NCBI GenBank assembly: GCA_030427985.1
Contig: JAUIBH010000006.1
Location: 1 to 64,000 of the forward strand
Length of the DNA: 64,000 nucleotides
Direction: 5' to 3'
Source of the DNA: Bacteroidia bacterium
Lineage (GTDB): Bacteria > Bacteroidota > Bacteroidia > Flavobacteriales > Flavobacteriaceae
A program made the translations under genes and the position numbers. The notes under the pieces are model-generated. The model had not been told where the DNA came from and ran no database searches. It saw only the letters and a list, made by a program, of their open reading frames with translations. Shown in pieces: positions 1-64,000 of the stretch (its first letter is position 1; every line of letters begins with the position of its first letter).

Positions 1-67
1 AGATAATTAAAAACCCCATAAAATGGGCGTTTCAAGACATATAAAACCATTTGAGACCATAAAGAGA

Positions 68-115
68 CTGACTCATAATCAGGGGGTCCCTGGTTCGAGC
101 CCAGGTGGGACCACC
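68..115 (+). tRNA. 3' half of a CAT-anticodon tRNA (att remnant)
   Basis: Anticodon arm (CTGA, loop CTCATAA, TCAG), a perfect T arm (CCTGG, loop TTCGAGC, CCAGG) and acceptor strand TGGGACC plus A and CC are present. No GGTCCC-type 5' acceptor strand or D arm lies upstream, so this is not a working tRNA gene. The CAT anticodon would fit elongator Met or Ile2. A 3' half that starts at the anticodon stem is what tyrosine-recombinase elements leave at the far end of their insertion, and the tRNA-Ala islet later in this window shows the same arrangement. The intact tRNA copy would lie left of the window. Confidence 0.75.
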
Positions 116-116
116 T

Positions 117-153
117 AAAACCCTTTCAAGTCACTGATTTGGAAGGGTTTTTT
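117..153 (+). terminator. Intrinsic terminator after tRNA fragment
   Basis: AAACCCTT pairs with AAGGGTTT across a loop of about 17 nt and is followed by a T run. It probably is the original terminator of the tRNA whose 3' half precedes it. Confidence 0.7.
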
Positions 154-233
154 ATTTATACAAATGAAATTTGGGGATTTTTTAGAACATACGGTTAAAA
201 GATTAATCTTAAATTGAATGTCAAAAATCTACC

Positions 234-1613
234 ATGAGCAATAACGAACCCAAGCCATTTTATATCAACCGAAGAAACTTTTTAAAAGGGTCCACTGCAG
301 CCTTGGCGTTATCATCATTTGGCGCTTACGGGCTGGACTTGATGTATTCCCCAAGAAAAATAAATGTGGGCCTTATTGGTTGCGGGTGGTATGGTAAAAG
401 CGATTTGTTCAAACTGATTCAGGTGGCTAATGTTGAGGTGGTTTCGTTATGCGATGTGGACCAAAACTATTTGGAGGAAGCCGCAAAACTGGTTTCAGAA
501 CGGCAGAAATCGGGTAAAAAACCTCGTTTATATAAGGATTACCGCAAAATGCTGGCCGAAAAGGATTTGGACATTGTGCTTATCGGTTCTCCAGACCATT
601 GGCATGCCCTGCAAGCCATTGAAGCCATGGAATCTGGGGCGCACTTGTACCTTCAAAAGCCCATAAGTCTTGATGTTCTGGAAGGCGAGGCCATTTTGGC
701 TACCGCCCGAAAGTTGGGAAAAAAGGTTCAAATAGGAACACAGCGAAGAAGCACCCCGCACTTGGTTGAGGGCAAGAAAAATATTATTGACGCGGGATTG
801 TTGGGCAAAATATCCCATGTGGACATGTGCTGCTATTATCACATGCGATGGAATGCGAATCCACCCGTTCAGGAAATTCCAGATTATTTTGATTACGACC
901 TTTGGTCGGGGCCCGCTCCTATGAGGCCTTTTATTGGTGTGCCGCACCGAACTTGGCGTGCTTTTATGGAATATGGAAATGGGATTGTGGGTGATATGTG
1001 TGTCCACATGTTGGATACGGTACGGTGGATGCTAGGGCTGGGATGGCCCAAAAAAGTGAGCTCCACTGGAGGAATTTACGTGCAAAAAGACTCCATTGCC
1101 AATATTTCGGATACCCAGACCGCTGTATTTGAATTTGATGAGCTCAACTGCATTTGGCAGCACCGGAGTTGGGGAACCCCTCCCGACCCCGAATACCCAT
1201 GGGCCTTTTTTATTTATGGGGAAAAGGGAACTTTAAAGGGAAGCGTACACAAGTACGAGTTTATTCCAAATGACGGTGGTAAAACCATTAAAGGGGAGGC
1301 AGTTTTCGAACGCGAGCAATACCCAGAGGATTTAAAAGAAAAGGACATCGAATTGCATACCGCTCCAGCAACTCGGGCACACATGTTGGATTTACTGGCC
1401 GCCATTGAGCAAGACACATTGCCTGTGGCGGATGTGGAAGAAGGTCACATTTCCACCGCAAGCTGCATCATGGCCAATCTTTCTATGGACTTGGAACGCC
1501 CTTTGATTTACAACCCTCAACAAAGAATCATTGTTGATGACTCCGAGGCCACAGCCTTATTAAAACGGGAGTATCGTGGCTCGTGGCAGCACCCTTCGGA
1601 AACCAAATTGTAA
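234..1613 (+). CDS. Gfo/Idh/MocA family oxidoreductase, Tat-exported
   Basis: A 459-residue NAD(P)-dependent oxidoreductase of the Gfo/Idh/MocA family, which usually acts on sugars or inositol-like substrates. The N-terminus carries a twin-arginine signal (N-R-R-N-F-L-K at residues 12-18, then a hydrophobic Ala/Leu stretch), so a folded, cofactor-loaded enzyme is expected in the periplasm. A Rossmann fold starts near residue 43 with G-L-I-G-C-G-W-Y-G. The usual E-K-P catalytic lysine motif reads Q-K-P near residue 142. The substrate cannot be told from sequence. It is followed by a secreted peptidase gene 107 bp downstream on the same strand. Confidence 0.9.
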   Translation: MSNNEPKPFYINRRNFLKGSTAALALSSFGAYGLDLMYSPRKINVGLIGCGWYGKSDLFKLIQVANVEVVSLCDVDQNYLEEAAKLVSERQKSGKKPRLYKDYRKMLAEKDLDIVLIGSPDHWHALQAIEAMESGAHLYLQKPISLDVLEGEAILATARKLGKKVQIGTQRRSTPHLVEGKKNIIDAGLLGKISHVDMCCYYHMRWNANPPVQEIPDYFDYDLWSGPAPMRPFIGVPHRTWRAFMEYGNGIVGDMCVHMLDTVRWMLGLGWPKKVSSTGGIYVQKDSIANISDTQTAVFEFDELNCIWQHRSWGTPPDPEYPWAFFIYGEKGTLKGSVHKYEFIPNDGGKTIKGEAVFEREQYPEDLKEKDIELHTAPATRAHMLDLLAAIEQDTLPVADVEEGHISTASCIMANLSMDLERPLIYNPQQRIIVDDSEATALLKREYRGSWQHPSETKL

Positions 1614-1720
1614 TTACTTGATCTAAAAATTGCGGCTAGAAACTTCAATTCACCGCCCATAGACTTACTTTACTCCTCAGGATTCCGTAATTTCCAACGA
1701 AATTCTAACTCACTCAAAAA

Positions 1721-4336
1721 ATGATTCTAAAAATTGCAAACCTCAAAGCGTTGCTATTTTCCGTAGTGATGACTTTGGCCTTCACTTCATTCACTATTGC
1801 ACAAAATGTTCCATCTCCCAAGGACGTGTACGGATTCAATGTTGGCGATGATTATCAACTGGCAGATTACACTCAAATTGAAGATTATTTGACCAAGCTG
1901 GACAATGCTTCCAACCGTGTTAAAAAAATTGAGATTGGCGAAACGGTTCTGGGTCGCAAAATGTACCTGCTGTTCATTTCCACCGAAGAAAATTTGGCCC
2001 AATTGGACAAATGGAAAGACATCAGCACTAAATTGGCCAGAGTTCAGGTTGATGATAATGCAGCAGAAATGCTTTCTCAAGAAGGCAAAGCGATTGTATG
2101 GATTGATGGTGGAATGCATTCCACCGAGTTGGCCCATGGGCAAATGACTTCTGAATTGGCATATACCATGGCCACTTCGGAAACACCAGAGATGCAAAAA
2201 GTGCGGGAAAATGTGATTACCCTGTTAATGCCCGTTATGAATCCTGATGGATTGGACATTGTGGTGGATTGGTATCGAAAAAACCGAGATACGCCCTATG
2301 AAACTTCAAGACCTCCCATTCTCTATCATTATTATATGGGGCACGACAATAACCGGGACTGGTTTATGAACACCATGCCAGAGACCTATAATGTCACTAA
2401 AATCTTGTACAATGAATGGTACCCACAGATTGTGTACAACCATCACCAATCGTCACCATCGTGGACCAAGATTTCCATTCCGCCTTATGCGGACCCCGTT
2501 AATCCGAAGATTCACCCCGCTGTAACCGCTGGTGTAAGTGAGGTAGGTTCGGCCATGTCCAAGCGCTTTTCGTTGGAAAACATGCCGGGTGCCATTGCCG
2601 ATAATTTTTATACCATGTTCTGGAATGGTGGTGGGCGAACTGTGCCTTATTATCATAATATGATCGGTATCCTTACCGAAACAGGGCATACTTCCCCAAC
2701 CCCACGATTCTACGACCCTGAAAAACTTCCAAAAACAGTTGCTGGGGGAACACCCACGGATGGAACGGACATCATGTACCCCGACCCTTGGAAAGGCGGG
2801 GAATCCCATTTTAGGGATGCGGTAGATTATATGCTCACGGCAACTTGGGCAGTATTGGATTTGGCGGCGGACAGAAAGAGCAATTACCTCTACAACATTT
2901 ACAAAATGGGAGCTTTTGCCATTGAAAAAGCCAAGACCGAAGGGCCATTTGCCTACGTGATTGGCAAAGACCAGTGGGATTCCTTTGAAGCGGTTAATTT
3001 GGTAAATGTGCTGTTGCAAGGCGGAATTGAAATTGAAAAGGCAACCAAGGATTTTACCATTGGCGATACCAAATACGAAAAAGGCTCCTATGTGATCTAT
3101 GGCGGGCAGGCGTTTCGACCTTATTTGTTGGACTTGATGGAAAAGCAGGACTATCCCACACGTTTTCAATACCCTGGTGGGCCACCGGACACCCCTTATG
3201 ATCTGGCGGGATGGACCTTACCCATGCAAATGGGAGTTGACGTTGCTAAAATAGCAGCGCCTTTTGATGTCTCAACAGAAAAGGTTACTGGAAAAGTTGA
3301 ATATTATGAAGGAGGCCTCAACCGAAATGGTTCGTATGGATATGCCCTTAACGTAAATACCAATGCTTCAGTTGCGGCCGCCAACAAAATTTTAAAAGCT
3401 GGAGGAACAGTGTATAAGTCGATGACTGATTTCAAAGCAGGGAAGTTTTCTTTTCCAGCTGGATCTTTTGTGGTTACGGGAGATAAGGCCGTAATGGAAT
3501 CCTTGGCTGATGACTATGGTTTGGAGTTCACGGGCTTGATGGCAAAACCAGAGGTTCAGCTGACCAAACTTCACTTGCCCAAAGTTGGACTCTACAAGTC
3601 GTGGGTGGCCAATATGGATGAAGGTTGGACTCGCTTCGTGATGGATGAGTATGGGTTTGATACCGATACCCTTCACGATGTGGATATTAAAACGGTGGAT
3701 TTGTCCAAGTACGATGCCATCATTCTTCCCTCGCAAGAGGCAAAATCTATTTTACATGGCCATACCCCTTTGGAAATGCCTGAAAAATTTACCGGAGGTG
3801 TAGGGCTGGAAGGTTCGCTCGCCCTGAGCAATTATGTGAAGCAGGGTGGCACTTTGTTGGCCTTTGATGCTGCCAGCGATTTTGTCATTGAGCAGTTCGG
3901 ATTGCCATTGAAAGATGCCGTTGAGGGTGTGGATAGCAAGGACTTTTTCATACCAGGCTCTTTGATCAAAACCGGAATAGACACTACAAACCCACTGGCC
4001 TTTGGTATGAAGGATACGGTTTCGGTGTCCTTTAATAAAAGTAGGGCCTTTACTATTGACAAACAGAGCAAAAAGGGTGAAGGCGGCGTAGAAAACATTA
4101 AAGATGCCCCTAAACCAGACGTTGAGGTAATAGCCACCTATGCGGAAAAGAACCTTTTGATGAGCGGTTGGGCCATGGGTGAAAACAAGTATATCGCCAA
4201 GAAACCTGCAATGGTCAAAGCAAAATACGGAAAAGGGGCCGTGATTCTGTACGCTTTTAGGCCACAATTTAGAGCACAGCCTCGTGGCACCTATAAATTG
4301 ATTTTTAATGCGATTTATCAGGGGGCATCGGATTAA
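1721..4336 (+). CDS. M14 family zinc carboxypeptidase, secreted
   Basis: An 871-residue peptidase with a Sec signal (hydrophobic segment ending ...TSFTIAQ). The M14 zinc ligands are seen as G-G-M-H-S-T-E (H-x-x-E) and a later His in Y-N-H-H-Q-S. M-N-P-D-G follows the first ligand pair, and T-E-T-G-H-T probably carries the catalytic Glu. The C-terminal 250 residues resemble the glutamine-amidotransferase-like domain often attached to this subgroup and contain no obvious catalytic site. It is likely periplasmic or outer-membrane associated and used for peptide scavenging. The substrate is unknown. Confidence 0.88.
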   Translation: MILKIANLKALLFSVVMTLAFTSFTIAQNVPSPKDVYGFNVGDDYQLADYTQIEDYLTKLDNASNRVKKIEIGETVLGRKMYLLFISTEENLAQLDKWKDISTKLARVQVDDNAAEMLSQEGKAIVWIDGGMHSTELAHGQMTSELAYTMATSETPEMQKVRENVITLLMPVMNPDGLDIVVDWYRKNRDTPYETSRPPILYHYYMGHDNNRDWFMNTMPETYNVTKILYNEWYPQIVYNHHQSSPSWTKISIPPYADPVNPKIHPAVTAGVSEVGSAMSKRFSLENMPGAIADNFYTMFWNGGGRTVPYYHNMIGILTETGHTSPTPRFYDPEKLPKTVAGGTPTDGTDIMYPDPWKGGESHFRDAVDYMLTATWAVLDLAADRKSNYLYNIYKMGAFAIEKAKTEGPFAYVIGKDQWDSFEAVNLVNVLLQGGIEIEKATKDFTIGDTKYEKGSYVIYGGQAFRPYLLDLMEKQDYPTRFQYPGGPPDTPYDLAGWTLPMQMGVDVAKIAAPFDVSTEKVTGKVEYYEGGLNRNGSYGYALNVNTNASVAAANKILKAGGTVYKSMTDFKAGKFSFPAGSFVVTGDKAVMESLADDYGLEFTGLMAKPEVQLTKLHLPKVGLYKSWVANMDEGWTRFVMDEYGFDTDTLHDVDIKTVDLSKYDAIILPSQEAKSILHGHTPLEMPEKFTGGVGLEGSLALSNYVKQGGTLLAFDAASDFVIEQFGLPLKDAVEGVDSKDFFIPGSLIKTGIDTTNPLAFGMKDTVSVSFNKSRAFTIDKQSKKGEGGVENIKDAPKPDVEVIATYAEKNLLMSGWAMGENKYIAKKPAMVKAKYGKGAVILYAFRPQFRAQPRGTYKLIFNAIYQGASD

Positions 4337-4356
4337 AAAACATTTAGAAATTGAGT

Positions 4357-4385
4357 AAAAACCCATCAGCTACTGATGGGTTTTT
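4357..4385. terminator. Bidirectional terminator between convergent genes
   Basis: A near-perfect stem AAAACCCATCAG / CTGATGGGTTTT with a 3-nt loop, flanked by A and T runs on both sides. It serves both the M14 peptidase gene and the TauE/SafE gene, which converge here. Confidence 0.9.
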
Positions 4386-4393
4386 ACTTTCTG

Positions 4394-5149
4394 TTATTTA
4401 AAAAGAATGGCAATGGCCCCAATAGCAGTTACAATCAAAATAAAGCGTTTGTAATTTTTTTCGTTGATTTTCTTCACAATCACAACCCCGAGAAAGAGCC
4501 CTACCAAAATGGCAGGTAGTAACCTAAGGTTGATCATGAGGCTTTCCATAGTAACCGTTTTCCAAACAAAGATGTGAAAGGGAAGCTTGAACGTGTTGGT
4601 AATAAAAAAGAGCCAAGCAGCTGTACCCACGAATTCATTCTTGGGCAAGCGCATGCCTAAAAAGAAAATGTTGGTAAAGGCCCCGGCCAAATTTCCGATC
4701 ATGGTGCAAATCCCGGCCATGATGCCCATAGACCCCGCAAACAGCCAATGGGTGGGAACATGTTCCGATTTCCTTTGGTCCCACGAATACAATAGCCCTA
4801 AACTGATAAAAATTACGGTGACCATGCCCCATTTGAATTCCCGTTCCGGAAGGTCTTTACCGATGAGGACACCAATAAAGATGCCCAGAATCATCCATGG
4901 GAGAAAGCGTAAAATGTATTTCCATTGGGTATGCCTATTGTAATAGATAACCGCAAAGATGTCACCCACAATCAACAAGGGAACAATCAACCCCGTTGAA
5001 GCTCTGGAACCAAAGGCCAAAGCCATGAGGGTAACGTTGAAAATGGACATTCCCTTCAAGCCCGCCTTGGAGACCCCCATAAGAAACACGGCTGTACCAG
5101 CCATAACCCAAGAGGCAATTGAAATTTGGGAGAGGGGAGAAAGGTCCAT
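4394..5149 (-). CDS. TauE/SafE family membrane permease
   Basis: A 251-residue polytopic membrane protein with seven to eight hydrophobic segments. It has the family's N-terminal glycine-rich helix (G-V-S-K-A-G-L-K-G) and an internal repeat of the two halves. The family exports sulfite, sulfoacetate or other organic anions. The substrate here is unknown and no sulfur genes are adjacent. A -7 element (TACTTTTG, 5169-5176) lies about 20 nt upstream of the start, in the gap after ribE, so it may be transcribed on its own. Confidence 0.88.
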   Translation of the reverse strand: MDLSPLSQISIASWVMAGTAVFLMGVSKAGLKGMSIFNVTLMALAFGSRASTGLIVPLLIVGDIFAVIYYNRHTQWKYILRFLPWMILGIFIGVLIGKDLPEREFKWGMVTVIFISLGLLYSWDQRKSEHVPTHWLFAGSMGIMAGICTMIGNLAGAFTNIFFLGMRLPKNEFVGTAAWLFFITNTFKLPFHIFVWKTVTMESLMINLRLLPAILVGLFLGVVIVKKINEKNYKRFILIVTAIGAIAILFK

Positions 5150-5168
5150 TCGGTTTATTGGTTAAGAA

Positions 5169-5176
5169 CAAAAGTA
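5169..5176 (-). promoter_or_regulatory. Bacteroidota-type -7 element for TauE/SafE gene
   Basis: TACTTTTG on the minus strand matches the TAnnTTTG consensus and sits about 20 nt upstream of the start codon. No TTG is found at the expected -33 position, so support is partial. Confidence 0.4.
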
Positions 5177-5204
5177 ACCTAAAAAGATGTCTTTATTAGG
5201 GCTA

Positions 5205-5795
5205 TCAGCTCCTCAATTCTAGCAATCGGGCCACATACTTGCCTACCACATCAAACTCAAGATTTACTACAGCTCCCACTTTATAGGTATGGAAACGGGT
5301 GTGTTCATACGTATACGGAATAATGGCCACACTAAAGCTGTCCTTTTTGGAATCGACTACGGTAAGGCTTACCCCATCTACAGTAATGGACCCCTTTTCA
5401 ATGGTAATATTATTCAGTTTGGAATCATACTGAAAGGTAAAGAACCAGCTTCCATCTTTTTCTGCAATGGAAGTACAAACGGCGGTTTGGTCCACATGCC
5501 CTTGTACAATATGGCCGTCCAACCGAGCCCCTAAAAGCATGGCGCGCTCTAAATTCACGACATTTCCCACCTTCAAATTGCCCAAACTGGTCTTGTTCAA
5601 AGTCTCTTCAATGGCGGTCACTGTGTAGGAGTCACCATCGAGGGAAACCACCGTAAGGCATACCCCGTTGTGGGACACACTCTGATCAATTTTCAATTCT
5701 TGGGTAATGCTGGACGAAACTGTAATGTGCAAATTTCCGCCTTCTTTTTCGAGCTTTTCAACTTTCCCCAAAGTCTCTATAATACCTGTGAACAT
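5205..5795 (-). CDS. ribE: Riboflavin synthase, alpha subunit
   Basis: 196 residues beginning M-F-T-G-I-I-E, the family's near-invariant N-terminus. This fixes the start at 5795 rather than an in-frame codon 33 bases upstream. It contains two lumazine-binding beta-barrel repeats, each with a hydrophobic-V-N-L-E-R/F type strand. It catalyses dismutation of two 6,7-dimethyl-8-ribityllumazine molecules to riboflavin in the cytosol. A -7 promoter element (5826-5833) lies just upstream of the chosen start and overlaps the longer reading frame, which supports the shorter form. It is divergent from pdxA. Confidence 0.96.
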   Translation of the reverse strand: MFTGIIETLGKVEKLEKEGGNLHITVSSSITQELKIDQSVSHNGVCLTVVSLDGDSYTVTAIEETLNKTSLGNLKVGNVVNLERAMLLGARLDGHIVQGHVDQTAVCTSIAEKDGSWFFTFQYDSKLNNITIEKGSITVDGVSLTVVDSKKDSFSVAIIPYTYEHTRFHTYKVGAVVNLEFDVVGKYVARLLELRS

Positions 5796-5825
5796 GAATG
5801 TTATTAATTGACTAGCTTTGTAGTG

Positions 5826-5833
5826 CAAAAGTA
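5826..5833 (-). promoter_or_regulatory. Bacteroidota-type -7 element for ribE
   Basis: TACTTTTG on the minus strand, followed by CAC. It places transcription start near 5820, about 25 nt before the ribE ATG. No matching TTG at -33. Confidence 0.5.
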
Positions 5834-5853
5834 GCTATATCAGTATTGATTCT

Positions 5854-6906
5854 ATGAAAGAAACACCAAAAATAAAGCTTGGGATTTCCATTGGGGACCT
5901 AAACGGCATTGGGTGCGAAGTGGCGCTCAAGACTTTTGAAGATGCCAGAATGTTAGATTTCTGCACCCCCGTCATTTTTGCATCGAACAAGACCATCTCC
6001 CAGCAAAAATCGGATTTGGGCATCGATATTACCTTTAATGGAGTGAGAGATGCATCCCAGGTGGTGGAAGGAAAAATCAATATTGTGAATGTATGGAAAG
6101 AAGTTCCCAACATTGAATATGGAAAAGCTACCGAAGAGGGAGGAAAATACGCCATTAAATCCCTCCGAGCGGCTGTGGTTGCACTGAAGGAAGAAAAGAT
6201 AGATGTGCTGGTTACGGCACCCATCAATAAGAACAACGTGCAAGCCGATGATTTCAAATTTCCTGGCCATACCGACTTTTTGGCCCAAGAACTCAATGGG
6301 GAAAGCTTGATGTTTATGGTGGACGATACCCTTCGGGTTGGATTGTTGACGGACCACATCGCCGTTAAGGATGTAGCCCATGCCATTACCCCAAAATTGA
6401 TTCGACATAAAGTGGCCACCATGGAAAAGTCGCTAAAAATGGATTTTGGAATTCGTAGGCCTAAAATTGCGCTCTTGGGTATAAATCCACATAGTGGCGA
6501 TAATGGAACCATTGGTGAGGAAGATGACAAAATCATGAAACCCGCAGTTCAAGAACTCTTCAACAAGGGAACCTTGGTGTATGGTCCCTATTCGGCGGAC
6601 AGTTTTTTTGGCTCCAGCACCCACACCCATTTTGATGCGGTTCTGGCAGCCTATCACGATCAAGGGCTAATTCCGTTCAAAACACTTTCTTTTGGAAAAG
6701 GCGTGAATTACACCGCGGGATTGGAGCGGATCAGAACCTCCCCTGACCATGGTACCGCCTATGAAATTGCAGGAAAAGGTAAGGCTGATGAAAGTTCCTT
6801 TAAAGAAGCGGTTTTTATGGCAATTAAAGTCTTTAAGAACCGTTCAGAATATATAGAATTGACTCAAAACCCATTGCAAAAACAAAAAACCAAGCGAGCG
6901 AGTTAA
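5854..6906 (+). CDS. pdxA: 4-hydroxythreonine-4-phosphate dehydrogenase
   Basis: A 350-residue PdxA that oxidises 4-phospho-hydroxy-L-threonine with NAD+ in pyridoxal phosphate synthesis. Recognisable blocks are G-I-S-I-G-D-L-N-G-I-G at the N-terminus, the metal-binding histidines in F-P-G-H-T-D, in L-T-D-H-I-A and in A-A-Y-H-D-Q-G-L-I-P, and the G-V-N-Y-T-A-G-L block. Length is normal for the family. It stands head-to-head with ribE, with 58 bp between the starts, so the two cofactor genes share a control region. Confidence 0.97.
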   Translation: MKETPKIKLGISIGDLNGIGCEVALKTFEDARMLDFCTPVIFASNKTISQQKSDLGIDITFNGVRDASQVVEGKINIVNVWKEVPNIEYGKATEEGGKYAIKSLRAAVVALKEEKIDVLVTAPINKNNVQADDFKFPGHTDFLAQELNGESLMFMVDDTLRVGLLTDHIAVKDVAHAITPKLIRHKVATMEKSLKMDFGIRRPKIALLGINPHSGDNGTIGEEDDKIMKPAVQELFNKGTLVYGPYSADSFFGSSTHTHFDAVLAAYHDQGLIPFKTLSFGKGVNYTAGLERIRTSPDHGTAYEIAGKGKADESSFKEAVFMAIKVFKNRSEYIELTQNPLQKQKTKRAS

Positions 6907-6944
6907 AAACTTGTGCTTGGATTTGATATTTGTTAGCTTTGGAA

Positions 6945-6974
6945 TTGCAGTTTTACAAATAAGTAGTATCTTTG
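6945..6974 (+). promoter_or_regulatory. Promoter TTG-N19-TATCTTTG for the DUF177-rpmF-fabH-acc cluster
   Basis: A full match to the Bacteroidota sigma-A promoter: TTG at 6945-6947, exactly 19 nt, then TATCTTTG at 6967-6974. Transcription would start near 6980. This rules out an in-frame codon at 6972 as the start of the next gene and leaves a leader of about 40 nt before the ATG at 7020. Confidence 0.85.
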
Positions 6975-7019
6975 CACCCGCCTTTACGGGCTGGTACACA
7001 AACCCTAAGTGTAGAAACG

Positions 7020-7550
7020 ATGAAGCTGAAGGAGTTTTTTATCCCTTTTTCAGGATTGAAAGTGGGGAAACATGAATTTGTGTACAAGATTGATAATTCG
7101 TTCTTTGAATCTTTTGAATACCAAGAGTTTAACGGAGCTTCCGTTCAAGTGACTGCCGTTTTGGAAAAAATGAGCACCATGATGGAACTTGAAATAGAAG
7201 CAAAGGGCACGGTAAATGTGGACTGTGATCTAACGGGGGAACCTTATGATCAACCTATTAGTTCAGATTTGCATTTGGTGATCAAGTTTGGGGAGGAATA
7301 CAATGATGAGGATGATGAAATCTTGATTATTCCCCACGGAGAGCACCAGTTCAACATTGCACAGTATATCTATGAGATGTTGGTGCTGGCCGTTCCACAA
7401 AAACGGGTTCACCCTGGAGTTGAAGACGGAACACTGAAGTCGGACATCTTGGACAAGCTGGAAGAATTACAGCCAAAAGAGAACAAAGGAGCATCAGAAA
7501 AAACAGATCCCAGATGGGATGATTTAAAAAAGTTACTAACGGACAAATAG
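7020..7550 (+). CDS. DUF177 (YceD) family protein
   Basis: A 176-residue member of the DUF177/YceD family, always found next to rpmF. In bacteria and plastids the family is linked to 23S rRNA accumulation. The core shows the acidic and cysteine-poor pattern [12 protein letters not shown], with one Cys where many relatives have several. The C-terminus ends in [10 protein letters not shown], the typical D-P-R-x-x-x-L motif. The start at 7020 was chosen because the promoter's transcription start lies after the alternative codon at 6972. rpmF follows after 7 nt. Confidence 0.9.
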
Positions 7551-7557
7551 GTTTATA

Positions 7558-7758
7558 ATGGCACATCCTAAAAGAAAAACATCAAAGACCAGAAGGGACA
7601 AAAGAAGAACCCACTACAAAGCTGTGGCCCCTACAATTGCTAAGGATTCAGCAACTGGAGAAATGCACTTGTACCACAGAGCACATTGGCACGAAGGTAA
7701 ATTGTACTATAGAGGCCAAATTTTAATTGACAATACTGAAGAAGAGACTGCGGCCTAA
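7558..7758 (+). CDS. rpmF: 50S ribosomal protein L32
   Basis: A 66-residue basic protein with the L32 N-terminus [17 protein letters not shown]. It lacks the zinc-binding Cys pairs found in some L32 paralogues. It lies 7 nt after the DUF177 gene with a strong terminator 25 nt after its stop, so the two form a short transcription unit ahead of fabH. Confidence 0.98.
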
Positions 7759-7781
7759 CCGCAACCTTCTCAAAATAAACC

Positions 7782-7813
7782 AACTCCCGTTTTACTGCAA
7801 CGGGAGTTTTTTT
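7782..7813 (+). terminator. Intrinsic terminator after rpmF
   Basis: Stem AACTCCCGTT / AACGGGAGTT with a 7-nt loop, followed by seven T residues. Separates rpmF from fabH. Confidence 0.92.
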
Positions 7814-7845
7814 ATGGGCCCAAGTTCTGATTTAAAATAGAACCC

Positions 7846-7900
7846 GTTTTGACCAAAAAGTCATATAAAATGACTAATTTTCACCGCTTTTGGGTCAAAC
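7846..7900 (+). repeat. Nested inverted repeats in the fabH leader
   Basis: The outer arms GTTTTGACCAAAA (7846-7858) and TTTTGGGTCAAAC (7888-7900) are inverted copies apart from one shifted base. Between them, AGTCAT-ATAAA-ATGACT (7859-7875) is a perfect inner hairpin. The structure ends 33 nt before the fabH ATG. It could be a leader RNA structure or a DNA operator, and sequence alone does not decide. No protein known to bind it was identified. Confidence 0.6.
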
Positions 7901-7933
7901 TTCAATGTTTTTGACAATAAAAGAGACGCTAAA

Positions 7934-8932
7934 ATGAAGAAAACAACAGCGGCAATCACAGCTGTAGGAGGATACGTTCCAGATTTCGTTCTGTCTAACA
8001 AAGTACTGGAAACCATGGTTGATACCAATGATGAATGGATCACTACCAGAACAGGAATCAAAGAGCGAAGAATCTTAAAAAAAGAAAACGCCGGAACCTC
8101 ATTTATGGCCATCAAGGCTGCTGAGGATTTGATACAGAAAAGTGGGGTAGACCCTTCTGAAATTGATTTTGTATTGGTGGCCACGGCCACACCAGACCTT
8201 CCGGTCGCATCAACTGCAGCGTATGTAGCTTCAGAAATTGGCGCTGTGAATGCTTTTGCTTACGATTTACAAGCGGCATGTTCCAGCTTTTTGTATGGGA
8301 TGTCAACCGCAGCTAGTTATATTGAATCAGGAAGATATAAGAAAGTGTTGGTAATCGGGGCCGATAAAATGTCATCCATCATTGATTATACGGATCGTAC
8401 TACTTGCATCATTTTTGGTGATGGTGCCGGTGCCGCTCTTTTTGAGCCGAACGAAGAAGGGTTAGGGTTACAAGATGAATACCTGCGATCAGACGGTGTG
8501 GGACGTCAATTTTTAAAGATCGATGCTGGGGGCTCCATTTTGCCCGCATCCGAAGAAACCGTAAAGAACAAAAGACATTATGTATATCAAGACGGCAAAT
8601 CTGTTTTTAAGTTTGCCGTTTCCAATATGGCCGATGTATCTGCATTGATTATGGAACGCAACAACCTTACCCATGAAGATGTGCAGTGGTTGGTACCACA
8701 TCAGGCCAATAAACGTATTATTGATGCCACCGCAAACCGAATGGGCGTAGCCCCTGAAAAGGTGATGATAAACATAGATCGGTACGGAAATACAACATCT
8801 GCTACCTTGCCCCTATTGTTATTTGATTATGAAAAACAATTGAAAAAAGGGGATAATTTAATTTTTGCCGCCTTTGGCGGAGGGTTTACATGGGGTTCCA
8901 TTTACCTAAAATGGGCCTATAATTCAAAATAG
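7934..8932 (+). CDS. fabH: Beta-ketoacyl-ACP synthase III
   Basis: A 332-residue FabH that starts fatty-acid synthesis by condensing acetyl-CoA or a branched primer with malonyl-ACP. The thiolase-fold catalytic residues are visible: Cys in A-A-C-S-S-F, His in V-P-H-Q-A-N, and Asn in Y-G-N-T-T-S. Length is normal. accB follows after 25 nt and then accC, so chain initiation and malonyl-CoA supply are co-located. A nested inverted repeat lies in its leader. Confidence 0.97.
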
Positions 8933-8957
8933 CACACTACTAACTAAATTATATTCC

Positions 8958-9452
8958 ATGGACATTAAGGAAATTCAAAGTTTGATCAAGTTTGTCGCCA
9001 AATCGGGCGCCAGCGAGGTGAAATTGGAGATGGAAGACCTCAAGATAACTATCCGGACGGTCAGCAGCAGTTCAAGTTCCCCAGAAACAACCATTGTACA
9101 GCAAATACCTGTACCCCAAGCACAATCTGCCCCTCCAGTGGCCCAGGCTCCTGCTGCCCAAGAACCCGCTGCAACCAAAACAGAATCAGAATCAAAATCC
9201 GATGATTCCAAATATATCACTATAAAATCACCCATTATTGGAACATTCTATAGAAAGCCATCCCCAGACAAACCACCGTTTGTTGAGGTAGGTTCCACTG
9301 TGAACCAAGGCGATGTTCTTTGTGTGATAGAAGCCATGAAACTTTTTAACGACATTGAATCTGAAGTTTCTGGTAAAATCGTAAAAGTTTTGGTTGAAGA
9401 CTCTTCTCCAGTTGAATTTGACCAACCTTTGTTTCTGGTAGACCCATCATAG
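8958..9452 (+). CDS. accB: Biotin carboxyl carrier protein of acetyl-CoA carboxylase
   Basis: 164 residues: an N-terminal domain, an Ala/Pro/Gln-rich linker (about residues 45-85), and a C-terminal biotinyl domain with the biotinylation site E-A-M-K-L. It carries biotin between AccC and the carboxyltransferase. It lies 25 nt after fabH, with accC after a further 89 nt. Confidence 0.97.
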
Positions 9453-9465
9453 ATAATTTTAAATG

Positions 9466-9516
9466 CTAAATTTTAAGTGACTAATTGCTAGTTGTTTAAA
9501 ACCATTTAAAATTTAG
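9466..9516. repeat. Inverted repeat between accB and accC
   Basis: CTAAATTTTAA (9466-9476) and its exact inverse TTAAAATTTAG (9506-9516) flank 29 nt. It has neither a GC-rich stem nor a T run, so it is not a standard terminator. It may be an RNA processing or stabilising hairpin within the acc transcript. Confidence 0.5.
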
Positions 9517-9541
9517 AATCCAGACTTTAAAATTGTATTCT

Positions 9542-10894
9542 ATGTTTAAAAAGATATTAATTGCAAATAGGGGTGAGATTGCACTTCGTATTATACGAAC
9601 CTGCAAGGAAATGGGCATCAAAACTGTGGCTGTTTACTCCAAGGCCGATGAAGAAAGCCTTCACGTTCGGTTTGCGGACGAGGCTGTTTGTATTGGTCCA
9701 GCGCCCAGTCACGAATCCTATTTAAAGATACCCAATATCATAGCCGCGGCAGAAATTACCAATGCCGATGGTATTCACCCGGGCTATGGATTTCTTTCCG
9801 AAAATGCCAAGTTCTCCAAAATTTGTGCTGAGCACGACATCAAATTCATTGGTGCATCGGGCGAGCAGATTGAAAAAATGGGGGACAAGGCAACGGCCAA
9901 AGAAACCATGAAAAAAGCGGGCGTTCCTACCGTTCCCGGTTCTGATGGTTTATTGAAAGATGTTGCCCACGCGAAGAAAGAGGCCAAGAAAATGGGCTAT
10001 CCCGTGATGATCAAAGCGACTGCTGGTGGTGGAGGAAAAGGAATGCGCGCCATTTGGTCCGAGGAGGAAATCGAAAAGAATTTCGAGAGTGCGGTTAAAG
10101 AAGCCACAGCTGCTTTTGGAAATGGTGGAATGTACATGGAAAAGCTCATTGAAGAGCCCAGACATATTGAAATTCAAGTAGTGGGAGACCAATATGGAAA
10201 GGCTTGTCACTTATCCGAAAGAGACTGCTCCGTACAGCGTAGACACCAAAAATTGACTGAGGAAACCCCATCACCGTTTATGACGGATTCCCTACGGGAA
10301 GATATGGGTAAAGCGGCTGTAAAAGCTGCTGAATATATCAAATACGAGGGTGCGGGAACGGTAGAGTTTTTGGTGGACAAACACCGAAACTTCTACTTCA
10401 TGGAAATGAACACCCGTATTCAGGTGGAGCATCCCATTACGGAACAGGTTGTGGATTACGATTTGATTCGTGAGCAGATTTTGGTAGCCGGTGGCGTACC
10501 CATTTCAGGGAAGAACTACTATCCAAAATTGCACTCCATTGAATGCCGAATTAATGCGGAAGACCCGTATAACGACTTTAGACCTTCGCCAGGAAAAATC
10601 ACAACACTTCACACGCCGGGAGGCCATGGAGTACGTTTGGACACACATGTGTACAGTGGCTACATGATTCCACCGAACTATGATTCTATGATCGCCAAGT
10701 TGATCACCACCGCCCAGACTAGGGAAGAGGCCATCAACAAAATGCGACGTGCGTTGGACGAGTTTGTGATTGAAGGGGTAAAGACCACGATTCCGTTCCA
10801 CAGACAATTAATGGACCATCCCGATTATTTGGCGGGGAATTACACCACCAAATTCATGGAGGGTTTTAAAATGGATCCTAAATATCAAGATTAA
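9542..10894 (+). CDS. accC: Biotin carboxylase subunit of acetyl-CoA carboxylase
   Basis: A 450-residue ATP-grasp enzyme that carboxylates biotin on AccB. It begins [12 protein letters not shown], the family's conserved N-terminus, so ATG 9542 is preferred over a TTG three codons earlier. The glycine-rich ATP loop G-G-G-G-K-G-M-R, the [10 protein letters not shown] block with the catalytic Glu and Arg, and the C-terminal biotin-carboxylase domain are all intact. A terminator follows 6 nt after the stop. Confidence 0.97.
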
Positions 10895-10899
10895 TATAG

Positions 10900-10924
10900 A
10901 CCCCGATTCTCATCGGGGTTTTTT
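10900..10924 (+). terminator. Intrinsic terminator after accC
   Basis: Perfect 8-bp stem ACCCCGAT / ATCGGGGT with loop TCTC and a T run. It ends 5 nt before the next gene, which therefore depends on read-through or a promoter inside accC. Confidence 0.88.
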
Positions 10925-10929
10925 GTGCT

Positions 10930-12048
10930 ATGGAGCTAAGCTATTGGGAATATAAGACCTGGTTGTCGCAAGTGGACTTTACCGTAATCGGAAGTGGCTT
11001 GGTGGGGCTTAATTGTGCGCTTCGGCTCAAGGAAAAATATCCCAAAAGCAAGATTTTGGTCTTGGAAAAAGGGAGTCTTCCCCAAGGTGCTAGCACCAAA
11101 AATGCAGGTTTTGCCTGTTTTGGGAGCATTTCTGAATTGGTTTCCGACCTCAAGTCCCATTCTGAGGAGCAAGTGCTTCAACTGGTTCAAAAAAGGTATG
11201 AAGGCATTCAGTTATTACGTAAGCTTTTGGGCGATACGGCCATCGGTTTTGAACAACACGGAGGTCATGAGCTTTTTCTAAGCACCAATCCAGAATTGTT
11301 TGAGAATTGTAGAAGCAGAATGGATGATTTGAACGAATTATTGCGTCCCATTTTTGGGGATGTTCCTTTCGTAAAAACGGGCAATATTTTTGGCTTTGGG
11401 AAGATTCAAGAGCAATACATTACCCACCAATTTGAAGGGCAGTTGGACACCGGAAAGATGATGCAAGCGTTGTTTCAAAAATGTTATCAGGCCCAAATTC
11501 CCATTTTAAATGGAGTAGAAGTCAAGGATATTCAAGAGGCTGGAGATAAAGCCCATATCATTGTAGATGGTTTTGAGTTTAACTCCAAACAGGTGTTTGT
11601 GGCCACGAATGGATTTGCTTCAAAATTGTTGAAATCGGAAACCGTGAAACCTGCAAGGGCACAAGTACTGGTAACTCAACCCATCAAAAACCTCAAAATT
11701 GAGGGAACCTTTCATTTTGACGAAGGATTCTATTATTTCAGAAATATTGATGACCGTATTCTGTTTGGTGGAGGTAGGAACCTTGATATGAAAACCGAGG
11801 AAACCATGGAATTTGGGAAGACCGAAATCATTCAAAATTCCTTGGAAAAACTGCTCAGCGAAGTGATTTTGCCCCATCAAAAGATAGAAATCGACCAAAG
11901 ATGGAGTGGCATTATGGGTGTGGGCACGCAAAAATCACCCATAGTAAAACAACTTTCCAATTCCGTGTATTGCGGTGTCCGTCTAGGAGGAATGGGCGTT
12001 GCCTTTGGAAGTTTGGTGGGCAAGGAGCTCGCTGATTTGGCTTTATAA
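10930..12048 (+). CDS. FAD-dependent oxidoreductase, DAO family
   Basis: 372 residues with an N-terminal FAD-binding Rossmann motif (V-I-G-S-G-L-V-G-L-N, about residues 19-28) and the D-amino-acid-oxidase fold. The A-S-T-K-N-A-G-F-A block is typical of glycine/sarcosine oxidase relatives. The C-terminal R-W-S-G-I-M-G and G-G-M-G-V-A-F-G blocks complete the FAD site. The substrate is probably an amine or amino acid but is not identifiable. It starts 5 nt after the accC terminator. Confidence 0.85.
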   Translation: MELSYWEYKTWLSQVDFTVIGSGLVGLNCALRLKEKYPKSKILVLEKGSLPQGASTKNAGFACFGSISELVSDLKSHSEEQVLQLVQKRYEGIQLLRKLLGDTAIGFEQHGGHELFLSTNPELFENCRSRMDDLNELLRPIFGDVPFVKTGNIFGFGKIQEQYITHQFEGQLDTGKMMQALFQKCYQAQIPILNGVEVKDIQEAGDKAHIIVDGFEFNSKQVFVATNGFASKLLKSETVKPARAQVLVTQPIKNLKIEGTFHFDEGFYYFRNIDDRILFGGGRNLDMKTEETMEFGKTEIIQNSLEKLLSEVILPHQKIEIDQRWSGIMGVGTQKSPIVKQLSNSVYCGVRLGGMGVAFGSLVGKELADLAL

Positions 12049-12049
12049 G

Positions 12050-12125
12050 TTCAAATCCAAGTTCAAGACCAAGCCCAAAAATATTGATACTTGAGTTTGA
12101 ACTTGAACTTGAAGCTTGAGTTTGA
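12050..12125. repeat. AAGTTCAA-type low-complexity inverted repeat
   Basis: Runs of CAAGTTCAA-like words on the left (AAGTTCAAATCCAAGTTCAAG) face CTTGAACTTGAAGCTTGAG words on the right, so the segment can fold into a long imperfect hairpin between two convergent gene ends. Related words occur at 35041-35130, 35531-35578 and 40229-40250. Confidence 0.7.
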
Positions 12126-12788
12126 TTAAATCATTCGCCCATCCAATAAATTGATGATTCTTGAACCGTATTCCGCATTCTTTTCGGAATGGGTCACCTG
12201 AATAATGGTTACCCCTTCATCGTTCAATTCTTTGAACAATTCCATAATTTCTTCCCCTTGCTTGGAATTTAAGTTTCCGGTAGGTTCATCCGCTAAAATG
12301 AGTTTGGGATTGGAAATCAATGCCCGCGCCACACCAACCAACTGCTGCTGTCCACCACTCAATTGGTTCGGGAAAAGGTCTTTTTTGCCCACAATATTGA
12401 AGCGGTCCAGCATATCGGCCACTTTGGCTTTGCGCTCGGAGCCTTTTATTTTTTTGTAGAGCAAGGGCATCTCCAAATTTTCCTTTACCGTAAGCTCGTC
12501 CAATAAATGATAGGATTGAAACACAAATCCGATATATTCTTTGTAGAGATTGGCACGGTATTTCTCTTTTAGGGAATGCACCGGCTCATCCAAAAATTGA
12601 TATTCACCCTCATCAAACGTGTCCAACATGCCAATAACATTAAGCAAAGTGGATTTTCCAGAACCAGAAGGTCCCATCACGGAGATGAATTCTCCTTCTT
12701 CTACATTTAGATTGATGTCTTTTAAAAGAAAGACACGTTGCCCTCCCGAGCTGACCCATTTAAAAATGTTGTTGAGTTGTAGTAGCAT
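12126..12788 (-). CDS. ABC transporter ATP-binding protein (second ATPase of operon, degenerate motifs)
   Basis: A 220-residue MacB/LolD-type ATPase. ATG 12788 is chosen because the longer reading frame only reads antisense through the permease gene. Walker A G-P-S-G-S-G-K-S (39-46), Walker B with L-A-D-E (Glu 168) and the H-loop T-H-S are intact. The signature reads L-S-G-G-Q-Q-Q-L-V-G where the canonical form has Q-R-V-A, and the D-loop reads G-N-L-N-S instead of G-N-L-D-S (Asn 174). It is last in a six-gene operon, 8 nt after a permease gene. It may pair with the intact ATPase as an asymmetric dimer, which is inference. Confidence 0.9.
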   Translation of the reverse strand: MLLQLNNIFKWVSSGGQRVFLLKDINLNVEEGEFISVMGPSGSGKSTLLNVIGMLDTFDEGEYQFLDEPVHSLKEKYRANLYKEYIGFVFQSYHLLDELTVKENLEMPLLYKKIKGSERKAKVADMLDRFNIVGKKDLFPNQLSGGQQQLVGVARALISNPKLILADEPTGNLNSKQGEEIMELFKELNDEGVTIIQVTHSEKNAEYGSRIINLLDGRMI

Positions 12789-12796
12789 GTTTAATT

Positions 12797-15196
12797 CTAT
12801 TCCGTTCGCAAACTTTTTACAGGATTGGATCGAGCCGCTTTTATGGCCTGAAAACTTACGGTAACCACAGTAATCAATAGAGCACCGATCATGGCCAAGG
12901 CAAAAATCCACCACTTTAAGATTACCCGATACGGATATTCCTGTAACCAACCGTTCATCACATAATAGGCAATGGGAACAGCAATAAAACAGGAAATAAT
13001 GATGAGTTTTAAAAAGTCTTTGGAGAGCATGTTCCAAACGTTGAACACTGTGGCACCGAGCACTTTTCGCACTCCAATTTCCTTGGTGCGTTGTTCCGCT
13101 ACAAATGAGGTTAGGCCAAAAAGTCCCAAGCAACTGATCAATATGGCCAAAGCGGTAAAAATACCTGATAGTGTTCCTATTCGCTCCTCTGCCGCAAATT
13201 TTTCACCATATTCCTCATCCACAAAATCATAGTGGAAAGGAACATCAGGAAAATGTTCTTTAAACACACGTTCAATAATGGCCAAATTTTGACTTGCACT
13301 TTGTTTTGGGTTCAACCGGAGATTATAGTAGGAAGCATTGTTGTGTCCATCAAAAACATAAATACCTTGTTTAACGGGTTCGTAGGGAGATTGGGCAATC
13401 ATATCTTCAACAACGCCGATAACTTTTAGGGGTTCACCTGGGTTTTCCTCATCAGAATCCCGGAACAACATGCCAACAGGGTTTTCAAGGCCCAAGTATT
13501 TTACGGCAGTCTCGTTGAGTAATATAGCACTTGAATCCGAAGGAAACTCCCTAGAGAAATCCCTTCCCGCTACAATTTTTAGATTAAGGGATTTTACATA
13601 TTCTGGAGAGACCTCTGTCCAAGCAAAATCCTCCTGAAATCCATCCGGTTTGCCCTCCCAGGTCCAGCCACTTCGGTTAGACCAAATTTGGGTTGTGGGG
13701 CTACTGGAAGAGGACATTTCCACAACGGCACCAGAATTCAGGAATTCGTTGCGCATTAATTCATATTTGCCATAAAACTCCGGACTCATGGTTGGTAGTT
13801 GTACCAATCCTTCCTTGTCATAGCCCACAGGACGGTTTTTGGCATGGTTGATTTGCTGCATTACAATAACGGTGCCTATTATAAAAGCTACCGAAACGGT
13901 GAACTGTAATACCACCAATACTTTCCGGGCCAGTCCTGAATGTTTCCCTGCTTGAAAAGTGCCTTTCAACACATCAACAGGCTTAAAGGAAGATAGGTAC
14001 AGTGCCGGATAACTGCCCGCCAAGAGTGCGGTTATAAGGATAAAGATGATGGAAATTGCCCAAAAACTAAGTTTTGTCCAAGGAAACACCATTTCTTTTC
14101 GGGCCAATTCATTAAACCCATTTAAGGATAGGACAACTATGAACAGGGCAATAACAAAGGCAAAAAGAACGACAAGAAATGATTCTCCCAAGAACTGGTT
14201 GATCAATTGTCCTCTTTGCGACCCAATGGATTTTCGAATCCCAACCTCTTTGGCTCTTTTTTCTGATCGGGCTGTGCTGAGGTTCATAAAGTTGATGCAC
14301 GCCAATAGCAATACAAAAATGCCGATAATACCAAAAAGCCATACGTATTTGATCCTTCCGCCAACCTGTTTCCCGTTTTCAAAACGGTTGCGCAAATACC
14401 AGTCTTCCATGGGCAATAGAAAAAGTTGGGGGTTGAATTCAACTGTGTCCTCGTTCAAGTTCTTTTTTACATCTTTAATGGCTGAAGTAACACTCTCCAT
14501 AGTGGTATTGTCCGCAATTTGAACAAACATTTGAAAAGAATTGTTGCCCCAATTGTTTTCAGCATTTGTGACCCATTCCTGTATGGTGATGTATTTTTCC
14601 CAAGGCATTAAAAAGTCCACATCCTTAAAGGAAGTATTATACGGAATGTCCTCATATACCGCTGTGACCATCATATCATATTGCCCATTGATCTTAACGG
14701 ATTTTCCCAAGGGATCTTCATTGCCAAACAAGGCTTCTGCCGTTGACGCAGAAAGCATGATGGAGCTGATTTCCCGAAGCCCATCCTTTTCTCCTTTTAG
14801 AATGTTAAGTTCCAACATTTCTGGAGCCTCACGTTGCATAAAGTTCCCAGTTCTGGAGAGACTGACATCTTTATATTTTAAATATTGGGAATTGTTCCAC
14901 GATGACATGACCAAATGCTCAAAATTGTCCATATAACTATCACGAAACGCTTTTTCCAAAGGGCGAGGAATGGCGGGACCAGTGCCTGTTTCACCGTTAA
15001 AAGTCTGGGACTGGTAGATTTGCGCAATTTTGTTTTTGTTGGAGAAATAATTGTTGTGTGATAACTCATCTTGTATCCACAGCCCTATAATCAAAGCTAC
15101 GGCCATACCAAGGGCCAACCCCCCCACATTGATGATGGTGTAGGCCTTGTGCTTGGTAAGGTTCCTCCAGGCAATTTTAAAATAATTCTTGATCAT
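12797..15196 (-). CDS. MacB/FtsX-type ABC transporter permease (downstream copy)
   Basis: A 799-residue permease with one N-terminal transmembrane helix, a MacB-type periplasmic domain, a central group of three helices, a second periplasmic domain, and C-terminal helices. It has an internal duplication typical of Bacteroidota permeases of this type. The conserved K-E-I-G-V-R-K-V-L-G-A block follows each helix group (first copy K-E-V-G-I-R-K-S-I-G). It is paralogous to the upstream permease of the same operon. It probably works as a mechanotransmission exporter handing substrate to the TolC-type channel. Substrate unknown. Confidence 0.92.
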   Translation of the reverse strand: MIKNYFKIAWRNLTKHKAYTIINVGGLALGMAVALIIGLWIQDELSHNNYFSNKNKIAQIYQSQTFNGETGTGPAIPRPLEKAFRDSYMDNFEHLVMSSWNNSQYLKYKDVSLSRTGNFMQREAPEMLELNILKGEKDGLREISSIMLSASTAEALFGNEDPLGKSVKINGQYDMMVTAVYEDIPYNTSFKDVDFLMPWEKYITIQEWVTNAENNWGNNSFQMFVQIADNTTMESVTSAIKDVKKNLNEDTVEFNPQLFLLPMEDWYLRNRFENGKQVGGRIKYVWLFGIIGIFVLLLACINFMNLSTARSEKRAKEVGIRKSIGSQRGQLINQFLGESFLVVLFAFVIALFIVVLSLNGFNELARKEMVFPWTKLSFWAISIIFILITALLAGSYPALYLSSFKPVDVLKGTFQAGKHSGLARKVLVVLQFTVSVAFIIGTVIVMQQINHAKNRPVGYDKEGLVQLPTMSPEFYGKYELMRNEFLNSGAVVEMSSSSSPTTQIWSNRSGWTWEGKPDGFQEDFAWTEVSPEYVKSLNLKIVAGRDFSREFPSDSSAILLNETAVKYLGLENPVGMLFRDSDEENPGEPLKVIGVVEDMIAQSPYEPVKQGIYVFDGHNNASYYNLRLNPKQSASQNLAIIERVFKEHFPDVPFHYDFVDEEYGEKFAAEERIGTLSGIFTALAILISCLGLFGLTSFVAEQRTKEIGVRKVLGATVFNVWNMLSKDFLKLIIISCFIAVPIAYYVMNGWLQEYPYRVILKWWIFALAMIGALLITVVTVSFQAIKAARSNPVKSLRTE

Positions 15197-15221
15197 GATG
15201 GTTTGTTTTTGATGATGATTT

Positions 15222-17654
15222 TTATTCGGTTCTAAGGCTTTTCACCGGATTAACAATAGCAGCCTTGATGCTTTGGTAACCAACGGTCAATACAGCAACT
15301 CCCACAGCTAAAATGGCGGCCAATACAAATACCCACCAGCCTATTTCAATGCGGTATGAAAAGTCTTCCAACCACTTGTTCATGGCAAACCAACCAATGG
15401 GCAATGAAATAAGAATGGCTACGCCCACCATTTTAAGAAAGTCGGTGGTGAGCCTAAAAGTAATCTGGCCCACAGTGGCACCAAGGACTTTGCGAACCCC
15501 AATTTCTTTGGTGCGCTTTTGTGCATTGAATGCCGCCAATCCAAAAAGGCCTAAACAAGCGATTAAAATAGAGAGGATAGTGAATACCATAAATATTTTT
15601 CCCAAGCGTTGCTCGGCTTCGTAGGTGGTATTGAAAGAGTCGTCCATAAAGTTGTAGGTAAAAGGCTGGCCTGGAGCAAACTTGTTCCAGATGCCTTCAA
15701 TGTTTGCTAGGGTAGCTGAAAAATCCCCAGGATTTAGTTGTACGGCCAACATACCAGAGGTTCTGGCAAAAAACAGCCCCAACGACCCAATATTTTCGCG
15801 TAGCGATTCAAAATGAAAATTCTTGACTACACCGATAATGGTGTTGAATTCGGGGTTTTCCATTTCGGTATCTTGAGAGACCCGCATCCCCAAGGCTTCT
15901 TCAGGCCCAACACCAAGAACCTTTAACGTGGCCTCGTTTACAATCACTGCAGTAGAATCTGTTGGAAAATCCATATTGAAGTTACGTCCGGCGACCAAAT
16001 CCATGTTCATGGTTGGGATATAGTCTTCATCAACATACCACGTTTGCATTTGAAGGGCATCTTCTTGGTTTCTGGATCCTTCTGGAAAAAAGGAACTGTT
16101 GGAACGGGATGAAGGTGTAGGGAAGTAGAAGCTCAATGTGGCACTTTCCACCTGGCTGAGCTTAACAATTTCATCTTTAAAACTTTGGGTTTGGTCCCCA
16201 ACGGCAAAAACATCGTCAATAAGCACAATCTGGTCTTTGGTAAACCCAAGGTCTTTGCTTTGTATGAACTGTAATTGTTGATATACCACAATGGTGCCCA
16301 CAATCAAGAAAACCGATATGGCAAATTGGAATACCACCAGTGCATTTCTAATTGTGCCACCGCCCACATCACCTTGGGTGCCTCCTTTAAGCGTTTTCAC
16401 CGGCATGAACCGCGATAAAAAGAAGGCTGGATAACTGCCCGAAAAGAGTCCCAGCAATACGGTTCCCAATAAAAGAATCCCCCAGAAAAATGGGCTGGAA
16501 TAGGGCAATGAAATGGATTTTCCAGCAAGGTCATTGAAAAGTGGAAGCACCAAAATGGTTAGCACCAATGCCAACAACAGGGAGATGAACGAAATTAACC
16601 CCGATTCAATAAGAAACTGTCTAACAAGATCCAATTTTTTAGACCCAAGCGTCTTTCTTACCCCAACTTCCTTGGCTCTTTTTAGGGATTGCGCCGTGGA
16701 CAGGTTCATAAAGTTAACACTGGCTAAAACAATCAAAAACAACCCAATAAAAGCAAGGATATATACATTTTGAATGCTGCTGTTGGCACTCATTTCCGAA
16801 TCGCGATGGGAATATAGATGGATATCAGTGAGGGGTTGTGTATAAAAGTTTACGTAGTTCCCGGATGCAATAAAGGATTCCTTGGTCATTCCAGGGAAAT
16901 ATTGCTGCGCCCACGGAAAGATATAATCGTCCACAATACCATTCAATGGTTCCTGAAAATCTTTAATATTAGCAGAGGGAATCAATTTAATAAATGTGAA
17001 GTAATTGTTACTGCCCCAATTTGCATCAAAAGAATCGGCATAGCCAGACATGGCCATAAAAACGGAATGCTCCCGTAAGAATGAATTCTTTGGCAAATCG
17101 TCTATAACCCCGGTGACGGTATAGGTGTCTTTATTGTTCAACAACATGCTTTGGCCCAATGCGTTTTGCACGCCAAAGTGTTTTTCTGCAGCCGTTTTGG
17201 TGAGCACCAAAGTATTAGGCTCGGCAAGGGCCGTTCTTTCATCGCCGACCAGTAGTTTAATTCCAAAAAAATCGAAGAAAGTGGAATCTACAAAAGTTAT
17301 CCGAAGTTCTTTGGTATTGGTTTCGGTGCCTGTTTTTCGAAGAAGGAGACTTCCTCGATCCCTAAAGCGAACCGTTGATTCCACTTGGGGAAAATCCTGT
17401 TGCATGGTAGCGGCCATGGGAGCGGCAGCTTCGGCCGATTTCATTTCGGCCCCGCCAAACTTAATATCACTGTCAATTCTGTAAATACGTTCGGCATCGG
17501 CAAACATTTTGTCATAGCTCAGCTCATCATGGATGAACAAGGCAATCAAAATTCCCCCGGCAATACCAATGGCCAATCCAAAGGTGTTGAGGAATGTGAA
17601 AAAGGGCTGCTTTTTTAAACTTCTCCAAGCTATTTTAATGTTGTTCTTGAACAT
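15222..17654 (-). CDS. MacB/FtsX-type ABC transporter permease (upstream copy)
   Basis: An 810-residue permease with the same architecture as its downstream paralogue: N-terminal helix, periplasmic domain, helix triplet, second periplasmic domain, C-terminal helices. K-E-V-G-V-R-K-T-L-G and K-E-I-G-V-R-K-V-L-G-A mark the two duplicated halves. It lies 41 nt after the ATPase gene, and the second permease follows after 25 nt. Two different permeases with two ATPases suggest a heteromeric exporter or two related exporters sharing the fusion protein and channel. Confidence 0.93.
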   Translation of the reverse strand: MFKNNIKIAWRSLKKQPFFTFLNTFGLAIGIAGGILIALFIHDELSYDKMFADAERIYRIDSDIKFGGAEMKSAEAAAPMAATMQQDFPQVESTVRFRDRGSLLLRKTGTETNTKELRITFVDSTFFDFFGIKLLVGDERTALAEPNTLVLTKTAAEKHFGVQNALGQSMLLNNKDTYTVTGVIDDLPKNSFLREHSVFMAMSGYADSFDANWGSNNYFTFIKLIPSANIKDFQEPLNGIVDDYIFPWAQQYFPGMTKESFIASGNYVNFYTQPLTDIHLYSHRDSEMSANSSIQNVYILAFIGLFLIVLASVNFMNLSTAQSLKRAKEVGVRKTLGSKKLDLVRQFLIESGLISFISLLLALVLTILVLPLFNDLAGKSISLPYSSPFFWGILLLGTVLLGLFSGSYPAFFLSRFMPVKTLKGGTQGDVGGGTIRNALVVFQFAISVFLIVGTIVVYQQLQFIQSKDLGFTKDQIVLIDDVFAVGDQTQSFKDEIVKLSQVESATLSFYFPTPSSRSNSSFFPEGSRNQEDALQMQTWYVDEDYIPTMNMDLVAGRNFNMDFPTDSTAVIVNEATLKVLGVGPEEALGMRVSQDTEMENPEFNTIIGVVKNFHFESLRENIGSLGLFFARTSGMLAVQLNPGDFSATLANIEGIWNKFAPGQPFTYNFMDDSFNTTYEAEQRLGKIFMVFTILSILIACLGLFGLAAFNAQKRTKEIGVRKVLGATVGQITFRLTTDFLKMVGVAILISLPIGWFAMNKWLEDFSYRIEIGWWVFVLAAILAVGVAVLTVGYQSIKAAIVNPVKSLRTE

Positions 17655-17695
17655 GGTAATTGATTGTTTTTTGATTGTGATTGATGAATAAACTC

Positions 17696-18391
17696 CTAGA
17701 TCATAGCGCCCATGTGTTTGTTCTGGCTTTCCGTCACAATTTGCCCATCAAATAAATTGATGACTCGGTGTGCGTAGTGCGAATCGCGGTCGGAGTGCGT
17801 TACCATAACAATAGTGGTCCCCTCTTGGTTGAGCTCGGTCAAAAGGTTCATGACCTCTATCCCGTTTTTGGAATCCAGATTACCAGTCGGCTCATCCGCC
17901 AAAATCAATTTTGGGTTGGTGACGACGGCACGTGCAATGGCCACCCGTTGTTGCTGACCTCCGGAGAGTTGTTGGGGAAAGTGTTTTTCCCGATGGGCAA
18001 TTTTCATACGCTCCAAAACCGCCTGTACTTTCTCCTTGCGTTCGGATTTGTTCATTTTTAAGTAAATGAGCGGGAGTTCTACATTTTCAAAAACGGTAAG
18101 CTCATCGATGAGGTTAAAGCTTTGGAAGACAAAACCCAGATTGCCTTTTCGCAATTGGGTACGCTGACTTTCTTTTAGGCCCTCGATCTTATGGCCAGCA
18201 AATTCGTAGCTTCCCTCTGTGGGATTATCCAACATTCCAATGATGTTGAGCAAGGTGGATTTTCCACACCCCGAAGGCCCCATGATGGCGACAAACTCAC
18301 CCTCGGCCACCTTCAGGTTTACACCGTTGAGGGCAAGGGTTTCTACTTCTTCTGTTCGGAAACTTTTCTTTAGGTTTTGTATCTGTATCAT
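17696..18391 (-). CDS. ABC transporter ATP-binding protein (canonical ATPase of operon)
   Basis: 231 residues of the MacB/LolD class. Walker A G-P-S-G-C-G-K-S, signature L-S-G-G-Q-Q-Q-R-V-A-I-A-R-A, Walker B L-I-L-A-D-E-P-T, D-loop G-N-L-D-S and H-loop V-T-H-S are all canonical, unlike the second ATPase of the operon. It drives export through the adjoining permease. Confidence 0.95.
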   Translation of the reverse strand: MIQIQNLKKSFRTEEVETLALNGVNLKVAEGEFVAIMGPSGCGKSTLLNIIGMLDNPTEGSYEFAGHKIEGLKESQRTQLRKGNLGFVFQSFNLIDELTVFENVELPLIYLKMNKSERKEKVQAVLERMKIAHREKHFPQQLSGGQQQRVAIARAVVTNPKLILADEPTGNLDSKNGIEVMNLLTELNQEGTTIVMVTHSDRDSHYAHRVINLFDGQIVTESQNKHMGAMI

Positions 18392-18453
18392 TTTTATGGT
18401 TGTTTAGCTTATTAAATAGACTTGATAAACTGGTTTACTGTTACGTTTCTGGG

Positions 18454-19704
18454 TTATTTTAACACAATTCTTTCGGCGGTGCCAAAGCTGTCATAGTTGC
18501 TGGTGATTACTTCTTCACCGGGTTGAAGCCCTTCAAGGACTTCATAATATCTTGAGTTTTGCTTGCCCAATCGCACATTGCGCTTTAAGGCTTCATCTCC
18601 ATTGGGGTTTACTACAAAAACCCATTGTCCACCGGTACTCTGAAAAAAGCCCCCTTTGGGCAACAATAAAGCATCACTGGATTCTCCCAACTGAAGCCGA
18701 ATACTATAGCTTTGTCCAGCACGGATGGTCTCTGGTTTTTCATCAACAAAAACAAGATCAACCTTGAAGCGACCATTCCGCACTTCGGGGTATACCTTTC
18801 GCAGGCGGAGGGTGTACTCTTTATCATTTCGTTCCAAGATAGCAGAGAGGTCACGTTTTACCCGATCAATGTAGTGCTCATCTATTTCGGCTTCAATTTT
18901 AAAATCGGTGAGCACATTAATTTGGCCAATACGCTCTCCTTGTGAAATGCTTTGTCCGATTTCAGCATCTAAAAACCCTAATTGTCCATCTGCGGGCGCC
19001 CTAACATTCAGGTGGTCTAAACGTTCATACACCATGGAAAGGGTCTTTTGCATACGATCCAGATCAGCATCGAGCCCTGTCAATGAGGTTTCACGCAATT
19101 CATCATCCTGCTCGGTTTGTAGCTTTACAATTTCATATTGTTTTTTGGCCAGCTCATAGTTTTCCTTGGAAAGAAGATAGGTTTCTTTGGAAATCAGTTC
19201 ATCCTCATACAATTCTTGGTTTTGCTCATAGTTTCGCTTTAAGCGCTGTAGATCATATTCGGCAGTGGCCAAGTTTCTTCTGCCTTCAACCTGCCTGGAA
19301 TCAAAAGTGAGCTTGGTGGACCGAAGGTCGTTCTGTTTTAGAGCCAGGTTACTTTCACTGGCTAAAATCTGCTCGTAAAGCATCATGTTCTCCAGTCTCA
19401 GGATAATATCACCCTTTTTTACCATGGAGCCTTCCTCAATCAATTTTTCTGTAACCCGGCCACCCTCATACGCATCCATATAAATGGTGGCAATGGGCGC
19501 CACATTTCCGTTTATGGTGATGTAATCATCAAACTTGCCCGCACTTACTTCTGCAATGGAAAGCCGTTCTTTTTCTGTTCTAAATGTGGATACTGAACTG
19601 CCAAAAATCAGTTTCCATCCCAAGAATAAAAGCAACGCTCCCAATGCGATGTAACCGTAATGTTTTGGTTTAAGTCCTTTCTTTTTTTCTATTTGTATAT
19701 CCAT
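18454..19704 (-). CDS. HlyD/RND-type periplasmic membrane fusion protein
   Basis: A 416-residue membrane fusion protein. A single N-terminal membrane helix (about residues 16-34) follows a basic stretch. Then come a lipoyl-like half motif, a long coiled-coil hairpin (about 105-230), the second lipoyl half (V-R-A-P-A-D-G-Q-L-G) and beta-barrel domains. It bridges the inner-membrane permease and the TolC-type channel. It lies 8 nt after the tolC-like gene. Confidence 0.92.
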   Translation of the reverse strand: MDIQIEKKKGLKPKHYGYIALGALLLFLGWKLIFGSSVSTFRTEKERLSIAEVSAGKFDDYITINGNVAPIATIYMDAYEGGRVTEKLIEEGSMVKKGDIILRLENMMLYEQILASESNLALKQNDLRSTKLTFDSRQVEGRRNLATAEYDLQRLKRNYEQNQELYEDELISKETYLLSKENYELAKKQYEIVKLQTEQDDELRETSLTGLDADLDRMQKTLSMVYERLDHLNVRAPADGQLGFLDAEIGQSISQGERIGQINVLTDFKIEAEIDEHYIDRVKRDLSAILERNDKEYTLRLRKVYPEVRNGRFKVDLVFVDEKPETIRAGQSYSIRLQLGESSDALLLPKGGFFQSTGGQWVFVVNPNGDEALKRNVRLGKQNSRYYEVLEGLQPGEEVITSNYDSFGTAERIVLK

Positions 19705-19712
19705 GTTCTTTT

Positions 19713-21053
19713 TTAGTTGATATTAAAAATGGGGAGGCCGCTGTAAAAATCTATGGTACTTTTGTTCACCTTCAACCTTAGGCCTACCTGTAAGTTTTCA
19801 TTTTGTGCCACCCCAAATAAGTTTTTGGCCTGAAAGAGATCCAAGGCGTTTATAAGGCCTTTTTCATACCTTTTTTGGGCGATGGTAAAAGCCAGTTCTT
19901 GGGCCTGAACCCTTTTGTTGCTCTGATCCAACTCTACGAGCAACGCTTGATGCGTCTGCACCAATTGCTGTATAAGTTGAAAGAGTTCTTGCTCTTGAAT
20001 TTCCAAGTTGTTCTTGGCCTGGAGATAGGCAATTTTTTGTTGCTTTACTCTTGAGTGGTTGGCCCACCCATTGCTAATGGGAATACTCAACTCCGCCCCA
20101 ACAAATTTTGAGGTGTTGTCCTTAAACTGTGACCGAAATGGAATGATGTTACCATCGTCATCTGTGTTGGTCTCAAAATAACTGGTTCCATATCCTGCCA
20201 CCAATGACAATGAAGGGAACAATCCACCCCGAGTGGCTTGCATTTGTTTTTTGGCGGCACTTACGCGATATTCTTGCGATTTCACCAGTGGCACAAACCC
20301 CCGAGCGGTCTCGTAAAGTGAATCTACCGAAACACGTTCGGTTGCTTCCTCGGGAAGAATCTCTAAACTTTCTTGGAGAATAATATCATCCACTTCGGTA
20401 AGATTCATTTCTTGAAGTAAAACAAGCTTTGCATTGGCCAACAGGTTTTGGTTTTGGGTCACCAAAAGTTTGTCGCCCAAAAGATTCGACTCAGCTTCAT
20501 ATAGATCAGCTCCCGCCATGAGTCCCAATTCTACCTGTTTGTTGACCAAATCGTAATTGGCTTGTGAAATTTCTTGTTGTTCCAAAGAGTTGGCAACAAG
20601 CCCTTCGTAGAATTTAATATCATAAAAAGCACTCATCACCCGAAAAGCCAATTGAAACTTTTCCTGAAGAATATCTTCTTGGGTGGCCTTGTAGATGAAT
20701 TTTGAGGCCTTTATGGAATTCATTTTTTGAAACCCCCGGAAAATATCCAAATTGGCATTCAACGCATAATTGTTGCTAAAAAATTCCGTGTTTACATAAT
20801 CATTGGTATTGGGGTCGGCGGATCTACCGTAACGAATTCGGTAATCTGTAAACCCATTTACGGAAGGCAAAAGGTCTCGGACCGATTGCCGATAACTTTC
20901 CTTGCTGGAATCTTTATTGTAAGTAGTGTTCTTTACCTGAAGGTTATGTTCTATGGCATATGCCACGCACTCATCTAAAGTCCAAGTCTCCTGTGAAAAT
21001 GCGAACACTGTTATAAAGAATAGTAAGCTAGAAATGTATGTTTTAAAGTTCAT
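19713..21053 (-). CDS. TolC family outer membrane efflux protein
   Basis: 446 residues with a Sec signal (ending F-A-F-S-Q) and the outer-membrane efflux protein repeat: two long alpha-hairpins, each beginning with the conserved W-T-L-D-E-C-V-A-Y-A-type helix. It is first in the six-gene operon. A sigma-54-like promoter lies 26-40 nt upstream, and the divergent regulator pair faces it, so the operon is likely induced by that two-component system. Confidence 0.93.
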   Translation of the reverse strand: MNFKTYISSLLFFITVFAFSQETWTLDECVAYAIEHNLQVKNTTYNKDSSKESYRQSVRDLLPSVNGFTDYRIRYGRSADPNTNDYVNTEFFSNNYALNANLDIFRGFQKMNSIKASKFIYKATQEDILQEKFQLAFRVMSAFYDIKFYEGLVANSLEQQEISQANYDLVNKQVELGLMAGADLYEAESNLLGDKLLVTQNQNLLANAKLVLLQEMNLTEVDDIILQESLEILPEEATERVSVDSLYETARGFVPLVKSQEYRVSAAKKQMQATRGGLFPSLSLVAGYGTSYFETNTDDDGNIIPFRSQFKDNTSKFVGAELSIPISNGWANHSRVKQQKIAYLQAKNNLEIQEQELFQLIQQLVQTHQALLVELDQSNKRVQAQELAFTIAQKRYEKGLINALDLFQAKNLFGVAQNENLQVGLRLKVNKSTIDFYSGLPIFNIN

Positions 21054-21070
21054 AGTATATTCCTGTACCA

Positions 21071-21085
21071 GAATAGTGGCTATTC
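21071..21085. repeat. Palindrome overlapping the tolC operon promoter
   Basis: GAATAG-TGG-CTATTC is a perfect 6-bp inverted repeat. It overlaps the -12 element and the predicted transcription start, a position suited to a repressor or to a 5' RNA hairpin. Confidence 0.5.
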
Positions 21086-21093
21086 TTGTGCCA
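21079..21093 (-). promoter_or_regulatory. Sigma-54-like promoter for the tolC-ABC operon
   Basis: The minus strand reads TGGCAC-AAGAA-TAGC. The -24 box is perfect, spacing is 5 nt, and the -12 box keeps the invariant GC with one mismatch (TAGC for TTGC). Transcription would start near 21067, about 14 nt before the ATG. The gene next door encodes a sigma-54 activator. Confidence 0.65.
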
Positions 21094-21156
21094 AAAACAT
21101 AAGTTTCTGACAGTCATTACGTTAATGGTTTTTGCTTACTGAGAATGTAGTCAAGG

Positions 21157-21173
21157 TGTAAAATATTTATACA
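21157..21173. promoter_or_regulatory. Candidate activator-binding palindrome
   Basis: TGTAAAATATTTATACA is a 17-bp imperfect palindrome, and a related half-site TTTTTTACAC lies at 21187-21196. It is about 65-95 bp upstream of the sigma-54-like promoter, the usual position for an NtrC-type enhancer, and sits just ahead of the regulator gene. Confidence 0.45.
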
Positions 21174-21254
21174 AAAAACGTCCAAATTTTTTACACTTTA
21201 TCAAGTTGTATGCGTCCAATTTGTAGATTTAACTTCCTTTTTGAGCCAAAAGCC

Positions 21255-22619
21255 ATGATAGATGCCAAAATTTTAGTTATAGATGATAATAAAAGCGTGT
21301 TGAGCGCTTTGGAGATTTTGCTGCAGTTTGAATATAAGAGTGTTCAGAGTCTATTCAATCCCAATCAGATTTCTTCGTTTCCCAACATGCAGGAAATTGA
21401 CATTGTGCTGTTGGACATGAATTTTTCAGCCGGGGTGAACACGGGTAATGAAGGGCTGTTTTGGTTGAATGAAATCAAAAAGAAATCACCCCACACCTCG
21501 GTGATTATGATGACCGCCTACGGCGCAGTGGATTTGGCCGTGACTGCCCTTAAGAAAGGCGCTACGGATTTTGTACTTAAGCCTTGGAACAATGAACGGT
21601 TAATGACAACGGTGCGTTCGGCCTATGAGCTGCGAAAGTCCAAATTGGAAATCCATAACCTTAAAGAGAAGGAGAGCAACCTGAAGCAGGTCATTAATGA
21701 GGACAAGAACTTCATCATTGGTCAATCCAAGGCATTGACCTCAGTATTAAATTTGGTGGCTAAGGTGGCCAAGACAGATGTCAATGTGTTGATTACTGGC
21801 GAAAATGGCACTGGAAAGGAACTCATTGCCCGTGAATTGCACCGCTTATCTTCCCGAAAAAATGAGGTGTTCATCAATGTGGACATGGGCTCTATTGCCG
21901 AAAATCTATTTGAAAGTGAGTTATTCGGGCACGTAAAAGGCTCTTTCACGGATGCGAAGGAAGATCGGGCTGGAAAGTTTGAAGCGGCCCATCAAGGCAC
22001 CTTGTTCTTGGATGAAATTGGTAACCTTTCCCTCCAGATGCAGGCCAAGCTGCTTTCCTCCATTCAAAATAGGTCGGTGGTACGTGTGGGGTCCAATAAG
22101 CCCATCAATGTGGATATTCGATTAATTTGCGCCACCAACTGCAATCTGGAACAAATGGTGGTGGATGGACTTTTCCGAGAAGATTTGCTGTATCGCATCA
22201 ACACCATACATATAGAAGTACCTCCGTTGCGGGAGCGCGATGATGACATTTTGGTGCTGGCAGATTTCTTCCTGAAACGGTTCGCCCATAAGTACGACAA
22301 ACTCGGTTTGCGCATTAATAATCTGGCTCAAGAAAAACTAATGGAATACACGTGGCCGGGCAATATTCGGGAATTGCAACATACCATGGAACGGGCCGTC
22401 ATTCTTTCGGATGGCAATGTGTTAAAGCCTTCCGATTTTTTGCTCCACGCCAAGCCGATGCAGTCTTTTGGCGATGAGCCTAAAACACTCAATGAAATGG
22501 AGCAGCAAATGATTTCCCGGGCTTTGGATCAACACGACGGAAATTATAGCGCCGCCGCTGACCAACTGGGAATTTCTCGTCAGACCCTTTACAACAAGTT
22601 GAAGAAAAAGAACGAATAA
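21255..22619 (+). CDS. Sigma-54-dependent NtrC-type response regulator
   Basis: 454 residues, starting at M-I-D-A-K-I-L-V-I-D-D (ATG 21255, preferred over an upstream in-frame codon). Receiver domain with phospho-acceptor Asp 54 (V-L-L-D-M), then a AAA+ domain with Walker A G-E-N-G-T-G-K-E (182-189), and a C-terminal Fis-type helix-turn-helix (A-A-D-Q-L-G-I-S-R-Q-T-L-Y). The sigma-54 contact loop reads G-S-F-T-D-A (229-234) instead of G-A-F-T-G-A. The histidine kinase gene overlaps its stop by one base (TAATG). It probably activates the divergent tolC-ABC operon. Confidence 0.95.
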   Translation: MIDAKILVIDDNKSVLSALEILLQFEYKSVQSLFNPNQISSFPNMQEIDIVLLDMNFSAGVNTGNEGLFWLNEIKKKSPHTSVIMMTAYGAVDLAVTALKKGATDFVLKPWNNERLMTTVRSAYELRKSKLEIHNLKEKESNLKQVINEDKNFIIGQSKALTSVLNLVAKVAKTDVNVLITGENGTGKELIARELHRLSSRKNEVFINVDMGSIAENLFESELFGHVKGSFTDAKEDRAGKFEAAHQGTLFLDEIGNLSLQMQAKLLSSIQNRSVVRVGSNKPINVDIRLICATNCNLEQMVVDGLFREDLLYRINTIHIEVPPLRERDDDILVLADFFLKRFAHKYDKLGLRINNLAQEKLMEYTWPGNIRELQHTMERAVILSDGNVLKPSDFLLHAKPMQSFGDEPKTLNEMEQQMISRALDQHDGNYSAAADQLGISRQTLYNKLKKKNE

Positions 22620-23971
22620 TGGCCAGCACACATTTTTACATTCAGCTTATCATTCGGGTGTTGTTGATCACGGCAACTGCAATGGCCTTTGCTTTTTCAG
22701 TACCCAACAAATGGTATTTGATGTTGGCACTTTCATTGATTTTACTGGTCTCACAAGTATATTCGCTCATTGTGTTCATCAATAGGACCAACCGGAAGAT
22801 TGCCTATTTTTTTGATGCCATTCGAAATGAGGATTTTACCCTTCGCTTTCCGGAGCGCGTTTCCATTAAATCATTTAAAGAGTTGAACCAAAGCCTAAAT
22901 CGGGTGAATGGGCTTATCCAGGAAGTGCACCTGCAACTTCAAATTAGAGAGCAGTACTATCAAGAAATTTTGAAGCAGGCGAGTATCGGCATAATGACTT
23001 ATAACGAAAAGGGCCATATCCTTTTTTCCAATCCCACACTGGAAAAATTGTTGGATCACAGTCCACTGAACCACATCAAACAACTCAATCAGGTGGATGG
23101 AAATCTCTATAAGATTTTTGAATCGTTTGAGCCTTTTGAACGAAAGCTTTTTCAGTTATCGAACGAACGGGAACAGACCCAATTGGCCATTAAATCCACA
23201 CCGCTAACGTTGGATGGGAAATCACTTTTGTTGGTAGTGGTGCAAGACATCCACAAAGAATTGGATGAAAAGGAAACAGAATCGTGGGTGCGATTGATTC
23301 GAGTTTTGACCCATGAGATCATGAACACCATAACGCCTATTGCCTCCATTTCAGATTCCATTATCAAGTATTATCGGAATAATGGAAAAATTGTTCCGAT
23401 GGAAGAATTGGAGGAAAGTCAAATCAAAAACACATTGAAAGGACTGGAAGTCATTAAAGAACAAGGGGGTGACCTTATGGATTTTGTGCAATCCTATCGT
23501 AGTCTGTTGCATGTGCCGGAGCCCAATAAAACCATCGTAAGTGCAAAAGAACTTTTTGGCAAAATTGAGGTTTTAATGTCAGCCCGATTGCATGATGGGC
23601 AAACTACGTTTGCGGTGGAATTCCATCCAGAAAATTTGGAATTGTTCATTGACGAAAAACTGATTACCCAAGTGCTCATCAATTTGGGTAAAAATGCACT
23701 ACAAGCCGTTAGTGCTGTAGAAAAAGGGAGGGTTCTTATGGTTGCCGGAATTGAAAGCAATGGCAAAAAATATATTGAGATTCGGGATAATGGTCCGGGT
23801 ATTCCACCTGACATGATCGATGAGATTTTTGTGCCTTTTTTCACCACCAAAAGTGAGGGTACCGGAATTGGGCTCAGTCTTTCCAAGCGGGTGATGCAGT
23901 TGCACGGAGGAGGCATTCAAGTACATTCCGTACCCCATAAAGAAACCATTTTTAGGCTTACTTTCGCATAA
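22619..23971 (+). CDS. Membrane sensor histidine kinase, partner of NtrC-type regulator
   Basis: 450 residues. Two N-terminal membrane helices (about 6-28 and 32-54) enclose almost no periplasmic loop, so it probably senses within the membrane or cytoplasm. A PAS-like domain (about 113-215) follows. The H-box is V-L-T-H-E-I-M-N-T (His 232), the N-box N-L-G-K-N-A-L-Q-A-V, and the ATP lid D-N-G-P-G-I-P-P and G-I-G-L-S-L-S. Start and stop codons overlap with the regulator gene (TAATG), implying coupled translation. Confidence 0.94.
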   Translation: MASTHFYIQLIIRVLLITATAMAFAFSVPNKWYLMLALSLILLVSQVYSLIVFINRTNRKIAYFFDAIRNEDFTLRFPERVSIKSFKELNQSLNRVNGLIQEVHLQLQIREQYYQEILKQASIGIMTYNEKGHILFSNPTLEKLLDHSPLNHIKQLNQVDGNLYKIFESFEPFERKLFQLSNEREQTQLAIKSTPLTLDGKSLLLVVVQDIHKELDEKETESWVRLIRVLTHEIMNTITPIASISDSIIKYYRNNGKIVPMEELEESQIKNTLKGLEVIKEQGGDLMDFVQSYRSLLHVPEPNKTIVSAKELFGKIEVLMSARLHDGQTTFAVEFHPENLELFIDEKLITQVLINLGKNALQAVSAVEKGRVLMVAGIESNGKKYIEIRDNGPGIPPDMIDEIFVPFFTTKSEGTGIGLSLSKRVMQLHGGGIQVHSVPHKETIFRLTFA

Positions 23972-23983
23972 TCGTATTCGGTG

Positions 23984-24433
23984 ATGGAAAAGAAAAAGGA
24001 ACTTTTGCAGTTTTGTTGGGATTATGTGAACGATAGAACTGAGCGTTTGCAGAACAGTGGCGCTTCACTTCAAGAATCCTTGGATTCCGAAACCAAAAGC
24101 AGTGCTGGGGACAAACATGAAACAGGTAGGGCCATGGTACAATTGGAGCAAGAGAAACTGGCCCAACAACTTCAGGAATTGAATCGTACCAAAGCTGTTC
24201 TCCAAAAAATAAATATTGAGAAAGAGTCCAATAAAATTCGGTTGGGCAGTTGGGTAAAAACAAGTTTGGCCCAGTATTTCATAGCCATTTCAGCCGGAGT
24301 CTTTAAACAGAACGGGAGTCCTATTTATTGTATTTCATCTGGGTCGCCCATTGCACAGTTGTTAATGGGAAAAGAGGTTGGTGAGAATTTCGTTTTTAAT
24401 GGGGCTACGCATTCGGTTTTGGAAGTGTTTTAA
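23984..24433 (+). CDS. GreA/GreB-like transcription factor
   Basis: 149 residues, close to Gre length. The N-terminal half is an alpha-helical hairpin with an acidic tip region (E-T-K-S-S-A-G-D-K-H-E-T). The C-terminal half ends with the Gre FKBP-like pattern S-G-S-P-I-A-Q-L-L-M-G-K-E-V-G-E and V-F-N-G-A-T-H-S-V-L-E-V. Such proteins are expected to insert their coiled coil into the RNA polymerase secondary channel. The true Gre tip residues are not exactly conserved, so cleavage activity is uncertain. ATG 23984 is preferred over a GTG one codon earlier. It lies 12 nt after the kinase gene. Confidence 0.7.
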   Translation: MEKKKELLQFCWDYVNDRTERLQNSGASLQESLDSETKSSAGDKHETGRAMVQLEQEKLAQQLQELNRTKAVLQKINIEKESNKIRLGSWVKTSLAQYFIAISAGVFKQNGSPIYCISSGSPIAQLLMGKEVGENFVFNGATHSVLEVF

Positions 24434-24435
24434 CT

Positions 24436-24840
24436 TTACCCCACATCTGGCGGCTTACGATTAGCCTTCTTTTCAGCAGCTTTCTTTTTGGATTTTAGTC
24501 GTTTTTCGATGGATGATTTGGTGGGCTTTGTCGGCTTTCTTTTTTTGGGAACCGTGAGGGCCTTTCTCATCACCTCAAAAAACCGCTTGATCACTAGGTC
24601 CTTGTTTTTATGTTGACTTCGGGCTTCATCACATTGCAAAATCAAAACACCATCGTTGGTAAGTCGAGTCTTTAGTTTTTGGTAGAGGCGTTCTTTTTCC
24701 ACATCGGAAAGTCCTTCCGAAGCCGGTACATCAAAAGACAGCTCCACCTTTGAGGAAACCTTGTTCACATTTTGCCCTCCGGCACCACTGCTTCGAACGG
24801 CCTTAAATTGTAATTCGCTATGGATTTGTTGCTTTTTCAC
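24436..24840 (-). CDS. arfB: Alternative ribosome-rescue factor (peptidyl-tRNA hydrolase)
   Basis: A 134-residue class-I release-factor domain with the catalytic G-G-Q in S-S-G-A-G-G-Q-N-V-N-K-V. A lysine-rich C-terminal tail (K-R-L-K-S-K-K-K-A-A-E-K-K) would enter the empty mRNA channel. It rescues ribosomes stalled without a stop codon. Its start overlaps the end of the upstream ABC ATPase gene by 23 nt, and its stop is 2 nt from that of the convergent Gre-like gene. Confidence 0.95.
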   Translation of the reverse strand: MKKQQIHSELQFKAVRSSGAGGQNVNKVSSKVELSFDVPASEGLSDVEKERLYQKLKTRLTNDGVLILQCDEARSQHKNKDLVIKRFFEVMRKALTVPKKRKPTKPTKSSIEKRLKSKKKAAEKKANRKPPDVG

Positions 24841-25813
24841 CTTGGAGACGCCTGTTGATGGTCTTCAAAGATACATTAAGGAAAATGGTATTGCCCAGCT
24901 TCTGTTTTTTTGTGGAATTGAAGTACAACAACGTTCCATCTTCAGCCTTGCCAAGGTTCAGATAATGACTTCCCTTAAAAAAGGAATGCGTCAGTTCAAC
25001 CTTCATCCCTGAACTTTTCGAAATCTTGAATTCATGTGGATAGACCAGCACAGACCTTTCGATTTGGGAGTAGGATTTTAGCAGTTTAATGGGGACTTGA
25101 CACACCTCTCCAAACAAACTGGCGGTATAATGGTTGGGCGGATTGTTGTATAGTTTTTTTGTTTTTTGATTCGCAATGATCTTCCCATTTTCCAAAACAA
25201 GGGTGCGTTGCGCATACGGAAGCACATCACTGGGGTCATGACTTGCCGTGAGAACGGTAATCCCTTTCTCTTTTAGGTGGATAAACAGGTTTTTTCTTAG
25301 CGAGTTTCGCTTAAAATTGTCGATATGGCCAAAAGGTTCGTCCAACAAAAGCACCTCCGGTTCTTGGGCCAAGACCCGAGCCAAAGCCACCCGTTGCTGT
25401 TGCCCTCCGCTGAGGTTTTTTACCTTAGTTTTGGCAAAGGACTCCATTTCAATGAGTGCCAAAAGTTCTGCAATCCGTTCTTGATGCGTTTCTCGCTCAA
25501 AGACAGACAAATGTTGCCCAATGTTTTCTTCAACCGTGGTAAAAGGCATCAAATCAAAATCTTGGGAAAGATATTTCATGTAGGGTTCCCCTGGAACCAG
25601 ATTGAAGTTGGGTCCCAGCGCCTCTTTTTCACCCCAAAAAATGGAACCGTCTCCCACATGCAAAAGCCCATAAATAATTTTGAGGAGGGTGCTTTTTCCA
25701 GAACCACTCTCACCCATCAAGGCCACATGTTCGCCAAGGGCCACTTCAAAGGAAATATCCTCTAAAATGGGTCGGGATTTATACTGAAATGAAGGAATAT
25801 GAACTTTGAGCAT
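24818..25813 (-). CDS. ABC transporter ATP-binding protein with C-terminal TOBE-like domain
   Basis: 331 residues with Walker A G-E-S-G-S-G-K-S, signature L-S-G-G-Q-Q-Q-R-V-A-L-A-R-V, Walker B L-L-L-D-E-P-F-G-H and an H-loop (S-H-D), followed by about 110 residues resembling a TOBE domain, as in PotA/FbpC importers. No permease is adjacent, so the partner is unknown. ATG 25813 was chosen because the longer frame begins with TTG. The upstream peptidase gene ends 27 nt earlier and arfB overlaps its end, so the three may be cotranscribed. Confidence 0.85.
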   Translation of the reverse strand: MLKVHIPSFQYKSRPILEDISFEVALGEHVALMGESGSGKSTLLKIIYGLLHVGDGSIFWGEKEALGPNFNLVPGEPYMKYLSQDFDLMPFTTVEENIGQHLSVFERETHQERIAELLALIEMESFAKTKVKNLSGGQQQRVALARVLAQEPEVLLLDEPFGHIDNFKRNSLRKNLFIHLKEKGITVLTASHDPSDVLPYAQRTLVLENGKIIANQKTKKLYNNPPNHYTASLFGEVCQVPIKLLKSYSQIERSVLVYPHEFKISKSSGMKVELTHSFFKGSHYLNLGKAEDGTLLYFNSTKKQKLGNTIFLNVSLKTINRRLQGEKATNP

Positions 25814-25840
25814 ATGAATAGCGAATTCTCCTGAATTCAA

Positions 25841-27994
25841 TTAATCCTTAAATTCTTTAAGCACGGCCTGATTGGGCAACGCATCGTACCCCATGTTGTA
25901 CAACGTGAAGCCAAAAATATCGGCATATTGTTCTATGGTCTTGCTAACCGGCGTTCCAGCACCGTGACCCGCATTGGTCTCAATCCGAATCAAAGTAGGG
26001 TTGGTACCCGCCTGCTTTTCCTGAAGTTCTGCGGCAAACTTAAAACTATGTGCCGGAACCACACGGTCATCGTGGTCGCCCGTGGTCACCAAAGTAGCAG
26101 GATACGCCGTATCTTCTTTTACGTTGTGGACCGGAGAATACCCTTTAAGATTATTGAACATTTCCTCATTGTCCTCAGAAGTTCCATAGTCATAGGCCCA
26201 ACCCGCACCAGCGGTAAACGTATGGTAACGGAGCATGTCCATAACACCCACAGCGGGTAACGCCACCTGCATCAAATCGGGTCGTTGGGTCATGGTGGCA
26301 CCCACCAAAAGTCCACCGTTGGACCCTCCACGAATCGCTAAATATTCTTTGGAAGTATACTGGTTTTTAATCAAATACTCCGCAGCAGCTATAAAATCAT
26401 CAAAAACATTTTGCTTTTGAAGTTTGGTGCCGGCCAAATGCCATTTTTTACCATATTCACCACCACCTCTAAGATTGGGAACGGCGTAGACGCCCCCTTG
26501 CTCCATCCAAACGGCATTGACAATACTGAACGATGGGGTCAGGCTAATATTGAAACCTCCATAGCCATAAAGAATGGTTGGGTTTTTCCCATTGAGCTCC
26601 AATCCTTTTTTAAAGGTAATGATCATGGGCACTTTGGTGCCATCTTTAGAGGTGTAGAAAACTTGTTTAGATTCGTAATTTTCTGTATTAAAATCGATTT
26701 GAGGTTTCCAGTATTGTTCGTAGTCACCCGTTTCCACATTGTATTTGTACAAAGAGCCTGGGGTATTGTAATTGGTAAAAGAGAAATAGAATTCCTTGTC
26801 TTCTTTTTTGCCGCCAAAACCACCTGCACTTCCCACACCGGGTAATTTTACTTCGCGAACCAGATTGCCTTCGTTATCATATTGCAAGACTTTGGAAATG
26901 GCATCCACCATATATTCGGTAAATAAATAGCCGCCGCCCGTTCCAATGGTAAGTACATTTTCCGTTTCGGGAATGAGATCTTTCCAGTTTTCTGGGGTTG
27001 GGTTGGAAGCATCAACCACCACTACTTTTTTATTGGGAGCGTCTCGGTCAGTGACCAAAAACAATTTCGACCCTTCGTTGTCAATAACGTTGGTGTCGGA
27101 ATCCGTATCATCCAAGATGGTGACCAATTCTGGATTGTCCTGGGTTAAATCCATTAGGAACAACTTATTGCCCGAAGTGGATATGGATGCGGAAATGTAG
27201 AGGTATTTTTCATCTTCGGAAACCGACCCCCAAACATAGCGGTGCTTTTGCTCAGGCGTGCCTCCAAAAATAACGGTGTCTTCCGATTGCGGCGTGCCCA
27301 ATTTATGGTAGTACAATTTGTGCTGGTCTGTTTTGGCCGATAGCTCGCTTCCTTCCGGTTTGTCATAGCTGGAGTAGAAGAAACCCTCGTTGCCTTTCCA
27401 AGAAATTCCGCTGAACTTGATGTCCACCAAGGTATCCTCAACAATCTCCCGAGTCTCTGCATCCATTACAATGGCCTTTCGCCAATCGCTACCGCCTTCG
27501 GAAATCAGATAGCCCGCTTTAGAGCCGTCTTTGGTGAAACTGAGGCTCATTAAAGACGTGGTACCATCCTCCGAAAAAGTGTTGGGGTCCAAGAACACTT
27601 CCGCTTCGCCACCTTCCTTTTTGCGGTATACCACATATTGGTTTTGGAGTCCGTTGTTCTTATAAAAATAAGTGTAATCCCCCTCCTTGAATGGGGAGCC
27701 CACCTTTTCGTAGTTCCACAATTTTTCAAGTCGATTTTTTAGGTCTTCGCGAAAGGGGATTTTATCCAAATACCCAAAAGTGGCCATATTTTGTTGCTTG
27801 ACCCATGCCTCGGTTTCAGCGCTTCGGTCATCTTCCAGCCAACGGTATGGGTCAGGAACTTCCGTTCCAAAATAATTATCTACGGTGTCAACTTTTTGGG
27901 TGGTGGGGTAGTTCACGGTAATGGGTTCTCTTTTTGGAGTGTTTTGACATGCAGCGAATACGACTACAGCAGTCAACAGGCATGCGGTTCTCAT
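25841..27994 (-). CDS. Prolyl oligopeptidase (S9A) lipoprotein
   Basis: 717 residues. The N-terminus is a lipoprotein signal with lipobox V-F-A-A-C (Cys about residue 16), so it is probably anchored in the outer membrane or periplasm. A seven-bladed propeller occupies the middle and an alpha/beta hydrolase the C-terminal 250 residues. The triad is visible: Ser in G-G-S-N-G-G, Asp in D-H-D-D-R-V, His in N-A-G-H-G-A-G. It cleaves short peptides after proline. Confidence 0.95.
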
Positions 27995-28070
27995 TTTTAT
28001 CAGATTGATTCCGATAAAAATACCATAAAAACCGACAATGCCTATGTCCGGGAAATACCTTTAACGTATT

Positions 28071-29084
28071 TTATGAAATGGCTTCGGAAGCGTTGGGTAC
28101 CAAATGGTTCTCCACCAAATACTCCGCAATCTGTACGGCATTGGTAGCAGCACCTTTGCGAAGGTTATCCGCCACAATCCACATGTTCAAGGTATTGGGA
28201 TTGGTTTCATCCCTGCGGATACGGCCCACAAAAACCTCATCCTTGCCATTGGCATAAATGGGCATGGGGTAGGTGTTGGTTTCAGGATTATCCTGAACCA
28301 CCACACCTGGCGTTTCGCTTAGAAGTTTTCGAACATCGGCCAAGTCAAAATCATTATGGAATTCCACATTTACAGATTCTGAGTGTCCACCAGCGGTTGG
28401 AATACGAACTGCAGTGGCTGTTACCGAAAAGGTACGGTCGTCCAATATTTTTTGGGGCTCGCGCGCCAATTTCATTTCTTCCTTGGTGTAACCATTTTCC
28501 AAGAATACATCGCAATGCGGCAATGCATTTCGGTTGATGGGGTACGGATAGGCCATGTCGCCTTCTACGCCAGCAGCCTCGTTCTCCATTTGTTGCACGG
28601 CTTTTACGCCGGTCCCAGAAACAGATTGATAGGTGGAAACGATTACACGGCGCATCTGATATTTTTGGTGCAACGGGTTCAATGCCATCACCAATTGAAT
28701 GGTGGAGCAGTTGGGGTTGGCAATGATTTTGTCTTCAGCCGTCAATTCATTGGCATTGATTTCGGGCACCACTAATTTTTTAGTGGGATCCATACGCCAA
28801 GCGGAGGAGTTATCAATGACCGTAGTACCTACTTCAGCAAATTTGGGTGCCCACTCCAAAGAAGTGTCACCTCCGGCGGAGAAGATGGCAATATCCGGCT
28901 GGGCCGCAACGGCATCTTCCAAACCGATTATGGTGTGTTCTTCATTTTTATAGGTAAGTTTTTTGCCCACAGAGCGCTCCGAGGCAACCAACAACAATTC
29001 GGTAATGGGGAAGTTGCGTTCTTCCAACACGTTCAACATAACCTCGCCTACCATTCCGGTGGCACCAACAACTGCTACTTTCAT
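28071..29084 (-). CDS. asd: Aspartate-semialdehyde dehydrogenase
   Basis: 337 residues that reduce aspartyl phosphate to aspartate semialdehyde for lysine/diaminopimelate, threonine and methionine synthesis. NADP-binding G-A-T-G-M-V-G is at the N-terminus, and catalytic Cys is in N-P-N-C-S-T-I. The start is the ATG at 29084 because the longer frame begins with TTG. A perfect promoter (29105-29134) gives a short leader of about 15 nt. Confidence 0.97.
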   Translation of the reverse strand: MKVAVVGATGMVGEVMLNVLEERNFPITELLLVASERSVGKKLTYKNEEHTIIGLEDAVAAQPDIAIFSAGGDTSLEWAPKFAEVGTTVIDNSSAWRMDPTKKLVVPEINANELTAEDKIIANPNCSTIQLVMALNPLHQKYQMRRVIVSTYQSVSGTGVKAVQQMENEAAGVEGDMAYPYPINRNALPHCDVFLENGYTKEEMKLAREPQKILDDRTFSVTATAVRIPTAGGHSESVNVEFHNDFDLADVRKLLSETPGVVVQDNPETNTYPMPIYANGKDEVFVGRIRRDETNPNTLNMWIVADNLRKGAATNAVQIAEYLVENHLVPNASEAIS

Positions 29085-29104
29085 CGTTTTCAAATTTCTT
29101 GGGA

Positions 29105-29134
29105 CAAAGGTACGCCAGTCTTCGATTTAAACAA
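29105..29134 (-). promoter_or_regulatory. Promoter TTG-N19-TACCTTTG for asd
   Basis: On the minus strand, TTG (29132-29134), exactly 19 nt, then TACCTTTG (29105-29112). It matches the Bacteroidota consensus at all fixed positions. Confidence 0.85.
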
Positions 29135-29245
29135 GCTTTTTCACACCCAATAATCAAAAAATAACAAAATGTTATAAATAAAACAACCACCAACCTGTTA
29201 GCGAAACACATTGATGGTTTTAAAGGGTTATTGTGGTGTAGCGGG

Positions 29246-29266
29246 ATGCTGAAATTCCTTCAGCAC
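29246..29266 (-). terminator. Hairpin after mscL
   Basis: GTGCTGAA / TTTCAGCAT forms an 8-bp hairpin 9 nt after the mscL stop. No T run follows, so it is a weak terminator or a 3' stabilising structure. Confidence 0.4.
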
Positions 29267-29274
29267 CTACAATT

Positions 29275-29682
29275 TTATTTCTTCAACAAATCCCGAATTT
29301 CAGCCAAAAGCTCTTCTTGCGTAGGACCTTTTGGTGGTTCTGGAGCAGGTTCTTCTTTTTTCTTCATCTTGTTCACTCCTTTTACCACGAGGAACATTAC
29401 AAAGGCCACGATAATGAAATCGATGACATTGGTAAGGAATGCTCCGTAGAGTACGGCGATTTCCCCAACAATTTCTCCTGCGTCGTTGGGCGTCCCTTCT
29501 GTAATGACATATTTCAAATCGTTGAAATCTGAATTGAACAATAGACCGATCAATGGTGAAACAATTCCACCGGTAAATGAGGAAACCACTTCCTTAAAAG
29601 CGGCACCCATGACGAAACCTACGGCAATGTCCACCAGGTTTCCTTTCATGGCAAATTCCTTAAATTCTTTTAAAAATCCCAT
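29275..29682 (-). CDS. mscL: Large-conductance mechanosensitive channel
   Basis: 135 residues, the usual MscL length. N-terminal helix F-K-E-F-A-M-K-G-N-L-V-D, first membrane helix A-V-G-F-V-M-G-A-A-F, a periplasmic loop, second membrane helix (F-I-I-V-A-F-V-M-F-L-V-V) and a charged C-terminal bundle. It opens under high membrane tension to protect against osmotic down-shock. Confidence 0.97.
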   Translation of the reverse strand: MGFLKEFKEFAMKGNLVDIAVGFVMGAAFKEVVSSFTGGIVSPLIGLLFNSDFNDLKYVITEGTPNDAGEIVGEIAVLYGAFLTNVIDFIIVAFVMFLVVKGVNKMKKKEEPAPEPPKGPTQEELLAEIRDLLKK

Positions 29683-29758
29683 GTATAGTTAAGGTTTTGG
29701 TTAATACGGAAAACAAAATAGGCAAAAATTGGGATTGATATGGAGAAAATTGAAAAAA

Positions 29759-30874
29759 TCATTTCCCAATCACCTCTCTTTTTACTCGTTGTGAAATGGC
29801 GGTTAGGATTTCATAAGAGATAGTATTGGCCCGAGCCGCAAAGTTTTCAGCAGATTTTTTTTGGCCAAAAACTAGGGCTTCATCGCCTTCTTCACAATCA
29901 ATTCCCGTGACATCAACCATAATCATGTCCATGCAGACGTTACCAATAATAGGCGCCTTTTTTCCGTGGATAAGCACGCTGGCTTTTCCATTGCCATATT
30001 GCCTGCCAATGCCATCGGCATGTCCTAAAGGTAAGGTCGCCGTTTTTCGAGGGCTTTCTGATGTAAAAGCTCTGTTATACCCAACCGTTTCGTTGACTCC
30101 GATATGATGGATTTGCGAAATGATGGTTTTTAAGGAAGCTACAGGTCTCAATTGGGCATCGATTGTGGCATTGTTGCCATAGCCATACAGTCCGATTCCG
30201 CTGCGTACCATTTCAAATTGCGCCTCGGGATAGTTGAGGATTCCTGATGTATTCAAGGTATGTCGCATGGGAGCATACCCCAATTTTTCTGTGAAGTTTG
30301 CACTGATTCTTTTGAAGGTATTGATTTGGTTTAGGCTGAAGGGTTTCTCTTCCAAATCTTCGGAAGCAGCCAAATGGGAAAATACAGAGGCAACTTTTAT
30401 TTCCTTTTTGTCCTTCAACTGTTCAGCGACAAAATCTACATCGCTCTCATTAAAACCCAAACGGTTCAGGCCCGTATTGAACTTGATGTGAACTGGATAT
30501 GCTTTCTGATGTTTAGCTTTTGCAACTTCCAAAAACTCAGCGAGAATTTTTTTGGAATACAGACTGGGTTCCAAGCATCGGTCTATGATCTCATCAAAAT
30601 TTGATGGAAGGGGATGCAGTACCAAAATGGGTGTTTTAATTCCAGCATCCCGCAATAGTGACCCTTCTTTGGCGTAGGCAACCGCCAAGTAATCCACACC
30701 CAACTGTTCCATTTTTTGGGCAATGGTGACCATGTCGCTGCCGTAGGCAAAAGCCTTTACCACGGCTAAAAATTTGGTGTTCGGTGCTATTTTAGAACGC
30801 AAATAGTTGTAGTTGTGTTCTAAAGCCGTTAGGTCTATTTGCAATGTGGTTTCCCCAATCTTACCCATCGGCAT
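29759..30874 (-). CDS. alr: Alanine racemase
   Basis: A 371-residue PLP enzyme that makes D-alanine for peptidoglycan. The PLP lysine is Lys 40 in A-V-V-K-A-F-A-Y-G, and the second catalytic base Tyr is in the [10 protein letters not shown] region. The gene starts inside the end of tdk (14-nt overlap), so translation is probably coupled. Confidence 0.96.
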
Positions 30875-31505
30875 TTTTCTTTTTAGCGTCTACTTCCTCG
30901 GCCTCCACATCCATTTGTCTCACTTTCTCCCGCAGCATAGCCTTATAAAAAGCAGCTCTGCTCAAAGGTTCGTATTCCTCAGTCTCGCCCAGAAGTACGA
31001 GCTTGTCGTTGCTGGATTTCCGAAAACTATAATTGGCCAAATTCCCAGTTCGGGTGCAAACAGCGTGTACTTTGGTCACGTATTCCGCGGTGGCCATTAG
31101 GGCAGGCATGGGTCCAAAAGGATTGCCTTTAAAGTCCATGTCCAGTCCGGCAACCACCACACGCACCCCACGATTAGCGAGATCATTGCAGACGGTTACG
31201 ATTTCATCATCAAAAAATTGGGCCTCATCTATCCCTACCACATCACAGTGATCGGCTAACAAGCGAATGTTCGCAGCTGCTGGCACTGGGGTAGAACGAA
31301 TTTCATTGGCATCGTGAGAGACCACCATGTCCTCATGGTATCGGGTATCCACAATGGGTTTGAATATTTCGACCTTTTGCTTTGCAAATTGGGCCCGTTT
31401 CAGCCTTCGGATGAGCTCTTCGGTTTTTCCAGAAAACATGGAACCGCAGATAACTTCTATCCATCCGAACTGCTCTTTGGGGTTGACCGTGTTTTCGAGA
31501 AACAT
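30861..31505 (-). CDS. tdk: Thymidine kinase
   Basis: 214 residues of the TK1 type. P-loop G-S-M-F-S-G-K-T, DExx-like V-G-I-D-E-A-Q-F-F, and the lasso region near [12 protein letters not shown]. Only one Cys remains where zinc-binding family members carry Cys pairs. ATG 31505 is supported by conserved M-F-L-E-N-T-V-N-P and by a -7 promoter element 54-61 nt upstream. It phosphorylates thymidine for salvage and overlaps alr. Confidence 0.96.
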
Positions 31506-31558
31506 ACCGTATTTTTGAAAGAAATTGAGTGGTTTTTCGTTGTTTAGAAAACGAAACA

Positions 31559-31566
31559 CAAAGCTA
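31559..31566 (-). promoter_or_regulatory. Bacteroidota-type -7 element for tdk-alr
   Basis: TAGCTTTG on the minus strand, matching TAnnTTTG. Transcription would start near 31553, about 48 nt before tdk. No TTG at the exact -33 position. Confidence 0.5.
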
Positions 31567-31665
31567 CTAAAAAAATGCACCTACGGCATTTGGATTAAAA
31601 TTTAACCTTTTGTTCGCAAGGGAAAGCACAAAATGATTATATTTTTATAATAAAGAAGATTAGCT

Positions 31666-32355
31666 ATGATACGGAAGTTACGGGAAGAATTGATAAAACT
31701 CTCCACCGAGATCATCACCGCAAGGGAAGATCAGGATTTGGCGGAGTTGTACGATAAGGCACGCAAAATCTATGAAAAGTTGGCCGTGCTCAAGTTTATT
31801 GATGAAAAATTGAGCGATGTTGAGGTGGATGTTTCCAAAAATGTAATCGCTTCACGTTTTGAGAAAGTGGCGAATGCCGTATTGAGCGGAAACATTTCGG
31901 TACCGGAAAGCAATCCACACGAAGAAGATATTATGACCCCAGGTATGGAGACCATAAAGGATATGGTTTCCGAAATGCCCGCTGAAACGGCGCTAGAACA
32001 GGTTTTTGCTGAGTTTGTGGCCAAGCCGGACCTTATGAAAAATGACAAGGAAAATGTGGGGATTTCCGAAATGGTTGAATCAACAGAACAAAAAAGTAAA
32101 TCAAAATCCTTGAATGATAGGTTCGTTAAAGACCTTCAAATTGGGCTCAACGACAAGCTGGCCTTTGTAAAACACTTGTTCAATGGCAACATGGAAGACT
32201 ATACTCGTGTGTTGTCCCAGTTGAATACTATTGAAACCGAGGAGCGTTCCATCGCTTTTATCACTAACATGGTAAAACCCGAGTATGACAATTGGGAGGG
32301 CAAAGAGGAATACGAAACCCGTTTGATGGCCCTGATTGAACGTCGGTTCGCTTAA
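31666..32355 (+). CDS. Conserved flavobacterial protein of unknown function
   Basis: 229 residues, highly charged, predicted mostly helical, with no signal or membrane segment. An N-terminal helical region (1-75) is joined by an acidic low-complexity middle (about 85-150) to a more conserved-looking C-terminal helical domain (L-N-D-R-F-V-K-D-L-Q-I-G-L-N-D-K and W-E-G-K-E-E-Y-E). The two-domain layout with a linker suggests a protein- or nucleoid-binding factor, but no function can be assigned. It is upstream of rsmI by 50 nt. Confidence 0.8.
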   Translation: MIRKLREELIKLSTEIITAREDQDLAELYDKARKIYEKLAVLKFIDEKLSDVEVDVSKNVIASRFEKVANAVLSGNISVPESNPHEEDIMTPGMETIKDMVSEMPAETALEQVFAEFVAKPDLMKNDKENVGISEMVESTEQKSKSKSLNDRFVKDLQIGLNDKLAFVKHLFNGNMEDYTRVLSQLNTIETEERSIAFITNMVKPEYDNWEGKEEYETRLMALIERRFA

Positions 32356-32405
32356 AACAGCAAGATTCCAATCACTTTTTAGAAGGAAGACCGTAACTTA
32401 GGTCC

Positions 32406-33077
32406 ATGGGAAAACTATATTTGGTTCCAACCCCAATTGGAAACCTTGAGGACATTACCCTTCGGGCCATAAAAGTCTTGAAGGAAGTGGATTTGGTTTT
32501 GGCCGAAGACACCCGTACCAGTGGAAAATTGCTCAAGCATTTTGAAATCAATACACCCCTTCAGAGTCATCACATGCACAATGAGCACAAACAGTTGGAT
32601 GCGTTGGTGAACAAATTGAAAGGAGAAACAACTATCGCCCTTATTTCAGACGCGGGGACTCCTGCCATATCCGACCCAGGTTTTTTATTGACCCGTGCCT
32701 GTGTGGAAAATGGAATTGAAGTGGAATGCTTGCCCGGAGCCACCGCTTTTGTACCTGCTCTGGTGAATAGTGGCCTGCCTAATGACCGTTTTGTGTTTGA
32801 AGGATTTCTGCCCCTGAAAAAAGGTCGTCAAACCCGCTTGGAACAGCTTGCCGAAGAATCCCGCACCTTGGTTTTCTACGAATCTCCCCATAAACTTTTA
32901 AAAACCCTGACCCAATTTGTGGACTACTTTGGAGCGGACAGACCAGTTTCTATATCGCGGGAGCTCACCAAGCTTTACGAAGAAACGGTACGGGGAACCC
33001 TATCCGAAGTAGTGGAACATTTTACCAACCATCCACCTAAAGGAGAATTTGTTATTGTGGTGGGCGGAAAGAAATAA
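32406..33077 (+). CDS. rsmI: 16S rRNA (cytidine-1402-2'-O)-methyltransferase
   Basis: 223 residues. N-terminal L-Y-L-V-P-T-P-I-G-N-L-E-D-I-T and A-E-D-T-R-T-S-G-K-L-L are RsmI hallmarks, followed by the S-D-A-G-T-P-A-I-S-D-P-G SAM-binding loop. It methylates C1402 in the ribosomal P site. It is shorter than enterobacterial RsmI because the extra C-terminal domain is absent, which is usual in Bacteroidota. Confidence 0.96.
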   Translation: MGKLYLVPTPIGNLEDITLRAIKVLKEVDLVLAEDTRTSGKLLKHFEINTPLQSHHMHNEHKQLDALVNKLKGETTIALISDAGTPAISDPGFLLTRACVENGIEVECLPGATAFVPALVNSGLPNDRFVFEGFLPLKKGRQTRLEQLAEESRTLVFYESPHKLLKTLTQFVDYFGADRPVSISRELTKLYEETVRGTLSEVVEHFTNHPPKGEFVIVVGGKK

Positions 33078-33113
33078 GTGTTAGCAAAGACATAGTTTCG
33101 CGACCCATTAAAC

Positions 33114-33680
33114 ATGGACCAACTACTCAACCAAATAAGAAACTGCTCGCATTGCACAGAACATTTGCCCTTGGGGCCAAGGCCTATTGTAGCGGCGCAT
33201 CCAGAATCAAAAATTGCCATTATTGGACAAGCTCCGGGCACCAAAGTGCACCAAACAGGAGTGCCTTGGGATGATCCCAGCGGAAAACAACTACGGAAAT
33301 GGTTGGGTGTTACGGATGAACAGTTTTATGATGAAAAATTGTTTGCCCTGATTCCAATGGGCTTCTGTTATCCGGGAAAAGGGAAGTCCGGAGATTTGCC
33401 ACCGAGACCTGAATGTGCACCTTTATGGCACGACCCCTTGATTCAGGATATGCCCAACCTAAAATTGACCATTCTTATTGGTCAATATGCCCAACGCTAT
33501 TATTTAGGGGATAAGATGAAAAAGAACCTCACCGAAACCGTGAAGAACTATAAGAACTACCTACCTGACTATATGGTGTTGCCGCACCCATCGCCCAGAA
33601 ATCGGTTTTGGCTCAGTAAAAATCCTTGGTTTGAAGAAGAGGTTTTGCCTAATTTAAGGGAAAGGATTTCAATTTTATGA
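33114..33680 (+). CDS. Uracil-DNA glycosylase family protein
   Basis: 188 residues with the superfamily motif I I-I-G-Q-A-P-G-T and a C-terminal block L-P-H-P-S-P-R-N that supplies the second active-site loop. Only C-x2-C (N-C-S-H-C) remains near the N-terminus, so the four-Cys iron-sulfur site of families 4/5 is incomplete. It probably excises uracil or another damaged base. Exact specificity is uncertain. Confidence 0.85.
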   Translation: MDQLLNQIRNCSHCTEHLPLGPRPIVAAHPESKIAIIGQAPGTKVHQTGVPWDDPSGKQLRKWLGVTDEQFYDEKLFALIPMGFCYPGKGKSGDLPPRPECAPLWHDPLIQDMPNLKLTILIGQYAQRYYLGDKMKKNLTETVKNYKNYLPDYMVLPHPSPRNRFWLSKNPWFEEEVLPNLRERISIL

Positions 33681-33958
33681 ATTACCTCTAAATAGAGACC
33701 CAAAACAACCAACAATCACATATCACAAAGTTTATCTAAGGCGATCTGAAATTTTACCATCAAAATCGATAAGCAATACAAGCCATAAAACCAAAAGTGA
33801 AAATGCTACACAGTCTTTAAAATTATATTGGAGCCGCCCATTCATAAGTTAAATCTATTCTATTGTAATAGAACAAACCTATCAAGCTTTAAATATTTAA
33901 AAAGCAATTAAGAAGAATAATCTAACAGCAAAGCGGTCTAGCATCTAACATCCATCCT

Positions 33959-34561
33959 CTAATACCTAGACCCATCATGCTTTCCCTTTTCCCAGCCGTG
34001 TTTTCCCAAATACTGTTCCGCACTCTCCACCGCTCCACCTTCAATGGAGGTACCCATGGAGTCGTTCCAACGGTTCAGGTAACCAAATAGGGAAATCACG
34101 CCCAACATTTCCACAATTTCGCCTTCGTTCCAATACTGGTACAATCGCTCCTTGATTTCAGCATTCACCGTATTGGGCACCTGCGATGCGGCCAGAGAAA
34201 AGTCGAGTGCAGCTCGTTCCGCTTCAGAAAACGCAGGATGGTTTCGGTATTCCCAAATATTATCCAGTTGTTCCTGCTCAGCACCGTATCGTTCTGCGGC
34301 GCGAATGGCATGGGCCTGGCAATAGCGGCATCCTGTTGCATTGCTGCTTACCCAAGCAATCATCCGTTTTAAGGCAGAGGTGACCCTTCCCTCATTGGCC
34401 ATAACCACTTTGTTGAGGTTGATAAATGCCTTGGAAATGGCAGGGCGGTGCTGCATGGTCAATACGGAATTGGGACAAAAGCCAAGAGTCTCATTGAAAA
34501 ACTCAGCCAACTGCTTGGTTTCGGGATCGTGATTGGAATCAAGGGGAGCTACTAAGGCCAT
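33959..34561 (-). CDS. Carboxymuconolactone decarboxylase/AhpD-like peroxidase-related protein
   Basis: 200 residues with the AhpD-type redox motif C-R-Y-C-Q-A-H in a helical fold. ATG 34561 (M-A-L-V-A-P) is preferred to a frame that would extend through the control region shared with the divergent OsmC gene. Both neighbours are thiol-based peroxide-handling families, so a role in oxidative stress is likely. Confidence 0.85.
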   Translation of the reverse strand: MALVAPLDSNHDPETKQLAEFFNETLGFCPNSVLTMQHRPAISKAFINLNKVVMANEGRVTSALKRMIAWVSSNATGCRYCQAHAIRAAERYGAEQEQLDNIWEYRNHPAFSEAERAALDFSLAASQVPNTVNAEIKERLYQYWNEGEIVEMLGVISLFGYLNRWNDSMGTSIEGGAVESAEQYLGKHGWEKGKHDGSRY

Positions 34562-34617
34562 GAGTGCGATTTTAAATTGTATTTTTGATGTACTACAAGA
34601 AACAAAAATTTGATTGT

Positions 34618-35040
34618 ATGACAAATCACATTACCACCAAATGGTTGGGCGAAATGGCCTTTGAAAGTACTAATCCATCTGGACATACTGTAAGAATTGA
34701 TGCAGGACCTGAAAGTGGAGGTTCAGGAGCGGGGTTGCGCCCCAAAGCTTTAATGCTTTCCGCATTGGCAGGCTGCTCAGGATTGGATGTTGCTTCGTTG
34801 ATCAAGAAAATGAAACTGGAGGTAGATGATTTTTCCATTGAGACCATTGCCAATCTTACCGAGGAACACCCCAAGCACTATGATTCGGTAACCGTGGAAT
34901 ACCACTTTACCGGTTCCAACCTTAAAGAGGATAAATTGAAAAAGGCGGTAGATTTATCTGTAGAAAAATATTGTGGGGTTATGGAAATGTTCAGACAGTT
35001 TGCCAAGTTGGAGATCAAGATTCTGTATCATCATAAGTAA
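34618..35040 (+). CDS. OsmC family peroxiredoxin-like protein
   Basis: 140 residues of the OsmC/Ohr superfamily. The central helix carries the catalytic Cys in A-L-A-G-C-S-G-L-D-V, and a second Cys lies near the C-terminus (V-E-K-Y-C-G-V). Start at M-T-N-H-I-T-T-K (34618). It reduces organic hydroperoxides or acts on related thiol substrates. It is divergent from the AhpD-like gene, 56 bp between starts. Confidence 0.9.
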   Translation: MTNHITTKWLGEMAFESTNPSGHTVRIDAGPESGGSGAGLRPKALMLSALAGCSGLDVASLIKKMKLEVDDFSIETIANLTEEHPKHYDSVTVEYHFTGSNLKEDKLKKAVDLSVEKYCGVMEMFRQFAKLEIKILYHHK

Positions 35041-35130
35041 GGGTCAAGTGCAAGATTCAAGTACAAGTTCAAATTCAAGAAAAGAGCAAGTACAAGTGTA
35101 AAATCCAAGTTCAAAACTTAAATTCAGGTA
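35041..35130. repeat. CAAGTTCAA-type repeat, left flank of four-helix-bundle gene
   Basis: At least nine imperfect CAAG(T/A)(T/A)CAA-like words in 90 bp. The opposite orientation (CTTGAACTT) appears at 35531-35578 on the far side of the small gene. Confidence 0.7.
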
Positions 35131-35179
35131 AATCATTTATATTTATTGGGTCAACCTCAAAATCATATCAAAATGGTTT

Positions 35180-35530
35180 ATGACACAGAAAAAGTTTGAT
35201 TTAGAGGAAAGGTTCGTGGATTTGGCAGCCAGCATTGCTTCTTTTTGCCAAGACTTATCCAGCGATTTTACTGGTCAATATTACGGAAATCAATTACTTC
35301 GCTCTGCTGGTGGTGCGGCTTTGAATTTTGGTGAGGCTCAAGGAACAAATACAGATAAAGATTATGTGCACAGGGCCACTATATCATTAAGGGAACTGAA
35401 AGAATCAAGAGTAAACCTCAAGATTTTGAACAAAATAGGCTATGGCAATAAAGAAATGCGCATAAGTTTATTGGATGAAGTTGAACAATTGATTAAAATC
35501 ACTGCTACAATAATCAAAAACAAGAAGTAA
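35180..35530 (+). CDS. Four-helix-bundle protein (23S rRNA intervening-sequence/S23 family)
   Basis: 116 residues, all helical. The family pattern shows in F-D-L-E-E-R-F-V-D-L-A, the L-L-R-S-A-G-G-A-A-L-N-F-G-E-A block, and L-R-E-L-K-E-S-R-V-N-L-K-I-L. Relatives were first found in intervening sequences of 23S rRNA genes but are scattered singly in Bacteroidota genomes. Their function is unknown. Here the gene lies between inverted low-complexity repeats, which suggests a cassette that may move or be copied. Confidence 0.88.
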   Translation: MTQKKFDLEERFVDLAASIASFCQDLSSDFTGQYYGNQLLRSAGGAALNFGEAQGTNTDKDYVHRATISLRELKESRVNLKILNKIGYGNKEMRISLLDEVEQLIKITATIIKNKK

Positions 35531-35578
35531 TTCCAAATTTTATCTTGAGCTTGAATTTTGTACTTGAACTTTAAAAAT
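35531..35578. repeat. CTTGAACTT-type repeat, right flank of four-helix-bundle gene
   Basis: Contains CTTGAGCTTGAATTTTGTACTTGAACTT, the inverse of the words at 35041-35130. It ends 2 nt before the recJ start codon. Confidence 0.65.
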
Positions 35579-35579
35579 T

Positions 35580-37268
35580 ATGCGCTGGACCCTAAAACCC
35601 AAACCTACACAAGAAGACATTAATAGACTTTCAAAAGAATTGAATGTTGATGATTTGGTGGCGCACTTACTTCTGCAACGCGGGATTACCAATTATGAGG
35701 AGGCCAAACACTTTTTCCGTCCTGAATTGGAGCATTTGCACGATCCTTTTTTAATGAAAGACATGCAAAAGGCTGTGGAACGGATAGAGCGAGCCATGGA
35801 GGACCAAGAAAACATATTGGTGTATGGCGATTATGATGTGGACGGTACCACTTCTGTGGCTTTGATGGCTTCCTACTTGCAGGAAAGCTACCCCAATGTA
35901 GCCACCTATATCCCGGATAGGTATGAAGAAGGGTATGGCGTTTCTTTTCAGGGTATAGATTATGCAGAGGATAACGACATCTCTCTGATCATAGCTTTGG
36001 ACTGCGGAATTAAGGCCGTTGACAAAGTAGCATATGCTATGGAAAAGGGCATTGATTTTATCATTTGTGACCACCACAGACCGGGCAAAATACTTCCTGA
36101 AGCGGTCGCAATTCTTGACCCAAAACAAGAAGAGTGTTCGTACCCCTACAAAGAACTCTGCGGATGCGGGGTAGGGTTCAAATTGATTCAGGCTTTGGCC
36201 TCCCGAGAAGGGAAAACGGTGGAGGACCTCATTCCCTATTTGGATTTGGTGGCGACGGCCATTGCGGCAGACATCGTACCCATTACTGGTGAAAATCGAG
36301 TGTTGGCCCATTTTGGATTGCAGGTTATCAATGATAGCCCTAGAATTGGGATTCAGGCTTTAATTGATCAAGTCAAAAAAAGAACGCTCACCATCACCGA
36401 CGTGGTTTTTATCATTGCCCCGCGCATCAATGCTGCAGGTAGAATGAAACACGGGCAACATGCAGTGGCATTACTCACCGAGACTGATTTCAGCAGGGCA
36501 CAAGAGTATGCCCAAGAGATAGAGTCCTTCAATGCGGAACGAAGAAACTTGGATCAAGAAACTACGGAAGCGGCTTTGTTGCAGATTCAGGAAAATGCCG
36601 AGGAAAATCGGTTTACCTCAGTGGTGTATAATGAAAATTGGCACAAAGGCGTCATTGGTATTGTGGCCTCACGTCTTACGGAAACCTATTACCGACCTAC
36701 CTTGGTCTTTACCAAAAGTGGGGATAAATTGTCCGCTTCGGCACGATCTGTAAAAGGGTTTGATATTTATAATGCGTTGGAGGGCTGTTCCGATTGTATT
36801 GAGCAGTTTGGCGGGCACATGTACGCAGCAGGGCTTACCCTTTTGGAAGAACAGTATGAAAACTTCAAACAACAATTTGAAAAGGTGGTCGCAGAAACCA
36901 TTGACCCTCATTTGTTGCAACCTGAAATTTCCATTGATGCCCAATTGGAGTTCAGCCAAATCACCCCAAAATTAATGCGCATTTTAAAACAGTTTGCTCC
37001 TTTTGGACCAGGTAATATGACCCCTGTTTTTATGGCTGAAGGATTGCGGGATACGGGGTATGCAAGAGGTGTCGGTGAAGATGAAAAACATCTGAAAGCT
37101 TCAGTGGTGCAAAACGACTCTTTACCCATAGGCGCCATCGGTTTTAATTTGGGACATAAATTGGGATTGGTTGCGGACAAAAAACCATTTGATGCCGTAT
37201 TTTCGCTGGATGAAAATGAATGGAACGGAACGGTGAGCCTTCAATTGAAACTAAGAGACATTCGCTAG
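35580..37268 (+). CDS. recJ: Single-stranded-DNA-specific exonuclease
   Basis: A 562-residue RecJ. DHH-family motifs: Y-G-D-Y-D-V-D-G-T-T-S (motif I), L-D-C-G (II), C-D-H-H (III), with DHHA1-domain R-S-V-K-G-F-D and G-G-H-M-Y-A-A-G, and a C-terminal OB fold. It degrades single-stranded DNA 5' to 3' in recombination and mismatch repair. The MFS transporter gene follows after 6 nt. Confidence 0.97.
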   Translation: MRWTLKPKPTQEDINRLSKELNVDDLVAHLLLQRGITNYEEAKHFFRPELEHLHDPFLMKDMQKAVERIERAMEDQENILVYGDYDVDGTTSVALMASYLQESYPNVATYIPDRYEEGYGVSFQGIDYAEDNDISLIIALDCGIKAVDKVAYAMEKGIDFIICDHHRPGKILPEAVAILDPKQEECSYPYKELCGCGVGFKLIQALASREGKTVEDLIPYLDLVATAIAADIVPITGENRVLAHFGLQVINDSPRIGIQALIDQVKKRTLTITDVVFIIAPRINAAGRMKHGQHAVALLTETDFSRAQEYAQEIESFNAERRNLDQETTEAALLQIQENAEENRFTSVVYNENWHKGVIGIVASRLTETYYRPTLVFTKSGDKLSASARSVKGFDIYNALEGCSDCIEQFGGHMYAAGLTLLEEQYENFKQQFEKVVAETIDPHLLQPEISIDAQLEFSQITPKLMRILKQFAPFGPGNMTPVFMAEGLRDTGYARGVGEDEKHLKASVVQNDSLPIGAIGFNLGHKLGLVADKKPFDAVFSLDENEWNGTVSLQLKLRDIR

Positions 37269-37274
37269 ACATTT

Positions 37275-38531
37275 ATGGATCCATACGCTGCACTTCGGTA
37301 TAGGGAGTTCAACATTTTTTTACTGGTACGTTTTGCCATGGTATTTGCTTGGTCCATGCAATTCATAGTTATCGAATGGCAGGTATATTCCTTGACCAAG
37401 GATCCACTATCATTAGGAATTATTGGACTCATGGAAGTGATTCCGGCAGTTGGAATGGCACTTTTTGCTGGACATATTGTGGATCAAAAGGAAAAACGAA
37501 ACCTTTTGGTCACCTGCATCGCTGGGTTTTCCGTAATCAGTTTGGGTCTTTTTTTGTTGAGTTGGCCTGGGCTGCAGGATGCTTGGGAATCAAGAACCAT
37601 ACTGTACTCCATTTATGCCTTGGTTTTCTTGGGTGGAATTGTTCGCTCGTTTTTGGGACCAACTATTTTTTCATTGATAGCATTGATCGTTCCCAAAAAA
37701 ATCTATCCCAATGCGGCTACGTGGAGTAGTTCCACATGGCAATTGGCCTCTGTTTTGGGTCCGGCCTTGGCCGGATTTTCTATCAGCTGGATTGGTGTCC
37801 ATTGGTCCATGTGTGTCATTTTTGGTTTTTCCTTGATGGCACTGCTATTTCTATTCCAGATACCCAAAAAGCCCATCATGAACCCCAAAATTGGCGAACC
37901 CGTTATGCAGAGTTTAAAGGACGGGTTGCGTTTTGTCTTTGGCAACAAAGCAATTTTTGGTGCTTTAACGTTGGATATGGTAGCGGTTCTCTTTGGCGGG
38001 GCCGTAGCGTTATTGCCCGTTTATGCCCAAGATATTTTGCACGTAGGAGCGGAAGGATTTGGAATTTTGCGGGCAGCCCCGGCGGTGGGAGCATCCATCA
38101 CTATGTTGGGATCCACCAAATTTCCGTTGCACAAAAATGCAGGTAAAAAATTGTTGATGGCCGTATTTGCCTTTGGGATTTGCATTATCGTCTTTGGACT
38201 TTCGGAGCTTTTCTGGTTGTCTGTGATTGCTTTGTTCCTAAGTGGCGCTGTAGATGGGGTTTCCATGATTATTCGGCAGACCATTTTACAACTGAAAACA
38301 CCGGACAATATGAGAGGTCGGGTAGCTTCTGTAAACTCCATGTTTGTGGGTTCTTCGAATGAGCTGGGCGCTTTCGAGAGTGGAGTAACGGCAAAACTTA
38401 TGGGAACGGTGACCGCTGTGGTTTTTGGTGGATGCATGACCCTACTCACCGCAGGTGCAACAGCCATTGCATCACCAACCTTTAGAAAATTGGACCTTCA
38501 AAAGGATATTGATGAACACGAAAAGGATTAG
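37275..38531 (+). CDS. MFS transporter
   Basis: 418 residues with about 12 hydrophobic segments and no signal. It resembles the enterobactin-exporter type of MFS proteins (A-L-R-Y-R-E-F-N N-terminus, M-R-G-R-V-A-S-V-N block after helix 10). The substrate is unknown. It lies 6 nt after recJ. Its TAG stop overlaps the complement of the convergent lpxH stop (shared ATTAG at 38527-38531). Confidence 0.9.
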   Translation: MDPYAALRYREFNIFLLVRFAMVFAWSMQFIVIEWQVYSLTKDPLSLGIIGLMEVIPAVGMALFAGHIVDQKEKRNLLVTCIAGFSVISLGLFLLSWPGLQDAWESRTILYSIYALVFLGGIVRSFLGPTIFSLIALIVPKKIYPNAATWSSSTWQLASVLGPALAGFSISWIGVHWSMCVIFGFSLMALLFLFQIPKKPIMNPKIGEPVMQSLKDGLRFVFGNKAIFGALTLDMVAVLFGGAVALLPVYAQDILHVGAEGFGILRAAPAVGASITMLGSTKFPLHKNAGKKLLMAVFAFGICIIVFGLSELFWLSVIALFLSGAVDGVSMIIRQTILQLKTPDNMRGRVASVNSMFVGSSNELGAFESGVTAKLMGTVTAVVFGGCMTLLTAGATAIASPTFRKLDLQKDIDEHEKD

Positions 38532-39295
38532 TCTTCCAACTTTTCCAAAGTCAATTTTTCACCATCAAAAACGGCATAGGTAAAATAGGAAATCCAATCC
38601 CCTAAATTAGTGTAGACTGATTTTTCATTCAGTTGAATTTCCATGGGAAGGTGTCGATGGCCAAAAATGAAATGGTCGTAATGCTGTTGCTCCAGTTTTC
38701 GCTTCGCATAGAGAATGAGCCACTCCTTGTCCTCGCCCAAGAATTTAGCATCGGCTTCTCCGGAAATAATCCGGTTGTTCACGGAAAGGTGTTGTCCCAA
38801 GCGAACCCCAAGATCGGGGTGCAGCCATTTGAAGAACCATTTGGCCACGGGGTTGGTAAAGACCTTTTTCATGCGTTTAAAGCCCTTGTCGTGTGGCCCT
38901 AAACCATCACCATGACCAATAAAAAAAGAAGTGTTGTTGATTAAAAACTGTTGCGGTTTGTGGTAAACGGGAATGTTGAGCTCCTCTTCAAAATACCCAT
39001 TCATCCATAGATCATGGTTGCCCACAAAATAGGTAATCTTTATGCCCATATCCGAAAGTTCGGCCAATTTACCAAGGGTGCGGGTAAAACCTTTGGGAAC
39101 CACGGTTTTGTATTCGAACCAAAAATCGAAAAGGTCACCCATGAGAAAAATAGTATGGGCATCATGTTTGATGCTATCCAGCCAGGCTACAAACTTCTTT
39201 TCACGAGGGAGACTGTCCTTTCGGGTGGGTGCTCCTAGGTGATTATCACTGGCGAAATAGACCTTTTTACCTTTTGGCAGGGTAATGTTTTTCAT
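38528..39295 (-). CDS. lpxH: UDP-2,3-diacylglucosamine diphosphatase
   Basis: A 255-residue metallophosphoesterase of lipid A synthesis. Metal-binding motifs: S-D-N-H-L-G, G-D-L-F-D-F-W-F-E, G-N-H-D, G-H-G-D-G-L-G, and G-H-R-H-L-P. It hydrolyses UDP-diacylglucosamine to lipid X at the inner membrane. A 30-residue membrane-protein gene ends directly on its start (TAAATG), so its translation is probably coupled. Confidence 0.93.
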   Translation of the reverse strand: MKNITLPKGKKVYFASDNHLGAPTRKDSLPREKKFVAWLDSIKHDAHTIFLMGDLFDFWFEYKTVVPKGFTRTLGKLAELSDMGIKITYFVGNHDLWMNGYFEEELNIPVYHKPQQFLINNTSFFIGHGDGLGPHDKGFKRMKKVFTNPVAKWFFKWLHPDLGVRLGQHLSVNNRIISGEADAKFLGEDKEWLILYAKRKLEQQHYDHFIFGHRHLPMEIQLNEKSVYTNLGDWISYFTYAVFDGEKLTLEKLED

Positions 39296-39388
39296 TTACT
39301 TTTTAAAACGTCGGTTGCTTCGTATTCTGTTCACCACATATACAACAATTACGAAAAGGGCCAATATGGGGAAAATTAAATCATTCAT
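39296..39388 (-). CDS. Small single-pass membrane protein (30 residues)
   Basis: The frame M-N-D-L-I-F-P-I-L-A-L-F-V-I-V-V-Y-V-V-N is followed by R-I-R-S-N-R-R-F-K-K and stop. It has one hydrophobic helix of about 17 residues and a strongly basic tail, so N-out/C-in insertion is expected by the positive-inside rule. Its stop directly abuts the lpxH ATG, and it starts 8 nt after the enoyl-CoA hydratase stop, so it fits an operon. No family is recognised. Being short, it could be missed by gene finders. Confidence 0.65.
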   Translation of the reverse strand: MNDLIFPILALFVIVVYVVNRIRSNRRFKK

Positions 39389-39396
39389 ACTATTAT

Positions 39397-40164
39397 TTAT
39401 TTTTTAAACTTTTCTAAAGCGGCTTTGGTTTCTGGGGATAGTGCGAGTCTTCCGGACGCTTCTGCCCGTTCAGCCAATAATTTATCCCAATGGTCTGTGC
39501 CTTCCCAGAGCACACGTTTCATTTTGGCCAAAGCATTGGGATTGTAGGAAGCCAAGCGTTGTACATGGAACTCCAGTTCTTTGTCCATTTCTGATATGGA
39601 ATCATAGACTTTGGCAAACAGTCCTTTTTCTTTGGCCCAATAGGCATTTTTCCATTCGGTTGGAGATAAGGAAAGTTCCGCCAAAGCAGCTTTTCCCATT
39701 TTTCGTTCCACGGCTGGGGCAATGACAAAGGGACCAATACCGATTGAAATTTCTGATAATTTGATGGAAGCATCCACAGTAGCATACACGTAGTCGCATG
39801 CAGCGGCCAATCCAACGCCACCACCAACGGTCTTACCCTGCACACGTCCAAAAATGGGTTTCTTGCACTTGCGCATAGCGTTGATCACATTGGCGAATCC
39901 ACTGAAAAAGGCTTTTCCCTCCTCCAAATTTGAAATGGCTACCAATTCATCAAAAGAAGCACCGGCACAGAACGCGCGATCTCCCTCAGATTTCAACACG
40001 ATTAAGGAAACGGAATCGTTGTCCGAGAGCTTGGAAAATTCATTGGCCAATCGCTCTAAAAGTTCAGACACAAAAGAATTACTGGCAGGATGACCGAATT
40101 CTATGGTGGCAACGCCGTTGTCGATTTTGGTATATAGACTTCCGTTTACTCTATCGGTGGACAT
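39397..40164 (-). CDS. Enoyl-CoA hydratase/isomerase family protein
   Basis: A 255-residue crotonase-fold protein. Oxyanion-hole glycines lie in A-F-C-A-G-A-S-F-D and in G-K-T-V-G-G-G-V-G-L. The Glu pair of true hydratases is not clear (S-E-I-S-I-G at the second position), so the reaction may differ. An array of eight 7-bp repeats ends 8 nt before its start codon. The small membrane protein and lpxH follow downstream. Confidence 0.85.
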   Translation of the reverse strand: MSTDRVNGSLYTKIDNGVATIEFGHPASNSFVSELLERLANEFSKLSDNDSVSLIVLKSEGDRAFCAGASFDELVAISNLEEGKAFFSGFANVINAMRKCKKPIFGRVQGKTVGGGVGLAAACDYVYATVDASIKLSEISIGIGPFVIAPAVERKMGKAALAELSLSPTEWKNAYWAKEKGLFAKVYDSISEMDKELEFHVQRLASYNPNALAKMKRVLWEGTDHWDKLLAERAEASGRLALSPETKAALEKFKK

Positions 40165-40172
40165 TAATTTTA

Positions 40173-40228
40173 GTTATGAGTTATGAGTTATGAGTTATGA
40201 GTTATCAGTTGTCAGTTGTCAGTTGTCA
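40173..40228. repeat. Heptamer tandem array (4x GTTATGA, GTTATCA, 3x GTTGTCA)
   Basis: Eight uninterrupted 7-bp units in 56 bp, with stepwise changes from GTTATGA through GTTATCA to GTTGTCA. Read on the minus strand the units are TGACAAC then TCATAAC, ending just before the enoyl-CoA hydratase ATG. Confidence 0.92.
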
Positions 40229-40250
40229 GTTCTTGAACTTGAACTTGAAA
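40229..40250. repeat. TTGAACTTGAA repeat word
   Basis: TTCTTGAACTTGAACTTGAAA directly adjoins the heptamer array and belongs to the same family of words as 12050-12125 and 35041-35578. Confidence 0.6.
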
Positions 40251-40271
40251 CTGTTGTTTTCCAGCACTAAA

Positions 40272-41606
40272 TTAAGCGTTTTGTACCAAGGGCCTGAACT
40301 TTTGTCTAAATTTCCAAACGAGGGCAAAGCCACGAATCATCATCCAGACCACAAATGCAATCCAAATGGCATAAAAGCCCCAGCCCATGAACTTTCCAAA
40401 ATAGAGGACTGGAATAAAGCCTAAAAACGTGGCGGAAAGTAGCACGTTTCTTAAATATTTCATTTCACCCAGGCCTTTAAAAAGTCCATCAAAAATAAAA
40501 GCAATGGTGTTCATGGGCAGTCCGAGAATTACAATGTAAAATATCCCATAAAAGGTTTGGAGTACGACTTCTTCATTTGAAAAAAGTCGCCCAATGGGCC
40601 TATAGAAAATGAACCCTGAAAGCATCAAGATTAAACTTACCACCATTCCGTATTTGAATATGGTCTTGGCCAATTTCCACAGTCCGTTATAGTCCGAGGC
40701 ACCTAAAAGTCTACCCCCCATACTATTCCCGGCTGCAGCATAGCCATCAATAAAAAAGGCGGCAAATAACCACAGGTTCACCGCAATGGTATGCGCTCCA
40801 ATAAAACGATCTCCCAAAACAGTAGCTTCTCGAACCGCAAGCATTAAAGCGGCATTGAGGGCGGCGGTACGGACAAACAAATTCAGGCTCATCAAAATCA
40901 ATCTTTTGATTTCTTTGTTGAGCGGGAAGACCAGTTTCATGCTGATTTCTGTCTTTTTTAGGAGCAAAATCAATGCAAGAATAGCCATGATTCCCTGCGA
41001 TATGAGGCTGGCCCAAGCGGCACCTTCCAAATACATGGCAGGGATGTACCCTTCTATTCCATAAACCAAAATAAAATCGAGTAGGATGTTCAACCCTGCT
41101 CCAATCATGGCAATGACCATGGGATAAAATGTATTCTGCAAACCCCTGAAAATGCCGAAAATAGCAAAAGTGAACAGCGTCAACGGAAACCCCCAAACCC
41201 GAATGGAATAATACGAAATACAATAATCCAGTATTTTTCCCGAGGCTTCAAATAGTTTAAAGATATCTTCAACAATAAAAATAGTGGACACCAAAATGAC
41301 GACACTCAACAGAATATTAAAGAAAATGGCCTGGGCAGGGAGGTTCTTTACTTCATCCAGTTTTCCAGCACCCAGATATTGGGAAATGATCGCGGAAATG
41401 GCACTTCGGGTCTGGCCCAGCACCCAAATGAGCATGGACAAAAAAGAACCTACTATCCCGGCAGCGGCCAAAGACTCTAATCCGTCCACAGGAATATTGC
41501 CCACAATGGCCGTATCCGTAATGGAGAGCAAGGGTTCTGCAATCCCCGAAATGGTGGCGGGAATGGCAAGCCTATTGATACTTTTAAAATTTACCTGTGT
41601 GCTCAA
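40272..41606 (-). CDS. MATE family efflux transporter (DinF-like)
   Basis: 444 residues with about 12 membrane helices. The MATE N-terminus S-I-N-R-L-A-I-P-A and the L-S-I-T-D-T-A-I-V-G block with its membrane Asp are present. No ATG lies near the conserved N-terminus. The start is the TTG at 41606, with an in-frame stop four codons upstream. The family uses Na+ or H+ gradients to export cationic compounds. A broken copy of its 5' end lies at 42729-42790. Confidence 0.93.
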   Translation of the reverse strand: MSTQVNFKSINRLAIPATISGIAEPLLSITDTAIVGNIPVDGLESLAAAGIVGSFLSMLIWVLGQTRSAISAIISQYLGAGKLDEVKNLPAQAIFFNILLSVVILVSTIFIVEDIFKLFEASGKILDYCISYYSIRVWGFPLTLFTFAIFGIFRGLQNTFYPMVIAMIGAGLNILLDFILVYGIEGYIPAMYLEGAAWASLISQGIMAILALILLLKKTEISMKLVFPLNKEIKRLILMSLNLFVRTAALNAALMLAVREATVLGDRFIGAHTIAVNLWLFAAFFIDGYAAAGNSMGGRLLGASDYNGLWKLAKTIFKYGMVVSLILMLSGFIFYRPIGRLFSNEEVVLQTFYGIFYIVILGLPMNTIAFIFDGLFKGLGEMKYLRNVLLSATFLGFIPVLYFGKFMGWGFYAIWIAFVVWMMIRGFALVWKFRQKFRPLVQNA

Positions 41607-41690
41607 ATCGGCGGCAAGTTACAGCACTAATTCATAACAATGAAAAGGATGTTCACTTTGCTTGAGTAAGAGACATCGCCCAGTTTTTGA
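41583..41690. repeat. Duplicated segment, copy A (MATE start plus GNAT 3' remnant)
   Basis: Matches 42765-42878 with few differences over about 80 bp. It contains the MATE start and, on the minus strand, a decayed copy of the GNAT C-terminus (Q-K-L-G-D, then frameshifted before the bases that encode E-H-P-F-H-C-Y-E-L-V-L in the intact gene). Confidence 0.85.
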
Positions 41691-41722
41691 TTATAAATTG
41701 TTTGAGTAAGCAATTTTAACAA

Positions 41723-42709
41723 CTAAGCCCTTCCTTTGTATGAGTTTAAAACGTTATCAATTTTTTTATTGGTTTCTGGATTCACAAACATTCTGTCTTC
41801 CGACTCCTGAAACCATTCCAAAGTTTTTTTGATACCCGTTGCGAAAGGAATAGTTGCTTTAAACTCTGGCACAAAAGTTTTGATTTTGGTGTTATCGAAA
41901 ATGACACTTTCGGTTTTATCACCCAATAAGTCCCCTGTAAAACTAGGCTCAAGATTACAAATAAAATCGGAAGTGATATGCACTGCATTCAGTTCGCATC
42001 CTAAACTATTGGCCAAAATTTTATAAATGGAATTCCAGGTTAAAACTTCATCAGACGTGATATGAAACGTATGCCCTATAGCTTGGGTAAGTCCCAACAA
42101 GCCAACTAATCCCACAGCAAAATCATCAGCATGTGTTGTAACCCAAACCGAAGTGCCATCACCATGAACAATAATTTCCTGGCCTTTTAAAATTCGGTCT
42201 GCCGTGGTATATTCTTTCACCCCGCCAATGGCAATAGGAATGATAGTATCATACGTAAATGAAGGCCTTACAATGGTAAATGGAAAATCCTGCTCACGAT
42301 AGGCATTCATCAACAATTCTTCACACTTAATTTTATTATTGGAGTACTCCCAAACGTTATTGCAAACGGGTGTAGACTCGGTAATAATGGGATAGCTTAA
42401 GGGTGTTTGGTAGCAAGAAGCCGAGCTAATAAAGATGTATTGTTTTGTTTTTCCCTTAAAAAGCGCAATATCCCTTTGCATTTCTTCTGGTGTGAACACA
42501 ATCCAATTGACCACCGCATCCCATGTGTGTTTACTCAATTCTGATAATGTTTCTGGCTTGTTGATGTCTCCAATAATGGTTTTTACCTTAGGAATTTCAA
42601 CACCAGTTAAACCCCTGTTTAAGTGGTATAAATCTATCCCTTTTTCAATGGCCCAACGGCTACAGGGTGTGCTAATGTTTCCTGTTCCTCCAATAAATAA
42701 TACTTTCAT
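41723..42709 (-). CDS. NAD-dependent epimerase/dehydratase (extended SDR)
   Basis: 328 residues. N-terminal G-G-T-G-N-I-S-T nucleotide loop (variant of G-x-x-G-x-x-G), S-S-A-S-C-Y-Q-T and a Y-S-N-N-K-I-K-C-E segment with the catalytic Tyr-x3-Lys. It resembles the isoflavone-reductase/CSP41-like extended SDRs. The substrate is unknown. The gene sits between two halves of a duplicated GNAT-MATE border, so it was probably inserted. Confidence 0.85.
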   Translation of the reverse strand: MKVLFIGGTGNISTPCSRWAIEKGIDLYHLNRGLTGVEIPKVKTIIGDINKPETLSELSKHTWDAVVNWIVFTPEEMQRDIALFKGKTKQYIFISSASCYQTPLSYPIITESTPVCNNVWEYSNNKIKCEELLMNAYREQDFPFTIVRPSFTYDTIIPIAIGGVKEYTTADRILKGQEIIVHGDGTSVWVTTHADDFAVGLVGLLGLTQAIGHTFHITSDEVLTWNSIYKILANSLGCELNAVHITSDFICNLEPSFTGDLLGDKTESVIFDNTKIKTFVPEFKATIPFATGIKKTLEWFQESEDRMFVNPETNKKIDNVLNSYKGRA

Positions 42710-42728
42710 AATGTTTAACTTTTATAAT

Positions 42729-42790
42729 GAAACACCCCAAACCCGAATGGAATACTGTGAAATGTTTTTAAAATTTACCTGCGTGCTCAA
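42729..42790 (-). pseudogene. Internally deleted remnant of a MATE gene
   Basis: On the minus strand, codons for L-S-T-Q-V-N-F-K (the MATE N-terminus) are joined to N-I-S-Q-Y-S-I-R-V-W-G, which matches residues 130-139 of the intact MATE protein. About 120 codons are missing. The frame stops about 15 nt before the SDR start codon. Confidence 0.8.
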
Positions 42791-42878
42791 ATCGACAGTA
42801 AGTTACAGCACTAATTCATAACAATGAAAAGGATGTTCACTTTGTTTGGGAAAGAAGATATCTCCTAATTTTTGATAG
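42765..42878. repeat. Duplicated segment, copy B (intact GNAT 3' end plus MATE start remnant)
   Basis: Partner of 41583-41690. Here the GNAT 3' end is intact and the MATE start is the remnant, the reverse of copy A. Confidence 0.85.
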
Positions 42879-43303
42879 CCACGCTGCTCATAGAAACGTT
42901 GGTTTCTTTGGTTTTGGGAGAAGGTGTCCAGCCTAACCGATGCAAAACCATGTTCTTTAGAATAGTTTTCGGCAAAATCCATTAGTTGTTGTGCCAATCC
43001 TTTTCCCTGATAGTCGGGATGAACGGAAAGCCGATGGATATAGGTACTGTTTCCATTGGAGGTCAACCATTCAATGGGGGCATACTCCTCATCCATATAG
43101 GTTGAAATGACGATGGTGCCCAAAATAGCTTCGTTTTCTTCCATCACATAAAGTTCATTACGCTCCACATCGCGAATAAAAGCAGCTTCGGAAGGGTAGT
43201 GCTCGTTCCACTGAAAAATACCGTTTTCCTGCATTTTTGTAGCGCAGGCCTTGGTGATGTTCAGGATATCTGTTATTTCAGATATCTTTGCTTGCCTGAT
43301 CAT
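42803..43303 (-). CDS. GNAT family N-acetyltransferase
   Basis: 166 residues with the acetyl-CoA loop V-H-P-D-Y-Q-G-K-G-L-A-Q-Q-L (R/Q-x-x-G-x-G/A) and the terminal strand R-F-Y-E-Q-R-G-Y-Q-K-L-G. The substrate is unknown. Originally it was likely followed directly by the MATE gene; a duplication and the SDR gene now separate them. Confidence 0.9.
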   Translation of the reverse strand: MIRQAKISEITDILNITKACATKMQENGIFQWNEHYPSEAAFIRDVERNELYVMEENEAILGTIVISTYMDEEYAPIEWLTSNGNSTYIHRLSVHPDYQGKGLAQQLMDFAENYSKEHGFASVRLDTFSQNQRNQRFYEQRGYQKLGDIFFPKQSEHPFHCYELVL

Positions 43304-43357
43304 GGTTTCATTTCAATTAAATTGTAAATTTAGGGTTTAATCTCAATCACCAAATAA

Positions 43358-44155
43358 ATGAATAATATACTCGTACCCATTGGAACTTCACCAAATTCAT
43401 CAAACACATTACAATATGCCATAGACTTTGCATCAAGTTTTGGTGCCAAGGTTTTTGTGATGGATGTGTTCTCGGTCACCACGGCTGTAGGGAGCTTGGC
43501 CAATGTTGAGGAGAAAGTGGCCAAAAGCAGTAAGGAGCATTTAAAAGAGGTGATTGAAAAAGTGGACACCAAAGGTGTTGAAATTAAAATGGCCACCTAC
43601 AACGGTGATATTGTGGATGGACTTAAGGACATTAACAAGGAATTGGGGATAGATTTGATCATCATTGCCCCAAGGAGCAACGATATCCAAGAAGAGCTTT
43701 ATTTGGGGAACACCTCGGGCCGAATCATAAAGCAAACCAACATTCCTACTTTGATCGTGCCAAAGGGAACCGAGTTCAAGCCGATAAAAAAGATATTGAC
43801 GGCTTTTGGTTCTGGAATCTTAAAGCGAAGCAGCATCCTGAACCCTTTGGTAAGTATAAAGAACAAATTTAGGTCTGAAGTGAGCTTGTTATTAGTAAAA
43901 AGGCCCGGATATTCTGAAGATGATCTTAAGGTGAACACGGCACTAATGGATTTGAGCAAACAACTGACCATTACGGAAAATGGCACTACTTATCTGGGTG
44001 TTATGGAATATTTTCAACAAGAACACCCAGATATGTTGTGCGTTTTTAGAAGAAAGCGTGGGTTTTTTAAGAAGCTATGGGAGAAAAACACCATACCCAA
44101 GTCTGAGTTTTTTGTACCTATTCCAGTATTGGTGTTGAGCGTTAAAAAAGATTAG
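43358..44155 (+). CDS. Universal stress protein
   Basis: 265 residues. The N-terminal 140 form a UspA fold (M-N-N-I-L-V-P-I-G-T-S, ending with N-T-S-G-R-I-I-K-Q-T-N-I-P-T-L-I-V-P). The expected ATP loop G-x2-G-x9-G-S/T is not complete, since N-T-S-G-R replaces G-S-T. The C-terminal half has no recognisable repeat of the domain. It is immediately upstream of the tRNA-Ala gene used by the integrated islet. Confidence 0.88.
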   Translation: MNNILVPIGTSPNSSNTLQYAIDFASSFGAKVFVMDVFSVTTAVGSLANVEEKVAKSSKEHLKEVIEKVDTKGVEIKMATYNGDIVDGLKDINKELGIDLIIIAPRSNDIQEELYLGNTSGRIIKQTNIPTLIVPKGTEFKPIKKILTAFGSGILKRSSILNPLVSIKNKFRSEVSLLLVKRPGYSEDDLKVNTALMDLSKQLTITENGTTYLGVMEYFQQEHPDMLCVFRRKRGFFKKLWEKNTIPKSEFFVPIPVLVLSVKKD

Positions 44156-44169
44156 CAGCGGCGTAATTT

Positions 44170-44200
44170 TTGATAGTTTCAGAAAAAAGTATTTCCTTTG
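44170..44200 (+). promoter_or_regulatory. Promoter of tRNA-Ala
   Basis: TTG (44170-44172), 20 nt, then TTCCTTTG (44193-44200), one mismatch to TAnnTTTG. It ends 11 nt before the tRNA 5' end. Confidence 0.65.
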
Positions 44201-44211
44201 CGCTCTCTTAA

Positions 44212-44285
44212 GGGGGATTAGCTCAGTTGGCTAGAGCGCTTGCCTGGCAGGCAAGAGGCCACCGGTTCGAATCCGGTATTCTCCA
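44212..44285 (+). tRNA. tRNA-Ala (anticodon GGC), occupied by the islet
   Basis: Full cloverleaf: acceptor GGGGGAT / ATTCTCC, D arm GCTC/GAGC, anticodon arm CTTGC-CTGGCAG-GCAAG, T arm ACCGG-TTCGAAT-CCGGT, discriminator A. The G3-U70 pair that defines alanine identity is present. The 3' flank reads CAG rather than CCA, whereas the stranded copy at 53613-53655 is followed by CA and so encodes ACCA. The islet's integration replaced the native 3' end. Confidence 0.96.
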
Positions 44286-44286
44286 C
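44244..44286 (+). repeat. attL: 43-bp direct repeat of tRNA-Ala 3' half
   Basis: Identical over 43 bp to 53613-53655. It begins at the first base of the anticodon loop and ends one base after the discriminator A. Adjacent bases differ on both sides (C versus T before, A versus C after). Confidence 0.95.
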
Positions 44287-44298
44287 AGTAACAGTAAG

Positions 44299-44331
44299 GC
44301 TTCAAGAGTTTTTAACTTTTGGAGCTTTTTT
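44299..44331 (+). terminator. Element-supplied terminator for tRNA-Ala
   Basis: A 12-bp stem GCTTCAAGAGTT / AACTTTTGGAGC (all paired, two G-T) with a TTT loop, followed by six T. It belongs to the islet and replaces the native terminator left at 53665-53691. Confidence 0.88.
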
Positions 44332-44332
44332 C

Positions 44333-44356
44333 ATTTGCACGCAATTTGCACGCAAA
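44333..44356. repeat. Arm-type repeat, left copy (24 bp)
   Basis: ATTTGCACGCA followed by ATTTGCACGCAAA: two tandem copies of TTTGCACGCAA. The same 24 bp occur at 53486-53509. It lies 46 bp inside attL. Confidence 0.85.
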
Positions 44357-44985
44357 AGAGGTTTTAAATTAAGCTCTGTATTATTTGATTCAAATTGGTT
44401 TATTTTAATATTTCTTCATCGTTTAATTGAACTTTATTTTGACTCAGTTTTTATTGCCTACCATTTTTTAATTTTCACCTGATGCTCCGTCAAACAAGTT
44501 TTGAAACTTGGAAGTAGTTTTTTTCTGCATTTCAATTGGCTACTCGCTAATTTTTAAGTATTCCTCCTGAGTAAATTCGGATTGTACTTTTTCAGTCGAC
44601 CATATACAGTATTCAAAATTCAATTCCCGATAGTACCTTCATATTTTTTGAGTCTTACACATGTTAAATTAACAGTTATGAATATATAAATTAAACTGTT
44701 CAACATATGGCAAAAACAACCCATATTTTTATTTCGAAGTATGATTCAAATCTTTTATACAAAGATTATTGAGCGGAATGGTTCAACCGAGTATGGGTGG
44801 AGGGTCCCAGCTATTAAATAACAAGGATATCCCTACGTTGATCTATCGAAGAGGTTAGGCCTACATCATACAAACAATACGTTGAACTAGAGATTGATAG
44901 GTTTGAGTGCAGTTACCAAACGCGATAATAAAACAATATTTATCACGTTATATTGTAAGTATATTCTCACTATTATTGTGTTCGT
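44357..44985. other. Gene-free left end of islet
   Basis: About 630 bp, AT-rich, with no convincing gene. Short frames around 44707-44890 (from ATG 44707, stopped after 21 codons) look like decayed coding sequence but match nothing recognisable. The promoter of the FIST gene must lie near the right end, but no clear consensus was found. Confidence 0.5.
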
Positions 44986-46113
44986 ATGAAAATTTATCAA
45001 TACAAGGTCCTGACCCATGAAAGCATTTCCAAAATTGAAATAGATTTTGTGCCCAATGTTTTTTTTCTGTTTATTTCGCCTTCTTTTTCAAATCCTGAAA
45101 AATTTGTCAAATCACTTAAGAAAAAATATCCAGAAGCTACCATCATAGGATGCTCCACTGCAGGAGAAATAATGGGTGATCAGGTGCTGGACGACACCAT
45201 AGTTTTGACTGCTGTCCAATTTGAAAAGACCAAAATCAAGAGTATCAATGTAGATTTGATTTCAAATGCCTTGGACAGTTACAAAACCGGTGCCAGTATC
45301 AGCGCACAACTCAAAGGGGACGATCTCCGACATATTTTTGTGCTGAGCGATGGTCTTATCGTGAATGGCGCAGAGCTGGTCAAAGGCCTGCAATCAACCG
45401 TAGAAAAGGATGTCAGTATTACCGGAGGCTTGGCGGGTGATGGCACCAATTTTGAAAATACCTTCGTAGTCCACGATGGGGAAATCAATTCCAATAAAAT
45501 AGTGGCGCTCGGTCTTTACGGAAAAGACCTGAAAATAGGTTTCGGATCGAAAGGTGGCTGGGACAGTTTTGGAATTGAGCGATTGGTAACCAATTCGAAG
45601 GACAATGTTCTGTATGAATTGGATGGAAAACCGGCCCTAGAACTCTATAAATCATTTTTGGGTGACAAGGCGAAAGATCTTCCAGGCTCCGGATTGTTGT
45701 TTCCACTGAGTATGCGGAACGAAGACAACCAAACACCGGTGGTACGCACTATTTTGGCCATAGATGAAGAAAAACAATCTTTGACCTTTGCGGGTAATAT
45801 TCCTGAAGGAGCCTATGTCCGCTTGATGAAGGCCAATATCGATCGTATTATTGATGGAGCCGAACAGTCGGCCATGGTCAGCAAAGAAGCCGGCCATGAC
45901 TCTCACCAATTGGCCTTTCTCATCAGCTGCGTAGGCAGGCGATTGGTAATGAAACAATTAGTGGAAGAGGAGGTTGAGGCCGTGAACGAGGTCTTTGAAA
46001 ACAAGATTTTTACCACAGGATTCTATTCTTATGGTGAGATTGCCCCATTTGATAAATTTTCGCCCTGCTCTTTACACAATCAAACTATGACCATTACCAC
46101 TCTAGCAGAATAA
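44986..46113 (+). CDS. FIST domain signal-sensing protein
   Basis: 375 residues covering FIST-N (about 20-220, with I-I-G-C-S-T-A-G-E-I and G-G-L-A-G-D-G) and FIST-C (about 225-365). No signal peptide or membrane helix, so it is cytoplasmic. FIST domains are proposed to bind small ligands such as amino acids. The hybrid kinase gene starts 4 nt after its stop, so FIST probably acts as a separate sensor subunit for that kinase. No DNA-binding output gene is adjacent. Confidence 0.92.
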   Translation: MKIYQYKVLTHESISKIEIDFVPNVFFLFISPSFSNPEKFVKSLKKKYPEATIIGCSTAGEIMGDQVLDDTIVLTAVQFEKTKIKSINVDLISNALDSYKTGASISAQLKGDDLRHIFVLSDGLIVNGAELVKGLQSTVEKDVSITGGLAGDGTNFENTFVVHDGEINSNKIVALGLYGKDLKIGFGSKGGWDSFGIERLVTNSKDNVLYELDGKPALELYKSFLGDKAKDLPGSGLLFPLSMRNEDNQTPVVRTILAIDEEKQSLTFAGNIPEGAYVRLMKANIDRIIDGAEQSAMVSKEAGHDSHQLAFLISCVGRRLVMKQLVEEEVEAVNEVFENKIFTTGFYSYGEIAPFDKFSPCSLHNQTMTITTLAE

Positions 46114-46117
46114 ATTT

Positions 46118-47887
46118 ATGCACAGGTTATTAAAAAGACAACTTAAAAAAGCTGATTTCAATCAGCAGGTCCTTGATCAAATACACTTGTTCTTAGATCA
46201 AGTGAATGATGCCTACAATGCATTTGACAATGATTTGTGCCATGTTGAGACCGTCTTGGAGAAAAGCTCCCAGGAACTTTATCAGGCCAATCAACGATTA
46301 AAAAACAATGTTGAATCGGTTACATCACAGTTGTCCAAAGTGGCCAACAATATAAAAGAAGTCATCTTTGAGATTGATTTGGATGGCAATTGGTTCTATC
46401 TAAACAGTGCATGGGAGACCCTTACTGGGCATAAGGTTAAGGACACCCTTGGAAAACCATATCATACATTCTTGGTGGACCAAGAAGGCGAGTCAGTTCA
46501 AAAATTGATAGACTTCAACAGTCAAAAATTCAGTTCAAGGAACAAAAAATTCCAGTCACTCACCAAAGACAAGAAAACCATATGGGTCGATTTTTCCGTA
46601 AAGCGCATCAAATCTAAAGACGGTGCAATTGAAGGGTATATAGGTACCATTGTGGACATTACCCACTTGAAAGAAGTAGAGGTTGCCCTTATCGATGCCA
46701 AGGAAAAGGCTACCTCCGCCAACAAAGCAAAGGACGATTTTCTGTCCACCATGTCGCATGAAATACGCACCCCGCTCAATGCTGTGGTTGGTATCAGCCA
46801 TCTATTGTTGATGGAAGATCCTAAAAAGGAACAACTGGAGAACCTTAATGCCCTAAAGTTTTCATCTGAGCATCTTTTGGAACTTGTAAGTGACATCTTG
46901 GATTTCAACAAAATTACCTCAGGATCAATGGAATTGGAAGATGCCGATTTTGATTTGGAAAACATGTTGAATGGCATTCAGAGCATTTTCAGCAATAAAT
47001 CTAGGGAGAAAAACATTCGTTTTATCATAAAAAAGGACAATCTTTTGCCCAAAATAGTCAAAGGGGATAATACTCGATTGAAACAGATTTTGGCCAACTT
47101 GATCAACAATGCAATTAAGTTTACTGAAAAGGGTAAAGTAGTGCTCGATGTTGAAATGATCAGTGAAAGTGAAGAGGCCCATATCATCAATTTTGAGATA
47201 ACGGATACTGGAATTGGTATCCCCGAGGACAAAATAGACAAAATCTTCAACTCCTTTTCACAAGCCGGTTCTGATACTACGCGTAAATATGGAGGTACAG
47301 GTCTTGGGCTGGCCATTTGCAAAAAACTATTGGAAATCATGGATAGTGAGCTTAAGGTCATAAGTACATTGGGTAGGGGATCTACGTTCAGCTTTTCATT
47401 ACAGTTGGAGAAAAGTGAAATACACGAGAGTGAAGTGGATAACCTTAATAACTATCATAGATTTGAACCGCTTACCGAAGATTTACAGAGTGTCAAAGTA
47501 CTGGTTGCCGAAGACAACAAACTTAACCGACTGGTCATCAAAAAGTTCTTGACCAACTGGAATATTGATTTTGATATTGCCTATGATGGGGAAATGGCCC
47601 TTGAAAAAGCGGAGAACAATTGCTATGGCCTGATCTTGATGGATTTGCAAATGCCTAAGATGAATGGTTTTGATGCCTCCTTGGCCATCAGGAACACCGA
47701 CAACCCCTTGAACAAAGTTGTTCCCATTTATGCACTTACGGCTTCCACAGGAATCGATATCAATCATAAGATAGAAGAGTATGGCATGAACGGTATCATC
47801 TGTAAACCTTTTGACCCAGAAGAACTTTATTCCACTTTGGTTAAGATCATCAGTAAAACAAAGGTCAATCAGAAAGTCACTGCTTAG
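46118..47887 (+). CDS. Soluble PAS hybrid histidine kinase with receiver domain
   Basis: 589 residues: N-terminal coiled coil (1-75), PAS/PAC (about 75-185), HisKA with His 214 in M-S-H-E-I-R-T-P-L-N, HATPase with N-box L-I-N-N-A-I-K-F-T (328-336) and G-box G-G-T-G-L-G-L (392-398), then a receiver domain with Asp 509 (I-L-M-D-L-Q-M-P). No membrane helix. The receiver is the C-terminal domain, so output needs an Hpt or another receiver elsewhere, or protein contact. Coupled to FIST (4-nt gap). Confidence 0.95.
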   Translation: MHRLLKRQLKKADFNQQVLDQIHLFLDQVNDAYNAFDNDLCHVETVLEKSSQELYQANQRLKNNVESVTSQLSKVANNIKEVIFEIDLDGNWFYLNSAWETLTGHKVKDTLGKPYHTFLVDQEGESVQKLIDFNSQKFSSRNKKFQSLTKDKKTIWVDFSVKRIKSKDGAIEGYIGTIVDITHLKEVEVALIDAKEKATSANKAKDDFLSTMSHEIRTPLNAVVGISHLLLMEDPKKEQLENLNALKFSSEHLLELVSDILDFNKITSGSMELEDADFDLENMLNGIQSIFSNKSREKNIRFIIKKDNLLPKIVKGDNTRLKQILANLINNAIKFTEKGKVVLDVEMISESEEAHIINFEITDTGIGIPEDKIDKIFNSFSQAGSDTTRKYGGTGLGLAICKKLLEIMDSELKVISTLGRGSTFSFSLQLEKSEIHESEVDNLNNYHRFEPLTEDLQSVKVLVAEDNKLNRLVIKKFLTNWNIDFDIAYDGEMALEKAENNCYGLILMDLQMPKMNGFDASLAIRNTDNPLNKVVPIYALTASTGIDINHKIEEYGMNGIICKPFDPEELYSTLVKIISKTKVNQKVTA

Positions 47888-48291
47888 GACATATTACATC
47901 AAAAATCTTGAACTGCAAAGGGAGTAAGTAACCTGCAAATAGAAGAATTGCTTTTACTTTGTTGAGACGGATACCGAAGACCATTAAAAACCGATTATTT
48001 GAACCATATAATCCTACTTTAAAAGAGTTCGGCTTTAAGTGCAAAAGGCCTACGTAGCATACCACATTAAACAGAAAAAATTGAGCATAATGTAATCACG
48101 TATAAGTAACTGAACAATATTTATCCATATCAAAATATAAAATTGTTTTTAATCGTTTATTTGAACTTTGATAACGGTCACGTATAAACGCAGTGCGGGT
48201 TTTATGCAACTGCTTTTTAGTTGAAAAGACACTCACGGTTCAAGTTGTACCTGAACCGCTATTGCGCTTATACAATGCTACCACACGCTTT
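47888..48291. other. Intergenic region between FIST-kinase pair and sigma operon
   Basis: 404 bp without a gene. It separates convergent units. A hairpin CGGTTCA...TGAACCG at 48236-48258 lies downstream of the leftward sigma operon and may end it. The 48181-48220 stretch (CGCAGTGCGGG...) has a higher GC content than its surroundings, with no identified role. Confidence 0.5.
48236..48258 (-). terminator. Hairpin downstream of the serine hydrolase-sigma-membrane operon
   Basis: CGGTTCA / TGAACCG, 7-bp perfect stem with a 9-nt loop. There is no clean T run on the minus strand, so terminator function is tentative. Confidence 0.35.
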
Positions 48292-48846
48292 TTATATAGT
48301 GGAATCCTCGAATTCCTTGATGGTAGTTGTAATTACATTAATTCGCCTAATCCAATTTCTGTTAGATAAATATATTAAAAACAATAGGGCTAAAATCATT
48401 CCAACAAGTAAGAAGTATTTCTCTCGTGTAAAATCAATTGATGATGCAAAAAACGAGATGAATGCTGAACCAAATAAAAATGCAGTAAGCAGAATTGAAA
48501 GAGCCACCTGTTTTAATTTAGTCTGAAATCGATTTAAAGACTTTTTAAGGTTGCCATCGTTTACAGGATTTTGCAACACATACCATCCAACAAAACGAGC
48601 AATAATATATCCGATTGTACTTATTATTAATAAAGCATTTGCCCATAGCGGTTTGGTAGCACCGTCGAACCCAGTATAGTAAACTGCCAAAAAAACCGAT
48701 AGCAAAGTAGCCTCGACTAAAAATTTAATCTTAATTTCCTTGACTTTTGTATGACTTTTGATTTTGGTCATCATTAATAATTCAGTTTTGCTCTTTTCAA
48801 TTCCTTCTGAGTTTTTCCACGTTGATTTTATGTTTTCAATTTCCAT
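48292..48846 (-). CDS. Four-helix membrane protein, candidate anti-sigma factor
   Basis: 184 residues. A soluble basic N-terminal segment (1-42) is followed by two helices (about 45-60 and 70-90), a cytoplasmic loop, and two more helices (about 115-135 and 142-160). It lies 5 nt after the ECF sigma gene. Membrane proteins in this position often sequester the sigma factor, and the N-terminal segment would be the contact region. No recognised anti-sigma domain is visible, so the role is inference. Confidence 0.75.
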   Translation of the reverse strand: MEIENIKSTWKNSEGIEKSKTELLMMTKIKSHTKVKEIKIKFLVEATLLSVFLAVYYTGFDGATKPLWANALLIISTIGYIIARFVGWYVLQNPVNDGNLKKSLNRFQTKLKQVALSILLTAFLFGSAFISFFASSIDFTREKYFLLVGMILALLFLIYLSNRNWIRRINVITTTIKEFEDSTI

Positions 48847-48851
48847 TATGT

Positions 48852-49325
48852 CTATTTTTTTAATGTCATTTTCAATTTTTCTTTAATCCTGCTGACTTTA
48901 ACGCCTACATAATTTTCGGTAATACCTATCATTTCAGCAATTTCCTTGTATGGGTAATCTTCTAAATACAGGGCAATTATTGCTCTATCTGCCTTCGTCA
49001 AAGTCCTTATTGCCTCAAATAGGCGTTCCTCATTTTCTGAGGTTGCGTGTGCATTATTTTGTTCATTGTTATTGGGAAGGTTTTCCTTAAATTCAAGATT
49101 GATTTTGTTCTTTCTGAAGATGGCTATTCCAGTATTAAGGGCAATTCTATACATCCAAGTACTTATTGTCGATTCATCTCGGAATTTCGGAAATGCTTTC
49201 CACAATTGAAGCACTATTTCCTGGAATAGGTCCTCTTGGTCTTCTTTGGTATCTCTATACATCTTGCAAACCTTGTATACGATGCCTTGATGATCATCTA
49301 TGATTTTCAGAAAAGCCTTTTCCAT
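48852..49325 (-). CDS. ECF-type RNA polymerase sigma factor
   Basis: 157 residues with region 2 (V-Y-K-V-C-K-M-Y-R-D and D-L-F-Q-E-I-V-L-Q-L-W-K) and region 4 helix-turn-helix (Y-K-E-I-A-E-M-I-G-I-T-E-N-Y-V-G-V-K-V). Regions 1.1 and 3 are absent, as in ECF sigmas. The ATG directly abuts the stop of the serine hydrolase gene (TAAATG), so translation is likely coupled. Confidence 0.95.
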   Translation of the reverse strand: MEKAFLKIIDDHQGIVYKVCKMYRDTKEDQEDLFQEIVLQLWKAFPKFRDESTISTWMYRIALNTGIAIFRKNKINLEFKENLPNNNEQNNAHATSENEERLFEAIRTLTKADRAIIALYLEDYPYKEIAEMIGITENYVGVKVSRIKEKLKMTLKK

Positions 49326-50708
49326 TTATTTGTCTGCTTTTCTAAATTGAAATGATTTACCCATTCCTTCGGCCAATAAGCCTGTAACGAAATTGGACTC
49401 ATTCAATTTAAAAGTAAATTCAATCTCCACTTTTTTACCGAAAAACTGGTGATTGTCTTTCGGATAAATCTCAAAAGGCGGATTTCCTCCAAGTTTGGCA
49501 AAGAGGCTGTTCTGTACTTTAATTATTGAAAGTACCATTTGATTTTCATCTGCAATGAATTTGCCACTATAAATTCCTATATTCTCAGGCTTTACTGAAA
49601 CCTCTTCTATAGTTGGCACCTGAAATGGTTTGCCAAATACAATTTTCTCAACGTCTGATGCAATATTGCTAATTGGTAATGTTGAGACATTGCTTAAGAT
49701 GATGATGCTTATTTGACTATCTGGATACATCGAAGTAAAAGTCGAATAGCCCCAAGTCCCACCACCGTGATAATACTTTGTAGGCGCATCGAAATTCAGA
49801 TACCAGCCATACCCATAGCCGTCATCATTTTTCTGCATCGAGTGTTCTGATTTTTCAAATACAATATTCTGAGTTTTTTGAGTCAAAAGCTTATCAGAAC
49901 CAAAGCTGTTGTTCCATTTCAATAAATCGGTTGAAGTTGAATACATATCACCAGCACCTTTGAGCATTGAGTAGTTTCTGAAAGGTGCGACCACCAAACT
50001 ATCGTCATTAATTAAATGGTAACCTGAAGTTATGTTGGGTATTATCTTTAGGTTATCATCAATACCAGTTTCTGTCATTTGAAGCTTGCTCAGGATTTTA
50101 TCCTGTAAAATATCTTCAAAGTCACTTTTGTAGATACTTTCTAGAATTGATGCCAATAGATAGTAGCCTAAACTTGAGTATTTCATCTTCGAATCTGGTT
50201 CAAATAATAGGTCAAGGCTATTAATCTCTTCTATTGCCTGTTCGGGCGTTATATGAAGTTTTGATTTAAACTGCCAATAGTCTTTAATACCTTCATTGTG
50301 AGGTAGACCAGAAGTGTGCTTGAGCAATTGTAAAATGGTAATGTCTTTGAACTTGGGCGACAACTCTATCAAATAGTTACTCGCTCTATCATAGACGTTT
50401 AGTTTTTGTTCTTGGTGAGCGATGGCAATAAGAATTCCCGTAAAAGTTTTAGTAATTGAAGCTATTCGATATTTGGCTCCATTTTCCAATGGTAAATCAT
50501 TTTCAAACGAGGTCATTCCAACTGCTTTTTGAAAGACAATATCTTTTCCTTTAGATATGAGTATCTCGCCGTTAAAGCTCTTCTTTTTGTGAATTACATC
50601 GAGATAGGTCTCTAGGGTGCTCAAGTTAAATTCTGAAGATTGGGCTTGCGACTTCTCTCCCAGATAGAATATTAATATGAGTAAGATTAATGATTTTGAA
50701 GTTTTCAT
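49326..50708 (-). CDS. Serine hydrolase, class C beta-lactamase family
   Basis: 460 residues with a Sec signal (about 1-22). The nucleophile is in S-I-T-K (S-x-x-K), the second motif is Y-S-S-L (Y-x-S/N), and the third is H-G-G-G (H/K-x-G). The C-terminal 100 residues are an extra beta domain. Such proteins include D-Ala-D-Ala carboxypeptidases, esterases and beta-lactamases, and the exact reaction cannot be told. Being first in an operon with a sigma factor and a membrane protein suggests a cell-envelope response. Confidence 0.92.
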   Translation of the reverse strand: MKTSKSLILLILIFYLGEKSQAQSSEFNLSTLETYLDVIHKKKSFNGEILISKGKDIVFQKAVGMTSFENDLPLENGAKYRIASITKTFTGILIAIAHQEQKLNVYDRASNYLIELSPKFKDITILQLLKHTSGLPHNEGIKDYWQFKSKLHITPEQAIEEINSLDLLFEPDSKMKYSSLGYYLLASILESIYKSDFEDILQDKILSKLQMTETGIDDNLKIIPNITSGYHLINDDSLVVAPFRNYSMLKGAGDMYSTSTDLLKWNNSFGSDKLLTQKTQNIVFEKSEHSMQKNDDGYGYGWYLNFDAPTKYYHGGGTWGYSTFTSMYPDSQISIIILSNVSTLPISNIASDVEKIVFGKPFQVPTIEEVSVKPENIGIYSGKFIADENQMVLSIIKVQNSLFAKLGGNPPFEIYPKDNHQFFGKKVEIEFTFKLNESNFVTGLLAEGMGKSFQFRKADK

Positions 50709-50874
50709 AAGACAACGATTTAAGTTCTATTTGCCTTATAAGTTGTCTGAAATGCTCAAAATCTTACAAACTGCTAATTTTTTCGAAGGTGTCTTTAAAT
50801 GTCTGGTAACTTTTCTATATATGCATAAAATACACCTATATAATCCCAAATTGGAATGAAATCGAAATGTTGAT

Positions 50875-51484
50875 TTATCTTTTATATGATCTCAACTTTC
50901 CTGAAAGCCCCCTATGACGTAAATACTTGTAATAGGTGGCCCTGGAAATATTCAATCGTTCACATATTTCTGTAACGGTCAACATCCCGTCATTGAAATA
51001 CTCCTCACAAAGTACAGTTTTTTGTTAGTTTTTCTTACTTAATCCCTTTCGGTGCCCCTAATATCTTTCCCCTTCGTCTTGCTGATTCCAATCCTGCTTT
51101 GGTCCGTTCAATGATGATATCCCGTTCCAATTGTGCCAAGGCAGCAAATATGTTGATGATGGACACCGAATGGGAAGACTTCTCTGTGGTATCTATGAAA
51201 GGCTCGGTAATACTCCTGAAACGAACTCCCTTTTTCTTTAGCCTTGTCATAAGATTGGTAAAATGAAACAGGCTCCTTGCCATCCGATCAAGTTTCCAGA
51301 CCACAATGGTATCTCCGTGCCTTACATATTTTAACAGTTTGCTCAAGCTCTTCCGCACTTCCTTGGTGCTCGATACTTTATCCGGGTAAATGTTCTTTTG
51401 TGGAATCCCTTCTTTGAGCAGTGCATCCAATTGAAGGGCCAAACTTTGTTCCATGGTACTCACCCGTGCATATCCAAAAACCAT
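50875..51484 (-). pseudogene. Broken serine resolvase/invertase gene
   Basis: The catalytic domain is intact (V-F-G-Y-A-R-V-S-T with the nucleophile Ser, R-M-A-R-S-L in the dimer region). Reading breaks at G-A-P-K-G, where a one-base frameshift leads to a stop at 51035. In the other frame K-G-L-S-K-K-N is followed by a second stop (51025-51027). The C-terminal helix-turn-helix V-T-E-I-C-E-R-L-N-I-S-R-A-T-Y-Y-K-Y-L then reads on to 50875. The protein can no longer bind its site as one chain. Confidence 0.85.
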
Positions 51485-52248
51485 AACCTGAAAGTTTAAA
51501 TAAACGGTAGAATGTAAACTATTTATTTAGTACGGGGAAATGAACTTTAACAAACCAGTGGACTTGTATAACAATGAAAGTTCAATAAAACGGTGCATTA
51601 AAAACGCGGTCGTGAAATAGAAATCGAAACAGGGGCGAACGCAACGCAGTGGAGTGCTGCAAGCCCCAAATCTTGCCAAACTAACCTTACTGAGCGAGGC
51701 AATTTTATCTATTAATCCGATATACTCTTCTCATCATTCGAAGTGATCCAATGGACTGTTGGCATCAATTTTATATCGTTCCAATCTCCATTCCGTTATT
51801 TTAAGCTTTAGATTGCTTTTCCATAGGCCCAATTTTGTTTTTTCGTCAAATTGCGTCAATTTTTTCGTCAAAAATTTCCAGTGTTTATTGGGCCTCCGAG
51901 GGCATTTACTGTAGATTTCGAAAAAGTCTACTGTAGCCCCTGATTTTGTACAGTATTTCAAAATCTATTCAATTAACTGGTTTTCAACTTGTTGAAGACT
52001 CGAAAACAACCGTGATGGCGCAATTTGCGCATCACCCTCTTGCTATTCAAATTCGGCCTACTCCGTATCCCGAGATTTGCCCACTACCGGAACATCTCAA
52101 TGCAGTAAAGAAAAATGCAGTAAAGAGAATAGGTTGTGCGTCCTATTCCAATTTTACTTTACGCTTATCTTCCCGAATGCTATAAAATTGGAACAGGATC
52201 CATGCGCAAAGTTTTGGGGTAAGTATTTGGGACCAAGCAAAGTTAAGC
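51485..52248. other. Region between resolvase remnant and integrase
   Basis: 764 bp with no well-supported gene. A 75-residue frame on the minus strand (51734-51961, basic, M-K-Y-C-T-K-S) and a 79-residue frame on the plus strand (51946-52185) are present, but neither resembles a known family and they overlap. It may include a former resolution site upstream of the resolvase. Confidence 0.5.
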
Positions 52249-53466
52249 CTATAGTTTAACCAACTTCTGATTATAACTGTCTAATATATCATTCGGAAGG
52301 GACTTAAGATATATTTGAGTGGTTGATAGGCGATTATGGCCAAGCATTGAAGAAATAGCTTGTAAGGGAACGTCCTGCAGCATAGCTTGGGTTGCAAAAC
52401 TATGACGAGACACATAGGAAGTCAATCGTTGTTCTATCTTACATTTTTTAGCAATTTCTTTTAGCCCTTTATTATACCTCTTTCGTGACCACAAGACGTC
52501 TTTATATTGAAGTTCGAATGTGGCTCTTTTAATAATTGGAAATATAAACTCTGACTTCTCTTTATCCCTAAGGTAGAATGATAGTATCTCCTTTAATTGG
52601 GGTGTAATATTAATATCATACGGCTTTGATGTTTTTTTTCTTTGGAATTTAATTCGGTTATCAATGATATTTTGAACTTTTAAAAAAGCCAAGTCCATAA
52701 AGGAAATACCATAAAGCATGTAGGAGGCAAGGAAGTAATTCCTATAGTGAAACAGTCTATCCGTTTCATCCAGTTCTAAAAGCATTATTGATTTGATACT
52801 GTTGATGTCAAGAGCTCTCTTTTCTGTAGGAGTGGTTTTGATCTTATAATGTTTAAATGGGTAAGCATCCCTAGAAACAATATCCAACTTAATAGCCTTG
52901 TTAAAAACTGCTTTGATGGTTCTCATATAAGTCGACAGGCTGTTAACAGAATTACCTTTGGAAAAGTGCCAGTTCTCAAATCTTTTGAGAAAATCATAAT
53001 TGATTTCGTTGAATTTGATATCATTTCCATCAGCGAAATTTTCCAGCACCTTAAATACCGCGTAATATGTGTTTGCATTACCAAATCGTTCAGCTGCTTT
53101 TAACTCATAGACAATATTCTCGGTAAACTGAAAAAATGAATCCAATGACGCAGTTTTTACAATTTTCTTCTTAAGCTGCAAAATGGATAAAAAGTTGAGC
53201 TCGTTCTTTTCGTTTAGCTCATTAATTATGTCGACAGCTCTGGTCTTTTCTTTTAAGAGTTGATTGTTGAGTTTGCTAACTGATGAAGTGCCCTTGAATG
53301 CTCTTTTGACTTTCTCGTTTTTATTATCCCAATATTCCTTTTTTATAGATTGACCTAAGCTTATGGAAGTTGTTTTTCGAAAATGAGTCAGTCGTAAAAT
53401 AATGGGATAGGAGGAATCCTTTTTCATCCTGCGAGTATCTAAAGAAAGTTTTATATTGGTATTCAT
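52249..53466 (-). CDS. Tyrosine site-specific integrase, IntDOT-like
   Basis: 405 residues: N-terminal arm-binding region (1-55), SAM-like core-binding domain (about 108-205), catalytic domain (215-405). The first catalytic Arg is replaced by Ser 255 (Y-G-I-S-F-M-D-L), as in IntDOT of CTnDOT. Arg 354 (V-S-R-H-S-F-A-T), His 377 (L-G-H) and nucleophile Tyr 386 (T-Q-I-Y-L-K) are present; Tyr 351 sits where many family members have His. ATG 53466 is chosen because the longer frame reads through the 24-bp arm repeat. The gene lies 147 bp from attR. Confidence 0.94.
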   Translation of the reverse strand: MNTNIKLSLDTRRMKKDSSYPIILRLTHFRKTTSISLGQSIKKEYWDNKNEKVKRAFKGTSSVSKLNNQLLKEKTRAVDIINELNEKNELNFLSILQLKKKIVKTASLDSFFQFTENIVYELKAAERFGNANTYYAVFKVLENFADGNDIKFNEINYDFLKRFENWHFSKGNSVNSLSTYMRTIKAVFNKAIKLDIVSRDAYPFKHYKIKTTPTEKRALDINSIKSIMLLELDETDRLFHYRNYFLASYMLYGISFMDLAFLKVQNIIDNRIKFQRKKTSKPYDINITPQLKEILSFYLRDKEKSEFIFPIIKRATFELQYKDVLWSRKRYNKGLKEIAKKCKIEQRLTSYVSRHSFATQAMLQDVPLQAISSMLGHNRLSTTQIYLKSLPNDILDSYNQKLVKL

Positions 53467-53485
53467 CCTAATCAAAGGTAAAAAG

Positions 53486-53509
53486 ATTTGCACGCAATTT
53501 GCACGCAAA
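53486..53509. repeat. Arm-type repeat, right copy (24 bp), in the integrase promoter region
   Basis: Identical to 44333-44356 and in the same orientation. It lies 20 nt upstream of the integrase ATG, so integrase binding would also be expected to repress its own gene. Confidence 0.85.
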
Positions 53510-53612
53510 TAGTTGATTTTTTTAATCTTAATTGAATACAAAATTATTTAAATATCTGATAAACAAATTATTATGTATTTGTTTAATTCGAATTGATGTG
53601 AGAATCCTCTTT

Positions 53613-53655
53613 CTGGCAGGCAAGAGGCCACCGGTTCGAATCCGGTATTCTCCAC
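53613..53655 (+). repeat. attR: stranded 3' half of the original tRNA-Ala
   Basis: 43 bp identical to 44244-44286. The next bases complete ACCA, so this copy carries the original CCA-encoding end. The sequence upstream (TCCTCTTT) is unrelated to tRNA, confirming that it is a fragment. Confidence 0.95.
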
Positions 53656-53664
53656 CAAAATTTG

Positions 53665-53691
53665 AAAGCACCTCAAATGGGGTGCTTTTTT
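53665..53691. terminator. Original tRNA-Ala terminator, now at attR
   Basis: Stem AAAGCACC / GGTGCTTT with an 8-nt loop and flanking T run. It lies 10 nt after the stranded CCA and also ends the convergent cupin gene. Confidence 0.85.
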
Positions 53692-54034
53692 AATCAGAGA
53701 CTTCGTATCTGTCATCACGAGTAGTTGGTTCCGAAATCACAATAAACTCCAAATTTACGGATTGGTCATTCCGTATGCGGTGTTTTACTTTAGGAGGGAT
53801 ATGGATTCCACTCCCGCTTTCCACTTCAACAACTTCAGTTCCAATTTCAAAGGTTGCCGTTCCGCTTAAAATTCTAAAAAATTGTTGGGAATTGTTGTGG
53901 TAATGTTTTTTCTCTTGGGTTTTTGGCGGCATCAATTCTTCAATAACACTCAATTTTTGTGATTTAACTAAATGCCATCCACTACAATGGTCTCCCCAAG
54001 TATAATGCTCACTATTTTCTTTGGATTTTATCAT
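53690..54034 (-). CDS. Cupin domain protein
   Basis: 114 residues with a single conserved beta-barrel. Cupin motif 1 is H-Y-H-N-N-S-Q-Q-F-F-R-I-L-S-G and motif 2 is G-S-G-I-H-I-P-P-K-V-K-H-R, giving the usual metal-binding His set. The ligand is unknown. First resident gene to the right of the islet. Confidence 0.88.
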   Translation of the reverse strand: MIKSKENSEHYTWGDHCSGWHLVKSQKLSVIEELMPPKTQEKKHYHNNSQQFFRILSGTATFEIGTEVVEVESGSGIHIPPKVKHRIRNDQSVNLEFIVISEPTTRDDRYEVSD

Positions 54035-54126
54035 TAGCTACCATTTGTTCAAATAAGACATTTTGTAATGGTATTAAATGTAGCAATTCTTTAAGAAGAG
54101 CTTCTCTGTGTTTACTTTTAAAATTT

Positions 54127-54151
54127 ACCATCCTTTTAGGATGGTTTTTTT
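54127..54151 (+). terminator. Terminator-like hairpin in the SDR leader
   Basis: An 8-bp perfect stem ACCATCCT / AGGATGGT with a 3-nt loop and a seven-T tract on the plus strand, 47 nt before the SDR start. No rightward gene precedes it (the cupin gene reads left), so it may be a leader attenuator or a relic of a lost gene. Confidence 0.65.
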
Positions 54152-54197
54152 GTTTTTGGCCATTTCCTTTTTGAACTTTACTCCAAAACAAATCAAC

Positions 54198-54908
54198 ATG
54201 AAACTAGAAGGAAAAGTAGCATACATCACAGGAGGAACAAAAGGCATCGGATATGGGATTGCCGAAAGTTTATTGGAACAAGGAATGAAGGTGGCCATAA
54301 GCGGAAGAAACCAAGAAGGTGTGGATTGGGCTGTAAAAAACCTCGGTGATGGTGGTCGGGTTTTGGGCTTGGTCTCAGATGTTACAAAATTAGAAGATGA
54401 AAAACAGGCAGTAGATAAGATTCTAGCCACTTGGGGGCAATTGGATATGGTCATGGCCAATGCTGGGGTAGGCATTTTTGAACCCGTTGATGAAATGAGC
54501 GAGAAAACTTGGCGCCAAATGATCGACACAAATTTGAACGGAGTGTTCCATACTTTAAAAGCATCTGTGGAGGCATTAAAAGAGTCCGAAGGCTATTATA
54601 TGACTTTGGCTAGTTTGGCAGGGACCAACTTTTTCCCAGGCGGAGCAGGATACAACGCCACCAAGTTTGGTGTGGTAGGGTTTACACAAGCGGCAATGCT
54701 TGATCTTAGAAAACATAATATCAAAACAACAACGATCATGCCCGGTTCGGTAGCCAGTCATTTTAACGATAATGAACCCTCAGAAAAAGACGCGTGGAAG
54801 ATTCAACCAGAGGATATTGGTAAATTGGTGGTTGATTTATTGACCATGCACCCACGGACGTTGCCGAGCAAGATAGAGGTACGACCCACACGTCCTGATT
54901 TAAAATAA
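54198..54908 (+). CDS. SDR family NAD(P)-dependent oxidoreductase
   Basis: 236 residues of a classical short-chain dehydrogenase: T-G-G-T-K-G-I-G-Y-G cofactor loop, N-A-G-V-G, catalytic Ser and Y-N-A-T-K (Y-x-x-x-K). It starts at M-K-L-E-G-K-V-A-Y; the longer frame would begin inside a terminator hairpin. It resembles 3-ketoacyl-ACP-reductase-like SDRs. The substrate is unknown. It converges with the AddB-like gene. Confidence 0.92.
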   Translation: MKLEGKVAYITGGTKGIGYGIAESLLEQGMKVAISGRNQEGVDWAVKNLGDGGRVLGLVSDVTKLEDEKQAVDKILATWGQLDMVMANAGVGIFEPVDEMSEKTWRQMIDTNLNGVFHTLKASVEALKESEGYYMTLASLAGTNFFPGGAGYNATKFGVVGFTQAAMLDLRKHNIKTTTIMPGSVASHFNDNEPSEKDAWKIQPEDIGKLVVDLLTMHPRTLPSKIEVRPTRPDLK

Positions 54909-57641
54909 TCAGACCGCTTTTTCAGTAAGGGGCAAGGAAGGGTAACAGATTTCCAAGATGAGCTGTTTTAAGTGGGTCTCAAAAGTAGACAATACCTCAG
55001 CATCAATGAGGGTATTTTTTTTGTCTTGTGAAAAGGAAAACAAGCCGTATCCCAAATTTTTAAAGGAATAGATTCCGGCCAAAAGGGAATTGGTGCCATG
55101 CTTTTTAGAATACAGTAGAGCATAGCACAACAACTGAAAGGCTTTGCTTTTGTCATAATCCGTAATGAGCATCCCCCAATCGGTCAGCGTAACGTTTTTG
55201 GGCTCCACCTTTCCGGTTTTATAATCAATGATTCGTGTGATGCCATCAAACTCATCCACACGGTCTAGGGTTCCTTTGAGTTTTACCGGAAAATCCAACT
55301 CGGGAATTTGGAGTTGGACATCATATTTTTCTTCCAAGGCCACTAATTTGATGGTATGCCGTTGGAGCTGTTTTAGTTCGATATCGATAAAGTTCTCCAA
55401 ATACTTACAAATAACATTATAGACCAGCAGGAACTTTCCTTTGGAAATATCCACACCGAATAAGTTTTTTTGAAAATGGCTTTCTACAACGCTGGGGATT
55501 TTAGCCGTTAGGGCCCCAACACTTTCTTTAGAAAGTAGTGTGCCAAGAAGAGGGGTATAGAGCTCCTCCAAACTATCATGCACTATGGTACCAAAGGTAT
55601 TGGCGGCAATGTTTTCCTCAACTTCATCTAAATCATTGATTTTTAGGATGTTTCTGGTGTAGAAGTCAATAGGGTTTCGCACATAATTGGTGAGCGAGGT
55701 AGGCGAAAATCCACTATTGGCAAAGGCAATGATGTCATCCTGTAATAATGCACTTTTTTCTATTTCCAAAGGTTGGGCGGGTGTAATGTTGGCCTGTGGA
55801 GCAGCAATGGTGTGTGTTACGAATGGGGCCATGTTTTCATCCGTCAATAATTGGGAGATGAGCCTGCTTTTTTCGCCGCCCTCCAATACATCGGGCTCGG
55901 TATTATAGAGAATGTACACATTTTTAGCTCGCTGTATCAGCCTGTAAAAGTGGTACACATAAATGGCGTCTTTTTCTTTGTAGGTGGGCAGACCGTAATC
56001 CCGTTTTACATCAAAAGGGATAAAGGAATTGTTCATTTTTCCTGATGGAAGGATACCCTCGTTCACCGAAGTAATGATGACCGTTTCAAAATCGAGGTTC
56101 CTACTTTCCAACATTCCCATGATTTGAAGCCCAGTTAACGGCTCCCCAATGAAGTCCAAGGTTTCCATGGAGGCCAATTGTTTGAACAAATTTTTGATTG
56201 ATTTCAATTCACTGATGAAATCCACATTCGCCAAATATTCCTTCAATTGGTTGAAGAGGATGTAAAAACGATAGACCTGTTCCAGTTCCATAGCATTTTT
56301 TTCTTGCTGAAATATGCTTTTCAATTGATCAATCAGCAGAAGGCAATTGCCGATCCATACCAAAACAGAAATACGACTTTTGGGAAAAATAATTTCCAAC
56401 ACCTCATTTGCCTCGTCATATTTTTCAAGAACATCATTGTTTATATACAACCTGTTCTGTTCTTTAATCTCCTTGGCCAGAAGTGGGGCAAAATCAACCT
56501 TACTTGATTCCGAAAGAGTTAAGCAATATGGATTTGAGGTAAGCTCCAACACATATTTGTAGAACCACCCTCTTTCAGATGTATTGGTATTGAGTTCCAA
56601 GAGCGCCAGGAAAAAGGAATACAAAACGGTTTTGTTCAAAGGTAGCCCCATGGTGATGTTCACCGTATTGATAGATGGGGGTACGGCCTGCAACATTGGG
56701 GAGAGCAAGGACTCATCTGCCAGAACAACGGCCGTTTTTGAAAAATCAATCGCAGCATTGGAATTCAGCTCATGCAATAACTGTCCTACATATTTGGTCT
56801 GTGAGATACTTTTGGGAACCCCAGTAATTGAAATTTTTTTTGGTGATAAAAAATTACTTTGTGGGTTTAGCTGAGCCTTGTTCTTATAATAGGGCCAGTT
56901 GTATTGGTAGTTTCTGATAAAAAGACCGGCATCATGAACAGGGTCATTAAGAAAATAGGAGTCAATGTCCCAATAGACTTGTCCGTTGCCCAGTTCCAAA
57001 AAATGTTGGACAATTTTTGACTCGGCTGAGGTCAGTGCATTAAACCCGACAAAAATAATCGGGGTTGTTTTGTGGTTTTTGGAATAATCATCCAAACGGG
57101 AAACCGCAATCTTTGCCATTAGACCTTGATAACCTCTTTTCTGTTCCTTCAAAACGGTAGTGAAAGCATTGTAAATAGTCTCCAATTTGTTCCAAAGCTG
57201 AAGATAGTTTTGAATCAGCTCTGTTTTGTCCTTCTGTACGGACCAGTGGTTGATTTCCTTTATGGCAGAAAGATAATTAAGTAGATCATGGGCCGGAATT
57301 AGGTATCCGTCCATCTCATTAAAGTCCTGTAGAAGGGTTTGTCCCCATTTTAAGAAGGAGGGAAAATCATCGGGCTCGTCTATTTGGGCATTTTTGTATA
57401 CATCATAAAGCTCTAACAGCAAATCTAGATTGGAGGTTTGCTCCATACCAGAGATATCTGCAATGAAATCTTGAATGGAAAGTATTTTGGGGCTGAATAT
57501 ATTTTGGGCGAGGGTGTTGGCCAGATGTTTTTTTAGAAAAGTGCCCGAACGTTTACTTGGAAGGATAAAGGTACATTCGGAGAAATCCGTGCCTTTGTTT
57601 TGGAGGTCGTTGAGTACATGTTCCAGAAAGCTTTGATGCAT
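54909..57641 (-). CDS. AddB-like PD-(D/E)XK nuclease of recombination repair
   Basis: 910 residues. The N-terminal portion is a helicase-like fold without a clear Walker A (I-L-P-S-K-R-S-G-T-F). A PD-(D/E)XK nuclease is near the C-terminus (I-I-D-Y-K-T-G-K about residue 820), with E-L-Y-T-P-L-L upstream. It is the likely partner of the AddA-like helicase at 60393-63512, processing double-strand breaks for RecA. The two genes are separated by ompA-type and kbl genes. Confidence 0.88.
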   Translation of the reverse strand: MHQSFLEHVLNDLQNKGTDFSECTFILPSKRSGTFLKKHLANTLAQNIFSPKILSIQDFIADISGMEQTSNLDLLLELYDVYKNAQIDEPDDFPSFLKWGQTLLQDFNEMDGYLIPAHDLLNYLSAIKEINHWSVQKDKTELIQNYLQLWNKLETIYNAFTTVLKEQKRGYQGLMAKIAVSRLDDYSKNHKTTPIIFVGFNALTSAESKIVQHFLELGNGQVYWDIDSYFLNDPVHDAGLFIRNYQYNWPYYKNKAQLNPQSNFLSPKKISITGVPKSISQTKYVGQLLHELNSNAAIDFSKTAVVLADESLLSPMLQAVPPSINTVNITMGLPLNKTVLYSFFLALLELNTNTSERGWFYKYVLELTSNPYCLTLSESSKVDFAPLLAKEIKEQNRLYINNDVLEKYDEANEVLEIIFPKSRISVLVWIGNCLLLIDQLKSIFQQEKNAMELEQVYRFYILFNQLKEYLANVDFISELKSIKNLFKQLASMETLDFIGEPLTGLQIMGMLESRNLDFETVIITSVNEGILPSGKMNNSFIPFDVKRDYGLPTYKEKDAIYVYHFYRLIQRAKNVYILYNTEPDVLEGGEKSRLISQLLTDENMAPFVTHTIAAPQANITPAQPLEIEKSALLQDDIIAFANSGFSPTSLTNYVRNPIDFYTRNILKINDLDEVEENIAANTFGTIVHDSLEELYTPLLGTLLSKESVGALTAKIPSVVESHFQKNLFGVDISKGKFLLVYNVICKYLENFIDIELKQLQRHTIKLVALEEKYDVQLQIPELDFPVKLKGTLDRVDEFDGITRIIDYKTGKVEPKNVTLTDWGMLITDYDKSKAFQLLCYALLYSKKHGTNSLLAGIYSFKNLGYGLFSFSQDKKNTLIDAEVLSTFETHLKQLILEICYPSLPLTEKAV

Positions 57642-57652
57642 GCACTAAAATA

Positions 57653-57682
57653 AAAAAGGCCCCGCAGTTGCGGAGCCTTTTT
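57653..57682. terminator. Terminator after OmpA gene
   Basis: Stem AAAAGGC-CCGC / GCGG-GCCTTTT with one mismatch, A and T runs on both sides. Located between the OmpA stop and the AddB-like start. Confidence 0.88.
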
Positions 57683-57706
57683 CTAGAAAACTTTATGTTC
57701 TCAAAA

Positions 57707-59065
57707 TTATTTTACCAAGTTGATTTCAACTCGTCTGTTCTGAGCTCTACCAGCTCTTGTATTGTTAGTGGCGATTGGCTTAGCCTCACCATATCCAATA
57801 GCTGTTAGTCTGCTAGAAGAAATTCCTTTGTCAATCAAGAAAGATCTTACAGAGTTTGCTCTTTCTTCAGAAAGTTTTTGGTTCAATGACTCGCTACCTA
57901 CGCTGTCAGTGTGACCTTCTACGGTAAACTTAGCGTTAGGATACTCGTTCAAGATTTGGATGATGTCAACCATTACAGAAGTAGACTCTGCTTTGATAGA
58001 AGACTTACCAGTATCGAACAAGATAGTTCTAGCGTAGTCGTTCAATTGTTTTTGAACTTCTTCAGTTACTTCTGGGCAACCGTTGTTAGCTACAGTACCG
58101 GCAACATCTGGACATTGATCGTCTTTGTCAAGAACACCGTCACCATCAGTATCAGGCCATGGGCATCCGTTGTTTTCAGAAGGACCAGCCTCATTTGGAC
58201 AGTCATCATCTTTATCAGCAACACCGTCACCATCAGCATCAGGACAACCAGCTAGAGCAGGAAGACCAGGAGTACTAGGACAAGCATCATCTTTGTCGGC
58301 AACACCGTCACCGTCAGAATCAGGACATCCGTTCATTTCTTTTGGACCAGCTTCGTTAGGACAAGCATCTTTAGAATCTTCGATACCGTCACCGTCAGAA
58401 TCAGGACAACCGTTGAAAGCTTCCAAACCAGCAACTTCTGGACAAGCATCGTCTTTGTCATAGATACCATCACCATCAGTGTCAGTACCACCAAATTTAA
58501 TGCTAAGACCAGCCAAGTGTTGGAAATGCTTAACTAGGTAGTCTTCGAATGCGTGCTTGTACTGGGTCTGTAAAGTAAGACCGATGTTTTCAGAAAACCA
58601 GATGTTAAGACCAACACCTCCGTTTACTGTACCAGCACCAATTTCATCAATCCATGTGTAACCACCACCAATCTCAGCAAATGGGTCGATAGTTGTGTTT
58701 TTTAGGAAGTTGTACTTAATGGTACCATCAACAGCGTAGTGAGAAAGATCGTCTACGGAGAATTCTCCGATTTTCTCAATTCTGTTCAAGGAACCACGGG
58801 CACCAATGGAAAATCCGTCACCAATGTACTTGGAAACGCCTACATAGGAAACAGAAGGCAAGATGTTCCAGTGGTCACTCACATTAAAGTACTCATCGAA
58901 AAGCGTAGTACTAGAAAATGGGTTATTCTCGTCATTGGTTGGATATGCATCAATTGCATTCACCCCAAAACTAATCTGCCATGGATTATTCTCGTCTTGC
59001 GCTTGTATGCTGTTGATCCCTACAAATACAAGGGCAACAACCAATAATTTGCTAAGATGTTTCAT
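57707..59065 (-). CDS. OmpA family outer membrane protein with thrombospondin type-3 repeats
   Basis: 452 residues: Sec signal (ending I-Q-A-Q), an N-terminal eight-strand-like beta-barrel (about 25-190), five calcium-binding D-x-D-G-D-G-type TSP3 repeats (about 193-330), and an OmpA peptidoglycan-binding domain with V-E-G-H-T-D-S-V-G and N-R-R-V-E-I. It anchors the outer membrane to the cell wall. A perfect promoter lies 35-64 nt upstream, consistent with high expression. The start at 59065 is preferred to TTG 59071. Confidence 0.96.
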
Positions 59066-59099
59066 GCTCAAAATTTTAAGTTTAAGTGTTTATCAGCAG

Positions 59100-59129
59100 C
59101 AAATGTAAGTTGTTAAGACTTATTAACAA
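59100..59129 (-). promoter_or_regulatory. Promoter TTG-N19-TACATTTG for the OmpA gene
   Basis: On the minus strand, TTG (59127-59129), 19 nt, TACATTTG (59100-59107). All fixed consensus positions match. Confidence 0.88.
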
Positions 59130-59188
59130 AATCAAACATTCTTTTTTTTTGACTCATTTGCCCAAAGAATTGTTGCATTTCAACGATT

Positions 59189-60382
59189 TTAGACGATTTT
59201 CAACGACTTTCCTACCTTAATAAATGCATTTATTGCATGGTCTAAATGCTGTTTTTCATGGGCGGCGGACAATTGAACACGAATCCGTGCCTTTCCTTTT
59301 GGAACCACAGGATAAAAGAATCCGATGACATAAATGCCCTCATCCAGAAGCATATCGGCCATTTTTTGGGAGAGCTTTGCATCATAAAGCATTACGGGAA
59401 CAATGGCAGAATCACCATCAATAATGTCAAACCCGGCTTCCATCATACCTTTTTTAAAGTATTCCGTGTTGTTTTGAAGCTTATCCCGTAGGGATGTGTC
59501 TTTATCCAACATCTCAAAAACCTTAATGGAAGCTCCAACAATGGCGGGAGCCAAGGAATTGGAGAACAAATAGGGGCGCGATCGCTGCCGCAACATTTCA
59601 ATGATTTCCTTTTTGCCTGTGGTATAGCCGCCCATGGCGCCACCCAAGGCCTTGCCCAAGGTCCCGGTAATGATGTCGATTCGGTCCATGACTCCTTTTT
59701 CTTCCAAGGTTCCGCGACCCGTTTCGCCAATAAAACCAGCAGCATGACATTCATCAATCATCACCATGGCATCGTATTTATCCGCCAAATCGCAGATTTT
59801 ATCCAAGGGAGCCAAAAGTCCATCCATGGAAAAGACCCCATCAGTGACAATAATTTTAAATCGGGCACCGTCCTTTTCGCTCTGCTTTAGTTGTTCTTCC
59901 AAATCGGTCATGTTGCTATTTTCATACCGATACCGTTTTGCTTTGCACAACCGTACTCCGTCAATAATCGATGCATGGTTCAGTGAATCAGAGATAATGG
60001 CATCTTCAGCCGTTAACAGTGGTTCAAAAACACCACCGTTGGCATCAAAGGCTGCAGCATATAATATGGTATCCTCTGTGCCATAGAAATGGGCGATTTT
60101 CTGCTCCAACTCCTTGTGAATATCCTGTGTTCCGCAAATGAACCGTACCGATGACATTCCAAACCCATGGGTGTCCATGGCATCCTTGGCGGCTTGGATT
60201 ACGTCTGGGTGGGAGGAAAGACCCAAATAGTTGTTCGCACAAAAGTTGATGACTTCCTCTCCTGTGGAAATTTTTATGACCGCGCCCTGCGGAGATGTTA
60301 TAATGCGCTCTTTCTTAAAAAGCCCTGCTTCTTTGATCTCTTCCAGCTCTTGGGCCAAGTGTTCTTTGATTTTTCCGTACAT
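59189..60382 (-). CDS. kbl: Glycine C-acetyltransferase (2-amino-3-ketobutyrate CoA ligase)
   Basis: A 397-residue PLP enzyme of the alpha-oxoamine synthase family. PLP Lys in [10 protein letters not shown], and the E-C-H-A-A-G cofactor block. It converts glycine and acetyl-CoA to 2-amino-3-ketobutyrate or the reverse in threonine breakdown. It starts 10 nt after the AddA-like gene ends, so they are probably cotranscribed. No threonine dehydrogenase gene is in view. Confidence 0.94.
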
Positions 60383-60392
60383 AGTTTTTTGT

Positions 60393-63300
60393 TTAGACGA
60401 AAACGGGATTTATTTTTTGGTCAATATAGACAATAATGACATTTTTAATGGTGAAATCCATCTCTTTTAGCACATCGGCATATTGGGTGATTTGTTCCTT
60501 GTGCGAAGGCGATGGTTTTCCAGTTTTATAATCAATGATGTTGGCCTCTTGCCCTTTGATGGCAATTCGGTCTGGGCGAAGGGAAACACCATTTACTGTA
60601 AGGATTTCCCGTTCATTGATAATTTTGTAATCTTCTGAAAAATAAGGCTTTAAATCGGGGTGGGTGACCACATCCAACAGTTTTTGTTTGACTTCCTCCG
60701 AAGCGTCCTTTTCAAAATGACCAGCCAATTGAAGATTTTCGACTACTTGAGGTACATCTTCTGCGTAATTGATTTTGCTCAAAGCAAAATGAATCAGATT
60801 TCCGATTTCGATGGCCTCTTTTCGCTCATCGTCCCACAATCGCCCAGAAGTGGTGGCAATGGTAAAGCCAACATCATTTTTAGGACGGGTGATATATGCA
60901 ACATAAGTGCCTTTGGCAGTGGTTGGTTCAGCGCCACCCTCAGCTTCAGGAAAAGTACCAAAGGTGTACACTTCCTGTTCGTTTTTGGGGATGTTCTTTT
61001 GTTGCAGATAGGCTTGGAACACATCAGAATACGAAGTGGCACTTTCCATGGTGGCCACATCTTTGCCCGTTTCGGTGATTACAAATAGCCCTTTTACGGG
61101 TCGTGTTAAGGCCACGTAGAGCACATTCATGGCGTCCAAAACCGATTTTTGTTCTTCATCCAAATAGATTTGGGCCGTTTCTTCGTTGTATTCCAACATG
61201 TCTTTGTTGGTGTTGATGAGAAACTCATCCAGGCCCAACTCTTTTTCCGATTCGGTTGCCGGCACCCACGATTTCTTTTTCTTCCGCTTGTCATCCAATA
61301 GGGCATTGGCAAACGGAAAAATCACGAACGGGAACTCCAATCCTTTTGCTTTGTGAATGGTCATTATGCGAACCGCGTTTACATTATCCGGAGCGGCAAT
61401 GGAAAGTGACTTTTTTTTCTGCTCCCAGTATTTTAAGAAAGAAAACACGCTGGGACCTTCCCTTTTTTCCACTAGCAACACTTCATCCATCAAAAAGGTG
61501 AGGTATGCTGTGGAGTCGGTGGCTAAATCAAATTGCACAATGGCATTTTCCAAAATCGTAAAGACGGATTGCCCTTTCAGTTTTGCCATCTGAAACCCAT
61601 AGCCTTGGGAGAGAAAGGATTCAATTTGATGTATGTTTTTGGAAATAAAGCTATGCTTGTCTGCTTCATCTTGGGCCAAAAACAATAGAATGTGGTAGGC
61701 AGCTTCGCGGTCATTGGCATTTTCAAACAGCTTCAACAGCGCAATTAAAAAAGTAATTTTGTCATTGTTGTCCAGCAACAATGCATCCGAAGAAATAATG
61801 GGGATATTCTGCTGTGCCAAGAAATCGGCCAAAAGCATACCTTTATTATTATCCCTTACCAGAATACAGATATCTGAATAGGGATGATTTTTTGAGGTGA
61901 TTGTATTGATGGTTTCCAAAACCTGCTGGCAATAGACCTCATCTTTGTCCTCCACCTTGCTATCCAAAAACGAAAGTTGAATAAACCCTCCGGGTTTGTT
62001 GTTGGTTTTTTGGTGCGAATCGTGCAAAAAAAGGTTTTGGTACGCTTCATTTTGAAGCACTGGTGCCGCTGCCGTAAAAAATGAATTGTTGAACTCAACG
62101 ATTTGGTCAAAACTCCGCCAGTTGGTATCCAGCGAATGTACCGAAGGTTCCACCACAAAAGGGTGTGAATTTCCATTGATAAGGTCCAAAAACTGTTCGG
62201 CCCTACCACCCCGCCAGCGGTAAATGGCCTGTTTTACATCGCCCACCAAAAAGAGCGATCCCTTTTGATGGCGTTCATCTTCACTTTCCAAGGCATTGCC
62301 AATTAGCGGCACCAGATTTTCCCACTGCATTTGCGAGGCATCCTGGAACTCATCAATAAAATAATGGCGGTATTTTTCGCCCATCCGTTCATATATAAAA
62401 GGTACGGGCTGGTTCTTTATTTCTTTGGACAAAATGGCATTCAAAGAAGAAATGGGAACAATATCGTTGTCCAGTTCAATGTTGTGGATTTCCTTGGCGA
62501 TTTCATTTAGTACCGTCAAGGGAACCATGTTGCCGTAAATGTTCTTCAGGAAACCACGGCGATATAATTTTTGTTTGATGGACAAAAAGGCTTCCAAAAC
62601 AAATTGGCCCAATGCTGTGGCATCTCTTTTGTCATTGACCTTTAAAATTTTTCCCTCTTCCAGATTTTGTCCCAGTTGGTTGTTGTAGAGTGTTCTGGTA
62701 TTAAAATCCCCGCTTTCAATTTTTTTAAAGTGATTTGGCAGTGTTTGCCGTGGAAAATCTGCAACATCAAAACCGTGGTTTTCTATTTCCTGCAAAACCG
62801 ATTGCGCCAACTCCTTCACCTTGTTTTCCAGAAGACTGACTTGCGAGCTTATTTTTTTCTGAATGTCCTTAAAGTCTTGGATGGATTTGGAACGCAATGT
62901 TTCAATGTGAACGGCATGGTTTTCCTGAAACAACAATTTTCCGATTTCCAAAAGGTCGTAGGCAATGTTCCAGCTTTTGTCATCATCAATTTTTTCCAGG
63001 GAGAAATCGATGAGCACTTCCGTAAGTTCTTCATCGGTTCCGGCCCGTTCCAGGAGTCGGCCCACGGCATCCTCCAAAAGCAGGTCGGTGTCCAGTTCTA
63101 CCTCAAAGTTTTGGGAGAGTCGGAGGTCTCGAGCAAAGGTCTTAATGAGTTTGTGGTTGAACTTATCTATGGTGGAAACCTCAAAAAAGGAGTAATTGTG
63201 CAAAATCCGTTTGAGCACCATTTTGGATTTTTGCCGCAATTGATCTTCAGTCAATGAAAGCTCTTGACAAAGTTCTTGGAATAAGGGCTCTTGTTTTTTG

Positions 63301-63512
63301 GGGACAGCATCTTTTCCAAAGTTAAATAGGTTGTCCAAGATTCGGGTTTTCATCTCATCAACCGCCTTATTGGTAAAGGTAATGGCCAAAATATGCCTGA
63401 ATTTGGTCGGGGAATCGTTGGATAAGAGCAATTTTAGGTACTCCTTGGCCAGGGCATACGTCTTGCCCGAACCGGCAGATGCGCTATATATTTTAAAATT
63501 GGAGTCGCCCAA
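60393..63512 (-). CDS. AddA-like UvrD-family helicase/nuclease
   Basis: 1039 residues. Walker A S-A-G-S-G-K-T (about 12-18), helicase motifs through [17 protein letters not shown] and [10 protein letters not shown], and a C-terminal nuclease motif I-I-D-Y-K-T-G-K-P. It starts with TTG at 63512. No ATG lies upstream in frame, and the codons after it match the usual short lead into the Walker A. It is the likely helicase of the AddAB-type break-processing enzyme. Confidence 0.92.
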
Positions 63513-63631
63513 GAAAACTTTTATTGCAAAATAAGAATTATCGATCTGAACTTAACAAGGTTTTAGGTGCATTTGTTTGTTAAAACCCTTATTTTTACAC
63601 GAATCAAGTAATAACGCAAAAACACAAAATT

Positions 63632-64000
63632 ATGGCTTTTGAATTACCAAAATTACCGTATGCATACGATGCATTGGAACCACATATAGACGCTAGGACC
63701 ATGGAAATCCACCATACCAAGCACCACAATGGCTACACTACTAAATTAAATGCGGCCATTGAAGGAACGGATTTGGATGGCAAGGACATTGAGGACATTC
63801 TTTCCAACTTGGACATGTCCAACGGTGCTGTTCGAAACAATGGAGGAGGGTTCTACAACCATTCCCTCTTTTGGGAAGTAATGTCTCCAGACGGAGGAGG
63901 AGCTCCATCTGGTGATTTGGCATCGGCAATCAATGATGCTTTTGGTTCTTTTGATGGATTTAAAGAAAAATTCACTGCAGCCGCTGGATCCAGATTTGGC
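63632..64000 (+). CDS. Superoxide dismutase [Mn/Fe], N-terminal part
   Basis: Begins [17 protein letters not shown] and includes the metal-binding His in M-E-I-H-H-T-K-H-H and the second ligand in F-Y-N-H-S-L-F-W. 123 codons are visible before the window edge; the C-terminal ligands lie beyond it. It removes superoxide. Mn or Fe preference cannot be judged from the visible part. It is divergent from the AddA-like gene (about 120 bp between starts). Confidence 0.96.

Follow-up and report, generated by a model that had tools for sequence, protein, structure and literature searches.

An extended SDR gene lies between the GNAT acetyltransferase and MATE transporter genes of the marine bacterium studied here. 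We put at about 60% the probability that it arrived on a foreign fragment of roughly 1 kb, which joined the GNAT-MATE locus together with a duplication of the gene junction, and that insert and scar later spread between the carrier species. Repeats, a fusion, empty sites in relatives, foreign relatives of the gene, the same scar in three species and a low divergence of the insert can be read directly from the genomes, whereas the later transfer is what we infer.

Structure of the duplicated junction

The window, meaning the whole stretch of 64,000 nucleotides that was analysed, carries the locus on its minus strand. The gene order is GNAT (43303-42803), a 93-nt leader (42802-42710), SDR (42709-41723), a short piece of decayed sequence and MATE (41606-40272), and the features are as follows:

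42803-43303, minus strand: GNAT acetyltransferase gene, whole, its end belonging to the left repeat copy (open reading frame; Pfam Acetyltransf_1, 3.8e-21; orthologues in 68 of 71 genus genomes)
42766-42876, minus strand: left repeat copy with GNAT end, stop, spacer and first MATE codons (repeat alignment)
42729-42763, minus strand: piece copied from MATE codons 130-139 and fused to the MATE-start copy, codons 10-129 being deleted internally (same fusion in genomes G038 and G044)
42710-42733, minus strand: probable left end of the foreign fragment, a uxaA-type tail (GVSL, stop) and spacer before SDR (18 of 24 nt as at the Marixanthotalea marina boundary; 8 of 200,000 shuffles)
41723-42709, minus strand: captured SDR gene, extended SDR with epimerase/dehydratase fold, 328 aa (open reading frame; Pfam Epimerase)
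41692-41722, minus strand: 31 nt behind the SDR stop that do not match the GNAT-MATE repeat, foreign or decayed (alignments)
41582-41691, minus strand: right repeat copy with a decayed GNAT' end whose final 30 nt are intact, the spacer and the resident MATE start (repeat alignment)
40272-41606, minus strand: MATE transporter gene, whole, start codon TTG (TIGR00797, 1.2e-68; orthologues in 70 of 71 genus genomes)
41186-41219, minus strand: MATE codons 130-139, resident counterpart of the fused leader piece (blastn)

The borders of the SDR gene are copies of the GNAT-MATE junction, as the first-pass annotation had recognised from the window alone. The gapless core of this direct repeat (41582-41671 and 42766-42855) is identical at 83 of 90 positions, and blastn extends it in the window genome to 41582-41691 and 42766-42876 (111 columns, 89.2%, E 1e-36). 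It comprises the last approximately 22 GNAT codons, decayed on the MATE side, the stop, the spacer and the first MATE codons, while a weaker, gappy alignment extends back to about GNAT codon 103. A second repeat, 41186-41219 and 42729-42763 (35 columns, 88.6%, blastn E 3.5e-6), confirms that the MATE start on the other side is fused directly to residues 130-139 of the same protein. Both resident genes remain whole, with the left copy forming the GNAT end and the right copy the MATE upstream region and start.

The same repeat surrounds the SDR gene in the two other carriers (89.5% over 105 positions in G038), and both also show the fusion of the MATE start to codons 130-139, which is therefore not a chance match. 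Chance is likewise ruled out for the main repeat by its E value and by the identical scar in these two genomes. The GNAT-end motif GAATTRGTGCTGTAACTT occurs in 52 of the 71 genomes of the genus, once in 49 of them and twice solely in the three SDR carriers. A conserved leader peptide is excluded, since the 22-codon leader frame is open in the window genome and interrupted by stops in G038 and G044.

The MATE' piece on the left is best read, in the simplest terms, as a once longer MATE copy that would have lost 360 nt internally between short repeats. At the fusion joint, codons 9-10 and 129-130 have a few bases in common (AG[C/T]-AT[T/C] versus TGT-ATT), and 120 codons were removed in frame. 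On the right, the window genome and G038 retain only GNAT residues 145-166, and G044 keeps residues 117-166, a stop-broken stretch of 195 nt repeated at 84.6%. This longer GNAT', together with MATE codon 139 on the left, places the size of the duplicated segment at about 580 nt at least. The first-pass annotation had proposed a duplication of GNAT-MATE, followed by loss of most of the extra copies, with the SDR gene captured between. This history appears largely right, being in line with the empty site common among relatives, the longer GNAT' of G044 and the 360-nt deletion, but the duplication that the sequences document would run only from about GNAT codon 117 (or earlier) to MATE codon 139. 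They fit a duplication before the capture as well as a single event. Three aspects were invisible from one genome, namely the filled site common to two other species, the probable beginning of the insert within a foreign uxaA-type tail and the low divergence of the SDR gene.

All six copies of the GNAT end agree completely over its last 30 nt. Among native genes (25 of 27 loci, full-length GNAT only), the third positions of the last 12 GNAT codons are conserved at 0.89 versus 0.71 in the rest (p 0.002), and the first GNAT codons are conserved even more than these. We posit that decay of the right GNAT' was unconstrained apart from its final 30 nt, which probably form part of the MATE upstream region.

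Empty sites and foreign origin

In order to compare the locus within the genus, 71 genomes were searched for each gene (thresholds E<=1e-100 for MATE and E<=1e-20 for GNAT). MATE was found in 70 and GNAT in 68 of them. A close SDR is present in three, the window genome, G038 and G044, and remote matches (25-33% identity) occur in nine further genomes and at a second place in the window genome. The aligned ends of GNAT and MATE lie 14-23 nt apart in 65 of the 68 genomes having both genes (for G037, whose MATE is split by a stop, the first piece was used), compared with 1192, 1199 and 1309 nt in the three SDR carriers. Genome G107 has an empty site despite its closeness to the window genome (MATE 94%, GNAT 89% identical). 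Carrier G044 is Muricauda sp. CP2A, as the first 8605 bases of its contig agree without a difference with record NZ_LXTT01000101.1 of that strain.

The restriction of the insert to three genomes, with close spacing in 65 of 68, indicates that it is derived. A comparison with relatives had been suggested by the first-pass annotation as a check, the contrary outcome being a GNAT-SDR-MATE order shared by all of them, and this outcome is rejected by the empty site in the same 65 genomes. That such an order was ancestral and the SDR gene was lost in most relatives is hardly credible, even though three species carry the gene. The spacing in the genomes without it is uniform, the nearest SDR outside the genus is far more similar than the RecJ level of that lineage, and the gene is less diverged among its carriers than its neighbours are. 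Moreover, its flanks are fragments of a duplicate and not clean gene borders.

The closest relative found outside the genus, in Marixanthotalea marina, is 91% identical at the amino acid level, while RecJ of that species is 70% identical to RecJ of the window genome. This difference indicates that the SDR gene moved between lineages, and we consider it foreign to the locus on the basis of these identities. In M. marina it immediately follows a gene with galactarate/altronate dehydratase domains, ahead of which are a tagaturonate reductase gene and an MFS transporter. The name uxaA-type used here for the dehydratase gene is based on its domains and its neighbour, since none of the specific NCBIfam models scored above its cut-off. 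The 24 nt that precede the SDR gene agree with the M. marina boundary at 18, 18 and 19 positions in the window genome, G038 and G044, respectively, a match reached by 8, 3 and 1 of 200,000 shuffles, and ten other SDR upstream regions agree with it at 4-13 of 24 positions. This match suggests that the leader ends with a uxaA-type tail (GVSL, stop), and the left end of the insert is thus probably foreign, as judged from one relative. The view of the leader as a MATE copy therefore needs to be divided: codons 130-139 are copied from MATE, but the last residues probably represent the end of the foreign uxaA-type gene. At the left joint, where this tail meets MATE, there is a short similarity (GGGG.TTTC), and the right joint of the insert is decayed.

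The SDR gene is AT-rich, with a GC content of 38.1% that is the fifth lowest of the 50 open reading frames of the window. Its wider family is scattered across Bacteroidota, Planctomycetota, Spirochaetota, Ignavibacteriota, Pseudomonadota and Armatimonadota, and within the order 6 of 394 other genomes carry a relative at E<=1e-40 (51-74% identity). Genes of the uxaA type are present in 17 of the 71 genus genomes (E<=1e-50). An origin of the SDR gene from the window genome's own uxaA locus is unsupported, as no SDR match was found in 12 uxaA-type loci of the genus with about 1.5 kb of flank each, and close SDRs occur solely in the three carriers. In the plasmid collection no close SDR donor was found, the best match being 49.5% identical.

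An integrase-bearing island is located at a tRNA-Ala gene 1.5 kb away in the window genome, which might point to placement of the SDR gene by an integrase, a transposon or an integron cassette. In the stretches of G038, G044 and G107 that were compared this island is missing, yet G038 and G044 have the SDR gene. The insert has room for the SDR gene only, and a repeat search found no inverted repeat pairing its ends. Target duplications of transposons are far shorter than 580 nt, so that the duplication of at least this size is far above what a transposon would leave. We regard such a placement as very improbable.

Divergence and descent of the insert

According to the reading that we prefer, about 1 kb of foreign DNA, probably the last uxaA-type codons and the SDR gene, would have joined into GNAT-MATE of one Muricauda lineage, and this joining would have come with a direct duplication of at least about 580 nt of the junction. 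Two routes fit the sequence alike: the fragment may have entered at the joint of a fresh tandem duplication, or a molecule already holding a piece of the junction may have integrated. The redundant parts would then have decayed, the left MATE' losing 360 nt and the right GNAT' being shortened by deletions of its own. Finally, homologous recombination at the conserved GNAT tail or MATE start would probably have carried insert and scar into the other carrier species without an integrase.

The last step is suggested by the divergence of the insert. Between the three carriers, dS of the SDR gene is 0.25-0.27, versus 0.62-1.18 for USP, GNAT, MATE and ECH in the same pairs. At fourfold sites the SDR gene differs at 17/117, 20/114 and 23/114 positions (0.15-0.20) and these four flanking genes together at 175/443, 191/428 and 194/429 (0.40-0.45), with p of 1.8e-7, 7.7e-8 and 6.3e-7 against SDR. 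Its pS is the lowest of 43 window genes in comparison with G038 (0.226, median 0.486) and the lowest of 10 in comparison with G044, of which only about 116 kb was compared. This analysis included tblastn matches covering at least 70% of the protein at no less than 60% identity (43 of the 50 window open reading frames for G038, 42 for G107 and 10 for G044). The second-lowest pS against G038 is that of an OmpA-type gene (57710-59071; 0.245) with strong codon bias (Nc 38.7). Codon usage of the SDR gene is ordinary (Nc 52.0, rank 19 of 50), so that codon bias, clear for the OmpA-type gene, is not seen as a cause of its low silent divergence.

Low fourfold divergence without codon bias suggests that the insert spread after the species had diverged, and in these sequence comparisons insert and scar were probably passed between species after their split. 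The competing view is a single insertion and duplication in a common ancestor followed by vertical descent, with an SDR gene that is slow at silent sites and with G107 either branching outside the carriers or having lost the insert through recombination of the repeats. The same scar at the same place in all three carriers agrees with this view, and so does the low divergence that starts and stops at the edges of the insert. The SDR gene, two to three times less diverged than its neighbours at fourfold sites between the carriers, was nevertheless probably not simply formed in the common ancestor and inherited: in each of the three pairs its fourfold divergence does not reach half the value of the flanking genes (p<1e-6), it lacks codon bias, and the leader, which looks untranslated and has stops in G038 and G044, is also little diverged (10, 9 and 10 differences at 93 sites between the carriers).

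Phylogeny bears on the same question. The four close species form a tree that comes near to a star. It was built from 8 of the 10 window genes found in G044, leaving out SDR and the gene at 54912-57641. On the DNA level, G107 falls inside the carriers (91/93 and 87/91, which is not strong), contrary to vertical descent, while the protein tree places it outside the three carriers, weakly (63/56), and the DNA data do not reject a tree that unites the carriers in one clade (AU p 0.10). The SDR tree gives a hint of G038 with G044 (14 shared derived sites versus 5 and 6), which is not significant, and shows no significant conflict with a pairing of the window genome and G038 (AU p 0.17). Taken with the divergence data, we consider purely vertical descent less likely than the later spread.

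The flanks speak against the later spread between species that we favour. Low divergence stops near the edges of the insert, and recombination normally carries some flank; the search of GNAT and MATE for a tract of low divergence yielded none that was clear, the MATE start in the pair of the window genome and G044 being the one possible exception. The spread would thus require crossovers inside the conserved GNAT tail or the start of MATE. This is possible in the GNAT tail because its last 30 nt do not vary among the copies and its third positions are conserved. In MATE, the window genome and G038 agree without a difference over runs of 92, 83 and 68 nt (permutation p 0.0025), which we read as a mark of exchange between these two species at this locus. 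A further point against the spread is that synonymous rates differ between genes, the OmpA-type gene being nearly as low as SDR.

The left spacer is nearly identical in all three carriers. The right spacer and MATE start are the same in the window genome and G044 and differ by one base from those of G107 with its empty site, and in G038 they are 5/39 from the nearest of the 26 native rows compared, as far as the left copies are, so that the argument from the spacers rests on two of three carriers. A more speculative extension, which we think rather unlikely, is that the duplicated GNAT tail has made a mobile cassette, free of an integrase, out of the single metabolic gene. RecA recombination between the two copies would release a circle of GNAT tail, MATE' and SDR, which could re-enter at GNAT-MATE of another species by one crossover and thereby rebuild the repeats. 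If true, this would account for a left spacer shared by the three carriers, as opposed to flanking genes and, clearly in two of the three, a right spacer that are of the resident type. The repeats would also permit a clean loss of the insert.

The SDR protein and routes of gene acquisition

The SDR protein matches Pfam Epimerase (PF01370, 8.4e-11), and its confident AlphaFold model (pLDDT 91.6) agrees with a Rossmann-type fold. Among the best 50 matches of this model in the PDB, most are sugar epimerases and dehydratases (15-19% identity), and a search of solved structures by sequence returned weak matches only. YxxxK is the catalytic motif of extended SDRs and GxxGxxG their nucleotide-binding motif. 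Y122 and K126 are invariant in 21 of 21 sequences, and the glycine motif is modified, reading GGTGNIS in the window with Ser at the last position in all 21. None of the NCBIfam equivalog models reached its cut-off for the SDR. A dN/dS of 0.065-0.078 among the carriers indicates purifying selection. We predict that the protein probably acts as a sugar epimerase, dehydrogenase or dehydratase. A galactonate dehydratase gene adjoins the 49.5% identical relative on a Deinococcus plasmid, and the relatives in Lutibacter and Labilibaculum have neighbours different from those in M. marina. Taken as a lead only, the neighbours elsewhere (uxaA and uxaB types, galactonate dehydratase) suggest a role in sugar-acid metabolism.

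The case belongs to a known kind, gene acquisition without an integrase, and is not a new system. Homology-facilitated illegitimate recombination reportedly traps foreign DNA during transformation. The locus resembles it in that foreign DNA without an integrase of its own sits at a resident locus with short similarities at a joint, but differs in that no homologous anchor was identified in the foreign fragment and at least 580 nt of the target are duplicated. Transformation of Streptococcus pneumoniae produces merodiploids with tandem duplications, which are fresh, experimental and mostly about 100-900 kb in size, with a small duplication of 3,276 bp without flanking repeats also described (PMC3784515). 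As in these merodiploids, a gene that the entering DNA would have disrupted survives intact in the duplicated segment; unlike them, the duplication here is old and decayed, with less than 1 kb documented.

The effector-immunity arrays of type VI secretion in Vibrio cholerae are similar in gaining new genes within a conserved cluster, with displaced 3' ends behind them and foreign modules of differing origin (PMC5361080). There, toxin and immunity modules replace older ones, whereas here one metabolic gene was added and the neighbours are whole. Accessory genes are also exchanged at flanking core genes, according to another study (PMC5635113). Both cases share the same site, no visible mobile element and exchange via conserved neighbours, but the exchange described there is within species and statistical, whereas here it concerns different species whose neighbouring genes are about 83-89% identical, and internal repeats might also allow entry by a single crossover. 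A literature search with partial coverage (titles and abstract starts) found no paper on this locus. The case stands out by how complete its record is, since filled and empty sites are seen together with a partly kept duplication, a probable context of origin and a gene whose divergence is below that of its neighbours.

The locus illustrates a way in which one foreign gene can settle inside a conserved pair of genes with no integrase in sight and both neighbours left whole, the duplication providing a spare junction. Should the later spread prove right, the scar would make the gene portable between species by ordinary recombination, because its repeats are homologous to any site that is still empty. 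Wherever relatives of a genome have been sequenced, similar scars can be looked for.

Start region and mosaic structure of the MATE gene

The transporter gene MATE (40272-41606, minus strand) begins with TTG in all 26 of the native junctions compared, those in which GNAT and MATE adjoin without the SDR insert. The tail of the acetyltransferase gene GNAT that overlaps this start shows conservation of its third codon positions, a hint that the GNAT coding sequence contains a signal belonging to the start region. Between the window genome and G038, a relative that carries SDR, MATE is a mosaic, with identical runs of 92, 83 and 68 nt amid ordinary divergence, and we regard this pattern as a sign of short interspecies exchanges. 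In two other relatives, GNAT of G049 (G049:C2:539640-540137) contains one in-frame TGA and MATE of G037 (G037:C201:1499-2807) is split by a stop; these interrupted copies are either pseudogenes or assembly errors.

A likely tRNA-Ala island

The segment 44244-53655 is likely a tRNA-integrated island, with the following features:

44244-44286 and 53613-53655, perfect 43-nt direct repeat of the 3' part of tRNA-Ala
51038-51484, resolvase, within the island
52252-53541, tyrosine integrase, adjoining the far repeat

It also encodes an ECF-type sigma factor, a PF00144 protein of the beta-lactamase family, and a FIST-domain protein accompanied by a hybrid histidine kinase. No counterpart was found in the stretches compared from the SDR carriers G038 and G044 and from G107, which has an empty site.

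The OmpA-type gene as a control

The OmpA-type gene (57710-59071) has strong codon bias (codon-usage measure Nc, 38.7), and its silent divergence from three relatives is down at the level of SDR; the gene is a useful control.
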